Both the position numbers and the translations under genes were made by a program. A stretch of DNA of 61,774 nucleotides from Saccoglossus kowalevskii (Eukaryota > Hemichordata > Enteropneusta > Harrimaniidae): contig NW_003153251.1 in NCBI RefSeq assembly GCF_000003605.2, positions 1-61,774 on the forward strand. The letters are read 5' to 3'. Position 1 is the first letter of the stretch. Each line of letters opens with the position of its first letter. The notes under the pieces were generated by a model. It saw only the letters and a program-made list of their open reading frames with translations. It had not been told where the DNA came from and searched no databases. This document shows positions 1 through 61,774 of the stretch, piece by piece.

Positions 1-518
1 CACCCCTGAAAACAAACTCTTAATACCACGCTGAAGCGTTTGGTAATAACCTGAACGAAGCTTAATCCCCTGTCTGGCCCCACGAAATGAACATACTTGT
101 ATTCTTAGACATTTTAATATGTTTTGCCAAATGCAAATTTTGAAATGGACTAAGCGAACTATAGTATCGTCATCATAGCGCCAAGTTTTCTCATAAATGG
201 TTTTCCCAATATATCACATGAATATTTATTTATTAGAATATTTCATAGGGACCCATACCCCCTCCTTCATCGGACTTACATTGAGCGTCTAACTTATTTT
301 CATGAACCTAAGCAGTTTACTTAAACACACGAGGGAGATCGTTTTCACCATCTCGAAGAACCTGTTCTGTTTCATTAAATGTGTTTGAGTAGATGGAACG
401 CCTAAGATAATAACCGTATTCTCCAACTTTGATTACTTGTGGTTCACGCCCGGGGTGGATTGTCACAGTGCCAAACTGTTTGAATGATACTGCACCCTCT
501 TGTGACGAAGCGCCTCCG

Positions 519-600
519 TGACGTCACTATGACGTACTAATATATAAATGATGATAGTGTTGTTCAAATCGACAATTTTTTAGTTGTGTGGTCGTGTGTC
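519..600 (+). promoter_or_regulatory. Promoter-like module: CRE palindrome plus TATA box
   Basis: A perfect CRE octamer (TGACGTCA, 519-526) is followed 15 bases later by TATATAAA (541-548), which would place a start near 570-580. No open reading frame follows, so a transcript would have to begin with an untranslated exon or be non-coding. Weak, motif-based call. Confidence 0.25.
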
Positions 601-688
601 AGCTAAAATATAGTAAAATCAAGAAAATAAAAAAACATAATCTTCGTTGATGGACGGACAGATTAGTAATATGTCGATGCTTTGAACA

Positions 689-924
689 TAGACGACTTTC
701 CCGGAAGTCGAACATACGGCTTTTCGCATGCGCGCGCATGCCGTTTTGGGGTGTAACGTAAACTTTCACGCGTGATATTGTGTTTCCGGGTGTACCAATC
801 GACGTCACAAAAATAGAATTCCCTTCTATCGACTATCAGCAAACTGACATGTTTGTCTTTTCCGCCGTGACAAAGTAAGAGTATTTTGGCACCCCAGTTT
901 TGCTACTTCCGGGAAAGTCGTCTA
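689..924. mobile_element. MITE, 236 bp, 20-bp perfect terminal inverted repeats
   Basis: TAGACGACTTTCCCGGAAGT at 689-708 is exactly inverted at 905-924. The ends begin with TA, consistent with a TA target-site duplication of the Tc1/mariner type, but with no empty site the boundary is inferred. The interior has no coding capacity. Confidence 0.6.
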
Positions 925-1659
925 TTCTCAGTGTTTACGTCACAGAAACGCTTTGTCGTGAGAGGGCGCGATTTACAGTGAAGGTTTATTTAGATTGCCA
1001 TTTCCAAGAGAACTCAGAAATGATCACATACTAGTAGCCCTGTAGTCTCAATCATGGTTATCATTTTTGTAATAAAATGTTTGGTTAGCATTTGCACTAG
1101 CAAAAACTAAAACTAAACATCCTTAAGCACGATTTGTCAACCAATCACAAGACAATTCTGTACTGAGTACATTTTTACGATTTTTACAGTTTATAACCTT
1201 GGCCTTGATTGGTTACATAAACGGGAGTCACCGCGACCTTACAATGTGTTACATGCCATCAGTTTACTGTAGGTAGAAACTCAAGGTTGAAATCAGAGCA
1301 GGATTCGATTACCATACAGCGCTTCGAAAACTGTAAACCCAATGAAAAGTCAGTTAGACTGTTATAGAAATAACTGCTCTAAATCCAAAAGAAAATTGAT
1401 ATATTTCTAGTCTTCACCCGTCAGATTTTTTTTTTAATTTGTATTTAATTTTATTTTTGCGTACATGTAACGTATTTCAAGTTTATTGTAACTTTGGATT
1501 TATAACCACTATAATTTTAGCAGGAGGGAAAAATAAGTAAAACATTCAACTAAAAGAATCAGCCAGAATGTCTTTTTAGTATTTTACAGTAATTGTAGAA
1601 TAACGAAAGAAAATGAAAATGTAAAAAGAAAGATACGTTTGAAAAAACAAACGAAACAA

Positions 1660-1679
1660 AAAAAAAAAAAAAAAAAAAA
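1660..1679. repeat. Poly-A tract
   Basis: About 20 consecutive A residues, followed shortly by a TATATGTATATATAT stretch at about 1688-1705. Low-complexity sequence; no retrotransposon body is recognisable upstream. Confidence 0.8.
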
Positions 1680-2621
1680 TCATCATTGTATATATGTATA
1701 TATATTTTCAAGTTACTTTGGACATTGGCATAATAACCGAGATCGAATCGTTCCCCTCTTGGCTAGTTCTACTAGAAATAGCAGATGGAGGCATCAACTT
1801 TCTAAACTAATTTGAAATTTACACCGAGAATAACTCGTCATATTTTGAAACAAAACACATATCGTTTAATCCCAGCGTGCAACAGTAATTAGTAAACATA
1901 TAATGGTGGCAATTAGAAGAGACAATTGCTATTCCCATGGCAACAGTGAAATCGACCAGGCATGGCGAAACCAGGGTCGCGTGATGTAATGACGTCTACA
2001 AGTGGGCCCTAGGGTGTTGATAATATAGCTGGTGTGTTCACATCAAAATTAAACTAGAATTGGACACATCAAAATAAAATTATGTTGAACGTCTAGTTTT
2101 TGTTCGTGTCGAATTTAAGTACCGCACCAAATGCAACAAACCAAACAAGCCGGGTCATTCTTGTTCACCCCAACGCCAGAGCTGGAGCAGTAGGGCGTAC
2201 TTATTTCCATTGGGGGCACTATGAAGTCTATGAAGTAGAGTGCATTTAATTCGGTTTGTTTTTCTAGCCGCGTTTACAATTTGCACGGCTCGCACCGTAC
2301 TAAACATATGATGGACGAGGAGATCTAGTCTTTTCAACAATTTATGAGTTGTTCGGGGACGGGTCGGGTTCAGCAGGTACCCACTATCGCTTCTCCCAAA
2401 ATGAGTAAACCCGAGCCGGCGATTTTTTTCGTATGAACATTCTGAAAAAAAAGATTACCCTCATTAGCGTACCCTCGGGCACATTCCCATTGAATATATG
2501 AACGGATCGGGCGCTTGAATTTATTTGACATCACCCCCCTCACATCACCCCCCTTCACAGGACTATTGATTATGAATATAAAACTTCATTGGATGAGATG
2601 GCAGTATTCTTTATCTGCATG

Positions 2622-2730
2622 TGACGTCATAAATGTTACATCCGGGTACTTTTGTTTAATAAATGTGATGACGGTCGTCGGATCGAGTGTATAAATAAGA
2701 CCGGTCCGAGTTGCGCCCTCTAGCTACAAA
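2622..2730 (+). promoter_or_regulatory. Promoter-like module: CRE, ETS-like site, TATA box
   Basis: TGACGTCA (2622-2629) is followed by CATCCGGG (an ETS-like core, about 2639-2646) and TATAAATA (2690-2697). The spacing is what a TATA promoter would have, with a start near 2720-2730. GCGCCCTCTAGCTAC at 2713-2727 resembles half of a CTCF-type site. There is no downstream coding frame. Confidence 0.3.
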
Positions 2731-2823
2731 ACGATTATGCGACGTGGATACTGTTGACAGAGCCGACATTGTTTGAAATAACGTTTCTAGACACTTCTAT
2801 ATACTAGTAACCAGTTTGTAATG

Positions 2824-3025
2824 TACTGTAGAATACTTTATATTCGCTTTTGCTATTTTCACTGAAGGAATGATTCAGTGAAAATAAAATCCAGCGAATA
2901 AATCTTTTTTCTTCATATTTCACATTCAACTCGTCAAAAATCAGTGAAAATAAATTCCATACAAAACACCCAAAAAGCTTTTTCAGCAAAAATTAATTCC
3001 AGCTAAAATAAAGTTTTTCACAGTA
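2824..3025. mobile_element. TA-flanked MITE, copy 1 (202 bp)
   Basis: Begins TACTGTAGAATACTTTAT and ends in the approximate inverse, AAAGTTTTTCACAGTA. The interior repeats TTTTCACTGA / TCAGTGAAAAT in both orientations. The second half matches 7990-8082 closely (AATTCCATACAAAACACC, AATTAATTCCAGCTAAAAT). Terminal TA suggests a mariner-type non-autonomous element. Confidence 0.7.
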
Positions 3026-4156
3026 ATTAATTATTCATCAAGTCGTTCATTGCCGACACACAACCAGTACAAACACAGACGACGACATCAGCGATAACAT
3101 GCCGCTGTTTTTTGGCATTTCAGAGCCGTTTTGTAACGAGAATCAGTTTGATGAGTAAATTTAATTTTAGTTAGACAAAGAGACGACCAGCACTACACGC
3201 GTCCTTGCCATTTGCTGACATTGTATGTTTTTTTATAATGGCGGAAACAACGAAATGCTGGAGTAAAACAGCACTGTAACCCCAGAACATTGCTCAGTGT
3301 GTGGAAATACGCGCAGACAACGTTTTCAATCCCAACTTTTGTTACTTCTCTGTGGCTTTTTAACGATTTATTGTGGGTACGTAGCAGTCTGCTAGAAGTT
3401 TACTGATCGAACGGAGTCGTGACTAGATTATTTGGACGCGACAACAGTTTTAAACATATTTTTTTCAGTATTTGTTTACTTATTTGTTTGAAATCATAAT
3501 AATTACGTAAAGCTTAGTGACGTCATTAGTGAACCACGCATGACGTCATTTCTATTAGTAGAAACGTTAGAACTCGGCCTGCAATGGACAGCCCACGTGA
3601 CGTTTCAGTACCACAGCCATACGTCAGAGAGTTTACAAAGTACACAGTGGACTCGGCAATATTGCGTTCCATGTCAATTTCATTTCGATACACCGTTCAG
3701 TTCGACCGAGTCACTCCGGCGTGGTGAAATGTGTGTTTTTCATTCTTTAAAACTTTAACCAGCCACGAAAATCCACGCGGTAACCTGGGTAACCACGCAA
3801 CACTGTCGATTATGTACTAAGCAAGCAAACCATGGTTTCTATGGTTACGGCTATGCATGGCCAAAATAAAAAAAAAGTCTTAACATTTGTTAAACGAGAA
3901 TAAACAATCCAATGTATTCAACGACCCGAGCGAATGTCCATACTGCGCATGCGTTAAGTTATTTACAATTACTTTATCATGTATTGTCAAGTTGATGTTT
4001 ACGTTATAGATGCAGGTTTCTGGGCCCACAGAGACAACAAAATGTATTGAATATTCAGTAATAAAAATATTATCGCTGGTCGACCTCACGGCTTACTCAA
4101 AACCCACTCACTTTTTTTTAACGTTTTTGTTCTTACACAGAAAAGTGTATCCTCGG

Positions 4157-4446
4157 GGACGGATCGGAGCTACGTCACAAGACGTCCCACGTTGCTAAGA
4201 CGTGTACCACTGTACCATGTATTTCTATGGGCTCTGCGCGAGCTGCTGTGGAACGCCGGTCGAAGAGCCGGTGAAAACGGCTAATGTCGAGAAAACGGCA
4301 CAAACTTAACTTTGAAGTAGTCCCGGACAACCATATATATTGCACATGCAAGGATAATCTTTTTACACTATTCCAGGGAGTCTTAATAACTACAACTATC
4401 CCAAAGTACCGTTTTCTGAGACTTTTCGGCCTTTGTTTTCAGCGGG
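4157..4446 (+). repeat. Dispersed repeat family C, copy 1
   Basis: Shares long blocks with 16618-16910 (opposite strand) and 50060-50275, for example GCTGCTGTGGAACGCCGGTC, GACGTCCCACGT and ACCGTTTTCTGAGA. The short reading frames here and in copy 2 look alike only because the DNA is homologous; both are interrupted. No terminal inverted repeats or convincing polymerase III promoter were found, so the class is unknown. Confidence 0.65.
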
Positions 4447-7072
4447 GTGGTTGCCAGGCGATGAACAACCCGAGAATACTTGTTTTCACCTTCGGATTTG
4501 CTAAGAAAAGCATTTCAAAAATGTGCTTTTCGTGTCTGTGTCCACATTCTGCGATTATACGTGACACACTTGACATAAAAAATATTAATTATATTGTAAA
4601 CAAAATAATAACAAGCAAAATATGCATGTAATAAGAAACTATTTTGTTTACGTCTCCTAAGTCTGCTGAATATAGCGAGTGCGTCCCGGCAGTTGTAACC
4701 ATGCAGTACGTTTAAAAAAAAAACGTGCTCAGTGAACTCCAAGATTTAATTTTAGTCGCCTTGTCCTTACCCAAACCATCACATGTTAACAAGTAAACGC
4801 ATTTATTTTCCTAATTGTCACCTTAAATTGTGCAAATTTAGTGTTTTTTAATATATTTTTTGATATTTTATTTTGACATTTCAAAATAAAAAAACAAACT
4901 GATGTTATTTGAGTTTTAGTCTGCCTGACCAAACAAAGAAATATAAGCTTGCATGCATTTTAAATCGTTGCATATCTTGCATATGATACTGCAAATGAAC
5001 GGTCACGGCCCACCGTGACTGCTACACCACTAGAGTGGTTATCGATTTCTATTTCACTGTTTTGGCTGTACAATTGTCAGTGGGATCTCGATATACTACT
5101 AATTTCAGTGTGTGTCAATGGATATTAGAAGCAAGCGGAAGATCAAGTTGAGAGCTACAAAGGCAACACAAGACTTGTTTTTGCGATGCACTAAACTGAA
5201 TGCCAAGTGTTTGTTCCATAGTGACACCTAGCTGGTCGGTGGAAATGCATGTGCGTTTTAAATTTCGCCGAGAAAGGGGTATTACTTTTCGAAGCTCGCA
5301 TGTCTTCGAAAACCAACAAAAGTGGTATTTGGAACTTTTTTGAAAGACTGACTTCGCGAAAATGCATACAAATGGAAGACCTGGTTGTTTTGAAAGTTCC
5401 ACCTGAACCAAACACATCAAATGCACAGCGTCGTTCGAGCACTCAGAACGAGGGGACGTAGTACCTTCCTAGCCTATAGTTCATCAGCTTGTTCAATAAC
5501 GAAGTCAGCTTTTTAAAAAAAAAATAAGGTTGCTGGATTTTTCCAAATATTTGTATTTAAAAATAAGTGGGAAGGGGTTGTTCTTGAATTTTCAGAACAC
5601 TGTCCTACCAACGTCGGTCGGTTGCGCCCCCCCCCCGTAGGTAACGATGATAAATGAAATATGAATATGGTTGTTTGACTCGTTTACTCAATTACACTGA
5701 AAATAACAATATAGAGACCTAGTTTGGGTAAACCTCTGATCGTCTTGTTGAACCGAACCAGTGCCAGAAAGACGGACAGGTTGATTGTGTATCCTTCCGT
5801 GAGACGTAACTACTAACATAGGTCAGATTGTTTTGCAAAATTGACGGACCACCCGCGATATGTATGTACGAATAATGACTGTTTAGGAGGTTCCAATTCT
5901 TCACCAGTAAAAAACCATAAAAATGAACTGCAACATTACTAATGGCGATAATTCACGTGAAGAGAGTTGGCTAACAATGTTTCAAACAATAGAGGGCGCT
6001 GTTTAAAAAGACAAACTTATATCCTTTCGTATTACGTAGTATCACCCCGGTTACGCTCCATTCCATTCCATTCTGCTTTCATTCTACACCCTTGTATACT
6101 CAGGTCGAACAAGTATTGATACTCTTCGTGGCGGATCACGTGGTGGCGGATTTTAATTAAAGGTTCAAGGTCAATCAAATTTAAACGCTAAATCAAGACA
6201 ACGTGATCTTCACGGAACGAAAAAGTTTTACATATTTTTAGAAAAGCTTGACTCATCCGCGCTAATCGTCTTCCAGTTCCTCCAAAGACTTCCGCTTGTC
6301 CACGATCCGTCAAGAAATTCTCGGAGAATGCTTTCAGTTTGTGTTTTGCGTCTCGCGGCGAGACAGTAAAACCAAAAATATGCACCTGTATTTAATTTAC
6401 TGGGCTAATGTTAACAATTAACGAACCCGAAACAAATATTACCATTAAACAGATAATATAATTTAAAAATAGTGTGACCCTAGGGATGTGGCCTTGACCT
6501 TTGACTTGACCTTCAGTATCCCTAATTGATCGTGCTTCGGCGTAACTGACCCGTTCTAGGATGGTCGGTCAAATTACGGGGATTAATTTTCGATCTATTT
6601 CTGAGTGAGACAGATACACGCTCACATGTAAGATACACCCCGATCTGGTACGCCACGGGCGAGGATGAAATCGCATCTACGACTATTTTTATATCGCGAA
6701 GTGTGTCTACAGTTTATTAGGGGTCAGCCATTTTAAATCATACGGGGTGGATGGAGAAAATGGGACAAGGGCATCTGTTTTGCGGTGACTTATCTGTACG
6801 TTGTTATTTTTCTTAAAACGTGCCAACAGTCTTTACCTGCAAGCGATACCCCCCCCCCCCACCTCCATGCGTAGCTTTCAAGGTTTGTTTTCCACATAAT
6901 TTCCACCCACAATGATCTCAAACGATCGACCCCCTCATCGAACAAAAAGTAGGTTAATCAGATTTGTAGTCGTACAACTAAATTTGAAACATGTTCATCA
7001 GTAATCCTCGGTGGATGGAAAGTATTGAAAACCACGTTTGAAATCAGAGGACATCCGACATCGCCGGCCCGA

Positions 7073-7073
<1 letters not shown>

Positions 7074-7105
<32 letters not shown>
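7074..7105. repeat. Poly-A tract
   Basis: About 31 A residues. It generates poly-Phe reading frames on the opposite strand that are not genes. Confidence 0.85.
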
Positions 7106-7106
<1 letters not shown>

Positions 7107-7502
7107 AACGAAAGAAGCGTAACATAAAGCGTAGTCGATATGGCCAGGACAATAACAACTGCTAGCACGATTGCCAAATCCCAGGAGGACATCGGAAAAT
7201 ATCTAAATTAAGAGACACTGGTGAATAATTAAGTGTTAAAACAGCAATTATATAGACTTGATCAGAAAAATTAAAAAAGAATACCCCTTAACTCGTCGAT
7301 ATTCTATTGCTTCTATGTTCCGCAGGCCGCGGTGCACGACAGAATTCTTAGACAGCGCACCGACTCGATGCAACTCACGAGGCGACGTGATATCAATAAT
7401 GTATGTAAAGAGACAGCGAACTGTGACAACTTGTTGCCTGAGAAAACAAACACGACATAACGGTTTTCAGACGACGCTATCTGACACATCTTGGCGACGC
7501 GA

Positions 7503-7633
7503 TTAAAGGGAGGCTATCGTCGAGCCACGTCCTGTTTGATATGGGTCTACGAGTGACGTATACAACGCGTGTAAAATACATTGTTTATTTACATGAAATT
7601 CGATCACGCGCTGCGCGACGACCACCGCGTTGT
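7503..7633. mobile_element. TTAA MITE (subfamily 2), degenerate right end
   Basis: Starts TTAAAGGGAGGCTATCGTCG and ends with CGACGACCACCGCG, the inverted terminal motif, though the right TTAA is lost. The interior (GCCACGTCCTGTTTGATAT, GACGTATACAACGCGTGT, ACATTGTTT) is shared with 17200-17332 and 49078-49191. Confidence 0.65.
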
Positions 7634-7880
7634 TTGGTGCGTTGTCTGATTTACCTGGCTGTGGGTCCACGGCTCTTCTTGCGTTAGAATTTAGTCTTTG
7701 TGATGTTATTTTAGACATTTCTGATACATATGGTGTCATTACATTTGTTATTTTCAGTCATGATTTTTCATCGACACAGAAGATTTATGGTTACTCCGAA
7801 AGACTTGCATAACACAAACAAATGATCTATGTAGAATCCCGTGCATATAATATATTTCACACAAATAAAGAACACCGCAA

Positions 7881-7900
7881 TGCGCATGCGCATTGATTTT
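7881..7900. promoter_or_regulatory. NRF1-like palindrome
   Basis: TGCGCATGCGCA is a perfect match to the palindromic NRF1 consensus. Related GCGCATGCG cores recur near 3946, 9890, 12178, 19207, 19858 and 46910, several inside MITEs. Binding is inferred from motif only. Confidence 0.3.
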
Positions 7901-7907
7901 TGGTACG

Positions 7908-8082
7908 TACTGTAAAATACTTCATTTTCGTTTGGAATTAATTTTCACTGAAGGAAAGATTCAACAAATATACCCTTTTCCCCCCTTTTAAAAAAAAATC
8001 AGTGAAAATGAATTCCATACAAAACACCCGAAAAGTTATTTCAGCGAAAATTAATTCCAGCTAAAATAAAGTATTTACAGTA
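7908..8082. mobile_element. TA-flanked MITE, copy 2 (175 bp)
   Basis: TACTGTAAAATACTT at the left end is inverted as AAGTATTTACAGTA at the right end. Interior TTTTCACTGA motifs and the block AATTCCATACAAAACACC are shared with 2824-3025. Non-coding; ends in TA as for mariner-type insertions. Confidence 0.75.
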
Positions 8083-8601
8083 CTATTAAGTCAAATTATT
8101 TCATTGTATGCTGTCAAACCTGCCAGAAGAACATGTTTACAGTCTTGTTTCACGCTGGAGCTTGTCAATTTGCTCCAGAGACTTTGTTCTGCGTTGACAA
8201 GCCCCCGTGTAATTACGCGTGTTTTCTGTCAACGATGCGTGCTCAATACACTTGTAGCTCCGCGTATTAAAATCAAGAAGGGTACAACATTATGAAAAGA
8301 AAAACCATTTCAGAATTTCTAGCATAGGTGTCTCAAGCTGGTTTGCGGAACCAAAATAAAGGGCACATCGCTAGATTGTAATTTCTGTTTTAGACAACTC
8401 TTTGTACATTAAGGTAGAAGCCTACTCATAAATTTTGAAAATATTCTGTCATAAATCGACAGGCAATGTTTATTGGTACATTATGTGAAATTATGGAGCT
8501 ATTGTCCCATGGCACTATATGAAATAACATTCGTTTGTGTGTCAGGCAGGGACGTATTTAGAGAAACTTGTCATATTATTTAAAAAAAAACACTATTTTT
8601 A

Positions 8602-8672
8602 GACCCAATATCCCAAAACCCAATATCCCAAAACCCAATATCCCAAAACCCGATATCCCAAAACCCGATATC
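8602..8672. repeat. 15-bp minisatellite, about 5 units
   Basis: Tandem units of ACCCAATATCCCAAA, with the last two changed to CCGATATC. No spacers, so this is not a CRISPR-type array. Confidence 0.9.
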
Positions 8673-9880
8673 TCACCATTCACAATATATGATTTTTTCA
8701 GTCTATGTCACCAGACTGCAATTTGAGATATGGCATAATATCTCTGTCATAGGAACCTATGGTAAAAGCGTTATAATACTGACAAAATTGCCAATATTCA
8801 CTAAAATGCAACCATCATTTTCTCAAAAAATTAGGCTCGTGACCCCTAACTTAGTTTTTAAAGTCAATATTCTTATAATGTCTGGAAGTACACTTTATTG
8901 GAAAACAATAATGTTGAGTATCTGCATTGAATTTCATGCATCTCGCGAGATCTCGCAATTGTTCGGAAAATCACCTATTTCATGAATAGGCCGCGGACGA
9001 CAGCAAACATGTTCATTGGCCGGCATCAGCAGTTCTATTTAGTATCATCACCCCTCCCACCAAGACAGGGGAAGCAAACTTGTGCATATCACAGAAGCAA
9101 CATCCACGAGTTTAATGCAACTCTCCAACAACGGGCAAACCATCCAATAAGTGAGATGACTTATTAATCATCTTGAAATGGTTGAATTAAACGAGCCTCT
9201 GAGGAAGATGTTTATAAGTCGATGATCCGCGGCAACTATCAATTATTCTGTGTGTCCTTTTGTTAACGGAACACTCATTGTTAGCAGAATTATCAAATAT
9301 TCAACTACCTCGTATTTCATTAGTATAATGATCCAAATGTATTCTTTATTTTTTTTTTGTTATCTTCTTTGCGTTTGAATCGCCTTCTATATTTAGCTTT
9401 AGTGAGATTGTTTATACGTACATCGCAATATCAGCTCCGTTACTTGGGAGCACGGCGCCCAGAGCGAACTTGTCTCGGTTACGAGCCCGATGCCGCTCTG
9501 TGTGACCCCCTAAGCTAATGATTATTTACATCTAAAAATGTGTCTTAGTCGTCGAATAGCACATGTTCGAATTTCTCATTTATTATTCTCGGGAGCGAAC
9601 ATCCGGGCATTTTCACCACCTGGCAACCACAACCGATGACAACAGCGAACCCAATTTTGAAACTGCACTCTGGGCTAGTTGTTTAGTTATTCAGGATTGT
9701 CCAGTCCCACAGTTGAGTTTGTGCTGTTTTTTGACTTTTATCCGCTTCAACCGATGCAAAACCCATGGAAATCCATGGTACTGTCACGGTTGTGAACGGG
9801 ATCTTCGAAGAAGGGGGACTCCGGTGAACTGCGGCACGTAGAAGTACCGGTTTCATCCCCAAGGAATACGAGAATACTAG

Positions 9881-9935
9881 TTGTCACCTGCGCATGCGTC
9901 AGATGACCATAGCGTGTTATTGCGTTGCGTCGTCA
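9881..9935. mobile_element. Partial TTAA MITE (subfamily 1)
   Basis: GTTGTCACCTGCGCATGCG followed by TCAGATGACCATAGCGTGTT matches, in inverse, the right end of the elements at 20527-20691 and 27130-27294. The rest of the element is missing. Confidence 0.55.
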
Positions 9936-10074
9936 CCGGAAGCGCTGTCCCAGCAAAAACCTGTGTCATATGACGCCTTCGCTGGTTCCCGGCGTCCTTT
10001 GCGAATGGCAGGTAGGACGCAGGTAACTAGTAATCGCCATATTGTTCCATTTGGGCCGGTTTTCCGGCCGGAAG

Positions 10075-10430
10075 GCACGTGACTGAGTGACGTAATTTGA
10101 AAACATTCCAAGTTCCGTTTTGCGTAAACGTGTCTGTAATGCTACAATAAAGCCATGCTCATACATACTGCCTGCTTAGATTTACAGATTTGATATATTC
10201 TGTGCAAATTTATAACAAAAGAAACAATTCTTTTTATTCGCCCAACTTTCGAAAGCAAAAGGAAACCCCTGAACGGCCACGAGCGTAAGCGCTGACGTCA
10301 GGTAACTAAGGGAAATGGAACAAGCAACGAGAAAGTGATGTACCAATCAGAATGCCAGAACCGTTACTAGTTACCGGCCTCTTGTGGCTTGGTACGCCAT
10401 GACACTTGAGGCGGGAACCAGCCAAATATG
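10075..10430 (+). repeat. Dispersed repeat (about 350 bp), copy 1
   Basis: Nearly the whole stretch is found inverted at 58944-59291: shared blocks include AAGCGCTGACGTCA, ATTACAGACACG (as the inverse), GACACTTGAGGCGGGAAC and GGCTTGGTACGCCATGACAC. Contains a CRE-like TGACGTCA. Class unknown. Confidence 0.7.
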
Positions 10431-10944
10431 ACGCCTTACTAGCCGATTTTGGCTAAAATTCCGCTCCGCCGCCTCTTTACAACAGTGTTTATACGCGGAA
10501 CTTGATATTGCTTTTTACAATTTGGGTTGCCTTTGAATCACATATTTTAGTGAAATATTGTTTATAGAGTGAAATATTATTGTCATACATAATTCAATCT
10601 TTGAAACAACATAAACTAACACATAATAACGATAATCAAATTTGTGTTTGAAGTTCGAAAGTAGTTGCGTTATTTCCGGTTTCAACTAGTTCGAAATTAG
10701 AACGTCCTTGAGCGCAATAAAATCACGCGTAGAACTCCATCCGAACCAGACTCTAGCAGCGTAAACTTATTGCAATTTGCGCAATTTTGGCTCAGTTTGT
10801 TCTTACAAGTTTTCTAAGTTTTATTTATCATTATTTAGTAAACAGGTCTCTGAAACGATTTAATATATCCGTAAAATACGTGGCAATCGACGATTGACTT
10901 CGAAACGTTCGAAATTTCGAACAAACTCCCGGCACACCTAGCGC

Positions 10945-11108
10945 GATATGCGTCAGATCGGTGTAGAAGACGCCGAACTGCAGCGTCAATGGTGTTATTG
11001 CTTACAAACTAGCGTCTACCCATGAGACTTTGCGTTTTAGCGTGTGTTGTTATCATCGCTTGGTACTCAATTCCCGCGCGTGCGCAGGTGACGACCCTTC
11101 CGCTTTAA
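10945..11108 (-). mobile_element. TTAA MITE (subfamily 1), inverted copy
   Basis: Ends GGTGACGACCCTTCCGCTTTAA, the inverse of the terminal motif TTAAAGTAGGAGGGTCGTCA. Interior blocks AGCGTCTACCCATGAG and GTGTTGTTATCATCGCT match the copies near 19.1, 20.5 and 27.1 kb on the other strand. The left end is degenerate. Confidence 0.7.
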
Positions 11109-11389
11109 TATCACGGTTTCGTGACGTAATTCCGCTCCCGAAAACATCCAATATATAACGAATTCATCAACTTTTAACTTGCACCTGTCCACGATCAACA
11201 ACATGTGACTTGCTAGCACACTCAACATAATTAGCTAAAGTCGAGAGCGTAACATAATTCACCGATAGAGGGCGTCGTCTACACAGAGTGATAAAACACG
11301 TAAAATTAAAACTGGAGGTCCATATTCCGTTCTTCCCAAATCAATTCTTGTTCTGGTCAGTCTACTACTTCTACATTCTACCTCACATA

Positions 11390-11405
11390 CGCCCTCTAGT
11401 GGCGA
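11390..11405 (-). promoter_or_regulatory. CTCF-like site
   Basis: GCCCTCTAGTGGCG reads CGCCACTAGAGGGC on the minus strand, close to the CCASYAGRKGGC core recognised by CTCF in bilaterians. Motif only. Confidence 0.35.
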
Positions 11406-11574
11406 AATGCTTAAATGAGACAGGTGATGCGAAGGCTGTTAAATTCTTACATACTGTTTTGATCTGTAGTCGGCCAACAATGGAGATTATATTTTCCAGA
11501 AATTTTACTATATTCTAGACGTCGAACGACGACACAACAAAACACAGTTGTCGGTTTGAACGCCATTTTGACGT

Positions 11575-11700
11575 TATACTCTTCAATATTCCTGGAAATG
11601 AACCCTAATTTTGGAGTAAGTTTTCAGTTTTTACTTAAAAGTGAAGTAAAGTGCAGTCTATAAACGAGACTAGTTTGCGATGAAAAAAGAGATCTCTGAC
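11575..11700 (+). repeat. Dispersed repeat family F, copy 1
   Basis: CTGGAAATGAACCCTAATTT and the following TTTTCAGTTTTTACT, GAGACTA.TTTGCGA blocks recur at 52693-52850. Non-coding; class unknown. Confidence 0.6.
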
Positions 11701-12153
11701 CATCTCTTTCATGTGTCATGTCACCCTTAACCAAATCATGCATTACGTCACAGATCCCCTACCCACATTCATTTCAACCCGTCTTAATAAACACCCCTTT
11801 TTCGGGAGTGCATCACCGAACCTACTTCCCAAGAACATCCATCCGGGAATTCCACTCGAGTTCATGTTGCGGTTCGATTTTTCATCTTTCAACGATACGT
11901 TCTTGTGAAGGGAAATTAACACCCATCATGATGTTCGCCGCGCACAACGTAGAGCTATAAACAAGATCTCAATCAAATCGTGCATCTCGAATTTATACGC
12001 TAACTTAAACTTGTTTCTTGTGTCGCCTTTAAAAAAATAGCATATCTGGGAATTTCGACTTTTATTCTGTTGAACTTTTTTTTCTCACAAAACTCAACGT
12101 TATATCAATCGGACTGGGTATTTTCTATTTCACTACTCTTCTCACATTTATGT

Positions 12154-12438
12154 TTAAAAAGCGATAGTCGTCGCGCCGCGCATGCGCGAGATATGGGTCT
12201 CATATATTCAAAGATGGCGACCAACTAGTACAAACTGAGAGGTTACCGAGCTTTAATTAGGTATTTTTTAGTGTTTGGAATGTATTGAAGAAGTCGTCGG
12301 TGGTAATTAGTGCAAGTGACGCACAGGGCAACTCTCGTCCTCGTGATTTCATTTGAAAAGCGCATTGCTTTGTAGGAAGCTCAATGTTTATCAACACAAA
12401 TGTCGCACATGCGCGGCGCGACAACTACCACCCTTTAA
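12154..12438. mobile_element. TTAA MITE, 285 bp, 35-bp terminal inverted repeats
   Basis: The left end (TTAAAAAGCGATAGTCGTCG then CGCCGCGCATGCGCG) and the inverted right end (TTAAAGGGTGGTAGTTGTCG then CGCCGCGCATGTGCG) align over about 35 bases with few differences. Both termini are TTAA, the target used by piggyBac-type elements. The interior codes for nothing. The terminal motif is shared with the shorter elements at 7.5, 17.2, 49.1 and 60.6 kb. Confidence 0.8.
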
Positions 12439-13925
12439 ATGGTGATGCACCTGCATTTGTTTCGAATTCTTTCATTCCTCAAGAGGATGTGCATAATGAT
12501 ATGACACGGTCAGCAAGTCGGCGAGATTGCCAAGTCTCCAAAGGCAATCTCAATATAAGGCAGCGAACTTTTAGTTACCGTTCTGCTAAAAATATCTCAA
12601 TTACAGACCTGGAAGAGGGAGGGAGGAAATGACCCACTGATGCTGCGTTGAGGGCTCCTGGCGGTATAACGAAAATAAGAATGGCAACCGTCCGGTAGGA
12701 CGTTATTCTCCCACGTACATTGTAAGTTGTTTATTTTGTATGGGGGATACAGGCGAGAGGCGTACATGTAACATATACTAAACCCAATACATGTACTATC
12801 ACGTGAAATCAGGTGATCTAGACAGAAGGCACTCTCACCTATTTACACGTACATGTACATGTACATGCCATCAATATATTGTATATTTGAAAAAGCAGAC
12901 TCCCAGTCGAAATAACATCGAAACTCATGGCGACACTGTGACTCCCCGGCAATAAAACCCCCCGATTACAACGTAGACACGTTTTGCGTAGCACTATATT
13001 GTCTATGATTGCGATGACGTCACTTCCCGGAGTCATGTTCCTGATTGAAAACGGATAAGGATTTACAGTATGTCGAGAAATCAATTACACGACCGCCGTC
13101 TCGTCCCTTCTTTCGTCCCAGTGAGTTGAATGGGTGATTTCGATAATGAACAACAATACACACATATCCAATTAGTCGCGCCGTCAGGCAACCGCGATAC
13201 TCTGACGTGATATGATGTAGATACACGACACAAAAAAAATCCCACATTTGCTTGGCTATTCTGAATATAGCCATTTGTTTTCAAAAATTCTTTTCTTCAT
13301 TGACAGGCAGCTGAATTAAACAAAACAAAATGGCGATTTTGTTTCTTTCGCATATTTATGCCATAGAGGGCGCAGGGTGCTTGGTTTCCAAAATAACAGA
13401 GATAAATTTACATGCGGACATCTACGTAACTCCAGCCACCAGCACTCAAAAATGTCTGTAACAGAGAAGTATCTTTTAATCACCACGTCTGGCCACCACA
13501 AATCCGTTTAATAAGTCACTTTGAAGAACAGTAATGGCCGTCGCCACTGAAAGTACCGCTAAGTAAATTTGAATTCCAAGCATAATCAAATTGCGAGTCA
13601 AATGACTGGTCGGCAATATCGGCTACGTGTGTATTTGTAAATTTAATTAGGAACTGTCATCAACCTGCAAGACAACAAACTGAGATGGATCACTCCTCAA
13701 CTACACACGTGGCCATGTAACTATCGTTGCCAAGGGCAGAATCACGATGATCAACTCGGGGATCTACGCAGGGATTAGGGGGCATAATTTGTTAGTATAG
13801 CGATGACCCTGATACAGCTGAATAAAACCACTGGCCTAGGTGGGCCATCATCATACTGCGCACCCAGGCTGCGCACTGAACGATATCACCTTAAGCTAAC
13901 GGTGATTGTTCGCCACTGAGTCTTA

Positions 13926-14703
13926 CCATGGAGGTAGAAAAGAGAAGGAGTGAGGACGCTATTGTTTCCGCTGGTTTCATGATGCTTTGGATTTGTTTAC
14001 TCACATACACATTGTAATTAGTTTGCAAACACGCTGTACAATGTCACAGTTAATCGGCTTACGTGTTTCGGCTGTATTCGGAAACTTCGTGAAGATTCTC
14101 AACGCACTGCGCATGCCCAAACAGATAACAATAATACAAAATGCAGGGAAAGACGTATGCTGAGTGTACTCAACGCCCGAAATCTATTACAACAAAATGC
14201 GAGATTTTAAACATCTGCACAGTTCTGCACACCAAAGAAAAAGGACTCGTCAAAACATCTTGTTATAATCTCATCATGTATCTTTAAATTTCACTGCGGA
14301 AATTTGCGGGATTTTTTTAATTAATGTCCAAAGTTGGACGACTATTGTGATGAAAAATACCAGAAAAGAAGTAATCACACATCTTGGTAGCGTCCGTATG
14401 CAGAATTTCCGCTATCTATAAGTGTGAAATGACCTTTGTGATCCGATAAAGGTCATTGCGCATGCACAATTCTTTTATTTATGGTTTGCGCATTCAATTT
14501 TATAGACGATGTTTAAACGGAATTTATTTTTTTTCAGTTCTACTCTCGTTTTCTTGTGTAAATAAGCGGCTATCATCATGTAGATAAAACGACTTCTAAA
14601 CAAAAACAATAAGTGGCTTAACCAGAGCGAAGACAAAGGATGTTTATAAGATTAACATGGGCTTAAATAGCGTCCTCACTCCTTCTCTTTTCTACCTCCA
14701 TGG
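13926..14703. mobile_element. Non-autonomous DNA transposon, 778 bp, perfect 38-bp TIRs
   Basis: The first 38 bases (13926-13963, starting CCATGGAGGTAGAAAAGAGA) are repeated exactly in inverse at 14666-14703. Flanking TCTTA occurs on both sides (13921-13925 and 14704-14708), giving a 5-bp target-site duplication, although the adjoining CC leaves a small boundary ambiguity. The interior has no reading frame of note, so it depends on an enzyme encoded elsewhere. Perfect TIRs suggest a recent insertion. Confidence 0.9.
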
Positions 14704-14735
14704 TCTTACCTTGCATGTTGATTGGATTCTTAATT

Positions 14736-14882
14736 GCGCCCTCTAGCGACTAAGAACTTCTACGACGTAAAAGGGTGGCCCAAATGCCGTTCAAAGCGTC
14801 GATATCGTTTTTGATCCGTAGCCGTTCATCAATTCATTACGTCATTTGGACGTTACAGAAACATTCTGCCACCAGAGGGCGC
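14736..14882. promoter_or_regulatory. Two divergent CTCF-like sites
   Basis: GCGCCCTCTAGCGAC (14736-14750, minus orientation) and GCCACCAGAGGGCGC (14868-14882, plus orientation) lie 117 bases apart. The second is an almost ideal CTCF core. They flank nothing coding and lie just outside the 778-bp transposon. Confidence 0.45.
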
Positions 14883-15210
14883 AATTTGTGAACGTTCGAA
14901 TATTCATGACTGTTTTGTCTCGGCGACAAAATATAGAAAAAAAATACTCCTGTTACATTACAATATTTTTTCAAAAACTTTTTCATCATTATGTCACGTG
15001 AAAATCTACTTCATCTCTCGCAAGAAAAACATGTTCCAATCAAAATATTCGCTTTATCTACCTGCTCACATTGTTGCTGGATTTGTTAGCTGCCTTGGGA
15101 TTGACCGAGTAATTTCCCCCGCGATCAGGAGTTGAACGGAAATTAGAAAAAAAAGAAGGACGAATATATATATGTATATATATACAAATAGTGTATAGAG
15201 AGGCGAAATA

Positions 15211-15245
15211 TGAAAAAAAAAAAAAAAAAACAAAAAAAAAAAAAA
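15211..15245. repeat. A-rich low-complexity tract
   Basis: Two poly-A runs separated by one C, preceded by a TATATATATGTATATATATA stretch at about 15163-15184. Confidence 0.85.
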
Positions 15246-16617
15246 CAGCGAACATTTCAACCCGTACTCGAGAAATAAAGAAAGGCAGAGTAGCCCCCCT
15301 AGAAAGTTAGGAGTTTCGACTAGGCACCTTCAGCTCAATCAACATAAACAGTCTGACAACGCTTCCGTATTCAGGCATTTCAGTAGACCATAACCTCTCA
15401 TCAAATACGGGCACATCAATATTTCATAATCCAATACTAATTATTATTCTGTCATTATTACTTTTATAACATAATGAGATGCAATGAATGCATAATTAAG
15501 GGATGAACCATTAGTTTTGAAGGAGGGGCGGAGATTGGACTATATATACAAAATTATTATGCAAATTGAGAAAGAATAACGCTATTATTGAATGAAAATT
15601 TACAAAATTGATTGGGAAAATGGTTTATTTCTCCGTAGTGAAAACGTTACGATTCATTCGATGTATGTAACAACATACCCGTAGAGCCGTTTGGTACCCG
15701 GCCCAATATAATTTTGACAAATGGTGTACCCCCTAAAAGCACGTGATTATTCGTTGAATTGCTTTGGTGGCGTGGTGACACAATAAGTGTACACATGTCT
15801 ATCATTTCATTTGTTTTTATTTATTTCTTAAAGAGAAAATGCAGTGACAGTGTACATTTCTTTAATGTGAACTACCAATATCAACCCAATTCAACATTTC
15901 TTTTTCAAAATTTACAATAGTCAGTCACAAAGTGGTATAGCGCTCTGCTAAAACAAAACGCATCGTTACCTGCATCCCGTGTAAAACCACAGTCCCCAAA
16001 CACCAAGGGACTGTGTCGTAGAACACACGCTATCGTCGTATTACCGCCAACCATAGCTGACGCAGCTACAACAAACAATGCACGTGAACGACACGCGCCC
16101 CACGGCCGGTAAGTAGCAACCTTAGCTCAAGTCTGTAACAGACTTCCAAGACGACGGAGCACTGTTCGAAAAATCAGACTTAAGGGGTCGTTTCCCAGTA
16201 ATATGCACACTAAAATATATAATCTAATCTATTTATAATCTCTTTAATTTTTAAGAAAACACCCACCCCACACACTCGGTTCCCATACATTTTCCCAAAG
16301 AGCGCTGCCACCGGGGAGTTCCCCGAGTCACTGCGTGGAAGAAACATTCTCGCTATTCTGTCCTCGGTTGTACCTCGTTGGCATTGAATATTCTTAACGA
16401 CAACTGCAGTAGTCAAAATAATCATATACGCTGAAATGATTTATACTACTCATCACTTTGCTCCCAGGAGTAAATATTTTGTTAAAATAATATAACGACA
16501 TCGTCATTCCTTCAGTTAATTTAAAAAAAATAATATTCCACACTGCCTCCAATTTAGTTTTAATTATTTCTTAATTTGATTTCAGCAGAGTCATGTATCA
16601 TATAAGGGCGCTAAATA

Positions 16618-16910
16618 GTGTAATGCGACGGGGAAAACAAAGGCCAAAAGCTCTCAGAAAACGGTACTTTGAGATAGTTCTTGAAACTCTCCAAAAATGT
16701 GAAACTATATTATCCCTAAATGTGCAACATATATAAATTTGGTTGTTCAGGATTACTTCAAAGTTCAGTGTGCGGTCTCTTTGGCTGTTTTCACCGGCTC
16801 TTCGACCGGCGTTCCACAGCAGCTCGCACAGAACCCATATACACATGGTACAGTGGTGCGCGTCTTAGCTACGTGGAACGTCTTGTGACGTAGCTCCGCC
16901 CCAGAGAATG
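16618..16910 (-). repeat. Dispersed repeat family C, copy 2 (inverted)
   Basis: Inverse of 4157-4446: shares TCTCAGAAAACGGTACTTTG, GGCTCTTCGACCGGCGTTCC and GGAACGTCTTGTGACGTAGC. Reading frames are interrupted. Confidence 0.7.
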
Positions 16911-17199
16911 CATTTTAATGGGTGTTCAATGAAGCCAAGCCTGACTTTAATTTTTTACATGTTCAGATCGCCCTGGGATGTTTTGTCTTGTCACAGTATA
17001 AATGTAATGTCAATCTATAGATTACACGTGACGTGTGAAACAAATTGAAGAATTTGTACAAAGCCGTGTTCACTCACCTTTGCCAGCCACGGTTTATTTA
17101 TTCGACCGTCGCTGTTACCTTTACCACTATAAACACAGCGACGTGTGCTGTGACGCGTTTCAACGAGAAATGTGATGCAAAATCGCTTGTTTTTGTCAG

Positions 17200-17332
17200 T
17201 TAAAGGGTGGTGGTCTTCACGCCACGTCCTGTTCGATATCGGGGACTCATAGCGACGTATACAACGTGTGTTAAATACATTGTTTGTTTACATAAAATTC
17301 TGACGCTCTGCGCGACGACCACCTCCCTTTAA
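17200..17332. mobile_element. TTAA MITE (subfamily 2), complete 133-bp copy
   Basis: TTAAAGGGTGGTGGTCTTCA at the left is inverted as CGACGACCACCTCCCTTTAA at the right. Interior GCCACGTCCTGTTCGATAT and GACGTATACAACGTGTGT match the copies at 7.5 and 49.1 kb. Confidence 0.8.
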
Positions 17333-19069
17333 GTTATGATATTATATAAGACGGCAACATCTATTGGTTTGAATTTGAAATCGTCGCGACTTGTTGTTAC
17401 AGGAACGCTGATTCGTGGAGCCAGTTTGTATTGCGCCCAATCAAATCATTCAATCGAAGTCAGTTCAAATATTTTTTTTTGTCAAATATTAGAACACGCA
17501 TGGACTCGTTAGAACGGCAGAAAATGGTCTACTCCAGCGAAACCGCGAAAGTTTTTTTTATCCGACAACGATCTTTTGACGTCGTCCCAAAAACAAATAA
17601 TAATTGTTACATACATGCGCATTGCAATACTGGTACGGACCATTAAGTCAAATTGCGCACCAACGATTTGTTGCACGAGGATTGCACAAGAATGCACGAT
17701 TTGTCAAAGAAATTGCGTTTTGGAAGTTTTCATATAACTTTGTCGGAAGGAAATTTCTGTACTATATAAGTTTTTCGCGCTGGCAGGAAACTGTAACTCA
17801 ATGTTTTTCAGAACAAGAATATTATCTTTTAAGACACACGCTTTTATTATAAGAACAGAGCGAACAACACACAGATTAGACACTCCTTAGCTCTGATGAC
17901 GTCACAGCTCAAAAGTATCGGGATTTCAAGCATTTTTGATTTTTGAGTTTAACTTTAAAAAAACTCACACAAGCTGAACTAAATTTCAAGTTATAAATAA
18001 ATAAACGCTGCTCGGACTGATAAGTATGATATATTGAAGATAATATTTGGTAATCGTAGTCCTAAATAACTATTAAAAATAGCTATAAATTTCAAGTTGT
18101 TGTGAATATATTGAAACCACTCCCACGATCATATCATGCATCATGCAGTGATTTTGAAATACATGTAATAGCAATTCTGTGTGAAGGAGCGCGTTTTTAC
18201 AGCCGGGGATGGGGGGGGGGGCTACTTACATTAAAGTGCAATACGGGTATGTGCGACCCGACTGGGATGTCATTTCACGTTTTTTGTTTAGCAGTGGGTA
18301 GTCGTTTATCAATGGTCTGGTTTAGAAGTGTGTAGCATTTATTTGCTTTTTCACAGGTCTTTATATTCAAAGCCAGATACCGGGAAAGGCTGAATAAAAT
18401 GCGTCACCCGAATGCGCTCACTGATTGCGAAAGGTGTGAGCTATGTTTAGAAGTGGGTATATAAATAGAAAAAAATGGTTTAAAGTGAAAATGGTTTACA
18501 AAAGGTGGGCTGCACACCCCTACCCACTTAAGGTAGAAGTACCCCCCGGGTTGTACGTTTTGTTACGTGCGTCAAGATCCACCTAAAGCGTCGACGTGGT
18601 GGTGATCGGCCAATATATTAGGCGTCAGTTAATTGGTTGAAATACAACATGATTTCAGACAACTGTTAACTCACCTGAGATCGGGTAGCTGGCCAGTCAG
18701 AATGCATACATACGTTAGGCGAGGAAAAAACTATTCAATTCTAATGACTGATTTTTTTTTCTGTTCATCACTTTCAAAGAGCAATAGGCAACAAGAAAAT
18801 TGTACAGCAGACCAGTAGTCACCTACAACATCGATATACCATGACGACTGAAAAAAACATCCGACTGACTGGCTTCATCGATTGTTGCTCCGATCTTGTG
18901 TAACGAAGTTCCCTGTCACTACGCACGAGTTCAGGCACTTCCGCGGATCAATTAAAACACGTATTTTAAACAACGCTATTTTTTATTGCTATTTAAAACT
19001 ATGTTATCAACCCATTTTAATTTTAATTTTATTTTCAACTATGTTTCAATCAAATTTGTTACTGTCATT

Positions 19070-19237
19070 TTAATGCGTAGTTCTCGTCATCTGCGCACGC
19101 GCAGGAATTGAGTCCCAAACGACAATAACAACGCATGCTAAAAAAGCAAAGGATCATCATGAGTAGACGCTTGTTTGTAAATAATGATTCGCTATGGCCA
19201 TCTGGCGCATGCGCAGGTAACGAATCCATCACTTCAA
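19070..19237. mobile_element. TTAA MITE (subfamily 1), diverged copy
   Basis: Matches 20527-20691 through GGAATTGAGTCCC, GTAGACGCTTGTTTGTAAA and GCGCATGCGCAGGT. The right terminal TTAA has decayed to TTCAA. Confidence 0.65.
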
Positions 19238-19284
19238 CTATGTACAAGTGCTCAAGTCCCATATGGCCAGCAAACTAACTAACT

Positions 19285-19500
19285 GCTCGTTAGTGAAGTT
19301 TGTGCCAATTTGGTGACAAATCCTGTTTAAAAGAGTTGTCAGAACGTGATGCAAACAGTGGATGGTGATTAGTTACATTTTCGAGCGCTTTGTAGCATAG
19401 TGAGTCAAAAATGTGCGCCAGCAAGCGACAATTCGTGCATAAAATTAAACGTCGAACTTGACACAAGAGGGCGCTGACAAAAAAGGCAACACGGCCTGCC
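19285..19500 (+). repeat. Flanking direct repeat R1 (empty-site paralogue)
   Basis: Matches 24130-24250 plus 24644-24765: GAGTTGTCAGAACG, GGATGGTGATTAGTTACATT, AGCAAGCGACAATTC, GACACAAGAGGGCGC, GGCAACACGGCCTGCCAT. R1 and its partner flank the copy-A transporter unit as direct repeats. R1 lacks the MITE that interrupts the partner at TTTGTA (19389-19394 here). Confidence 0.8.
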
Positions 19501-19677
19501 ATGTATCATAAACAATTACAGACATTAGAATGAGAGGGACAGACAACCACAGTATTTTTTTTCTTGTTAGACTGTAGCTTCCAATTAACAAATAAACAAC
19601 TGTAATTCTGAATTTGTTTATTTACTGTGAAGATATGCACAAAATGCTTGAGTTTTTGTGCTCGTGTATGGTTTAAT

Positions 19678-20134
19678 GAGGGTGGGCAAGGGGGGTAGCT
19701 GGTACAGTTTTACGGGAAATAGAAAGGGCTTTTTACAATTTACAAAGAAAAAAAAAAGACGTTTTTACAGTTTACAGTGATAAAAAATGGAACATTGAAT
19801 GGTCCGAAGAGCTCTCCGACTCAAATTCTCCGCCATTGCTGCGCCGCGTGTAGAGACGCATGCGCATATTACCCTCGTAATGCTCTTCATTCGGTTAGAG
19901 GGCCTTTTACGTCTTGACATTCAATTTTACGATTTTTTTTTTGGGATGTAAATTCTTGTACGTACCGAGAAAAATGACCACATTTTTACAGTGTACGAAA
20001 AAAATATTTGATTGATTACGTTGTACGTCTAGCCTGTGATTACAGAATTACGGAATTTATTTTTTTTCAATTTACGTTGTACGAACCAAAAAATATTGCA
20101 ATTACGTTGAACGAAAATAACCCTTGCCCCCCTC
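19678..20134. mobile_element. MITE with GAGGG..CAAGGG ends, copy 1 (457 bp)
   Basis: Left end GAGGGTGGGCAAGGG; right end CCCTTGCCCCCCTC is its imperfect inverse. TTTAAT flanks both sides (19672-19677 and 20135-20140), a 6-bp target-site duplication. The interior is built from diverged copies of TTTTACAGTTTACG-like motifs. Same family as 24251-24643, which lies in the opposite orientation. Confidence 0.85.
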
Positions 20135-20323
20135 TTTAATCTGAACTAGGTGATTTGTGTTTCAACGTAACATGTAGGTCACTGTATTACGTATATGCAT
20201 CAAGTACAATATTTACAGGTCATTAGCCCCTCTCCTATAAAAATGCAGTTCCATAAACCACCTACGCCGTGAAACACAACCGGCGACGAGGCTGCCGAAA
20301 AATTTCGTTCCCAGGCGTTTACT

Positions 20324-20407
20324 ATGAGCGTCTGTAAGGCTGATGACTTTTACTGGAACCGTGGCCCCCAACGGTCGTTAACGGACAGTAAACGTAAAAG
20401 TATGTGA
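20324..20407 (+). other. Possible 27-codon micro-ORF (unit A)
   Basis: ATG at 20324, stop TGA at 20405-20407; the peptide begins MSVCKADDFYWNRG and is rich in Lys/Arg near the end. The open frame extends about 17 codons upstream of the ATG. The copy in unit B (26927-27010) encodes the same peptide; the two base differences over the open frame are both synonymous. The surrounding 400 bases are also highly similar, so selection is not proven. No domain recognised. Confidence 0.2.
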
Positions 20408-20526
20408 AGATATACGGAATTATTTCTGTAAGAACAACAACATCCATATCAACAACAATAATACATTGTATTATAATTTATTGTACCAATTTACTGACTT
20501 GACACAAATTAATAGTAGCGTCCATA

Positions 20527-20691
20527 TTAAAGTAGGAGGGTCGTCACCAGCGCTCGCGCGGGAATTGAGTGCCGAGCGATGATAACAACACAGGCTAAAA
20601 CCGCAAAGGCTCATGGGTAGACGCTTGTTTGTAAACAATGACACGCTATGACCATCTGATGCATGCGCAGGTGACGACTCCCCCGATTTAA
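20527..20691. mobile_element. TTAA MITE (subfamily 1) in unit A, 165 bp
   Basis: TTAAAGTAGGAGGGTCGTCA at the left and TGACGACTCCCCCGATTTAA at the right form 22-bp TIRs with TTAA termini. Interior carries GCATGCGCAGG and GTAGACGCTTGTTTGTAAA. It is present at the same place in unit B, so it predates the duplication. Confidence 0.85.
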
Positions 20692-20737
20692 GTTAACATT
20701 ACAACGTGAACTGCACAATCAGATCTACCTTTGGAAC

Positions 20738-21309
20738 TTAGTTTCCTTGACGATTTTCTTCGGTTGAGTTGGCGATGGTGTTGTCCATCCATTATATTCA
20801 TAGTGCAGCTTGCATTGGTGTTTATTCCCAAGTTAAGGTAGTCACCGTTCATATAATATACCGGCAAATATCTAAATACAATGAGTCCCGTTATTCGTTG
20901 ATTATGGTGTATGACATACACCGCAACGTACCAACTATATACATTTTGTGCAGTGCCCACACACATCGAAGGTCAAGAAGTTTTACACTTCCCTTGTCTC
21001 AAATTTATATTCAAAAAAGAACTCCGCTGTTCTGTTTACAACTGGTGTTTTCTGTAATTCGTATTGTACTTGTATAGGAGCCAGTACGAAGCTACTTATA
21101 AGATTGTACCTGACTGGATACCCTTTCCTAACACACAACCAATCATAGAGCAGCTTGTCTCGAGACAGTTTTTTTTCAATGTATAAAATTCCGCCTTGTA
21201 TATATTCTCTATAAGATTGTGCCTGATTGGGTATGCATCCCAAACATCTAACAATTAGGCCAATCATATGCCTCGACTCAAATGAATTCCAACCTAATGT
21301 GTTGTGCCC
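20738..21309. other. Unit-A-specific segment of about 570 bp
   Basis: Unit B joins CTTTGGAACT directly to AGTCACACACAGTATAGCC, whereas unit A has about 570 extra bases here. The segment holds an internal partial repeat (ATAAGATTGTACCTGACTGG near 21102 and ATAAGATTGTGCCTGATTGG near 21212). No clear terminal repeats, so insertion in A and deletion in B are both possible. Reading frames in it are short and unrecognised. Confidence 0.6.
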
Positions 21310-21451
21310 AGTCACACACAGTATAGCCTAGGATACTGAATACAACCTTCACAGCAATTTTTGGCATATTTATTCTACCATATTGCTATACTGATTTAAA
21401 TTAAAATCAGTGGCTACTTATCGATAAATATTCAACTTCCTATTGATTGTT

Positions 21452-22540
21452 TTATTTGGGTTTCTCAAGAAGATTTGTTTCTTCGCCAACTCTGTGCTTC
21501 ATTTCAAAGCACGTGGTCACAAATACAATAATAGAACTGAGAATTACAAGAGCAGAGCCGATTATTTCTAAATCAACTATATGTTTATGGAATACAATGG
21601 CGTCAGCTACAAAGCCAGTAACAATATTGATGTTAAATAAAATTGTGGTTTTACCCGCACTCTGCAACTGTAACGATCGGTTGAACGAGTACAAGAAAGC
21701 GACAAAAAATGCTACCACTCCTACTAGATATGCAATCGCGATAGGACATTCAGGTATCAACGTATATATCCGATCATTACTTGTAGGGTACACTAATATC
21801 AACATAATTATAGTACCACATAACCCATTATAGAATACAACAACTATAAGTGACAGACCATGAGACATTGCTCTGGAACAAACTGCGCCAATCGCGAGGA
21901 GGATCCCTGCTAAAAGGGCGTACACATATCCGAGAGGAGGCGCGTTTGTATCAGTGTCAAAGATAAAATTGGGGTGAGATATTAATACAATTCCAATTAC
22001 ATTTGTTACTACAGAAACACAGTTGTGGAATTTAAACGTCTCCTGTATGAATATACAGGCGAAAAGTGGTGTGAATATTGGTGTTGTTCCTGCTGCTATT
22101 GAAGACGCATCTCCCACTCCAATATTACTCATACCATAGTAAAACAATAGTGACCCTGCAATCTCACAAATGCTTTTAGCTATGTTCAACAGTGTGTCCT
22201 GTCGTCTTAGTGACACAATGTTGATTTTCTTGTAGACAAGCAACGGAATAGTTATTGCCATCATCATCAGTGATTTTACAAGTATAACCTGTGATGGTGA
22301 ATAACCAATCTTGATGCACAGCAGGGCGAATGTATCATAGATTGCTAGACTTGCACCTGACAGTAATCCCATTGTAATTCCTAAGAAGGCTTTCCAGTAG
22401 TGGTGTTCTTTATCCATTGATTGACTCTCATTGATTGGTAAATCATCTATTTTGTCAGTAATGGTATGTAGTTCAAATACATTGGACACACGAATTAAGT
22501 CTTCCGTGATCAGTTGGTCTTTATTGCAATTTGGTTCCAT
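21452..22540 (-). CDS. SLC35G-like EamA-family membrane transporter, copy A
   Basis: A 362-residue protein of the drug/metabolite transporter superfamily, most like animal SLC35G (solute carrier 35 G1-type). It has a hydrophilic N-terminus (about 1-48) and about ten hydrophobic helices (roughly 52-72, 84-103, 123-138, 147-167, 174-189, 204-222, 228-250, 266-285, 297-316, 323-343), arranged as two EamA repeats (about 51-188 and 204-341). Typical EamA signatures are visible: GDASSIAAGTTPIFTPLFAC in repeat 1 and NRSLQLQSAGKTT in repeat 2. The start is the first ATG after the predicted splice acceptor. The coding region is one exon. Family members move organic anions or nucleotide sugars, or interact with ER calcium machinery; the substrate here cannot be read from sequence. 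About 20 residues differ from copy B. The stop TAA lies inside an AATAAA signal. Confidence 0.9.
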   Translation of the reverse strand: MEPNCNKDQLITEDLIRVSNVFELHTITDKIDDLPINESQSMDKEHHYWKAFLGITMGLLSGASLAIYDTFALLCIKIGYSPSQVILVKSLMMMAITIPLLVYKKINIVSLRRQDTLLNIAKSICEIAGSLLFYYGMSNIGVGDASSIAAGTTPIFTPLFACIFIQETFKFHNCVSVVTNVIGIVLISHPNFIFDTDTNAPPLGYVYALLAGILLAIGAVCSRAMSHGLSLIVVVFYNGLCGTIIMLILVYPTSNDRIYTLIPECPIAIAYLVGVVAFFVAFLYSFNRSLQLQSAGKTTILFNINIVTGFVADAIVFHKHIVDLEIIGSALVILSSIIVFVTTCFEMKHRVGEETNLLEKPK

Positions 22541-23720
22541 GTTGTCAGTGTTTACACACCGTGATCTGTAATTTGATAAATTAATTTTAAATCGCTGTCA
22601 CAGAATTAAAATGGAGTTTTGAAATTATGTGAAGTAGTTTAACATAATCGTAACAGTATAACATTAGTTGTTTATTTACCATGGGTCATTGTAATCTAGT
22701 CAGAAATTTGTTTTGCTAACTGAGCATGAGTTAAAATTTAAAAATCAACGTATTTGGAATACTCAGATTGATTGTAGGATTTTGTATAATGAAACAGTGG
22801 TACTTACAACACTGTAGATGTTTGAACAAAATTTTGCCAAAGCCTTTTGTATCCAGCATAAATCTTAGACTTGGGATGAAACTGAGCAAATTTTTGACTA
22901 AACACAAGTGGACAATACTTTCACATTTAGTGAAAATATGAACACCAACATTATGCCCGATGGTGGATTGAACTAGCAATGCCTTTGTGAAGCTTGCACT
23001 GATTCATCGATATAGATAAATTATGCTTGGCATTTAATTGCTTGATAGAATGACAGTACGTGACAATAAATACTGCAAAACCATTTATTTTTTACTGACA
23101 TTTAAATTCACTATTTTGATGTTTTGAACATGCGCACTGTGTTTTAGTTCACAAGTGAAATGATGACTTCGATTGTTATTTAACGGATTTTACTTAGTAA
23201 CGAAAATAACGAAATTAAAATGTGAATAATTAATGCATTCACAGTAAAATATAATTGATCTGACATATAGAGGTTGTTTGTCGTGACTTTGTGATTGTCT
23301 TCGCATTTCAATTGGTGAATTGGATTGTACTGTCGACCAAATCAGATTATGATTGTTCTTAAAAATTTAATGTCCTCTTCCACGTTTCATCTTTAATACA
23401 TTTTAACATATTTTAATACATATTTTCTGTAATTTTTCTTGATTTCTATCGAATATCATTTTCAACCAATGTGAGTATTAATGTAACCCATATTTATCTT
23501 TTCTGCAGCAGAAAACCTTCCAATTCCGTATGTACATGTCAGTTTAATCCTTTGGTACAAAAATAAACCTTGTCGAAAAACATGGTTGTCATATTTTACT
23601 GCAATATAGCAAATGATCATTTTCCTCACCTGTTTTGTTGATATTCCCTTTATGGTTCCCACATCAGGCGCTGATGAGTAGCGTGATGTAAAATCATTCC
23701 ATATTCCGCGTTCTATATAG
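22541..23720 (-). promoter_or_regulatory. Copy A 5' region: untranslated exon 1, 1064-bp intron, promoter
   Basis: On the minus strand a donor AAAACAG|GTGAGG (intron starts at 23629) and an acceptor AAATTACAG|ATCACGG (intron ends at 22566) fit a 5' untranslated exon spliced 25 bases upstream of the ATG. The same donor and acceptor contexts occur at equivalent places in copies B and C, which supports a real splice structure. The exon 1 start is not determined; a CATAAAG motif lies about 25 bases upstream of the donor. Confidence 0.6.
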
Positions 23721-24129
23721 AAGTATGCTGTATATTATTTGCAAAAGTAACGCTGCATCACCAGCATTGCATAACACAGTACACAACGATACGCAAGTTA
23801 CACAATGACGTCACAAACAGATTAAATACGTAAATAACGAGTTAATGACTGGAGTCTGCATAAATATTTTGTGCTGTGAAAAAATATTCCACATACCACG
23901 TCCTACAAAGAAGTATGCTGTATATTCTTTTCAAAGGTAACGCTGCACCACCAGTAATGAATTACACAGTACACTACGATGCGTACGTTATACAATGACA
24001 ATATTTGTATGCACTAATATTGAGATGACACTGCAGTGTTTGCTTGCACCAGTACTGAGCAAATCTGCTATGGTGTCAGTGAAATGTGATCGGCGCATGT
24101 GAGATGATATCGAATAAACCAAGTATATC

Positions 24130-24770
24130 TCGTCGTTAGTGAGGTTCATTTCTATTTGGCACCAAACCCTGCCAGGAAAGAGTTGTCAGAACGCAATGCA
24201 TTCAACAGTGGATGGCGATTAGTTACATTTTCGAGCTCTCTCACTTTGTAGAGGGTCAGCAAGGGTTATTTTCGTAAGCTGTAATCAATTGTTTTTATTT
24301 TCGTAATAATGTAATTTAAATAAATAAAAAACGTAAATTCGTAGACATGGGCAAGGTGTAAAATGTAATCAGCTATTTTATTCGTCCGTAATTTGTACAA
24401 AGATATTATTTTTTTGTAAGCGTATAAAGCATTTCCAAAATTAAATGTCGTAATTCGTACGCAATTTCCAATTTTGATTCTTAAATACAAATTATTAGAA
24501 ATATTATAAAAATGTAATTAGAAATTTGCCTTATCTGTAAAGTGTAAAAACCTATTTTTTACTGTAATTTTAATTTCTGTAAAACGTAAAATGCCGTTTT
24601 TATTCACTGTAGCGTGTACCAGCTACCCTCTTGCTCCCCCCTGTTTGTAGCATACTGTGTCAAGAAAGTGTGCCAGCAAGCGACAATTCCTGCAAAAATG
24701 TAAACATCGAATTTGACACAAGAGGGCGCCGACAGAAAAAAAGGCAACACGGCCTGCCATTTCATTCGTC
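24130..24770 (+). repeat. Flanking direct repeat R2, interrupted by a MITE
   Basis: Partner of R1 (19285-19500). The homology is split at TTTGTA by the 393-bp element 24251-24643 and resumes at 24644 with TTTGTAGCATA. Confidence 0.8.
24251..24643. mobile_element. MITE with GAGGG..CAAGGG ends, copy 2 (393 bp), with preserved empty site
   Basis: Begins GAGGGTCAGCAAGGGTTATT and ends AGCTACCCTCTTGCTCCCCC CCTG (split for length), that is, the family of 19678-20134 in opposite orientation. TTTGTA is duplicated on both sides (24245-24250 and 24644-24649) and present once in the paralogous empty site at 19389-19394. This directly demonstrates a 6-bp target-site duplication. Interior: diverged repeats of a TGTAAT/CGTAAA type. 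Confidence 0.9.
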
Positions 24771-26636
24771 AGCTCCTGAGAGCGAGGTTATGTGTAGTTA
24801 TGCTGGCGATCGCCGCTGTGTCTGCGGATGTAATATGGGAGATTGCATGATGGGAGTGAAAAGTCTTTTGATCAGTAAAATAATTTTAGGAAAGTGAAAA
24901 CTAGAATGACTGTGAAATAAATATTGGTTTTAAATATTAAATATCATAGAATCTGGATGTAATAATGAAAAGAAATTGAACTGGTATAAAAGGGCAGTAA
25001 ACGTAGCCAGAATGCAAGGTTTGAATCCGGGGGTCAATATACGTCACAATACATCAATCAAGGCGGTTGCAAAGTGTCAACAACTATGTATGCGGTAAAA
25101 CACTTGATTTGCAGTTTGCGTGAATGGCCGGGGGGAAAAATCATGCAAATTCTGTGCTTCAGTAACAGTATTTGCTGCTTTATTGTGCAATGGAAATTAA
25201 TACAAGAAATGCTGCCAAAAGTCCTTTTAGTAAACAGAACAATTTTGGGACGTTTATCTTGAGAATTTGAAAAGACGAAAATCTTTTGGGACAGTCGTTG
25301 TGAGACAATAGACATGTTTCTTCAGAGTATCAAAGATATTTTGATTATTTGAAGATGGAAACTGCTGCTTTATGGAAGTTCAATGTCATCGGACACAGTA
25401 ATGACGTTTCCAGAGAGGTGATCGACATGACTCCAGACTTTTCATTCGGGTTTATACAAGACTTACATGTTATTCTCAGGAAGGTTTAATGTCTTGTTTG
25501 TATTGCCATGTTCTCTTGGAATTGTTAAATCTTGGTATCATTCCCAACTGTCACCAAACTGTACGTTTTGATGACTCGTATGCAATTGTAAGATTATATT
25601 TCAGGTATACTCGAAGTGAATAACAGCATTGAGCCTTTTATAGATTTCATGGTTTTGTTATAAGCAAGTCTCAGAAGTATTGGGGCAGCCAATTTGCAAA
25701 CTCGCTAGCAAATTAGCTGACTGCTTAGGTTTTGACTAAACAGTTGACTTTCGAATCTCGTAGGTGCCGACTTGTGGTCGCGTCTACTCTGGGCGAGTCT
25801 ATATTGCTTTAGGTGACATAGAATGTTTTTACTTGGCCTGGTACTTGTCTGAGTTCATCTGGATGATTTGCTTTTTTATGAGAGGCGTGATAATGTAAAA
25901 GTAGTACGAGTAATTTCTAATTTATATGGAGTAGCCATCTTAAACATGGCTTGAATCAAAATAAAGAGACAAGTTTAGAAACAGTTTCCTACAAATCAGG
26001 GAGAACATTTTCACATCCAAACAATCAGTTGGGGGTAATACTGAGTCAAAACCCAAACAGTTAACCAATTTGCTAGCGGGTTTGCAAATTGGCTTCCCCA
26101 ATACTTCTGGGTATTGTAATAATCTTCTGGAAACTGTACAGCAAATCACATATTTTCATTATTAATTGTTCATAGTTTTTCTAATTATTATTCATAGTAA
26201 TAAATAAAACAGTTTTCCCTTCTGAAATCATTCCCAGTTATTATGATTGTGTACATGACAGTTTTCCAATAAGACATGTGTGAGTATGTTTCATGGATTA
26301 GTATGCCATTTTTTTTCTTCAATTCCAACTATATCTCTGGGAATATCACTTGCTATTTATCATCCATATTTCGATATCCCACAACGTGTCGACTGCGTGT
26401 CTGGTAATTCTAACTAACTGCTATTTCGCAAAATTTAACCAAGCTTGCTTCTATCAGTCATTTAAGTCAACTCCCAGATTTTCCGTCACAGTGAAGGTTA
26501 ATTCAGATATACTGTAAATTACACAGAGGTAACACTACAATACATTTCCCTTTACATTCCCTTGCGCAACAATATTTGTGCTGAGGCAGTGATGGTTCAC
26601 ATCCATCACCAGTTCTCTTGTATACATATACATATA
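24770..26636. other. Spacer between duplicated units
   Basis: No gene recognised. Apart from the inverted-repeat element at 25672-26109, the stretch is AT-rich single-copy sequence with short frames lacking domains. Confidence 0.6.
25672..26109. mobile_element. Foldback/MITE element, 438 bp, about 67-bp TIRs
   Basis: CAGAAGTATTGGGGCAGCCA then ATTTGCAAACTCGCTAGC at 25672 onward is matched by its inverse at 26043-26109 with roughly 85-90 percent identity. No coding capacity; no clear target duplication seen. Confidence 0.75.
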
Positions 26637-26926
26637 CAACTACAGACGGTAGAATGACAGGGACAATCAACTACAGTATTTTTTTGTTAGACTGTAGCTT
26701 CCAATCTAATTAACAAATAAACAACTTTAATCCTGAATCTGTTTATTACTAGGTGATTTGTGGTTCAACGACACATGTAGGTCACTGTATTACGTATATG
26801 TATCAGGTACGATTTTTACAGGTCATTAGCCCCTCTTTTTTAAAAATGTAGTTCCATATCCCACGTACGATTTGACACACATGCGGCGACGAGGCTGCCG
26901 AAAAATTTCGTTCTCAGGCGTTTACT

Positions 26927-27010
26927 ATGAGCGTCTGTAAGGCCGATGACTTTTACTGGAACCGTGGCCCCCAACGGTCGTTAACGGACAGTAAACGTAA
27001 AAGTATGTGA
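26927..27010 (+). other. Possible 27-codon micro-ORF (unit B)
   Basis: Encodes the same peptide as 20324-20407. See that entry; independent support for translation is absent. Confidence 0.2.
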
Positions 27011-27129
27011 AGGTATACGGAATTATTTCTGTAAGAACAACAACATCCATATCAACAACAATAATACATTGTATTATAATTTATTGTACCAATTTACTGA
27101 CTTGACATAAATTAATAGTAGCGTCCATA

Positions 27130-27294
27130 TTAAAGTAGGAGGGTCGTCACCAGCGCTCGCGCGGGAATTGAGTCCCGGGCGATGATAACAACACAGGCTA
27201 AAAACGCAAAGGCTCATGGGTAGACGCTTGTTTGTAAACAATGACACGCTATGGCCATCTGACGCATGCGCAGGTGACGACTCCCCCGATTTAA
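27130..27294. mobile_element. TTAA MITE (subfamily 1) in unit B, 165 bp
   Basis: Orthologous in position to 20527-20691, with TTAA at both ends and the same 22-bp inverted ends. A handful of substitutions separate the two copies. Confidence 0.85.
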
Positions 27295-27483
27295 GTTAAC
27301 ATTAAAAAGTGAGCTACACAATCAGATATACCTTTGGAACTAGTCACACACAGTATAGCCTAGGATACTGAATACAACCTCCACAGCAATTATTGGCATA
27401 TTCATTTTACCATATTGCTATACTGATTTAAATTAAAATCAGTGGCTACTTATCGATAAATATTCAACTTCCTATTTATTGTT

Positions 27484-28572
27484 TTATTTGGGTTTCTCAA
27501 GAAGATTTGTTTCTTCGCCAACTCTGTGCTTCATTTCAAAGCACGTGATCAAAAATACAATAATGGAACTGAGAATTATAAGAGCAGCTCCGATTATTTC
27601 TAAATCAACTATCTGTTTATGGAATACAATGACGTCAGCTGCAAAGCCAGTAACAATACTGATGTTAAATAAAATTGTGGTTTTACCCGCACTCTGCAAC
27701 TGTAACGATCGGTTGAACGAGTACAAGAAAGCGACAAAAAATGCTACCACTCCTACTAGATATGCAATTGCGATAGGACATTCAGGTATCAACGTATATA
27801 TCCGATCATTACTTGTAGGGTACACTAATATCAACATAATTATAGTACCACATAACCCATTATAGAATACAACAACTATAAGTGACAGACCATGAGACAT
27901 TGCTCTGGAACAAACTGCGCCAATCGCGAGGAGGATCCCTGCTAAAAAGGCGTACACATATCCGAGAGGAGGCGCGTTTGTATTAGTGTCAAAGATAAAA
28001 TTGGGGTGAGATATTAATACAATTCCAATTACATTTGTCACTACAGAAACACAGTCGTGGAATTTAAACGTCTCCTGTATGAATATACAGGCGAAAAGTG
28101 GTGTGAATATTGGTGTTGTTCCTGATGCTATTGAAGACGCATCTCCCACTCCAATATTACTCATACCATAGTAAAAGAATAGTGACCCCGCATTCTCACA
28201 AATGCTTTTAGCTATGTTCAACAGTGTGTCCTGTCGTCTTAGTGACACAATGTTGATTGTCTTGTAGACAAGCAATGGAATAGTTATTGCCATCATCATC
28301 AGTGATTTGACAAGTATAACCTGTGATGGTGAATAACCAATCTTGATGCACATCAGGGCGAATGCATCATAGATTGCTATACTTGCACCTGACAGTAATC
28401 CCATTGTAATTCCTAAGAAGGCTTTCCAGTAGTAGTGTTCTTTATCCATTGATTGACTCTCATTGATTGGTAAATCATCTTTTTTGTCAGTAATGGTATG
28501 TAGTTCAAATACATTGGACACACGAATTAAGTCTTCCGTGATCAGTTGGTCTTTATTGCAATTTGGTTCCAT
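27484..28572 (-). CDS. SLC35G-like EamA-family membrane transporter, copy B
   Basis: 362 residues, about 94-95 percent identical to copy A by direct comparison, with the same ten-helix, double-EamA layout. Substitutions are mostly conservative and concentrated in or near membrane helices (for example Leu to Ile and Leu to Met in helix 1, Ile to Asn at 127, Ala to Ser at 149, His to Gln at 320). There are no frameshifts or stops, so both copies look functional. The reading frame ends in PK followed by TAA embedded in AATAAA, as in A and C. It is divergently oriented from copy C, with about 6.4 kb between the two start codons. Confidence 0.9.
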   Translation of the reverse strand: MEPNCNKDQLITEDLIRVSNVFELHTITDKKDDLPINESQSMDKEHYYWKAFLGITMGLLSGASIAIYDAFALMCIKIGYSPSQVILVKSLMMMAITIPLLVYKTINIVSLRRQDTLLNIAKSICENAGSLFFYYGMSNIGVGDASSIASGTTPIFTPLFACIFIQETFKFHDCVSVVTNVIGIVLISHPNFIFDTNTNAPPLGYVYAFLAGILLAIGAVCSRAMSHGLSLIVVVFYNGLCGTIIMLILVYPTSNDRIYTLIPECPIAIAYLVGVVAFFVAFLYSFNRSLQLQSAGKTTILFNISIVTGFAADVIVFHKQIVDLEIIGAALIILSSIIVFLITCFEMKHRVGEETNLLEKPK

Positions 28573-29760
28573 GTTGTCAGTGTTTACACACCGTGATCTG
28601 TAATTTGATAAATTAATTTTAAATTGCTGTCACAGAATTAAAATGGAGTTTTGAAATTATGTGAAGGAGTATAACATAATCGTAACACTATAATATTAGT
28701 TGTTTATTTACCATTGGTCATTTTAGTCTAGTCGGAAATTTGTTTTGCCAACTGAGTTAAAGTTTAAAAATCAACGTATTTGAAGTACTCAGATGAGTTG
28801 TAGGATTTTGTATAATGAAACAGTGGTACTTACAACACTGTAGATGTTTGAAAAAAATTTTGCCAAAGCATTTTGTATCCAGCATAAATCTTAGATTTGG
28901 GATGAAACTGAGCAAATTTTCGACTCAGCACAAGTGGACAGTATTTCCACGATCTGGGGTGACATTTAGTGAAAATATGAACACCAACATTACAGCCCGA
29001 TGGTGGATTGAACTAGCAATGCCCTTGTGTAATCTGCACAGATTCAACGATATAGATAAATTGTGCTTCAGCGCTTAATTGCTTAAATAATAAATATTGC
29101 AAAACCATTTATTTTTACTGACATTTAAATACACTATTTTGATGTTTTGAACATGCGCACTGTGTTTTAGTTCACAAGTGAAATGATGACTTCGATTGTT
29201 ATTTAACGGATTTTACTTAGTAATGAAAATAACGAAATTAAAATGTGAATAATTAATGCATTTACAGTAAAATGTAATTGATCTGACATCTAGAGGTTGT
29301 TTGTCGTGACTTTGCGATTGTCTTCACATTTAAATTGGTGAATTGGATTGTTTGTTGTTATAGATTGTTTAATAACTGTTTGATACTTAATACTGTAGAG
29401 CAAATCAGATTATGATCGTTCTTAAGCAAAAATACTAAAAATTAAATGTCCTCTTCCACGTTTCTTCTTTAATACATTTCATATTTTCTGTAATTTTTCT
29501 TGATTTCTCTCGCATATCATTTTCAACCAATGTGAGTATTAATGTAACCCATATTTAATTCTCTGCAGCAGAAAACCTTCCAATTCCGTATGTACATGTC
29601 AGTTTAATCCTTTGGTACAAAAATAAACCTTGTCGAAAAACATGGTTGTCATATTTTACTGCAATATAGCAAATGATCATTTTCCTCACCTGTTTTGTTG
29701 ATATTCCCTTTATGGTTCCCAAATCAGGCGCTGATGAGTAATTGGTTTATGATAGTGTGA
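28573..29760 (-). promoter_or_regulatory. Copy B 5' region: untranslated exon 1 and 1092-bp intron
   Basis: Minus-strand donor AAAACAG|GTGAGG (intron start 29689) and acceptor AAATTACAG|ATCACGG (intron end 28598) match those of copies A and C. The intron differs from A's by small indels only. Confidence 0.6.
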
Positions 29761-30227
29761 TGTGAAAAATGATTCCACATACCACGTCCTACAAAGAAGT
29801 ATGCTGTATATTCTTTGCAAAGGTAACGCTGCACCACCAGCAATGAATTACACAGTACACTACGATGCGTACGTTATACAATGACGTCACAAACAGAGGA
29901 AATACGTAAATAACGAGTTAATAACTAGAGTCTGCATACATTTTGTTTGTATTTCATATATGATTGAATAATATAATCGGGGCATTTTGTTTCTTACTGA
30001 TATAGTGTATTATAAGCCATTTTAATATATAACCTGTAAAGTAAAAGTTGCTATCATCATTTATATTTAACATCAACTTTTCATGTACTAGTAATTATAA
30101 TATTTGTATGCACTAATATTGCGATGACACTGCAGTGTTTGCTTTAACCAGTACTGAACAAATCTGCTATGGTGTAAGTGAGATGTGGTCGGCGCACGTG
30201 AGATGATATCGATTTCTTTAATACATT

Positions 30228-30575
30228 CCTAAGGCCTCAAACCTTAACCCTGAGCCTTTCAGTGTCGCCCCCCAATTTAGTTATGTACGCTCCCCTTGGG
30301 AAAATATATATGTATAGAGTAGCATATACAAATAAATGGGGTTGGAGGAGTGGAGGGTAGATTAAGAGAACTAAACGTTTACTGTAAAATATATCATATT
30401 GATTTACCTTCTGAGAATTTATAAATATTTATTAAAACTGGTCGGATGATAGCATTGACTGTTTTGATTTAATCCGGTACAAGGACACCCCATTTTTATA
30501 TACGTTTATCCAATACAGTGCATTATGAGATTGAGCAGATATTTTCAGTAATATATTTACATACATACACTGAAA
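30228..30575. repeat. Inverted-duplication arm, left
   Basis: This stretch is found inverted at 32808-33180: shared blocks include AGCATATACAAATAAATG, GGTCGGATGATAGCAT, ACAGTGCATT and AGTAATATATT. With the flanking promoter and gene of B it forms the left arm of a head-to-head inverted duplication with copy C. Confidence 0.8.
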
Positions 30576-30744
30576 CAATTCAATTTAGGCAAGGTAAAGT
30601 TCTCTGATACTGGAACATTTGCATTCGCATTAATTTCGCAAATCGACAGTGAACTCTAATGAGATGATTCTTATGACTTTTAATTAATCTTTTTCTATAC
30701 CCTCATAGGCAAAGATTTGATTGTAAAACCAAAGAAGCCATTTT

Positions 30745-30775
30745 TGTGTATGTGTATGTGTATGTGTATGTGTAC
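30745..30775. repeat. (GTGTAT)n microsatellite
   Basis: About five tandem copies of a six-base unit in the spacer of the inverted duplication. Confidence 0.9.
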
Positions 30776-31089
30776 TAATGTTGCAAGGACAAAATACAGT
30801 CCCTTCGAAGACATACAACTTCCGAAGACATACAGACCTTCAGAGGATTTTTTTCATAGTCCTTGGAAAACATAATTTATATAAATAGTTAATTCTATTA
30901 TTAATACGTTTTGCGTGGCTTAGGTTTAGGAAAAGGGGGAAGGTATGGTACAGTTTATATTAACATTAATATATTTTTACCATACCCACCCTCGTTACTG
31001 ACATTAAACCTAAGCTTCAAAGGGTGTTCAACTTTTATTTAATTAAACTTGAATTAAAACGCAATTCTATGTTGTATTGCACTGAATTG

Positions 31090-32373
31090 AATTCAACTTT
31101 ATTAAAAATTAATATATGTATGTGTATGCAACGGTATTTGTATGCTAATTTAAAACACTCAAGTTTCTCATTCACGGATTATTTTCCCAGGCAAGTACAT
31201 GACCTGAATTATGACAAGCAGCTATTTATCACACATCTTAACAAATCTGCCGTTGACGTTCCAGCATTTGATCATGACATTCTTAAGACTTGGTTCTCTC
31301 TCACAACATTAAGAAAGGACAAACTTTCCATGTTTGTGGAGGTGTGCGCAGAACCATTGTTTAATAACCCACTGGTCTTGCATCCAATTCAAAACACACC
31401 ACTTAATTTTTTACCAAAGTAGTTGACCTGATAGGTTACAGTTTGTAAAAATTGGCTGCAAGTTGATGATCTACAGTACCCGTATAAGCAAAGACGCATA
31501 GTATTTGGTAGGGTTCTTGACGTAACACACCGAGCCATACCAACTGAATGGAAACATATTATTGCCATCACAATACAAGTGAAGTACAAATACCTGACAA
31601 TAACTACTCACTTGAGCTAATCTTTATTAATGAAGGCAATGTCATTCTCTTAAATTGCCTGCTGTATAAGGAGCGAATATATACATTTCTTCCATCAACA
31701 GAAAATCTGCCTAAAGCAACCACACACAAAAATAATGTCTGCAAAGATGTTTTAACTCACAACCCTGCCGACAAACCTATTTTCACAGATTGCCACCTTC
31801 TCCCCCCAAAATAACGGCGATCTACAGTGGGGACTCTTGCACGCTGCATTTCCTACGTGTAGTTGTTTATTTAAATCTCAAATACGTACGTCAGATGAAT
31901 TTCTTGTCTGTAACGACCACGATGATTTAGTGCACATCTTTGTTGAATGTCAGGGACTGACTTCTGATCTTGAAAAATTCAATATAATAACTCTGCAGCT
32001 ACTCAACATGGACACCATTTCATTGTCATGGTATATTCTTGGTTCACTGCGAAAGAAAACTACCAACCCAACTCATCGATTGCTGTGTTACCTGATAATG
32101 CCTCTGAAATGTGCTATTCATGCAACCCATTTCAACCAAATCAAGGGCATATCGCAAACCAAAGTCTTACAGTGTTTTAAAGCCCGTATACGTTTCAGGC
32201 TATCCAATGAGTGTGAATACCATCTCGTCACGCACACAATGAGTACTTTCACGTCACAATTTTGCATCAAAGACGCCTTAGCCACTGGTAACCAAGACGT
32301 ATCTAGAATATATAGACCTGACGTGACGTATCCAAACCCCGTTGCAACCAATGGTATCTCCACGGACAAATGA
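31090..32373 (+). mobile_element. LINE (non-LTR retrotransposon) 3' fragment, frameshifted
   Basis: Three pieces in different frames form the C-terminal part of a LINE ORF2 after the reverse transcriptase. They are EVCAEPLFNNPLV (about 31340-31380), a stretch with RRIVFGRVLDVTHRAIPTEW (about 31490-31550), and WGLLHAAFPT followed by VCNDHDDLVHIFVECQGL (about 31828-31965). The last matches the zinc-binding zf-RVT-like domain (C..H..HIFVEC pattern) of many animal LINEs. The reverse transcriptase and endonuclease are absent, as expected for a 5'-truncated insertion. Stops and frameshifts make it inactive. It occupies the centre of the inverted duplication between copies B and C. Confidence 0.75.
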
Positions 32374-32807
32374 ATTATGAATACAACCTCGGACTGTATT
32401 GTCGACGTCGCTCATCAATAATTGAACATGTAACGTGATTCGCGACCATCGATATATGCTTTTGAGTTTCGTAATGTATTATGTATGTATATTGACATTG
32501 CACAGTTTGTATCCAAATTGATGTAATTTATGCAAAATATTTATTTCTTCAAACTTCACGTAAATATGTAAATTTGCAATGTAAATTACTTTTAAATGCA
32601 TAACAAAAAACAGAAATGTGTATGTGTATATATAAATCTGCCATCCGTCACCAGAGTTCCAGATAAATTGATATATATCTGTAATTTATGCAGATCAGAG
32701 AATCAGAGAGTTTGTTTGACCTTCGACCTCGAAATATGCGCTATGGTAAATACACCCCAGCTGCCACAGAAGGAATGGTAGAATCTGTGGTAGAACACCT
32801 TTGATAA

Positions 32808-33180
32808 ACACTTTCTTTTCAGTATACGTACGTGAATATATTACTAAAAAAACGTATGTTCAATCCCAAAATGCACTGCACTGGAAAAACGTATAAATAA
32901 ATGTATACGCTTGCACCGGATTATAAAAAACAAATATGCTATCATCCGATCCGTCTTTATAACTATTTATAAATAGTGAGAGGGTACATCAATATTATGA
33001 TATCTTTTACACTAAACGTCTAGGATAGGAAATATACCCCTCCTCTAATCAACTCTCATTTATTTGTATATGCTTCTCGAAATATCATCCCAAGAGAAGC
33101 GTACACAATTAAATGGGGAGACAGAAGAGGGCACCGGAAAGGTTAGGGCTAGGGGTTGAGAGCCTAAGAAACTATTTATA
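32808..33180. repeat. Inverted-duplication arm, right
   Basis: Inverse of 30228-30575 at moderate identity, with indels. It continues outward into the upstream region of copy C, which is itself homologous in inverse to the upstream region of copies A and B. Confidence 0.8.
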
Positions 33181-33289
33181 TAAATCGAAATCACCTCACA
33201 TGCGACGAGCACATAGCACTGACACCATAGAAGCTTTGTTCAATACAAGGAAAAAAACATCAAGTAAAAAAACATGCTATTTCAATAAT

Positions 33290-33560
33290 CTGGCAATTAT
33301 AAATATTATTATACATCTGTCACCGTAACGCCATAAGTTACCGGGTGCTGTAATTTTGCAATATTGCACTGAGTATTTCCACCCTACCATATTAGGAATT
33401 CCAAATATGGAACGATTACGCGCGCGTAAGCATTCTAAAAACAAAACATGGCTGCCCCAGGGTTTGACCGTGACTCTACATAAAGAAGTTCGCTGATTCT
33501 GTTCTCAAACGTTTTGGAGTTTAGCATTCCCATGGTGTATCCTTGGAAAGAAAAAAATAA
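33290..33560 (+). repeat. Dispersed repeat family E, copy 1
   Basis: Shares ATTATTATACATCTGTCACC, ACCATATTAGGAAT, AAGAAGTTCGCTGATTCTG and GTATCCTTGGAAAG with 36640-36900 and 42240-42420. Non-coding; class unknown. Confidence 0.75.
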
Positions 33561-33699
33561 TAGTATCTAATTAATATGTGTGTTGATTATTTTATCACAT
33601 GAGATTTTTGTAAAGACAAACTAAACACGCTGAATTCAAACCAAACACCAAACAAACGAATCGGGAAAATTTAGAATAAAAGTAAATAATGACAAACAC

Positions 33700-34984
33700 A
33701 AAAAAGGTCAAATCGTCGTGGTGGCTTCAAAATATCGCGAAGATCATCGTCAATAGATGGCGCTATTTACAAGAAAGGTGCACTGTGTTATACATTGCTG
33801 GTGGTGCAGCGTTACCTATATACAAGGAATATACAGCATACTTCCGTATAGGACAGGAGTTCTGGAATTAATTAACGACACAATATCATCATTATAATCT
33901 TATTACTCAACAGTGTCTGATTCGGGTATCATACAGACAATATCAGCAAAACAGGTGAGGAGAAAAATGTTCATTTCCTATGTCGCAGTAAAAGATGTCA
34001 ACCATGCCTTTCGACAAGGTTTATTTTTGTACCTAAATATTATATATGACATGTACATATGGAATTGTCAGGTTTTCTGCAATGTACAAAATTGAATTCA
34101 TAATATGAATTGCAATAATCTTCACAATGGTCGTATGTGATATAAAAAGTGGCATAACATATTTGGGGTCAACTGTTATAAATAGTCACAGCCATACAAA
34201 ATCACGTTTTTTCTAACAATCCAATTCATCAATTCGAACGCGAAGACAACCACAAAGTCATGTCGAACAATCTCTAGATGTCAGATCAATTATAGTTCAC
34301 CGTGAATGCACGGATTTTAAATTCGGTATTTTTGTTGAAAAGTAAAATCCGTTGATTTTAATGTACATGAAAATAAAAAAAAAGAAGTAAGCGTTACCTT
34401 GGCAATTTTGTGAACTGAAACAGAATGAATATGCTAAAAAAATCTAAATATTGAAATATCAGTGATAATAAATTGTTTTACATTATTCAATTTATGATAA
34501 TATTAAGAATTACCGTGTGACATTTCACGTACTGTCAGTCCGCCAAACAGTTAAACTCCGAAGATCAACTTATCTGAACGCTGTTGTTCATATGCGTCTT
34601 GTGCAGCTTTCCCGACCTTCTGAGGTATACGTGAAATAGTAGAATATGAGTCACGAAACTACTGTCTACTTGCTTAATCGGAACTTTCACCTGTTCAGAT
34701 TTCATTAAAAAATCTATGATTTCCGATAATATTCAGGTACCATTGTCTTATTATGAATAATGCCACAATTCATTGCAGTAACTCAAAATCTCATTAGTTG
34801 ATTTCAACAGATAATTTATATCATACACAAATTAAAATTTGTAATACACTTTTCTGATTAAATAAAATAGTTCATCCTAAACAAAGAAATTATGTTTATT
34901 TTTTATTATTAAGACTATTTACATAATTTTCAAAATTTATTAATTATGTGATAGCGATTTAAATATTGATATATCAAATTACAG
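33700..34984 (+). promoter_or_regulatory. Copy C 5' region: untranslated exon 1 and 1030-bp intron
   Basis: Donor AAAACAG|GTGAGG (intron starts 33955) and acceptor AAATTACAG|ATCACGG (intron ends 34984) are conserved with A and B. Upstream, GGTGGTGCAGCGTTACC and ATACAGCATACTTC are the inverse of sequences near 23.74 and 29.82 kb, showing that the promoter region was duplicated with the gene. Confidence 0.6.
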
Positions 34985-35009
34985 ATCACGGAGTGCGAAC
35001 ACTGACAAC

Positions 35010-36089
35010 ATGGAACCAAATGGCAATACCGACAAACCGATCACAGACGACTCCACTCGTGTGTCCAATGTATTCGAACTACATACCATTAATGACAAAA
35101 AAGATCACAATGAGAGCGAATCAATGCACACAAAACACCACTACTGGAAAGCATTCTTAGGAATTACAATGGGATTACTGTCAGGTGCAAGTCTAGCTAT
35201 CTCAGATGTGTTTGCTCTGTTATGTGTCAAGATTGGTTATTCACCATCACAGGTTTTACTTGTCAAATCACTGATGATGATGGCAATAACTATCCCGTTG
35301 CTCGTCTACAGGAAAATTAATATTCTGAAACTCAAACGGAAAGACACTATTTTGAACATTGTGAAAAGCTGTTCTGAAAATGCAGGAGACGTTCTTTTCT
35401 ATTATTCTATGGATGGGATTGGAATGGGAGATGCAACCTCTATAGCCGCAGGAACATTACCAATATTTGCACCTATGTTTGCCTGTGTATTCATACAAGA
35501 GAAGTGTAAACCCCGTGACTGTATTGGTATTGCCATAAATGTTGCTGGTATCATATTAATATCACGACCTGAATTCATATTTGGTACAGCTGCCGCCTCA
35601 TCGGATCTTGGTTATATGTATGCTGTAGCAGCAGGTCTTCTTGTATCCACTGGTGCTGTGTGTGCTAAAGCAATGTCTGATGATCTTTCTCTAATAGTTG
35701 TAGTTTTCTATAATGGGTTATTTGGTTTTGTAATTATGTTGATATTTGTGTACCCTACAAGTAGTGATCGGATATATACATTTATACTTGAATATCCTAT
35801 CACGACTGCATATCTTGTAGGAATGGTAGCATTGTTCCTTGCTTATCTGTATTCGTTTAACAGATCGCTACAATTACAGAGTGTGGGTAAAACATCAATT
35901 TTAACGAACGACTGTCTTGTAGTCAGCTTTATTGCGGATGTTGTTGTGTTTCACCAGGAACTGGTTAGCTTGGAATTAATTGGTGCTGCACTAATAATTC
36001 TAAGTTCCATTCTTGTCTTTGTGTTTACGTGGCTTGAAACAAGACATACCCTTGAAGAAGAAGCTAAACTTCTTCAGAATCCAAAATAA
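35010..36089 (+). CDS. SLC35G-like EamA-family membrane transporter, copy C
   Basis: 359 residues in one coding exon, intact. Same architecture as A and B: hydrophilic N-terminus, then two EamA repeats with about ten helices. It is clearly more diverged from A/B (for example GDATSIAAGTLPIFAPMFAC in repeat 1, and RPEFIFGTAAASSDLGYMYA between the repeats) and closest to the broken copy E. The start is the ATG 25 bases after the acceptor, within the same MEPNGN context as E. The final codons CCA AAA TAA overlap AATAAA. Substrate and membrane location are not determinable; SLC35G relatives sit in plasma membrane, ER or Golgi. Confidence 0.9.
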   Translation: MEPNGNTDKPITDDSTRVSNVFELHTINDKKDHNESESMHTKHHYWKAFLGITMGLLSGASLAISDVFALLCVKIGYSPSQVLLVKSLMMMAITIPLLVYRKINILKLKRKDTILNIVKSCSENAGDVLFYYSMDGIGMGDATSIAAGTLPIFAPMFACVFIQEKCKPRDCIGIAINVAGIILISRPEFIFGTAAASSDLGYMYAVAAGLLVSTGAVCAKAMSDDLSLIVVVFYNGLFGFVIMLIFVYPTSSDRIYTFILEYPITTAYLVGMVALFLAYLYSFNRSLQLQSVGKTSILTNDCLVVSFIADVVVFHQELVSLELIGAALIILSSILVFVFTWLETRHTLEEEAKLLQNPK

Positions 36090-36639
36090 AACAATACAAA
36101 GAAACTAAATCGTTGTCATTATTCCGATTATATGTGAAGTTGAACCTATATTAAAATAGTAGTTGAGAAACATATACATGGGCCTGTCATTGGGAATGGT
36201 CTATGACTATAAGCAATTTCCATTGAGAACAATATTCCACATATTTCAACCAACGCCTTTGAGATTTTCAACTTACCAATTACGATTTGATTTGTATTAT
36301 AAATTTCTAATCACAGACAATAATACTTTAGTTTTTTTACCGTTGATTAGCCAATGATGTCCTTTTAACTTTTCTTTTGATAATTACCTTGGTTAAGAGT
36401 CATTGAAAGTTTGCATTCACTACACGGCATTCCAAGCTGTGTTTTCAGAACAGTGTGTGGCTTGACACATTTGCCGGGCTTTACTCGCCTGACAACTCTC
36501 ATTTGCATAATATCGTAGCCGATTGTCTGCACCCTCGTAGTTATCAACGAGTTCAATCAAGACGGCAGTATTATGGTTACTGATCTTCTAATTTCATCAC
36601 AATTTCAGGTCAATACTGACATGGTACTGAATGCAATAA

Positions 36640-36900
36640 TACCTATTATTATACATCTATCACCGAAACGCCATATGTTACAGCGTGCCGTAATGTTGTG
36701 GTATTTTCCGGGGTATTTTCATCATACCATATTGGGAAATGTGAATTCGATTACGCTCACAAGCGTCTTCAAATAATAAAAAAACAAGGCTGCCACTAGA
36801 GTTTGACCGGACTACAGACAAAGAATTTCGCTGATTCTGTTCTAAACATATTGAATTTCGGTACTCCCATGATGTATCCTTGGAAGGAAAAGATGTCAGT
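36640..36900 (+). repeat. Dispersed repeat family E, copy 2
   Basis: Same family as 33290-33560: ATTATTATACATCTATCACC, CATACCATATTGGGAAAT, TTCGCTGATTCTGTTCTA, ATGTATCCTTGGAAGGAAAA. It lies downstream of copy C, so copy C is bracketed by two same-orientation copies. Confidence 0.75.
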
Positions 36901-37930
36901 CAACGTAGAAAGCCTGCACTGTAGGCGTACTTTTTTTTTCAATTAATTATCTATGCACACATTGCATTGGGATTAGGATAGCAAAATGGACGCTCTGTGT
37001 GTATCAATGAATGAATGCGTTTTGCTTAGAGGAGTTACATTTTAAAGCATAACATAAACTGACTTCCTTAGATGGAATGTTGAAGAACACTTGAAAGGGA
37101 GCATAGTTAACTAAAATATGATATTGCTGTAGATGGTAAGTTTACGTCTATAAGTAACCTTGTTCAAGTTGTTGTGAACGTGGTGTAGTCCGTGGAACAC
37201 ATTAGAACCACTAAGTTACTTTCCGTTGCATATCCTGTGAGAATATTATCTTTTGGCAAATAATATTAGTTTGGGGAGGCTATTGTACCAAAAAGGTCCC
37301 AAAGAGAAAAAAACTGTAGAAGAGAATTACTCGATTAAAAATAATCACGACGTTTTCGTGCCACTTCCGATGGCATTTGTTATTACAATATAGTATCCAT
37401 TGTAGAAATATTGCTGAGTTACAGTAGAATATCACTAAGGTGGATATCACTGCTATAGTTCGATTTTAAGGGTTCAACATGGAGTTAAGGGGCGGGGTAA
37501 TATGAACAAATAATAATAAACACAACATTTTTGTTATCACTTTTATAAATGATTTATTCATGTAAAATTCGCCAAAAAATAAGGTAAAATATTTAACAAT
37601 ATTGTTAGGACACTTCCCACACAACACGATTTATTAGTATTACATCGGCGTCTCTTTAAATAGGCATATATTGTTTTTCGTTGTATGAAATTATCTTCTA
37701 AACCATTCAACAATCTCCTACACTTCAGACAATACATACATGGCAAATAAAAACACTTTATATTAGGCATAGATAACATTGCTCGTGATACAATTAATAT
37801 AACTTCAAAACATTATAACAGTCATTCACAGTAAGGTAAGAGGTCATATATATGTTAAATTGACCAAATTATATGAAACTTATGTAATACACAAAATGAA
37901 ATTGTGTTTTTCGTATTATTCTTATTATCC
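36900..37930. other. AT-rich spacer without recognised features
   Basis: Only short frames without domain signatures. Nothing else supported. Confidence 0.6.
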
Positions 37931-37934
37931 TTAT

Positions 37935-40300
37935 TCAATCCGAGTTTGGATTATTACATTTAGTTTCTCCACATCCACAAGCACCAGTGCAAAGTCCTTT
38001 CACATAGCATTTGCATCTTAAAGTTGAACATTTTGTTCTGCATCCACAAGCAATAATTTCAAGGCTGATAGAAGATACTGGTTCCTTTAACATTAGGATA
38101 GGAATAAGACATGTCTTCTCTTTCTTCCACCCACCAGAATCACTGGATCAGGTACAACCTGTAGTGTTGCTTGCATCCATATTGTCACCTGGTGATGAGC
38201 ACGCTTTATATGGTATTGTAGTGCATATTGCGTTGAGAGTAAACCTTCAGGCACTTTCGTTGCGTGAAGGAATAGTGTGTGGCGAGATTCATTCATATTT
38301 GAACATTAACATCCATATATACGACACACAAACCTTTCAATGTTTTCTGAAGTTTAAGCAGTCACATTGCCAAAATGTTGCTCAGAAGTTCCGGGTACTT
38401 GCTGAACACTTTCCATACCGTCTTCTTACCAAGACCAGAGAAGCTTGATGTTGTGTCGCAGCCTGTCATGAACTGGGATGTACTTTTGTCTCTTTATACA
38501 ACAAATTTCAACTGTGATAATATGTGAGTAATAGATAATAAGTATCAGCACATCAGAACATTCAATCACTGTTCTCCCATATTGTATCATCTTTGCATCC
38601 ATTGCATGTAAAATCAGCCTTGTGTCAGCCTCTTCGTGGTTGGCCATGAGGTGTGATAAATCCCTTTCTGCTGAAGACACTACAGTTGTAGCCTGTAAAT
38701 CCACCTTGTCTGTCACCAGCTCACAATCTGCAGGAAGAGCAGCCATACTCTGTCAACTGTGATGACAGGAAGTTTGCCAAATTTGCAGGCAAGTCTAAGA
38801 AATATTTCCTTACATGTGGTAGTGCAACGTACACACCCACTATTGATATTCTCCTCATACTCCTCATAGCAGTCAAACAGAACATCAACTCTTTTATATG
38901 TTGAACCTAGTTGGCTAATTACCTGATAACAAAATACATCAGCCAGATTACCAAATGTTTTGGCCTAAAATGGCTTTCCTACAGATTGTACCAAAGTTGG
39001 CCCATCATTCAGTAAGCATGCTTTCCTTTCATTATTAGGAAGTGATACTTTAATACTAACATCAGCTTGGAGGATGTCGGCCAGCCTTGATTTTGTAGTT
39101 GAGCAAAAATTTCCACCTAAGGCACTTGTGATAACTCATTTTCAAGAACATATGCAAGATCAACATTTCTCCCCACATCATTGGCTACAAACAGTCTACG
39201 AAACAAGTTCCTTTCACCCTTTTTTTGACTGTAACATGTGTCAGTGATCCAAAGTTTTGTGATTTGTTCCGATGAAGTGATGTGGAGAATGATTCATTTC
39301 ATTCATTCGTCAATTCTGTTTTCACATGGGACATAATCATTAGTTTGTAATAAACTTGATTAAAACAAATGTGGAAATCGCCCTTGTTAGATATCTCTTG
39401 AAAGAAATACATGATCATTTTCTACAACATTATGTAAGAGATGTTCACAAATGCTGGTATCTATGCGTCTCACCATGTCCTAACTGACTGACTGACTGAC
39501 TGACTGATTGACTGACTGATTGACTGACTGATTGACTGACTGACTGATTGACTGACTGACTGATTGACTGACTGATTGACTGACTGACTGATTGACTGAA
39601 TGAAATACATCATGTAGGAAATCAACAAGCTTTTTGGACCGTGTTGCTTGGTGGATTGTATTTCCTAGGCTAATATGCTTTGCATATGTCATGTTTTGCT
39701 ACCAGACACTCCATACACAACTACCAACTCATGGATTCTCTTACTAAATATATTTGAACTGAATTGATGCAAGGAAGAAATTACAAATATTATTATGAAA
39801 CTGTATCAATACTTTCATAAAATTTAGACTTCCCATTCCCTTAGTTTTGCACTGTCCAGTTCTTTGTGTTTGTCACTGAATACATTTTGCAAAAGTTTTA
39901 GCTTCTCACTTCTCACTACTACCACAGACCGTGAATTACTACTCCTGTCCCTGCTTTGTAATATTCTGTTTGCGGTTCATTTGAATATCGAAAAACAAGT
40001 TGTTCAATTCCTGAAAAAAGATTGTCTAAATATGCCATAAAGTCAGCTAACTGGATAGTTCTGAAGTGTGATGGACGAGTTATTTGCTTCAATTTTCTAT
40101 GACTGATTCATGACATGAATCAATTGCCAGATTTTCAAAATGCCTTTCCTTCAAACGGACTGTCTATTCACCATTTTACATTTGTTTATTACACTTTCAG
40201 GAATTGACAGTGTGTCAAATATACTTTGTCCGGTTAGCCCCTCATACCTACCATAGGCAGAAAAATAGTTCACCAAGATGTTTAAAACATGCATTTCTTA
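37935..40300 (-). pseudogene. Decayed HEEADTR-family repeat protein, copy 1 (C-terminal part)
   Basis: A minus-strand coding remnant in several frames, in order from N to C: RTIQLADFMAYLDNLFSGIE (about 39.99-40.07 kb), QITKLWITDTCYSQKKGERN and NVDLAYVLENELSQVP (39.1-39.3 kb), YKRVDVLFDCYEEYEENI (38.87-38.92 kb), NHEEADTRLILHAMDA (about 38.59-38.64 kb), LSTQYALQYHIKRAHHQ (about 38.19-38.24 kb), and a Cys-rich tail with nine cysteines (ACGCRTKC, RCKC, GLCTGACGCGETKC) ending at a stop at 37935-37937. This motif order belongs to a large uncharacterised protein family repeated in many invertebrate genomes; I know no assigned function. Frameshifts and stops show it is dead. A simple repeat (39481-39597) interrupts it. 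Confidence 0.6.
39481..39597. repeat. (TGAC/TGAT)n microsatellite
   Basis: Tandem TGACTGAC/TGATTGAC units over about 115 bases. On the minus strand it encodes Ser-Val-Ser-Gln repeats, which is an artefact of the repeat. Confidence 0.95.
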
Positions 40301-41193
40301 GTGTCCTAAGTGTCCCACTTCTGATTGCCGGATAAAATCCAACATACGAACACATTTCAAGATCAGAGACCAAAACCGGGAGACCTTATTTCACTTGTTA
40401 TTTCCTCCATCTATTCAATTATATTTTGTTCAGATCTATTTAAACTGGATTTGATAAGTAGGGTCTCTAATATAGAACACAGTACATTGTAAATGTCTTG
40501 CCAATGATTAACCAAGTCATTTTTTTATCATTGATCACATACCTTGGAAAATTCCTGAAACCCCCCATCCAACAACAGATTTTTCAGTACCTCACTGGCA
40601 GATTTGAGAAGATACTAGTCGCCAGGAACAGGCAAACAACACTTATAAACATCAGGAAATGTAGTTCATAAATTATTGACAATTGCATATGTCTGTTGTT
40701 CTCCCCTACAACTATTTTATCTATCTCTATAAGTTATCTGGTTTATTGTGTATCCAAAAGGGCAATTGAAATTTTACTTCTATCAGAAAAGATTGAGTAT
40801 TTGCAATTATTGCATATGTACTGCAGTTTATTTTGATTCGTCCCTGAAATCAAAATCGGTATTTCCACAACCCATATGCAAATGAGGTCCGAGAGCAAAC
40901 AAAGTAGTCCCTTCAGGAGTACAGTTTTTCGGAATAAACAATATTTAGAAGTACGATATTTTCCCCTTGGGGTACATGAATATACTTGCCGAGTGACATG
41001 AAATTTGAACAACAGTAATGGTACTTTTAGGCAGTCACTTATTTTGGCCCAAACTAATTTGCATATCACCAATGCAATTATGTTTTCGGTATTTTCACGG
41101 TCAATATGCAAATGAACATGATATTTTCATTGGCTACCGAACTATTTTTCTTTTGTAAACACATTTTCGTCTGCTATTTTTATCCAGTTCAAA

Positions 41194-42120
41194 NNNNNNN
41201 NNNNNNNNNNNNNNNNNNNNNNNNNNNNNNNNNNNNNNNNNNNNNNNNNNNNNNNNNNNNNNNNNNNNNNNNNNNNNNNNNNNNNNNNNNNNNNNNNNNN
41301 NNNNNNNNNNNNNNNNNNNNNNNNNNNNNNNNNNNNNNNNNNNNNNNNNNNNNNNNNNNNNNNNNNNNNNNNNNNNNNNNNNNNNNNNNNNNNNNNNNNN
41401 NNNNNNNNNNNNNNNNNNNNNNNNNNNNNNNNNNNNNNNNNNNNNNNNNNNNNNNNNNNNNNNNNNNNNNNNNNNNNNNNNNNNNNNNNNNNNNNNNNNN
41501 NNNNNNNNNNNNNNNNNNNNNNNNNNNNNNNNNNNNNNNNNNNNNNNNNNNNNNNNNNNNNNNNNNNNNNNNNNNNNNNNNNNNNNNNNNNNNNNNNNNN
41601 NNNNNNNNNNNNNNNNNNNNNNNNNNNNNNNNNNNNNNNNNNNNNNNNNNNNNNNNNNNNNNNNNNNNNNNNNNNNNNNNNNNNNNNNNNNNNNNNNNNN
41701 NNNNNNNNNNNNNNNNNNNNNNNNNNNNNNNNNNNNNNNNNNNNNNNNNNNNNNNNNNNNNNNNNNNNNNNNNNNNNNNNNNNNNNNNNNNNNNNNNNNN
41801 NNNNNNNNNNNNNNNNNNNNNNNNNNNNNNNNNNNNNNNNNNNNNNNNNNNNNNNNNNNNNNNNNNNNNNNNNNNNNNNNNNNNNNNNNNNNNNNNNNNN
41901 NNNNNNNNNNNNNNNNNNNNNNNNNNNNNNNNNNNNNNNNNNNNNNNNNNNNNNNNNNNNNNNNNNNNNNNNNNNNNNNNNNNNNNNNNNNNNNNNNNNN
42001 NNNNNNNNNNNNNNNNNNNNNNNNNNNNNNNNNNNNNNNNNNNNNNNNNNNNNNNNNNNNNNNNNNNNNNNNNNNNNNNNNNNNNNNNNNNNNNNNNNNN
42101 NNNNNNNNNNNNNNNNNNNN
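41194..42120. other. Assembly gap (927 N)
   Basis: Undetermined bases. Its content and true length are unknown; frames that run through it are meaningless. Confidence 0.99.
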
Positions 42121-42239
42121 TGCATTACTTCATGTGGTTTGAGATTCTGATTTATTATTTTCATGATTCACACCTAGACTCAATGCTGCTCCAGCTACAG
42201 CCCCTAAAAGTGAAACGTTCCTATGGCATTTCCTGTGGC

Positions 42240-42420
42240 TTGCAACCATACATCCTACCATATTAGGAAATACGAATTCCAAATATGGAATAATAAAATC
42301 AAATGTGACTGGCAGACTTTGACCGAACTCCACACAAAGAAGTTCGCTAAATCTGTTCCAAACATTTCGGGTTTCGGCATTCCCATGGTGTATCCTTGGA
42401 AGGAAAAGATGTATAATAAT
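42240..42420 (+). repeat. Dispersed repeat family E, copy 3
   Basis: CATCCTACCATATTAGGAAA, AAAGAAGTTCGCTAAATCTG and ATGGTGTATCCTTGGAAGGA match the copies near 33.4 and 36.8 kb. Confidence 0.75.
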
Positions 42421-43149
42421 AAGGTTATTACGAAGATCCACTCAAACAGTACGCCGCGCATCTTCGTGCATACTTGAGGTATCCTCGTAATAAGTTCATA
42501 TTATTTAAAATTCATATTATATCTTGTTTATTTCCATTGTATGTTGAAATCAAACTCCTTACATTGAAATGAAAAACAAGTATGATGATTTGAACGATCG
42601 TAACATGACAGCAGTTTTGTGTATGAATATCTCACTTATATTCAATATATACTTGTCATATAAAGCTGCCTGAAACATCTATTCTATCAAAAAAACACAA
42701 CATCTACCATTGTTTGAATTTATGAAAAAAACATGTCAACAATGTTTTATCATAGCAAAGCAATTCAGAGCTTTTGGCACGAGGGAATATTTTAAAAAAG
42801 AATATGTGTTATACATAATGAGAGCAACGTAGTAATGCACATGTACAGGTTAGAAAACAGTTTTTTAAATAGGGGGAATATGGTCAATTAAGTTACTCAA
42901 ACACATAAATTTTCACCTTATTAATGTAAATTTATTGATGTACTGCTCTGTGTAAATTGAAATAGCAGGAACATAAACAATTACATAAACATTAAATACA
43001 ATATTTTACACTGGTATATCTGTCGTAGCATTATCAAAAATTTTCCTAATAATTGTGAGTAATTCAACTGAGCTACAATGTGGTATAATTGTAATATATA
43101 TTGTCCTTATAATTGAACAATTATAGTATTTTACGTTGTAGATATTTAT

Positions 43150-43480
43150 TCAATAACATTTCATTCAAAATGGCGACCAAGAAACATCAGTACGACAAAA
43201 TGTTTAAAACAAACAACTCATCATAGGAGATACATATTGCAAAGGCCGTGAGTGTGGACGACGACAACTAATTATTTGAGAGATACAGTGAGACTAAACA
43301 CACATGACAAGTACATATATCTGTTGAATATGCTTCTCACCTTTGAATCCGTGTGATCTTTATTTATAGGTACCAAGCTAGTATCGGATTATTTTGTGGG
43401 TAAATGCATATTATGTGATGTCATCCGAAAAATACAATAAATAGTGAGTTACTGATTCAAATCTAAAGGCTCGGCGTCTT
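43150..43480 (-). promoter_or_regulatory. Orphan SLC35G-like first-exon region
   Basis: On the minus strand TGGTACCTATAAATAAAG is followed by GATTCAAAG|GTGAGAAGCA (possible donor, intron starting at 43340). This resembles the upstream region of copy E (TGGTACAAATAATAACACTC, then AATAAGAG|GTGAGG). No coding exon lies at the expected distance downstream; 42430-43150 is non-coding. It may be a relic of a lost copy or feed into the gap. Confidence 0.35.
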
Positions 43481-44035
43481 ACCCTAAAAACATGATCTTG
43501 CCAAGTTTAAATATCTTTATTTTATATTGATATATTCAGACTCAATACCTCATTCATGTAAGTTTTTTGCTGATGATGTCATACATATAACTTGCAGCCA
43601 CATTCAATTCATAATATTCTATCCATGTACATAGTAATAAAACACACAGATCAAAAACTAAACTGAGGCACATTTTTTTTCAGACACATTATAATTTATG
43701 TTCCCGTTTATTCAAACTATAAATTATCTTGTCACCGATAGAGTACGTTGAACCTTCTATTGTGCAATCTGTGTTACTAGTCGCCATTTAAAAATAAATA
43801 TCAATAAATTAACATGTATGCAGTTTATCAGATATTGGCCACTCAAATATTATAATTGACTATTTGCGTCTATTTACTAATTGCTTTAGGTAAATTACGT
43901 GTCCCTACTATTTTATTTAAACATTATACCATATTATACTGTCTATTTGGTTGAGTTACTCGAATATGTTAATATTAATTTCGGAAAATCCAAAATGACT
44001 ATCTTACATAATGTATGGTTTAAAACACTGAAATC

Positions 44036-44162
44036 ATGGGAGCAAATGGCAATACCGATAATCTTATCGCTGAAGCTCCACTCGTGTGTCCAATGTCTTC
44101 GAACTACAAACCATTACTGTCAAACAAGATGATACACCAATCAATAAGCGTCGAGCACTGCG
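44036..44162 (+). pseudogene. SLC35G-like copy D, 5' stub
   Basis: Begins ATGGGAGCAAATGGCAATAC and continues through sequence matching the first 40-45 codons of copies C and E (for example CACTCGTGTGTCCAATGT, ATCAATAAGCGTCGAGCACT). Homology stops abruptly at about 44162, inside the segment just before the first membrane helix. It contains a small deletion near codon 15 that shifts the frame, and the equivalent of the splice acceptor reads ACTG instead of ACAG. It cannot encode a transporter. Confidence 0.75.
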
Positions 44163-44349
44163 TACTAATCTGGATTTGGAGTCTCCGAGTTAATACACTC
44201 GAAGACCGCTCCATTATCACAGAATTATTTATCTTGAGATCAAGGTTGAAAAATCAATTAAATTACATACACATATTATCAGAAACATAAATAAATTAGT
44301 TTGAAAGAATAAACTCTTTTAATTTTGATTTAAACTCATATCTTAAATT

Positions 44350-46086
44350 CTCAGCGGAAAGTTAATGGGTAAAATGTTTTGATGATTGGATTTGGGTGGC
44401 AAGATTAGAGCCGATATTGTTGAAAAATCATTAACCTTAGTGGCAATTTCGATATCTTCAGACAACACTCTACCATCCTTATTGCAATTCAATTGTTTAG
44501 TAAATGTAGCTCTATTATTATTTAATATACTATTGATAATTTGCCATGTTTTATTAGTATTGCCAATGGTAGATTTTAGTCTTGTAACATAATAATCTCG
44601 TTTTGCTTTTTAGGAGCTTTGTCAGAAGATTTCTTATATTTATTTCTGATTTCTACATTGTGTAGTCTATTTCAAGGTTTTCGAAAAGATAACATTTGCT
44701 ATGATATATTTTAACTGAAGCCTGCTTGGTTGTTACATTACACAATAATTTATAGAATATTTTGAGGGCCTGATTGGGATCATTACAATCATAAACTGGC
44801 TGCCAACAAATATTATTTAAATCAGAAATAAACAGATTTGGATTGTACAAAGAGAAATCACACTTGTAAAATGTTGCATTTTGAGAAAAAAAATCAAAAA
44901 TGGAAATTAAACGATGGGGGTCACTAATATCAGCATGCAAAGTACAACACTCAACATAATAGTCGGTGATGTTGGTGATCACGTGATCAATGACAGTACT
45001 AGTATTTGGAGTAACTCCTCTAGTTGGGACATTAATTAACTGGGAAAAATTATAGCTGTTTAAAAGTGTTTCTAAGGGGGCGTCCAAAATGATATCAATA
45101 TTGAGATTACCCAGAATGATACATTTCTTATTCGCAGTGGAAAAATAGTTTAAACCTGATCAAAACTACCGGTATTAATGAATTCCTGAAAAGGGGTTTT
45201 GGGTTTCCAATAAATAACTGCAATTACAATATTCTTTTATCAAGGGTTGTTTCAACAAAGATAGATTCACAATGGGTAATTTGTAAATGATTGAAGCGAG
45301 TAAATGATAATGAGTTATGTAAATACAAGGCTACACCCCCACCTTGGGAATGTTGACGACTAAAGGTGATAAATTGGTATGCTGGAATAGTATAAAGAGA
45401 ACAATTAGACTTATTGTGAGACATTGAAGATTGAAATAAGTTTTTCAAAATGTTTTGAAGAAGATCTAATATTTAAATTGAAAACTGAAAAAGATTTTTT
45501 AAGTGTCTATCTGTATTAAATTGTTCCAGTGAATATTCTTTACAGATATATTTAGTGGGTTGAATGTCAGCTGTGTCTGTCATGGAATATTTACAGGTAC
45601 ACAGGGAATAATAATAATAATAATAGAATTGTGAATATTGTTGCAGTCGTTTATTTCATCCCTTGTTTCTGTCAACATTTCTCTAAGGTCGTCATTTTCA
45701 GCTTTGAGTTGCACGATCTGTTCTTTGAAATTGTCAAAACAATCACTCACGTATGTGACGGATTGTTGTAATTCCAGTAATTTAACTTCCATGTCAGTTA
45801 GTTTATCTACCTTTGATGTCAGTTCGGTTGGCGTTGCTTGAATCTTATCGGACTTGTTGTCTTCTTTTGAAGTTTCATTGTCTATACGTTGGTCGGCCAT
45901 TTTCGGTGATTTTGGCGCAGGTGGAAAGCGAACAAGTTGACGATTTTTACATAGATGTAAATCACCTTGGCACAGCTTAGCTGTTGCTTGTCCACAGTAC
46001 TGACACTTCATTCGTAGATATGGAAACGTAAGTAAAGGAATAAAATGTTTAGGAGCGATGTGTGTACGAGGCTGACCTCTAGTCAC
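44350..46086 (-). mobile_element. LINE 5' half: ORF1-like protein plus endonuclease, broken
   Basis: Minus strand, in order: an ORF1-like frame (45580-46086) with a C-x2-C...C...C knuckle (CQYCG..LCQGDLHLC) followed by Met-Ala and a long coiled coil; an endonuclease N-part (45224-45448) with HSQGGGVALYLHNSLSFTRF; an endonuclease C-part (44653-45087) with SQLINVPTRGVTPNTSTVID and a DHVITNI segment typical of apurinic endonuclease domains of CR1/L2-type LINEs; and a linker (44360-44640) with NKYKKSSDKAPKKQKRDYYV and NKTWQIINSILNN. The reverse transcriptase is missing. Frames are interrupted between pieces, so it is inactive. Confidence 0.8.
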
Positions 46087-46089
46087 GCC

Positions 46090-47340
46090 ATCATCTATAT
46101 AACATTATATAAAGCGTTGGGTAATACATTTGCTGTACTGCAATCGGGTATACTTTGTAGTATTTTTGTAAAAACCTCATGGAATTTGTGTGAATTACTG
46201 AGATTAATAATTAAGAATCAAACTGATATACGGTGGCAAATTTTGCTAGGCAACAATACAGAACATACCCAATACCTAAAAGGATCTGTTTCTACTTTTG
46301 ATTATAAAACGATGCGGAGATGCAATTTTCTTTCTTTTGCCATGTAATATTGAGGAATTCTCTCCGCATATGCATGAACGAGACATCGCGTCACCAATAG
46401 TAGGCACACTGCCTCTTCTTCTTGTCGTTGGTTTAAATGAAAAGAAACTTCAAATCATGGCCTTTGGAACTGACATGCTAACCAGAAACAGATAGATTTT
46501 AGACTTTCGCCATATATATCTCAGTATTGAAAATTTGAGAGCGTTTTCCATGAAAAAGATGTATTCAAAACAAAACGATTCCGTGCTATTTATAGTTAAA
46601 TCAGGTTGGTAAAAGAAATCAATTTACTCTTAATGACAGTAACGTTATACATGTATATCACTACTTTCAGTAAAACTGTTTCCCAAATGTGAGCACATGG
46701 TTTTACAACATTTACAAAAAAATATAATAAAAAACCCGACCCAAAATAAACTAAACAAACTTTATTTTTTTTACTTTTTATGTGAATCGAAATTGCAGAC
46801 AAATATATGAACATATACACAAATCAGCAAATGCGTAACAATACGAATCTTTGTTATGAAAAAGATTCTTTGAAATGTAGTGTAGTGAATGAACACTTTC
46901 AATGACTAGATGCGCATGCGTAGTCCGAATCTATGACGTCACAAACAACGTGTAGAATATAATTACGCACAAAGATAAAGCCTAGTATAAACATGGTCAG
47001 AACGACGTACCGAGTAGCGATCGCCCACTGGAACAAGCGCAAGACACTTAAAATACCAAATTAAAATCATAATTTTTGTTTTTGAATTGAAAGTTGTACA
47101 ACAAATCAAATTGTCTTTGTCAGTTATTAAAATATTATTAAATTATTTAATAATATTTAATATAATAATGATTAAATTATTAATAATCAAAAGCGTCAGC
47201 TGAAATATGTGGACTATTATTCTAAGTGGAAATAGCCTATATTCACACACCATTCACAATTACAAGCCGATGTATAGGTTCCCTTACTACTAGAATATAT
47301 ATGTGGATTATCACTAATTTTATGTATACACTGCATGATG
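46090..47340. other. Spacer, no gene recognised
   Basis: May include the 5' untranslated part of the LINE. Contains a CRE (TGACGTCA near 46933), an NRF1-like GCGCATGCG near 46912 and AT-rich palindromic sequence near 47110-47190. Short frames have no domains. Confidence 0.5.
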
Positions 47341-47341
47341 A

Positions 47342-48449
47342 CTACGGTTTAGTTTCTTCATATTTATTTTTTTGCTTTGAATGCTGAAGAAGTTTAGTTT
47401 TTTCATGAAAGTTGTGTCTTGTTTCAAGCCAAGTAATCACACAGACAATAATGGAACTTATAATTATTAGTGCAGCACCAATTAATTCCAAGCTAACCAG
47501 TTCCTGGTGAAACACAGTAACATCTGCGATAAAGCTGACTACAAGACATTTATTCGTTAAAATTGATGTTTTACCCACACACTGTAATTGTAGAGATCTG
47601 TTAAACGAATACAAGAAGACAAGGAACAATGCAACCATCCCTACTAGATATGGAATCGTTATAGGATATTCAGGTATCAATGCATATATCCGTTCACTAC
47701 TTGTAGGGTACACTAATATCAACATAAACAAATAACCCATTATAGAAAATTACAACTATTAGGGAAAGATCATCAGACATCGTTCTAGCACATACAGCAC
47801 CGATGGATATAAAGAGACCTGCTGCTACAGCATACATATAACCAAGATCCGAGGAAGCGGCAGCTGTACCAAATATGAATTCAGGTCGTGATATTAATAT
47901 GATACCAGCAACATTTATGGCAATACCAATACAGTCACGGGGTTTATACTTCTCTTGTATGAATATGCAGGCAAACACAGGTGCAAATATTGGTAATGTA
48001 CCTGCTGCTAATGAGGTTGCATCTCCCATTCCAATCCCATCCATGGCGTAATAGAAGACTACGTCTGCTCCGTTCTCACTAACACTTTTCACAATGTTCA
48101 AAATAGTGTCTTTCCGTTTGAGTTTCAGAATATTAATTTTCTTGTAGACAAGCAACGGGATAGTTATTGCCATCATCATCAATGATTTGACAAGTATAAC
48201 CTGTGATGGTGAATAACCAATCTTTACACATAACAGAGCGAATATATCAGAGATACCTAGACGTACACCTGCCAGTAATCCCATTGTAATTCCTAAGAAT
48301 GCTTTCCAGTAGTGTTTTGTGTGCAGTGCTCGACTCTCATTGATTGGTACATCATCCTGTTTGTCAGCTACGGTGTGTAGATCGAATACATTATACGCTT
48401 GAGTGAAGTCTTCAGTGACATGATGCTCAGTATTGCCATTTGGTTCCAT
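47342..48449 (-). pseudogene. SLC35G-like copy E, disrupted by an 8-bp deletion
   Basis: Two overlapping frames together cover a full SLC35G-like protein: residues 1 to about 236 (47697-48449, from MEPNGNTEHH to VVIFYNGLF) and the rest (47342-47740, MLILVYPTSSERI to the end). Copies A, B and C have 32 bases from GGGTTATTTG (or GGGTTATGTG) to TTGATATT, and E has 24. The missing 8 bases lie in the second EamA repeat and shift the frame, giving a stop 12 codons later. The natural stop is also changed: the frame runs past AATAAA for about 14 codons. Closest relative is copy C. A sequencing error is possible but the rest is clean. Confidence 0.8.
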
Positions 48450-48970
48450 AATTTCTGTGTTTCATAACATACGATAAATAATGTGATATTTTTAGATGTA
48501 CTGAATATTAAACTGGTACTGAATATTAAACTGGTCAATATATAATATTTAATTTAAATAATACTAGGAATACATAATACAATATAAAAACGAGTGGAAA
48601 TGGTAAAATGGTCAAAAAATGATACATTCTATATATCATTACAATGATATTTAGTTCAAAATGGTGGCCAGTAAGTGGTGAGCATGAGTATGTCAACACA
48701 AACAATACTGTGTGGAAAGAACAAAGTATGTTATCGGTGCTAAAATAAATACAATGTAAACAAATAGGTTAGTATATCAACAAGTTAAATTATAGCGTGA
48801 TTAAACGGAAAATACTCCACAATCTGATGTAAATATGCCTCACCTCTTATTCTGAGTGTTATTATTTGTACCAGAATTAAATTAATTCATATAAGCTATT
48901 TGTTTGACGTCATCAGAGGAGGGATTACATAAATTTTGAATTCATTTGAGTCTACAAAAATATATTTACC
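48450..48970 (-). promoter_or_regulatory. Copy E 5' region: possible exon 1 and 389-bp intron
   Basis: Minus-strand donor AATAAGAG|GTGAGG (intron starts 48843) and acceptor GAAACACAG|AAATT just before the ATG (intron ends 48455). The acceptor context differs from A-C, and the intron is much shorter. A CRE (TGACGTCA, near 48915) lies upstream. Confidence 0.45.
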
Positions 48971-49077
48971 AGCTATAAAAATGAAGCTTAAACTTACCCG
49001 GACATTAGGTGTTTTTCATAGGAATCACTTTGACTCATTTTATCACATGTAATTGATGTTTTGTTAATGATCGTACA

Positions 49078-49191
49078 TTAAAGTGTGGTGGTTGTTGCAC
49101 CGTGTCCTGTTCAACATGGGCTCCAACGTATACAACGCGTGTCATATACCATGCTTCGAACATGTGCTGCACGACGACCTCCGCCATTTAA
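49078..49191. mobile_element. TTAA MITE (subfamily 2), 114-bp copy
   Basis: TTAAAGTGTGGTGGTTGTTG at the left and CGACGACCTCCGCCATTTAA at the right. Interior CGTGTCCTGTTCAACATGGG and ACGTATACAACGCGTGTC match 17200-17332. Confidence 0.75.
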
Positions 49192-50059
49192 GATATACTG
49201 TATTATTCATCGATAAACCTTACATTTATCAAAACAATTATAACTGTTTAAACAGTCCAGGTTTTTTCCAGGTTCAGGCATTCTGTTGGTTATGTGATTG
49301 GCTGTGATAATCACTAATTGTGGTCAACGACCACGTCTGTAATGTATAAGTCCAAAAGACGTCTATTCTGATGACAGTCATCTTACAGTATGGGTATTTC
49401 AATTTTAATCGAAGTCTATATCCTAGAAGAATCTGTTACGGCATTGTGGTGATCGTCCAAATCAACGTAACTGGTACGATATCCCGGGCGCATCTTTGAA
49501 CATCGCTTCACTAATGTAGTAGAAGTGTGGGTATCAGGGGAAAATGTACGTAGTCGTTTCGTTGCCCAATTCCACGAGTATTTTAAAAGCATCAAGGTAG
49601 ATGTTATTGGAAACTATGGCCACCATGGCAGCGGCATCAGTCGCGGAACCCAGAAGCAACACGTATGATATGCCAATCACCTTTATGACAGATATCACAC
49701 GGCAATACACACCGATTCTTCTCATGATTCCATGCACACTTCTATTTGAAGGATTTGAGTTAATAAGACAAAAACATAGAATAAAGGATGCTGGCAAGCA
49801 ATGACGTCATAAAATTGATAATGCTATAGTGTAATTGCTGACATTCACAATGTAACCAATGGCAGATGCAGAGAGTGTGTGGCAGAGGGTGTGAAGAACA
49901 TTGCTTCATGACAAGATAATCTTGTGACAGATATATCTCATGAGTTTGCTGGTTTCCAACGTCCTTTCCCAATTGTAAGTGACCATGCTGTGTAAGTTAA
50001 TGAAGTTAACTCTTCTTCTCTGGAGCAAATATCCGAGCATTTTTACTGTCAGGAACACA

Positions 50060-50275
50060 GGGAAAACAGCATTCGAAAACTCTCAAAAAATGTACTGTAC
50101 TAAACAAGACTTACCCCCTACATGTGTAACATATGTACATTCAAATACAGTTTGTGATGTTTGGTCCACTTTTAGCTGTTTTGAGCGGCGTTCCACAGCA
50201 GCTCACTCAGAAATACACGGTACAGTGGCGTGCATCATAGCAACATAGAGCGTTCCTATGACATAGCTACGGCAC
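50060..50275 (-). repeat. Dispersed repeat family C, copy 3
   Basis: GAAAACTCTCAAAAAATGT, GGCGTTCCACAGCAGCTCAC and GGTACAGTGGCGTGC match 16618-16910 in the same orientation. More diverged than copies 1 and 2. Confidence 0.6.
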
Positions 50276-52692
50276 CACAATACTGTGATGCTCTTTATGT
50301 GACAAGGATTATCAAGAAACAGTTTTACCCGATCTACATAATATAACATATACGAAATATACAACGAATCTATTCTAATGCCAGCACATATGATTGTATA
50401 TCAGCTTTGTAAACCTGTTCTGCTGCCTCATCAGAATCACTCATCGCGTATGATATCTACTGCAATTTTTCAGGTCTTCCACAGCGGTTTATGTTCTTGG
50501 CAATAATGTCATATCATCACGTGAAAGACAGATGTGATGTTACCACCTTGCATATATTATCAACGTCACTTACTCTCCACACTTTCCTACGTTTTAAACT
50601 TGTTTGCCTCTGAGTGGAATTGGTTCTAGGGGTACACCAAACCTCTCCCGTTCTGCTACTACATGTACTCTGACGCCTGGACTTGCAAATTGAAGAACAA
50701 TTTCATAGATGTATCATCATCTCTGGTAATATTATTGGCGACATGATCATTGAGACTAAAGAATGAGTTGTGTCTCACTCGAAAGACACGTTTGCTGACT
50801 GCTTTTGTTCTTTATAGATGAAGTGAATTGAATATCCGCACATGTTTATTGTTTTCGAGTGAGCACTCTCCCAAGTTCACCAGTTCTCCTGATGTATTTG
50901 CACCTGTTACATATTTAAGCACAAAACACAAATTTTCCTCGAATTAGAATCATCAACCTGCCTATTAGGTACTCAATATACCCAATTATTTACTATGAGA
51001 TGCTGAAATTTGGTGGTCGATGAAAGATTTTTTTGCTGCCCACGTCAGCTCTATGTTGTCCCACTAAAAAATATCTGCCTACTGACCTCACCGTGACGTA
51101 ATGTAGGAAGTAGGATGTTTGTACTAAAACTACAAGCGAAGGTAATTAAGTCTTTAAACACATCATTTCGAGCCCAGGCCTATAGCATGCTAGTCTGTTT
51201 TATTAACCATTAAACTACGAGAGCTTTTAATTATTCTTCTTTTATACGAACTTTTCATTTTTCAACCAGGCCCAGTGGTTCAAGGTCGATTATATATCTA
51301 ACTCGTTATTTGTCTACACACTATCATCTGCTTTGAAACTAAACTAAAGTTTGTGCGATCATCAATATCCATGCATTTTGCTCAGTGTGTCACCAGTACA
51401 TTAGTTTTCTGAGCCATTCATTTTGTACCTACAGTAGACGACCACAGAAGGTGCAGGACATGATTGTACGGAAAAGCAAATGTTAATGAAAACCTGTGCA
51501 AAGGCTGACACCATTTGGCATTCCATTTCACTTGATACATGGTAAATCTCAGCATCAGTGATTGTAAGAAGCACATTCTGATCTACTGGACATGTGCATT
51601 ACATTGTGTATCCTTGTGCACTTACATGCCAGATTTTTTTTAATTTGTTGTGCCAGGTGACAGTTCCGGTCATCGAATGTCACTGTCGTCTCTCCCGAGC
51701 TTTTTTTTATGTGCAAATTGGAAGTGATAGTGTTGACACATAGTGAATTTTTACCACAGAAGCCATATTCTTGTTGGGACTACATGACAAGATTGTGCGG
51801 CCATCTCTTTTTTTCAAATGACAATTTAATGTGCTATCCTGGCGTCAACCAAGTCGCATTTGTTAGTGAATGAATCTCAACTGGAGGAATTGGCCTTCCC
51901 ATTGAGTCTGTGGCACATTCACTCAAGGTTTTCTGTCTTCAGCCTAAGGTATGTTTTGAACTTGGGTCTACCGATCATGATTATGTTATTTCCATACAGA
52001 TCGGGATTGTCAGTATGGTCTTACTGATTTCTAGGTATTATTAGGTATTAGTAGAGTAGCATTAAATAAAGTAGCATTTACAGAAATAGTGGTTTTGATG
52101 AGATAATATATGAGTCTTGAATAGGCTAGCTATATGATTTACATCCAAAGTGCTCTCATAGCGGTAATAGTTATACTCATGCTCCCATTGAACTTTGTGA
52201 GACTCCGTGGCGGTGATTCGCGTTTCAGCTATGAAGTGTTAATAATTGGCATTTGAATACGTACAGGTTGATCATCACGAACTCTTGCGTGCAGGGTTCA
52301 CCTGCCATAATTCTATTCACTGACTTTTCTACCACATTTTGTTTGAAATATATGTTACGGTCTCACTTATTAAGAATGTCGTGACTCTATTTCTTTTTTC
52401 CTATTGTTTTGTAAGTTATTTCATATGGAATAAATAAATAAATAAACAAATAAATTGTTCACTTGACTCACTAGATACCTTCAAAACTTATAATATATAA
52501 GATATATCAATATTTTGGACTGTGTGTTTTAAGTCTGATAACACTTAGTACTCGGTCTCAACTAGATACAAGTTCTTTTTCCACTAACATTCCTCAGCCT
52601 GCAGTCTTGATATTTTATCTCAGAGTCGTTCCAAAAAAGTCATGTTGTACTTGAGCTGACTTTCCAACCCCAATTTCTCTGCACTTTTTTTT

Positions 52693-52850
52693 GTATTCTT
52701 CAGTATTTCTGGAAATGAACCCTAATTTTAGTGCCAACAGACACAAGAGATTTTCAGTTTTTACTCCAAACAATTTTTGCTAGTTTTGTTGTGAAGGAAA
52801 ATGAGACTATTTTGCGAACTTGTGACGAAAAGAGGCAACTGGTGGTGAAA
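52693..52850 (+). repeat. Dispersed repeat family F, copy 2
   Basis: TTCTGGAAATGAACCCTAAT and TTTTCAGTTTTTACTCCAAA match 11575-11700, with an extra block (GTGCCAACAGACACAAGAGA) between. Confidence 0.6.
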
Positions 52851-53574
52851 GGGCTAAACTGTTCTATAAAATGAAATTGGTTTGTCGACAATCACGTAAA
52901 AGTTATATTATTAAAACACACAGGGTGGGAGAATGGAATGAAACAATGGATAGATTGCACTGCAAGTATTCGCCCATTTATTCCGGTTTTCACTTACACT
53001 ATAATACAGTGTATGTCCGTATAATACAAATCGATATATTACAAGTAAAATATTTGAGATTGTGAAAAATAGGTCAATCACAACTTATGTTACAAACTAT
53101 ATGTGCAGAACAATTTTAATAACGTCCTCTCTGATTGGTTGGTACGTTAAATTATATGAACAATGGCAATATGACAGTGGTATATGACGCAAAAAATACT
53201 ATACAGTAAAAAGACGACAAAGTGTTATCTGGAAATTGCAAATTCATTAAGAAAAGAAATTTTACTTCTGTTTGACGATGAATATATATATATATATAGT
53301 CTTGGGTAATTAATTAGTTAGTTCCGGTTCCGGTTTTTAGACTGCCATTAACCAGGATGTACAGACGGCAAGCATCACAGTAACCATTGTTGTGGGTTTC
53401 ATTGTTATGCCTGAAATATTAATAAACAAAGACGAATATCGGAAAACAAAATAAATAAACCTGGAGGGGATAGTCATTCAGGCGCAATCAATTGAAATTA
53501 ATACTTATGAGCGTAAACAAAACAATTTCTGCGGGATTTTCAGTACGATAATAGTGCAGTTTGATATGTATTTC

Positions 53575-56500
53575 AGCTCGATTTGTGTGCCAAAATGGAT
53601 TTTATTGGCCTACTTTATTCATTTTGATGTGCTGATTTCAAAAAATGTTGGATGCCATTTTTCCCAGCAATGTCTTGGGCCGCTATTTTGAATTTCAAAA
53701 TGGCCATCAATAAGTGTTTTTTTCTTCTTCTGATTTTAAATAGAATAAATTAAGTAAAACATTTTTTTTATTTTTTGAAACATTATGAGGTACTGCCTAA
53801 TCAGAGAATGACAATATGAAATATTGATACTGTTAAAAAGTTGTTTAAAATTTAACAATCACTGTTTACTTTATAAACCCACTATTTTCCTCCCCAACCA
53901 GCATCGGTAAACGCATGGAGGCCCAGTAGTCCTTTACTTTTCTCACTTCCAACTGCTGAACATCTTGCATGTATGTCAATTGTATGCTTCACTTTTCCTT
54001 TTCCGGAGATGAAATGAAGCTCGCCTGGAATGTTGTTAGTCGAAAACAAGTCCATTAAAAAAATGAACACATCTGTATCTGGTGAATACACATCTATATC
54101 CCGAATTACTCCAGCACTCTTGGATGCATCCAGCACATGCATCGGGATCAATAATGTCTGCTTCCTCATGTGAGTGCTCACCAATATCGGGATCAAAGAC
54201 ATCTAGTTTGTTGGAATACGTTGAGGTTCCATACACAACAACTAAAATCTTGCTGCTATCACCATATTCATGGAGTAGAGCTTTGCCCATGTACTCTATT
54301 AGTTTAGATTTTGTTTGAGTGTGAGACAGCAGGGTTTTCAGTGGTACTAATTTGATATTCATTGAATCCTTGATGTCAAATCAGGTCAACACCGGCCTCG
54401 TGTCTGAGCTTTCAGAGAGTTGTTTATATATTTATCAAAGATAACTCTTCCTTCTTCATACTCAAAAATAACTGTATGAATGCTTCGAACAAAAGCTTGT
54501 GCAAAGTCATGACAATTCACCATCTTTCTTGATAGCTTGGACAACTGCCATCGCATTGATAATGCAAACATTGTATCGACCCTCCAATCTCTTTAGTACG
54601 TTGGGCAAGACTTCTCTAAACTCACTTGATGGTTTCATTTTATATGCTTCGATAGCATGGACAAAGGCACTCTTGTCAGCTGGGATAAGAAGAAGGCCGT
54701 CTGGGAAGAAAAGTGACCTGGGGATAACAGAAAATTCATATTTTCCAATTGTCTCACATAGTGACTGAATCATACTAGGGCGTGACTGCTGAACTACAAG
54801 AAATCTTGCCAATAGTTGTCGATCCTCTCTTAACTTAACAAGTTTATTACCAATTTTGCATATTTTCTTCCTCTGACATCTACTGAATGTCTTCATTTTC
54901 CCATTGGATTCCAAATTGAATTCTCCGCTGTAGATACATCCATTCTCTCAGACACAAACTCTTCAAACCTGTTGGTCCACTTGGCATCTCTGAGGAGAAT
55001 ATCTTTCTTGGCAGTTTCTGGAACTTCCGTATTAGATGCCATGTTCATAAGCTTTATTGTCTTACACGAGATGGGGGTTCCACCACAGTGTTTGATAAAG
55101 CCCTCCTTGATTGTGGCTCAATTGTTAAACATGCGAAGTGATACTGAACCACTCAGTTAATAATGTTCCTTGATTTTTGCATGGTCACCATAGTCTTGGA
55201 ATTGTTGAATAAGATTGATTAGCTCAGGAGCAATTCAGAAGAATCTATCTTAATTTTGTGTAATTCCAGTAATTTTTCTAGCAACCTTGTGGTCTCTGAT
55301 AAGTTGTTCCAGTGTCTGATGAACAAATAGATTTGTGAATGGAATGGCCGATATAATCACCACAAAATCGCCACTTTTCAGAGCATTCCAGGTTTCTTAA
55401 GCAGCTTCATTTGTGCAAAATATACTGACACAAGTCGGGCATACTTGTGGAGATCATGAGCAAAGTAGTACTTGACTTGCACTTCAAGAGCACCAAGATG
55501 AAGCTCCCACTCTCCCGAATAAGGTGGTGTAAACTCTTTACCGGCTTCATATAACTCTCGTGCCATCTCCTCGTTTTGACTGATTACCAGCATTGTACCA
55601 TGAAGAGTGTTCTGACCATCTGCAGTGTTCTCTAGAAAATCAGTATTATCTGCAGCAAAGTAAACAGACTTTTGTTTATTACAAAGGGTTGCAAACAAAA
55701 CCCACCAGTTGTCTTCATTCGTTCAGCAACTCCACAAGCAATACGCTTTTCTATGTTGACAACCTTGTCATAACTAGACCCAATCTGTAGATGGGAAAGA
55801 ACATTCACAAGATCCTTACTTCTTGTTATTTTGTGAATCGTGAGTGCTAATTCAATCGAAAGTGATGTTTCAGTTCGGAATCTGAATCCAGTGTCTGATG
55901 CTGGTTGATAAGAGGTCTGTCGGTCTTTTTTGTCTGTTAGGTATGCAGTATCTGTTGCGACACAAGATTTTCTTTTTGGAAGTTTCATCACGTTTTCCTT
56001 TCACATCTTTGTTTTTAGTTCCGGTGAGGAGCCATCTGATGAAGGAAGTCAGCAGTGGTGGAGATTCAAATTTCTTCAGCGATTCAGACCCTGTAAACTT
56101 CCAGTGGTCACAAGTATCCGCAAGATAATTGACATCGTCTCCATCATTCTGGTGCTCACGAAGGTTACTAACAGACATTCCAAGTAGTTTCTCACTTTCT
56201 CACTTTCGTATGCCCGATGTGATTTAACAAATGTAGCATCTTCAATGTTTTCACATATGATACTTTTTAGATGTTTTTTTATGATGGCTAGAACCTGGAT
56301 CCACATCATTTCATTCAGTAAGGAAACATATTCTTCATTGATATCATTCATTGTTATAACAGAGCCTGAAATCAAAGAGCACTTGATGGCATTGAAGATG
56401 TCAACATCAGCAATATATTTCGACCTCGACTGTATATCACAATTTGACATGACTTGCTGTATTTTTCACTCATGTCTCTAAGACCATGTTTGCGATAAAT

Positions 56501-57660
56501 CAAATCACATGCAGCACAGTAGGAAGGCTGGTTTACATGGGTTAGAGCTATTCTAATTTTTCCATCTGCTGTGTTTGATTTAATGAACATTGCCTTACTT
56601 TCAGCTAGATGGATTTCATCACTTCTTGGTTTGGAGCTTTGAAATACACGTATATTTTTGTTTAAAACAATGGCAGATCGTTTTATTCGAGGTACTGTAC
56701 TGCATGATGGTGAATGTGGTCTTGAAAGGCGTCCTTTCTTTGGATGCACTACTCACTTTGATGAGGATGAAGCTTCAATAAATCTCTTTTCGGCATTTTT
56801 TAATTTCTCATTAAGTACAATGTTTTATTAGCATCCAGAATAATATATTGACTCAAAATATTCCTCTTCTGTAAGACTTGCTACAGAGAGGTGACAAGTA
56901 TGTTTCCCCAAAATGATGCACATTTATTTGCATAGTCTCTGACCTTTTCCCGGCTCTCCCAAGGTGGCTTTAGCATTAAGGGTATTTCTCCGCCAATATT
57001 TAGGCATATGATGCACGTTCGTAGAGACGTTTTGGTCATAGAGGATGAAAATATGGTGTCCATGGTGTTGTTTTCTAGTTGCTTTTATACCTAATACGAA
57101 GGGTGGATAAGTAAGGGTTAGTATGTATGTAAGTCATGAAGCCAAGATCCCACGGAAATTTCGTCTTGTACTATGTGATATTTGGAATGTAATGTAGTCG
57201 AACAACATGTTCTGGAATGAAAAATTCTATCTATCACAATTTTGTTAACACTCCCACACATACCTGCGACTTTTCGCATACTCATTGGAAATGTGTTCCA
57301 AATATCGTGTATTGCGAGACAAGATTTCAGTGGAATCTTGGCCTTATGACTTACCACATACTAATTTATGGACCTTGATAACCCCTGGTTATCTACCTCT
57401 GCTAAAAACCTAAAACAAATGCACACAAATTAAAAAAAGCTTGCATCCCTAACCGCCATCTTTGAAATTACAATTTTATGAAGGTTCCTTATCATGAAAA
57501 TATAGCAATTTCCACTATAAAACAGTTCTAAGGAGTCAATAATAAAGACATCTCCCAAAAATATGCTAAAAATGGCGGCCATTTAGAATTCCAAATCAGC
57601 ACATCAAAATTGATAAAGTAAGCCAATAAAACCTATTTTGGCCTAAAAATCTAGCTAGCC
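53575..57660. mobile_element. About 4.1-kb element with inverted terminal repeats enclosing a HEEADTR-family remnant
   Basis: The left end (53575 onward: AGCTCGATTTGTGTGCCAAA, then ATGGATTTTATTGGCCTACT and ATTTTGATGTGCTGATTT) is the inverse, at roughly 80-85 percent, of the right end (about 57590-57660: AAATCAGCACATCAAAATTG, AAGTAAGCCAATAAAACC, GGCCTAAAAATCTAGCT). The similarity covers about 70 bases. The interior carries the pseudogene at 53882-56749. No target-site duplication was identified, so DNA-transposon identity is inferred. Confidence 0.6.
53882..56749 (-). pseudogene. Decayed HEEADTR-family repeat protein, copy 2
   Basis: Minus strand, pieces in several frames from N to C. They are a Lys/Arg-rich N-terminus with VNQPSYCAACDLIYRKHGLR (about 56.45-56.55 kb); VLSHLQIGSSYDKVVNIEKR (55.75-55.8 kb); VYFAADNTDFLENTADGQNT and LHGTMLVISQN (55.57-55.67 kb); EWELHLGALEVQVKYYFAHD and YARLVSVYFAQMKLLKK (55.4-55.53 kb); SRPSMIQSLCETIGKYEFSV and IPRSLFFPDGLLL (54.68-54.8 kb); LLSHTQTKSKLIEYMGKALL (54.27-54.33 kb); HSHEEAD (54.16 kb); IDVYSPDTDVFIFLMDLF (54.05-54.1 kb); GLLGLHAF (53.91 kb). 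A frameshift lies right after HEEAD. The Cys-rich tail present in copy 1 is missing. No biochemical function is known to me for the family. Confidence 0.65.
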
Positions 57661-57882
57661 TCAAATATCTGACATAGGCAGATATACTGTAATGTGTAGT
57701 CTGGATTTGTACCTGTGTCACTCCATCCCACAACATATCCCTTTTCCTCGTTCTTCTCTTCTAACCAAGTCATCAGCGGTTTGAAGTAATCAACTATGGC
57801 CGAGGCGTCCATCTCCCTGCTTCCTGTTATAGCTTCCAGTGCCTCAGGCCATTTTTTACTTGAACCAAGCTTTAACATATCC
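57651..57882 (-). CDS. ACE: ACE exon: C-terminal part of the peptidase domain
   Basis: Acceptor GATTCTAG at 57883-57890 (minus), then GG that completes a Gly codon split with the exon at 59309-59431. It encodes [20 protein letters not shown], then [20 protein letters not shown] and GYVVGW, the conserved C-terminal helices of ACE-type (M2 family) peptidases. The end is uncertain: either a donor CAG|GTACAA at about 57710 after GWSDT, or read-through to a TAG at 57651-57653. That stop falls at the outer edge of the inverted terminal repeat of the neighbouring mobile element. In the first case further C-terminal exons would lie downstream and were not recognised. Confidence 0.85.
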
Positions 57883-58943
57883 CTAGAATCGTCAATTTGA
57901 AAAGATTGTAAAACATTTTGTTTATTTAGTTACAAGTTATAGACCAACTAAACCCCATTAAAACTATTCTAGCAATATGATAGATGCTCAGTAGTAGAAA
58001 ATTTGATGTTTTTTCCCACAATGCATTGTACACATGTGCAGTAACATGCTCAGTAGTATACCGACCGTTTCGCCATATCTTAACTCGTCCTGGACTGTCG
58101 AAATGCGGAAGTGAATTCCCTGTTACAACATTCTGCTAAAAATTACACTCCCCTTAAAAAGTTGATTTCTTTTTCCTAATATGTGTGTAAGGTCAGAGTT
58201 TGTATAAACTTTTCCAAAAGAAATGCGTTATTCTTAAAGATGGTTGTTGGTTTCATTATATGTGTTATTCCTAGACTAAAAGCGGAACAAGCTGAGCCCT
58301 TTTAAACGATGTGGTTGAAATAACGACCTTATTTGAAGACAGTAAAGTGATCGTCTTGTGCGTGGCGGAGGTTGGTGAATTCCCGTACTGCCTGAGTGCT
58401 TACTTTACGACATCCTTATGATACCCTTATTATTATATTTCTTTCTTTTATATATTATCTTATATCGGGTTGTACTCATTATTTACTGGGAATGTTTTAT
58501 TTTAAAACTCAAGAATGACAGAATCTTATGCTATAATAGAAGGATGCCTTGGCATATAAAATAGATATAATCCATACGGAAAGCAAAAAAATTTGAGAAA
58601 CAAAATAAAAATTCAATGTCACAGCGAATGTTTGTGCTTCAACTTTGAATAAATCTTCAGAGGATTTAATTCGAACAATTGAATAGGCTAGTTCTCTCGT
58701 GCTGAAACATTTCCTAAGCCTCGACTGATTACTGTCGTTGGGGGCGTGGTCCACAGGCGACATTTCAATCGCAATCAGTAGGATTAACCTTTTGTTTTGA
58801 AATACGCTGGATTACTCAAAGTTTTATATAAAACAATATTTCTTTTGACCAAAACCAAGAAAATTGAATAAATAGCCACGGAAACCAGACACAAAAAGTA
58901 GACTCGCTCTTGAGCACAATGGCGTGAAGGAGCCGTACCGGCA

Positions 58944-59291
58944 CTTGGTTAGTTCCCGCCTCAAGTGTCATGGCGCACCAAGCCACAAGTAACTAGTAAT
59001 GGATCCAACATTATGATTGGCCCATCAAGTTCTCATTCTTTGTTCTATTTCCCTTTGCTACTTGACGTCAGCGCTTACGCTCGCGGCGTTCTATATATAA
59101 AGCAAGGTTTGCCTTTAACTCTCGTGAATATAAAATTGTTTTTTTTTGTTACACAAATAATGAGAAATATCAGAACCATCTCAAATAGGGGGACTAATCA
59201 GGCAAAGTGACTGGGCATGGCTTTATTGCAGTATTACAGACACGCTTACACAGAACCGAATGTTTTCAAATTACGTCATTTAGTCACTCGC
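58944..59291 (-). repeat. Dispersed repeat (about 350 bp), copy 2, inside an ACE intron
   Basis: Inverse of 10075-10430: GTTCCCGCCTCAAGTGTCAT, GGCGCACCAAGCCAC, TTGACGTCAGCGCTTACGCT, CATGGCTTTATTGCAG, ATTACAGACACGCTTA. It ends 17 bases from the next ACE exon. Confidence 0.7.
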
Positions 59292-59308
59292 CGTTTGTAA
59301 GGTCTTAC

Positions 59309-59431
59309 CCTAATTTTTTGCCAGCTTCCTTAGATCTGTAAATGTCACACTGGTGTAAGGAACGGGTATTACCAGCTGTTTCGCACAAAGAACGATGCAT
59401 TTGAAACTGCAACACATGACTAATGAAGTAT
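59309..59431 (-). CDS. ACE: ACE exon: post-catalytic helices (123 bp)
   Basis: Minus-strand acceptor TATTTCCAG|ATACTTC (exon starts 59431) and donor AGG|GTAAGA (intron starts 59308). It encodes [20 protein letters not shown], then [20 protein letters not shown]. The YF.S...QFQ and LC..AG.......CDIY.SKEAG pattern is diagnostic of ACE; the two Cys are the pair that forms a conserved disulfide in the family. The leading A completes the Arg codon of the preceding exon, and the trailing GG starts the Gly completed at 57882. Too short to stand out as an open frame; found through its splice sites and protein pattern. Confidence 0.9.
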
Positions 59432-59922
59432 CTGGAAATATACATATATGCAAATGAGTAAATCTATATGTGCAAATGCAATTGAGAAACCTGCATCATG
59501 TAAATTAATAATTAAACCAATGCTCTAAGCAGTATGTTTCATCATACGTAGAGACGAAAACGGATCTGAGCTGAGTTACCAAGGCAAAAGGACAAACATA
59601 TATACATATTGTTGTGTGCCATGTACGAGAACATCATCATTGGGGTTAAAATCTAAAAAAAAATATATCAATGGTAATGTCAGTTTATATTCATTCTGAC
59701 GTAAGATGATAAGGTAAATATATGATTAATTGGATGATTAATTGATTGATTGGGAAATGGTTCGATGCCTTTCAAGCAACATATGGTTGCTAGTTCTATG
59801 TGACGTAGATCACTGTTAACAAAACAAAGAACTGACAATCATGAACATGACGTCTCAGGGAGGGTGTCAGATGCCCGTAATGAGTGAGCAGCATACCTTG
59901 CCGTCTAGACACTTCCATTTTG

Positions 59923-59990
59923 ATTGGTCGCATGTTGTAATATATGTCACGTGACAAGGATATAATCTTGTCATAAGTGACCTATAAAGA
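59923..59990 (+). promoter_or_regulatory. Promoter-like module antisense in an ACE intron
   Basis: ATTGG (CCAAT-box inverse, 59923-59927), GTCACGTGAC (E-box palindrome, 59946-59955) and TATAAA (59983-59988) have promoter-like spacing on the plus strand, within the ACE intron 59432-60086. No plus-strand coding frame follows. Confidence 0.25.
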
Positions 59991-60086
59991 ATGCCGTCTC
60001 ACATACATTTCTTGGTATATATGATATATATCTGACGTATACCTATCTTGTGACCGATGTGTAATTGTAATAACCCTATTCCCTAC

Positions 60087-60336
60087 CGTATATATGGCGT
60101 GTTGCCAGGTATATGGTACTTGGCGCCTGGGTCAAAATGGCCAGCTTCGTCACTTCGTTCAACAGGTGCCTCAACTCCCTGAATGTCGTTCCTTAGCTTC
60201 CACCACGCCTCCGTGTACGAGTCCTTGGTCGTGAGGCCTTCAAACACGTCCCACCTCCAGAGATCCATTAACAAACCAAACGGCAAGAAAGCTATCTTAT
60301 CCAACGCCATACTCATCAGAAAGTTGATGTCGGCCT
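60087..60336 (-). CDS. ACE: ACE exon: substrate-binding region with KYHIP and PYIR
   Basis: Acceptor CATTAG|AGGCCGAC (exon starts 60336) and donor ATACG|GTAGGG (intron starts 60086). It encodes [20 protein letters not shown], then [44 protein letters not shown]. In characterised ACEs the Lys and His of the K-x-HIP segment and the Tyr of PYIRY bind the substrate carboxylate and stabilise the transition state; all are kept here, the second Tyr being supplied by the next exon. Reading phase joins 61080 (G) to AG, giving Glu. Confidence 0.95.
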
Positions 60337-60378
60337 CTAATGACATGAGAAGATTCTATGAGCTTGATTTAGTAGGTC

Positions 60379-60394
60379 GCGCCCTCAAGTGGCG
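60379..60394 (-). promoter_or_regulatory. CTCF-like site in an ACE intron
   Basis: GCGCCCTCAAGTGGCG reads CGCCACTTGAGGGCGC on the minus strand, near the CTCF core. It lies about 40 bases outside the exon at 60336. Confidence 0.3.
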
Positions 60395-60647
60395 AACCTG
60401 TTCTGTGACGTAAAATGGCGTGTGTATAAAACCTAATATCGCATAATTTGATTACGTTGTGTAGTAGTTTTTCTTTTACACTCTCTGAAAACAAATTCCA
60501 AACGGGCAATCACAGAACAAAATACTGCAGACGAACGCAGTGAAATGCACCATTTGTGTCACAGTAGCGCTTCGTCGTAAGAGGGCGTGAATTATATGAA
60601 TTGTTGTATTCCAGCAGTACACAACACTGTAATACAATGCTATTAAA

Positions 60648-60738
60648 TTAAAGGGCGGTGGTCATCAAGCCGCACGTAAAAGTCGCGTGTAAAATATATA
60701 TTTGTTTACATCAGCACGGTACGACTACCGCTCTTCAA
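60648..60738. mobile_element. TTAA MITE (subfamily 2), short copy in an ACE intron
   Basis: TTAAAGGGCGGTGGTCATCA at the left; CGACTACCGCTCTTCAA at the right is the inverse with TTAA changed to TCAA. Interior TCGCGTGTAAAATA and TTTGTTTACAT fit the family. Confidence 0.65.
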
Positions 60739-61079
60739 TATTAATAAAATGGTATTTACAAAACGAGAATTGAAATTACTATGGCTGACCGAGTACATCG
60801 TTTAATTATTACATCCTCGTTCGTATGCAATCTTGCTATAGTCATTGAATGTATTCGTCAAATTATAGAGTCATCACAAAACTATGACATTTGAGCGTTG
60901 TATTTAATATCATGTTTAAATTTAGTCGTCGATGGTGCGAACGTTTGAGCATCTACTAGTCAGTTACCTTGCACGTCTTGAATGAAATTAGAACGAGCCT
61001 ACACACTACGACGTACTGGGACTGATTCTAACGCGCAGACGTAATGTATAACACAAAAAATGAAATCAGACATCATTAC

Positions 61080-61313
61080 CGGCATCATCTTCAACCGTAT
61101 CTAATAAACCAATTTGATGTAAGTGATCGGGTGTGGATACGGACAGAGCAAGTAAGTCACCAACAGCTTCATGGAATCCTGGGTTGGCTCCTCTGCGATA
61201 CACGACCGGTTGATCTTTATATTGCAGGAAATATTGTGTATGTCCCATTTCATGGTGAATGGTTATCAGATCTTCCATATTGATTGATGTGCACATTTTG
61301 ATTCTGAATAATA
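61080..61313 (-). CDS. ACE: ACE exon: catalytic HEMGH exon
   Basis: Acceptor TTATTCAG|AATCAAAATG (exon starts 61313) and donor GATGCCG|GTAATG (intron starts 61079). It encodes [20 protein letters not shown] then [45 protein letters not shown] supplies the two zinc-binding His and the catalytic Glu, and the Glu of FHEAVGD is the third zinc ligand. The sequence is ACE-like rather than ACE2-like ([15 protein letters not shown]). ACEs are extracellular zinc dipeptidyl carboxypeptidases that trim peptide hormones; the catalytic set is complete, so activity is expected if the gene is whole. Confidence 0.97.
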
Positions 61314-61396
61314 ACCATAAAACTTGTTTATAAATGGAGGAGAACTCTTGACGGAAGCTAGTGACTAATAATAAAAGAAAGACAGATTTCACAAAC

Positions 61397-61569
61397 CTTA
61401 TATCTTTTGCGTTGTAGAAATCCCAGGCCGATGCATGGCAGACCACATCTCTACCATCCGTCGGTTTCACGAACATGGTGTCATCCCAGAAGGATTGAGG
61501 CGAAGGGATCAAACCAAGAGATGTGAAGAACTCCTCGGATATATTGAACATGCGCAGTGCGTCATAACC
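61397..61569 (-). CDS. ACE: ACE exon: region upstream of the active site
   Basis: Donor GATATAAG|GTTTGT (intron starts 61396; the intron to the next exon is only 83 bp and is open in the reading frame). Likely acceptor ATTATCCACCAG, with the exon starting at 61569 in phase 0. It encodes [20 protein letters not shown], then [20 protein letters not shown] and [25 protein letters not shown] and [11 protein letters not shown] are highly conserved in ACE. The frame stays open upstream to an ATG at 61602, but that stretch looks like intron. The 5' exons (signal peptide and N-terminal half of the domain) lie beyond the right edge. Confidence 0.93.
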
Positions 61570-61656
61570 CTGGTGGATAATTAAGTTATCCATATCAGAC
61601 AATTTAATGACAATATCGGTGTGAGAGGGTGAGTGTATATGATTGTGGGTTGTCAG

Positions 61657-61774
61657 ATGAGTGAATGAATGAGTGAGTGAGTGAGTAAGTGAGTGAGTGT
61701 GTGTGTGTGTGTGTGTGTGAGTGAGTCAGTGAGTGAGAGAGTGAGTTTGTGAGTGAGTGAGTGAGTGAGTGGGT
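61657..61774. repeat. (GAGT)n / (GT)n microsatellite
   Basis: Tandem GAGT units with an internal GT run (about 61698-61719), reaching the window edge, within the next ACE intron. Confidence 0.95.

Follow-up and report, generated by a model that had tools for sequence, protein, structure and literature searches.

A decayed DNA transposon carrying a HEEADTR transposase-nuclease gene, most likely of the Academ superfamily, in Saccoglossus kowalevskii

The 61,774-nucleotide stretch of Saccoglossus kowalevskii DNA analysed here (contig NW_003153251.1; the window) contains an inactivated copy of an autonomous DNA transposon of the cut-and-paste type, which we assign with good confidence to the Academ superfamily (AcademX type) as its most likely home. 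The puzzling repeated HEEADTR/SPDTDV protein family would thereby be explained by a genuine transposon that most likely belongs to a known kind and does not represent a new system. A repeated family without a convincing Pfam match gains a function in this way, and annotators can mask it as a transposon.

The initial annotation had placed a HEEADTR gene between inverted repeats of about 70 bp. Both parts were recovered: self-BLAST gave arms at 53575-53638 and 57593-57656 (64 nt, 86% complementary, gap-free, E = 8.6e-14), and a broken HEEADTR gene was found between them on the minus strand. This best inverted 64-mer pair in the window matched at 55 of 64 positions, compared with 36-40 in 20 simulated first-order Markov sequences. 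The arms are subterminal, however, and are not the ends of the element. Similarity between the window and another genomic copy, L050, starts exactly at base 53552, and similarity to a further copy, L048, runs out at 57688 (BLAST). These homology limits place the element ends at 53552 and 57688/57689, replacing the arms as boundaries. The features of the element are listed in Table 1.

Table 1. Features of the transposon copy in the window.
Feature	Position	Strand	Basis and remarks
Whole transposon copy	53552..57689	gene on -	4138 bp; homology limits with L050 and L048, YAGT termini
B-end, terminal inverted repeat (TIR) on the gene's 3' side	53552..53679	+	comparison of copies; contains arm 53575-53638
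A-end, TIR on the gene's 5' side	57554..57689	-	comparison of copies; contains arm 57593-57656
Candidate left target-site duplication (TSD), TAA	53549..53551	.	identical to 57690-57692 at YAGT boundary
Candidate right TSD, TAA	57690..57692	.	identical to 53549-53551 at YAGT boundary
Broken transposase-nuclease (HEEADTR/SPDTDV) gene	53882..57084	-	several frames, many stops
C-terminal FEN/XPG-like nuclease part (HEEAD, SPDTDV motifs)	53885..54944	-	family profile and L049 fold; last segment absent
Fragment with catalytic E (HQTLEQ)	55253..55396	-	family alignment, row win_1753_1896
Fragment with first catalytic D (FAADNTDF)	55381..55722	-	family alignment
Internal-deletion junction	55561..55569	-	9 bases, against 953 bp in L048 and 861 bp in L047
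Internal inverted repeat	57118..57364	.	arms of ~70 nt, 80%; directly upstream of the ORF

The termini were compared across copies of the family. A YAGT start was present in 12 of the 13 ends compared, the remaining one reading TGGT, and L050 supplied an additional YAGT end; as the ends group into four TIR lineages, not every row is an independent observation. Most YAGT ends were placed by eye once the motif had been spotted; for L050, L048 and the pair L040/L056, however, the limits come from BLAST and owe nothing to the motif. At the YAGT boundary, 3 bp TSDs were found in two of the five two-ended elements (TAA/TAA in the window, AAT/AAT in L052); L048, L040 and L043 had no 3 or 4 bp TSD there. 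The evidence for a 3 bp TSD is thus suggestive but short of decisive. AGCT, considered as a 4 bp TSD at the boundaries of the initial annotation, was rejected because this palindrome is embedded in sequence common to other copies on either side of it. A GCCATYTTG-like motif was seen within a few hundred bases of the ends in the window element, L043, L048 and L052, and was not found near the ends in L040; it is a candidate site for transposase binding.

The window copy is dead and can no longer transpose itself. Its gene is split over all three frames, with a frame change following HEEAD and SPDTDV intact, and the stretch of L048 opposite the deletion junction encodes the block with the second catalytic D; the window copy therefore lacks the D2 block and keeps D1 and E. 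The nuclease part was recruited to the family profile in the third search round (E = 1.1e-30), by which time the profile may already have contained it. After the last coding fragment, L048 has an extra 675 bases and L050 an extra 658, which are absent from L047. If both stretches were lost in the window, the intact parent would have been ~5.7 kb long. The arms of the internal inverted repeat (57118-57187 and 57296-57364) are present in L047 and a single arm is present in L048, so that the repeat predates the split of these copies. Its reading as an inserted MITE was rejected for the same distribution; a regulatory hairpin is possible.

The genome (572,110,611 bases, 4830 contigs) was searched with 777 residues of the window's read-through protein as the query. 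At least 49 family matches were obtained on at least 28 contigs, the contig of the window included, and 18 stretches were retrieved (17 at family matches, one at an isolated TIR). As the initial annotation had proposed to check, the window's own ends do recur, at four other loci: in L048 the two ends enclose the gene, in L047 and L050 a single end accompanies it (the far side of L050 falls into an assembly gap), and at L051 an end stands by itself. The more distant HEEADTR loci L040, L041, L043 and L052 are bracketed by inverted repeats unlike those of the window. These shared ends and separate sets of repeats bear out the earlier proposal that HEEADTR genes belong to a DNA transposon. In L040 and L056 (~90% alike in DNA) the 5' end is common to the base.

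Flanking repeats were assessed by aligning the upstream flank of each locus to the reverse complement of its downstream flank, with six shuffles per locus; L056, L046 and L051 were left out. Clear inverted repeats, well above the shuffles, were obtained at six of 16 loci (the window, L040, L041, L043, L048 and L052), those of L041 being counted with its exact ends not placed. Signals above the shuffles were not counted for L055 (23 nt, AT-rich), L047 (34 nt, AT-rich), L050 (34 nt, mostly N flank) and L042 (by one point). HEEADTR genes lacking inverted ends, named in the initial annotation as evidence against its reading, were accordingly found: ten of the 16 loci had no clear flanking repeats in this alignment. 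N runs or a contig end lie in the flanks of six of these (L039, L047, L049, L050, L054 and L055). The flanks of the other four, L042, L044, L045 and L053, are free of N and still gave nothing clearly above the shuffles; these copies may be decayed, or their ends short or lost.

Long open frames of up to 557 residues were found in the HEEADTR copies L049, L053, L054, L055 and L056. The ~94-96% likeness of L049 and L056 suggests that this lineage was active more recently. Over seven comparisons between young copies dN/dS ranged from 0.14 to 1.7, a range that is uninformative. Searches of viral_contigs and genome_contigs returned no useful family relatives (one 15-residue match was taken as chance), an 18-mer of the TIR gave matches of only ~20 bases on four contigs of viral_contigs, and the phages, plasmids and PHROGs searched gave nothing useful.

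ORFs of the window and of the genome at large supplied the sequences for the family profiles; rows covering less than half of the motif stretch were not printed. The first catalytic residue, D1 (the D of DN, mostly ADNxD), was present in 16 of 16 printed rows, two of which are the same locus. D2, in a hydrophobic stretch (LVDQAIY, TLDLDPY, AADHPLF), was present in all ten rows with letters at that position among 13 printed, and the E of DxxxEQ-like motifs in 11 of 12 rows, with D instead in L040. The D1-D2 spacing is 176 residues in L056. The L049 gene runs in the order Cys/His motifs (by eye), D1, D2, E and nuclease, an arrangement that at the level of motifs matches a DDE transposase. Because the triad is conserved, the HEEADTR protein is most likely the transposase itself. 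An AlphaFold (AF2) model of the D1-D2 region had a pLDDT of 51.3, too poor to confirm an RNase H fold. Pfam returned no match at E <= 10 for the 1067-residue read-through; for relatives it returned scattered matches (best E 0.003), those with the cut-off shown lying below it. A resemblance to DUF6589 was dropped, as it occurred in one of 12 members and below the cut-off; DUF6589 was in no paper found by the literature search.

The C-terminal domain was modelled from L049 (pLDDT 79.7). All 50 of the structural matches listed are FEN, Exo1, Xrn/Rat1 or phage 5'-nucleases, and identity in the structural alignments listed against FEN/EXO1/Xrn-type nucleases is 9-15%. Foldseek against the PDB gave no match at E <= 0.001, with unrelated folds mixed in from rank 10 on, and hmmsearch reached Exo1 at E 0.18 only. 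The initial annotation had suggested a profile-profile comparison with nuclease and transposase folds; a comparison with a two-row profile was not significant, and the PDB list for this profile was headed by a designed protein (E 0.0049). Structure prediction pointed to a FEN-type fold, in which we are fairly confident as a prediction.

On the preferred reading, the single protein of the element has Cys/His (zinc-finger-like) motifs at its N-terminus, then a DDE transposase core, and at its C-terminus a FEN/XPG-like 5'-nuclease. In the mechanism proposed, the Cys/His motifs and the transposase would bind the ends, and the DDE centre would cut and join the YAGT ends with a 3 bp stagger, giving a 3 bp duplication on insertion. 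The FEN-like domain might process 5' ends or flaps, or trim the strand that is not transferred, while the element is excised or the gap repaired. With testable ends (YAGT, 3 bp TSD) and a fairly confident nuclease fold, an accessory nuclease role in transposition is open to experiment.

Elsewhere in the window, exons of an angiotensin-converting-enzyme (ACE) gene were identified at 57654-57929 and 61069-61725 (Pfam Peptidase_M2). A splice-donor-like site, CAG|GTACAA, was seen by eye behind an ACE exon, ~30 bases or less from the A-end (57689); the insertion therefore appears to lie where an intron or the 3' region of the ACE gene begins, with transposon and gene on the same strand. Four EamA/SLC35-like transporter genes were noted in mixed orientation at 21452-22597, 27484-28629, 34944-36089 and 47697-48461 (the last shorter). 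They contain stretches 73-91% alike in DNA, Pfam assigned EamA to both of those scanned, and the set represents a local gene-family expansion. Fragments resembling non-LTR retrotransposon ORFs were seen by eye at 44653-45159 and 45580-46104; Pfam returned nothing for the former and only matches below the cut-off for the latter.

Other readings of the element were weighed. That the inverted repeats arose by chance, or by nested insertions around a host gene, would fit the ten loci without clear flanking repeats, but is scarcely credible given the Markov control and the recurrence of the same ends at independent loci; L048 and L050 contradict it for the window. The initial annotation had left undecided whether the HEEADTR protein is the gene of a transposon or its cargo. 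As cargo it would be a host or selfish nuclease taken up by a transposon whose transposase lies elsewhere, and the incomplete appearance of the window copy, without its D2 block, is compatible with this. In relatives, however, the nuclease is preceded by D1, D2 and E, and in both the window and L048 the gene makes up most of the element's length, which makes cargo very improbable; of the two proposals, that of a transposon gene is retained.

A DDE superfamily as yet unnamed and distinct from Academ, with YAGT ends, a 3 bp TSD and its own FEN/XPG-like nuclease in strand processing, is unlikely, though clearly less so than cargo. The Pfam results for the read-through and its relatives speak for it, as does the literature search, in which no paper containing HEEADTR turned up; a link between HEEADTR and Academ may still exist in print or in Repbase. 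SPDTDV was listed for two papers only, both on phosphoproteomics. Against it, a DDE transposase with a nuclease and a 3-4 bp TSD has already been described for AcademX (Kojima, as given in an excerpt of PMC10045372), and Academ families are common in bivalves (excerpt of PMC10294476). The term 'undescribed' in the initial annotation is thus probably wrong. Kolobok lineages D, E and P, found in molluscs, likewise combine a DDD/E transposase with an accessory nuclease (excerpt of PMC9587614). Kolobok has a TTAA TSD and 5'-RR termini and the nucleases reported for it are of the DEDDh, lambda and His-Me types, according to the same excerpt, whereas the present family has YAGT termini, TAA or AAT, and a FEN-like nuclease. 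Kolobok was rejected: TTAA on both sides was found in none of the five two-ended elements, and the termini are those given above.

An Academ element of AcademX type thus remains the preferred reading. In its predicted fold and in the order of its acidic motifs the C-terminal domain resembles FEN1/EXO1/XPG and Xrn nucleases, from which it differs in being fused to a transposase. The nuclease of AcademX is of the XPG type. Academ and its AcademX lineage are known from Kapitonov and Jurka (2010) and Kojima (2020), cited here via excerpts of PMC10045372 and PMC4455052; AcademX has a nuclease and a TSD of 3 or 4 bp, and AcademH a helicase and a TSD of 9-10 bp (Kojima, as given in an excerpt of PMC10045372). 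The present family shares with AcademX a DDD/E transposase, here at the level of motifs only, a nuclease encoded with it, here a predicted FEN/XPG-like C-terminal fold, and TIRs; a TSD in the 3-4 bp range of AcademX was seen in two of the five two-ended elements. The element length is near the mean of 5565 bp for Academ families in a curated library (excerpt of PMC10294476). No difference between the two was established in this comparison, which is by description and not by sequence; from it we infer that the HEEADTR protein most likely belongs to Academ, by analogy in its transposase, nuclease, TIRs and candidate short TSD.
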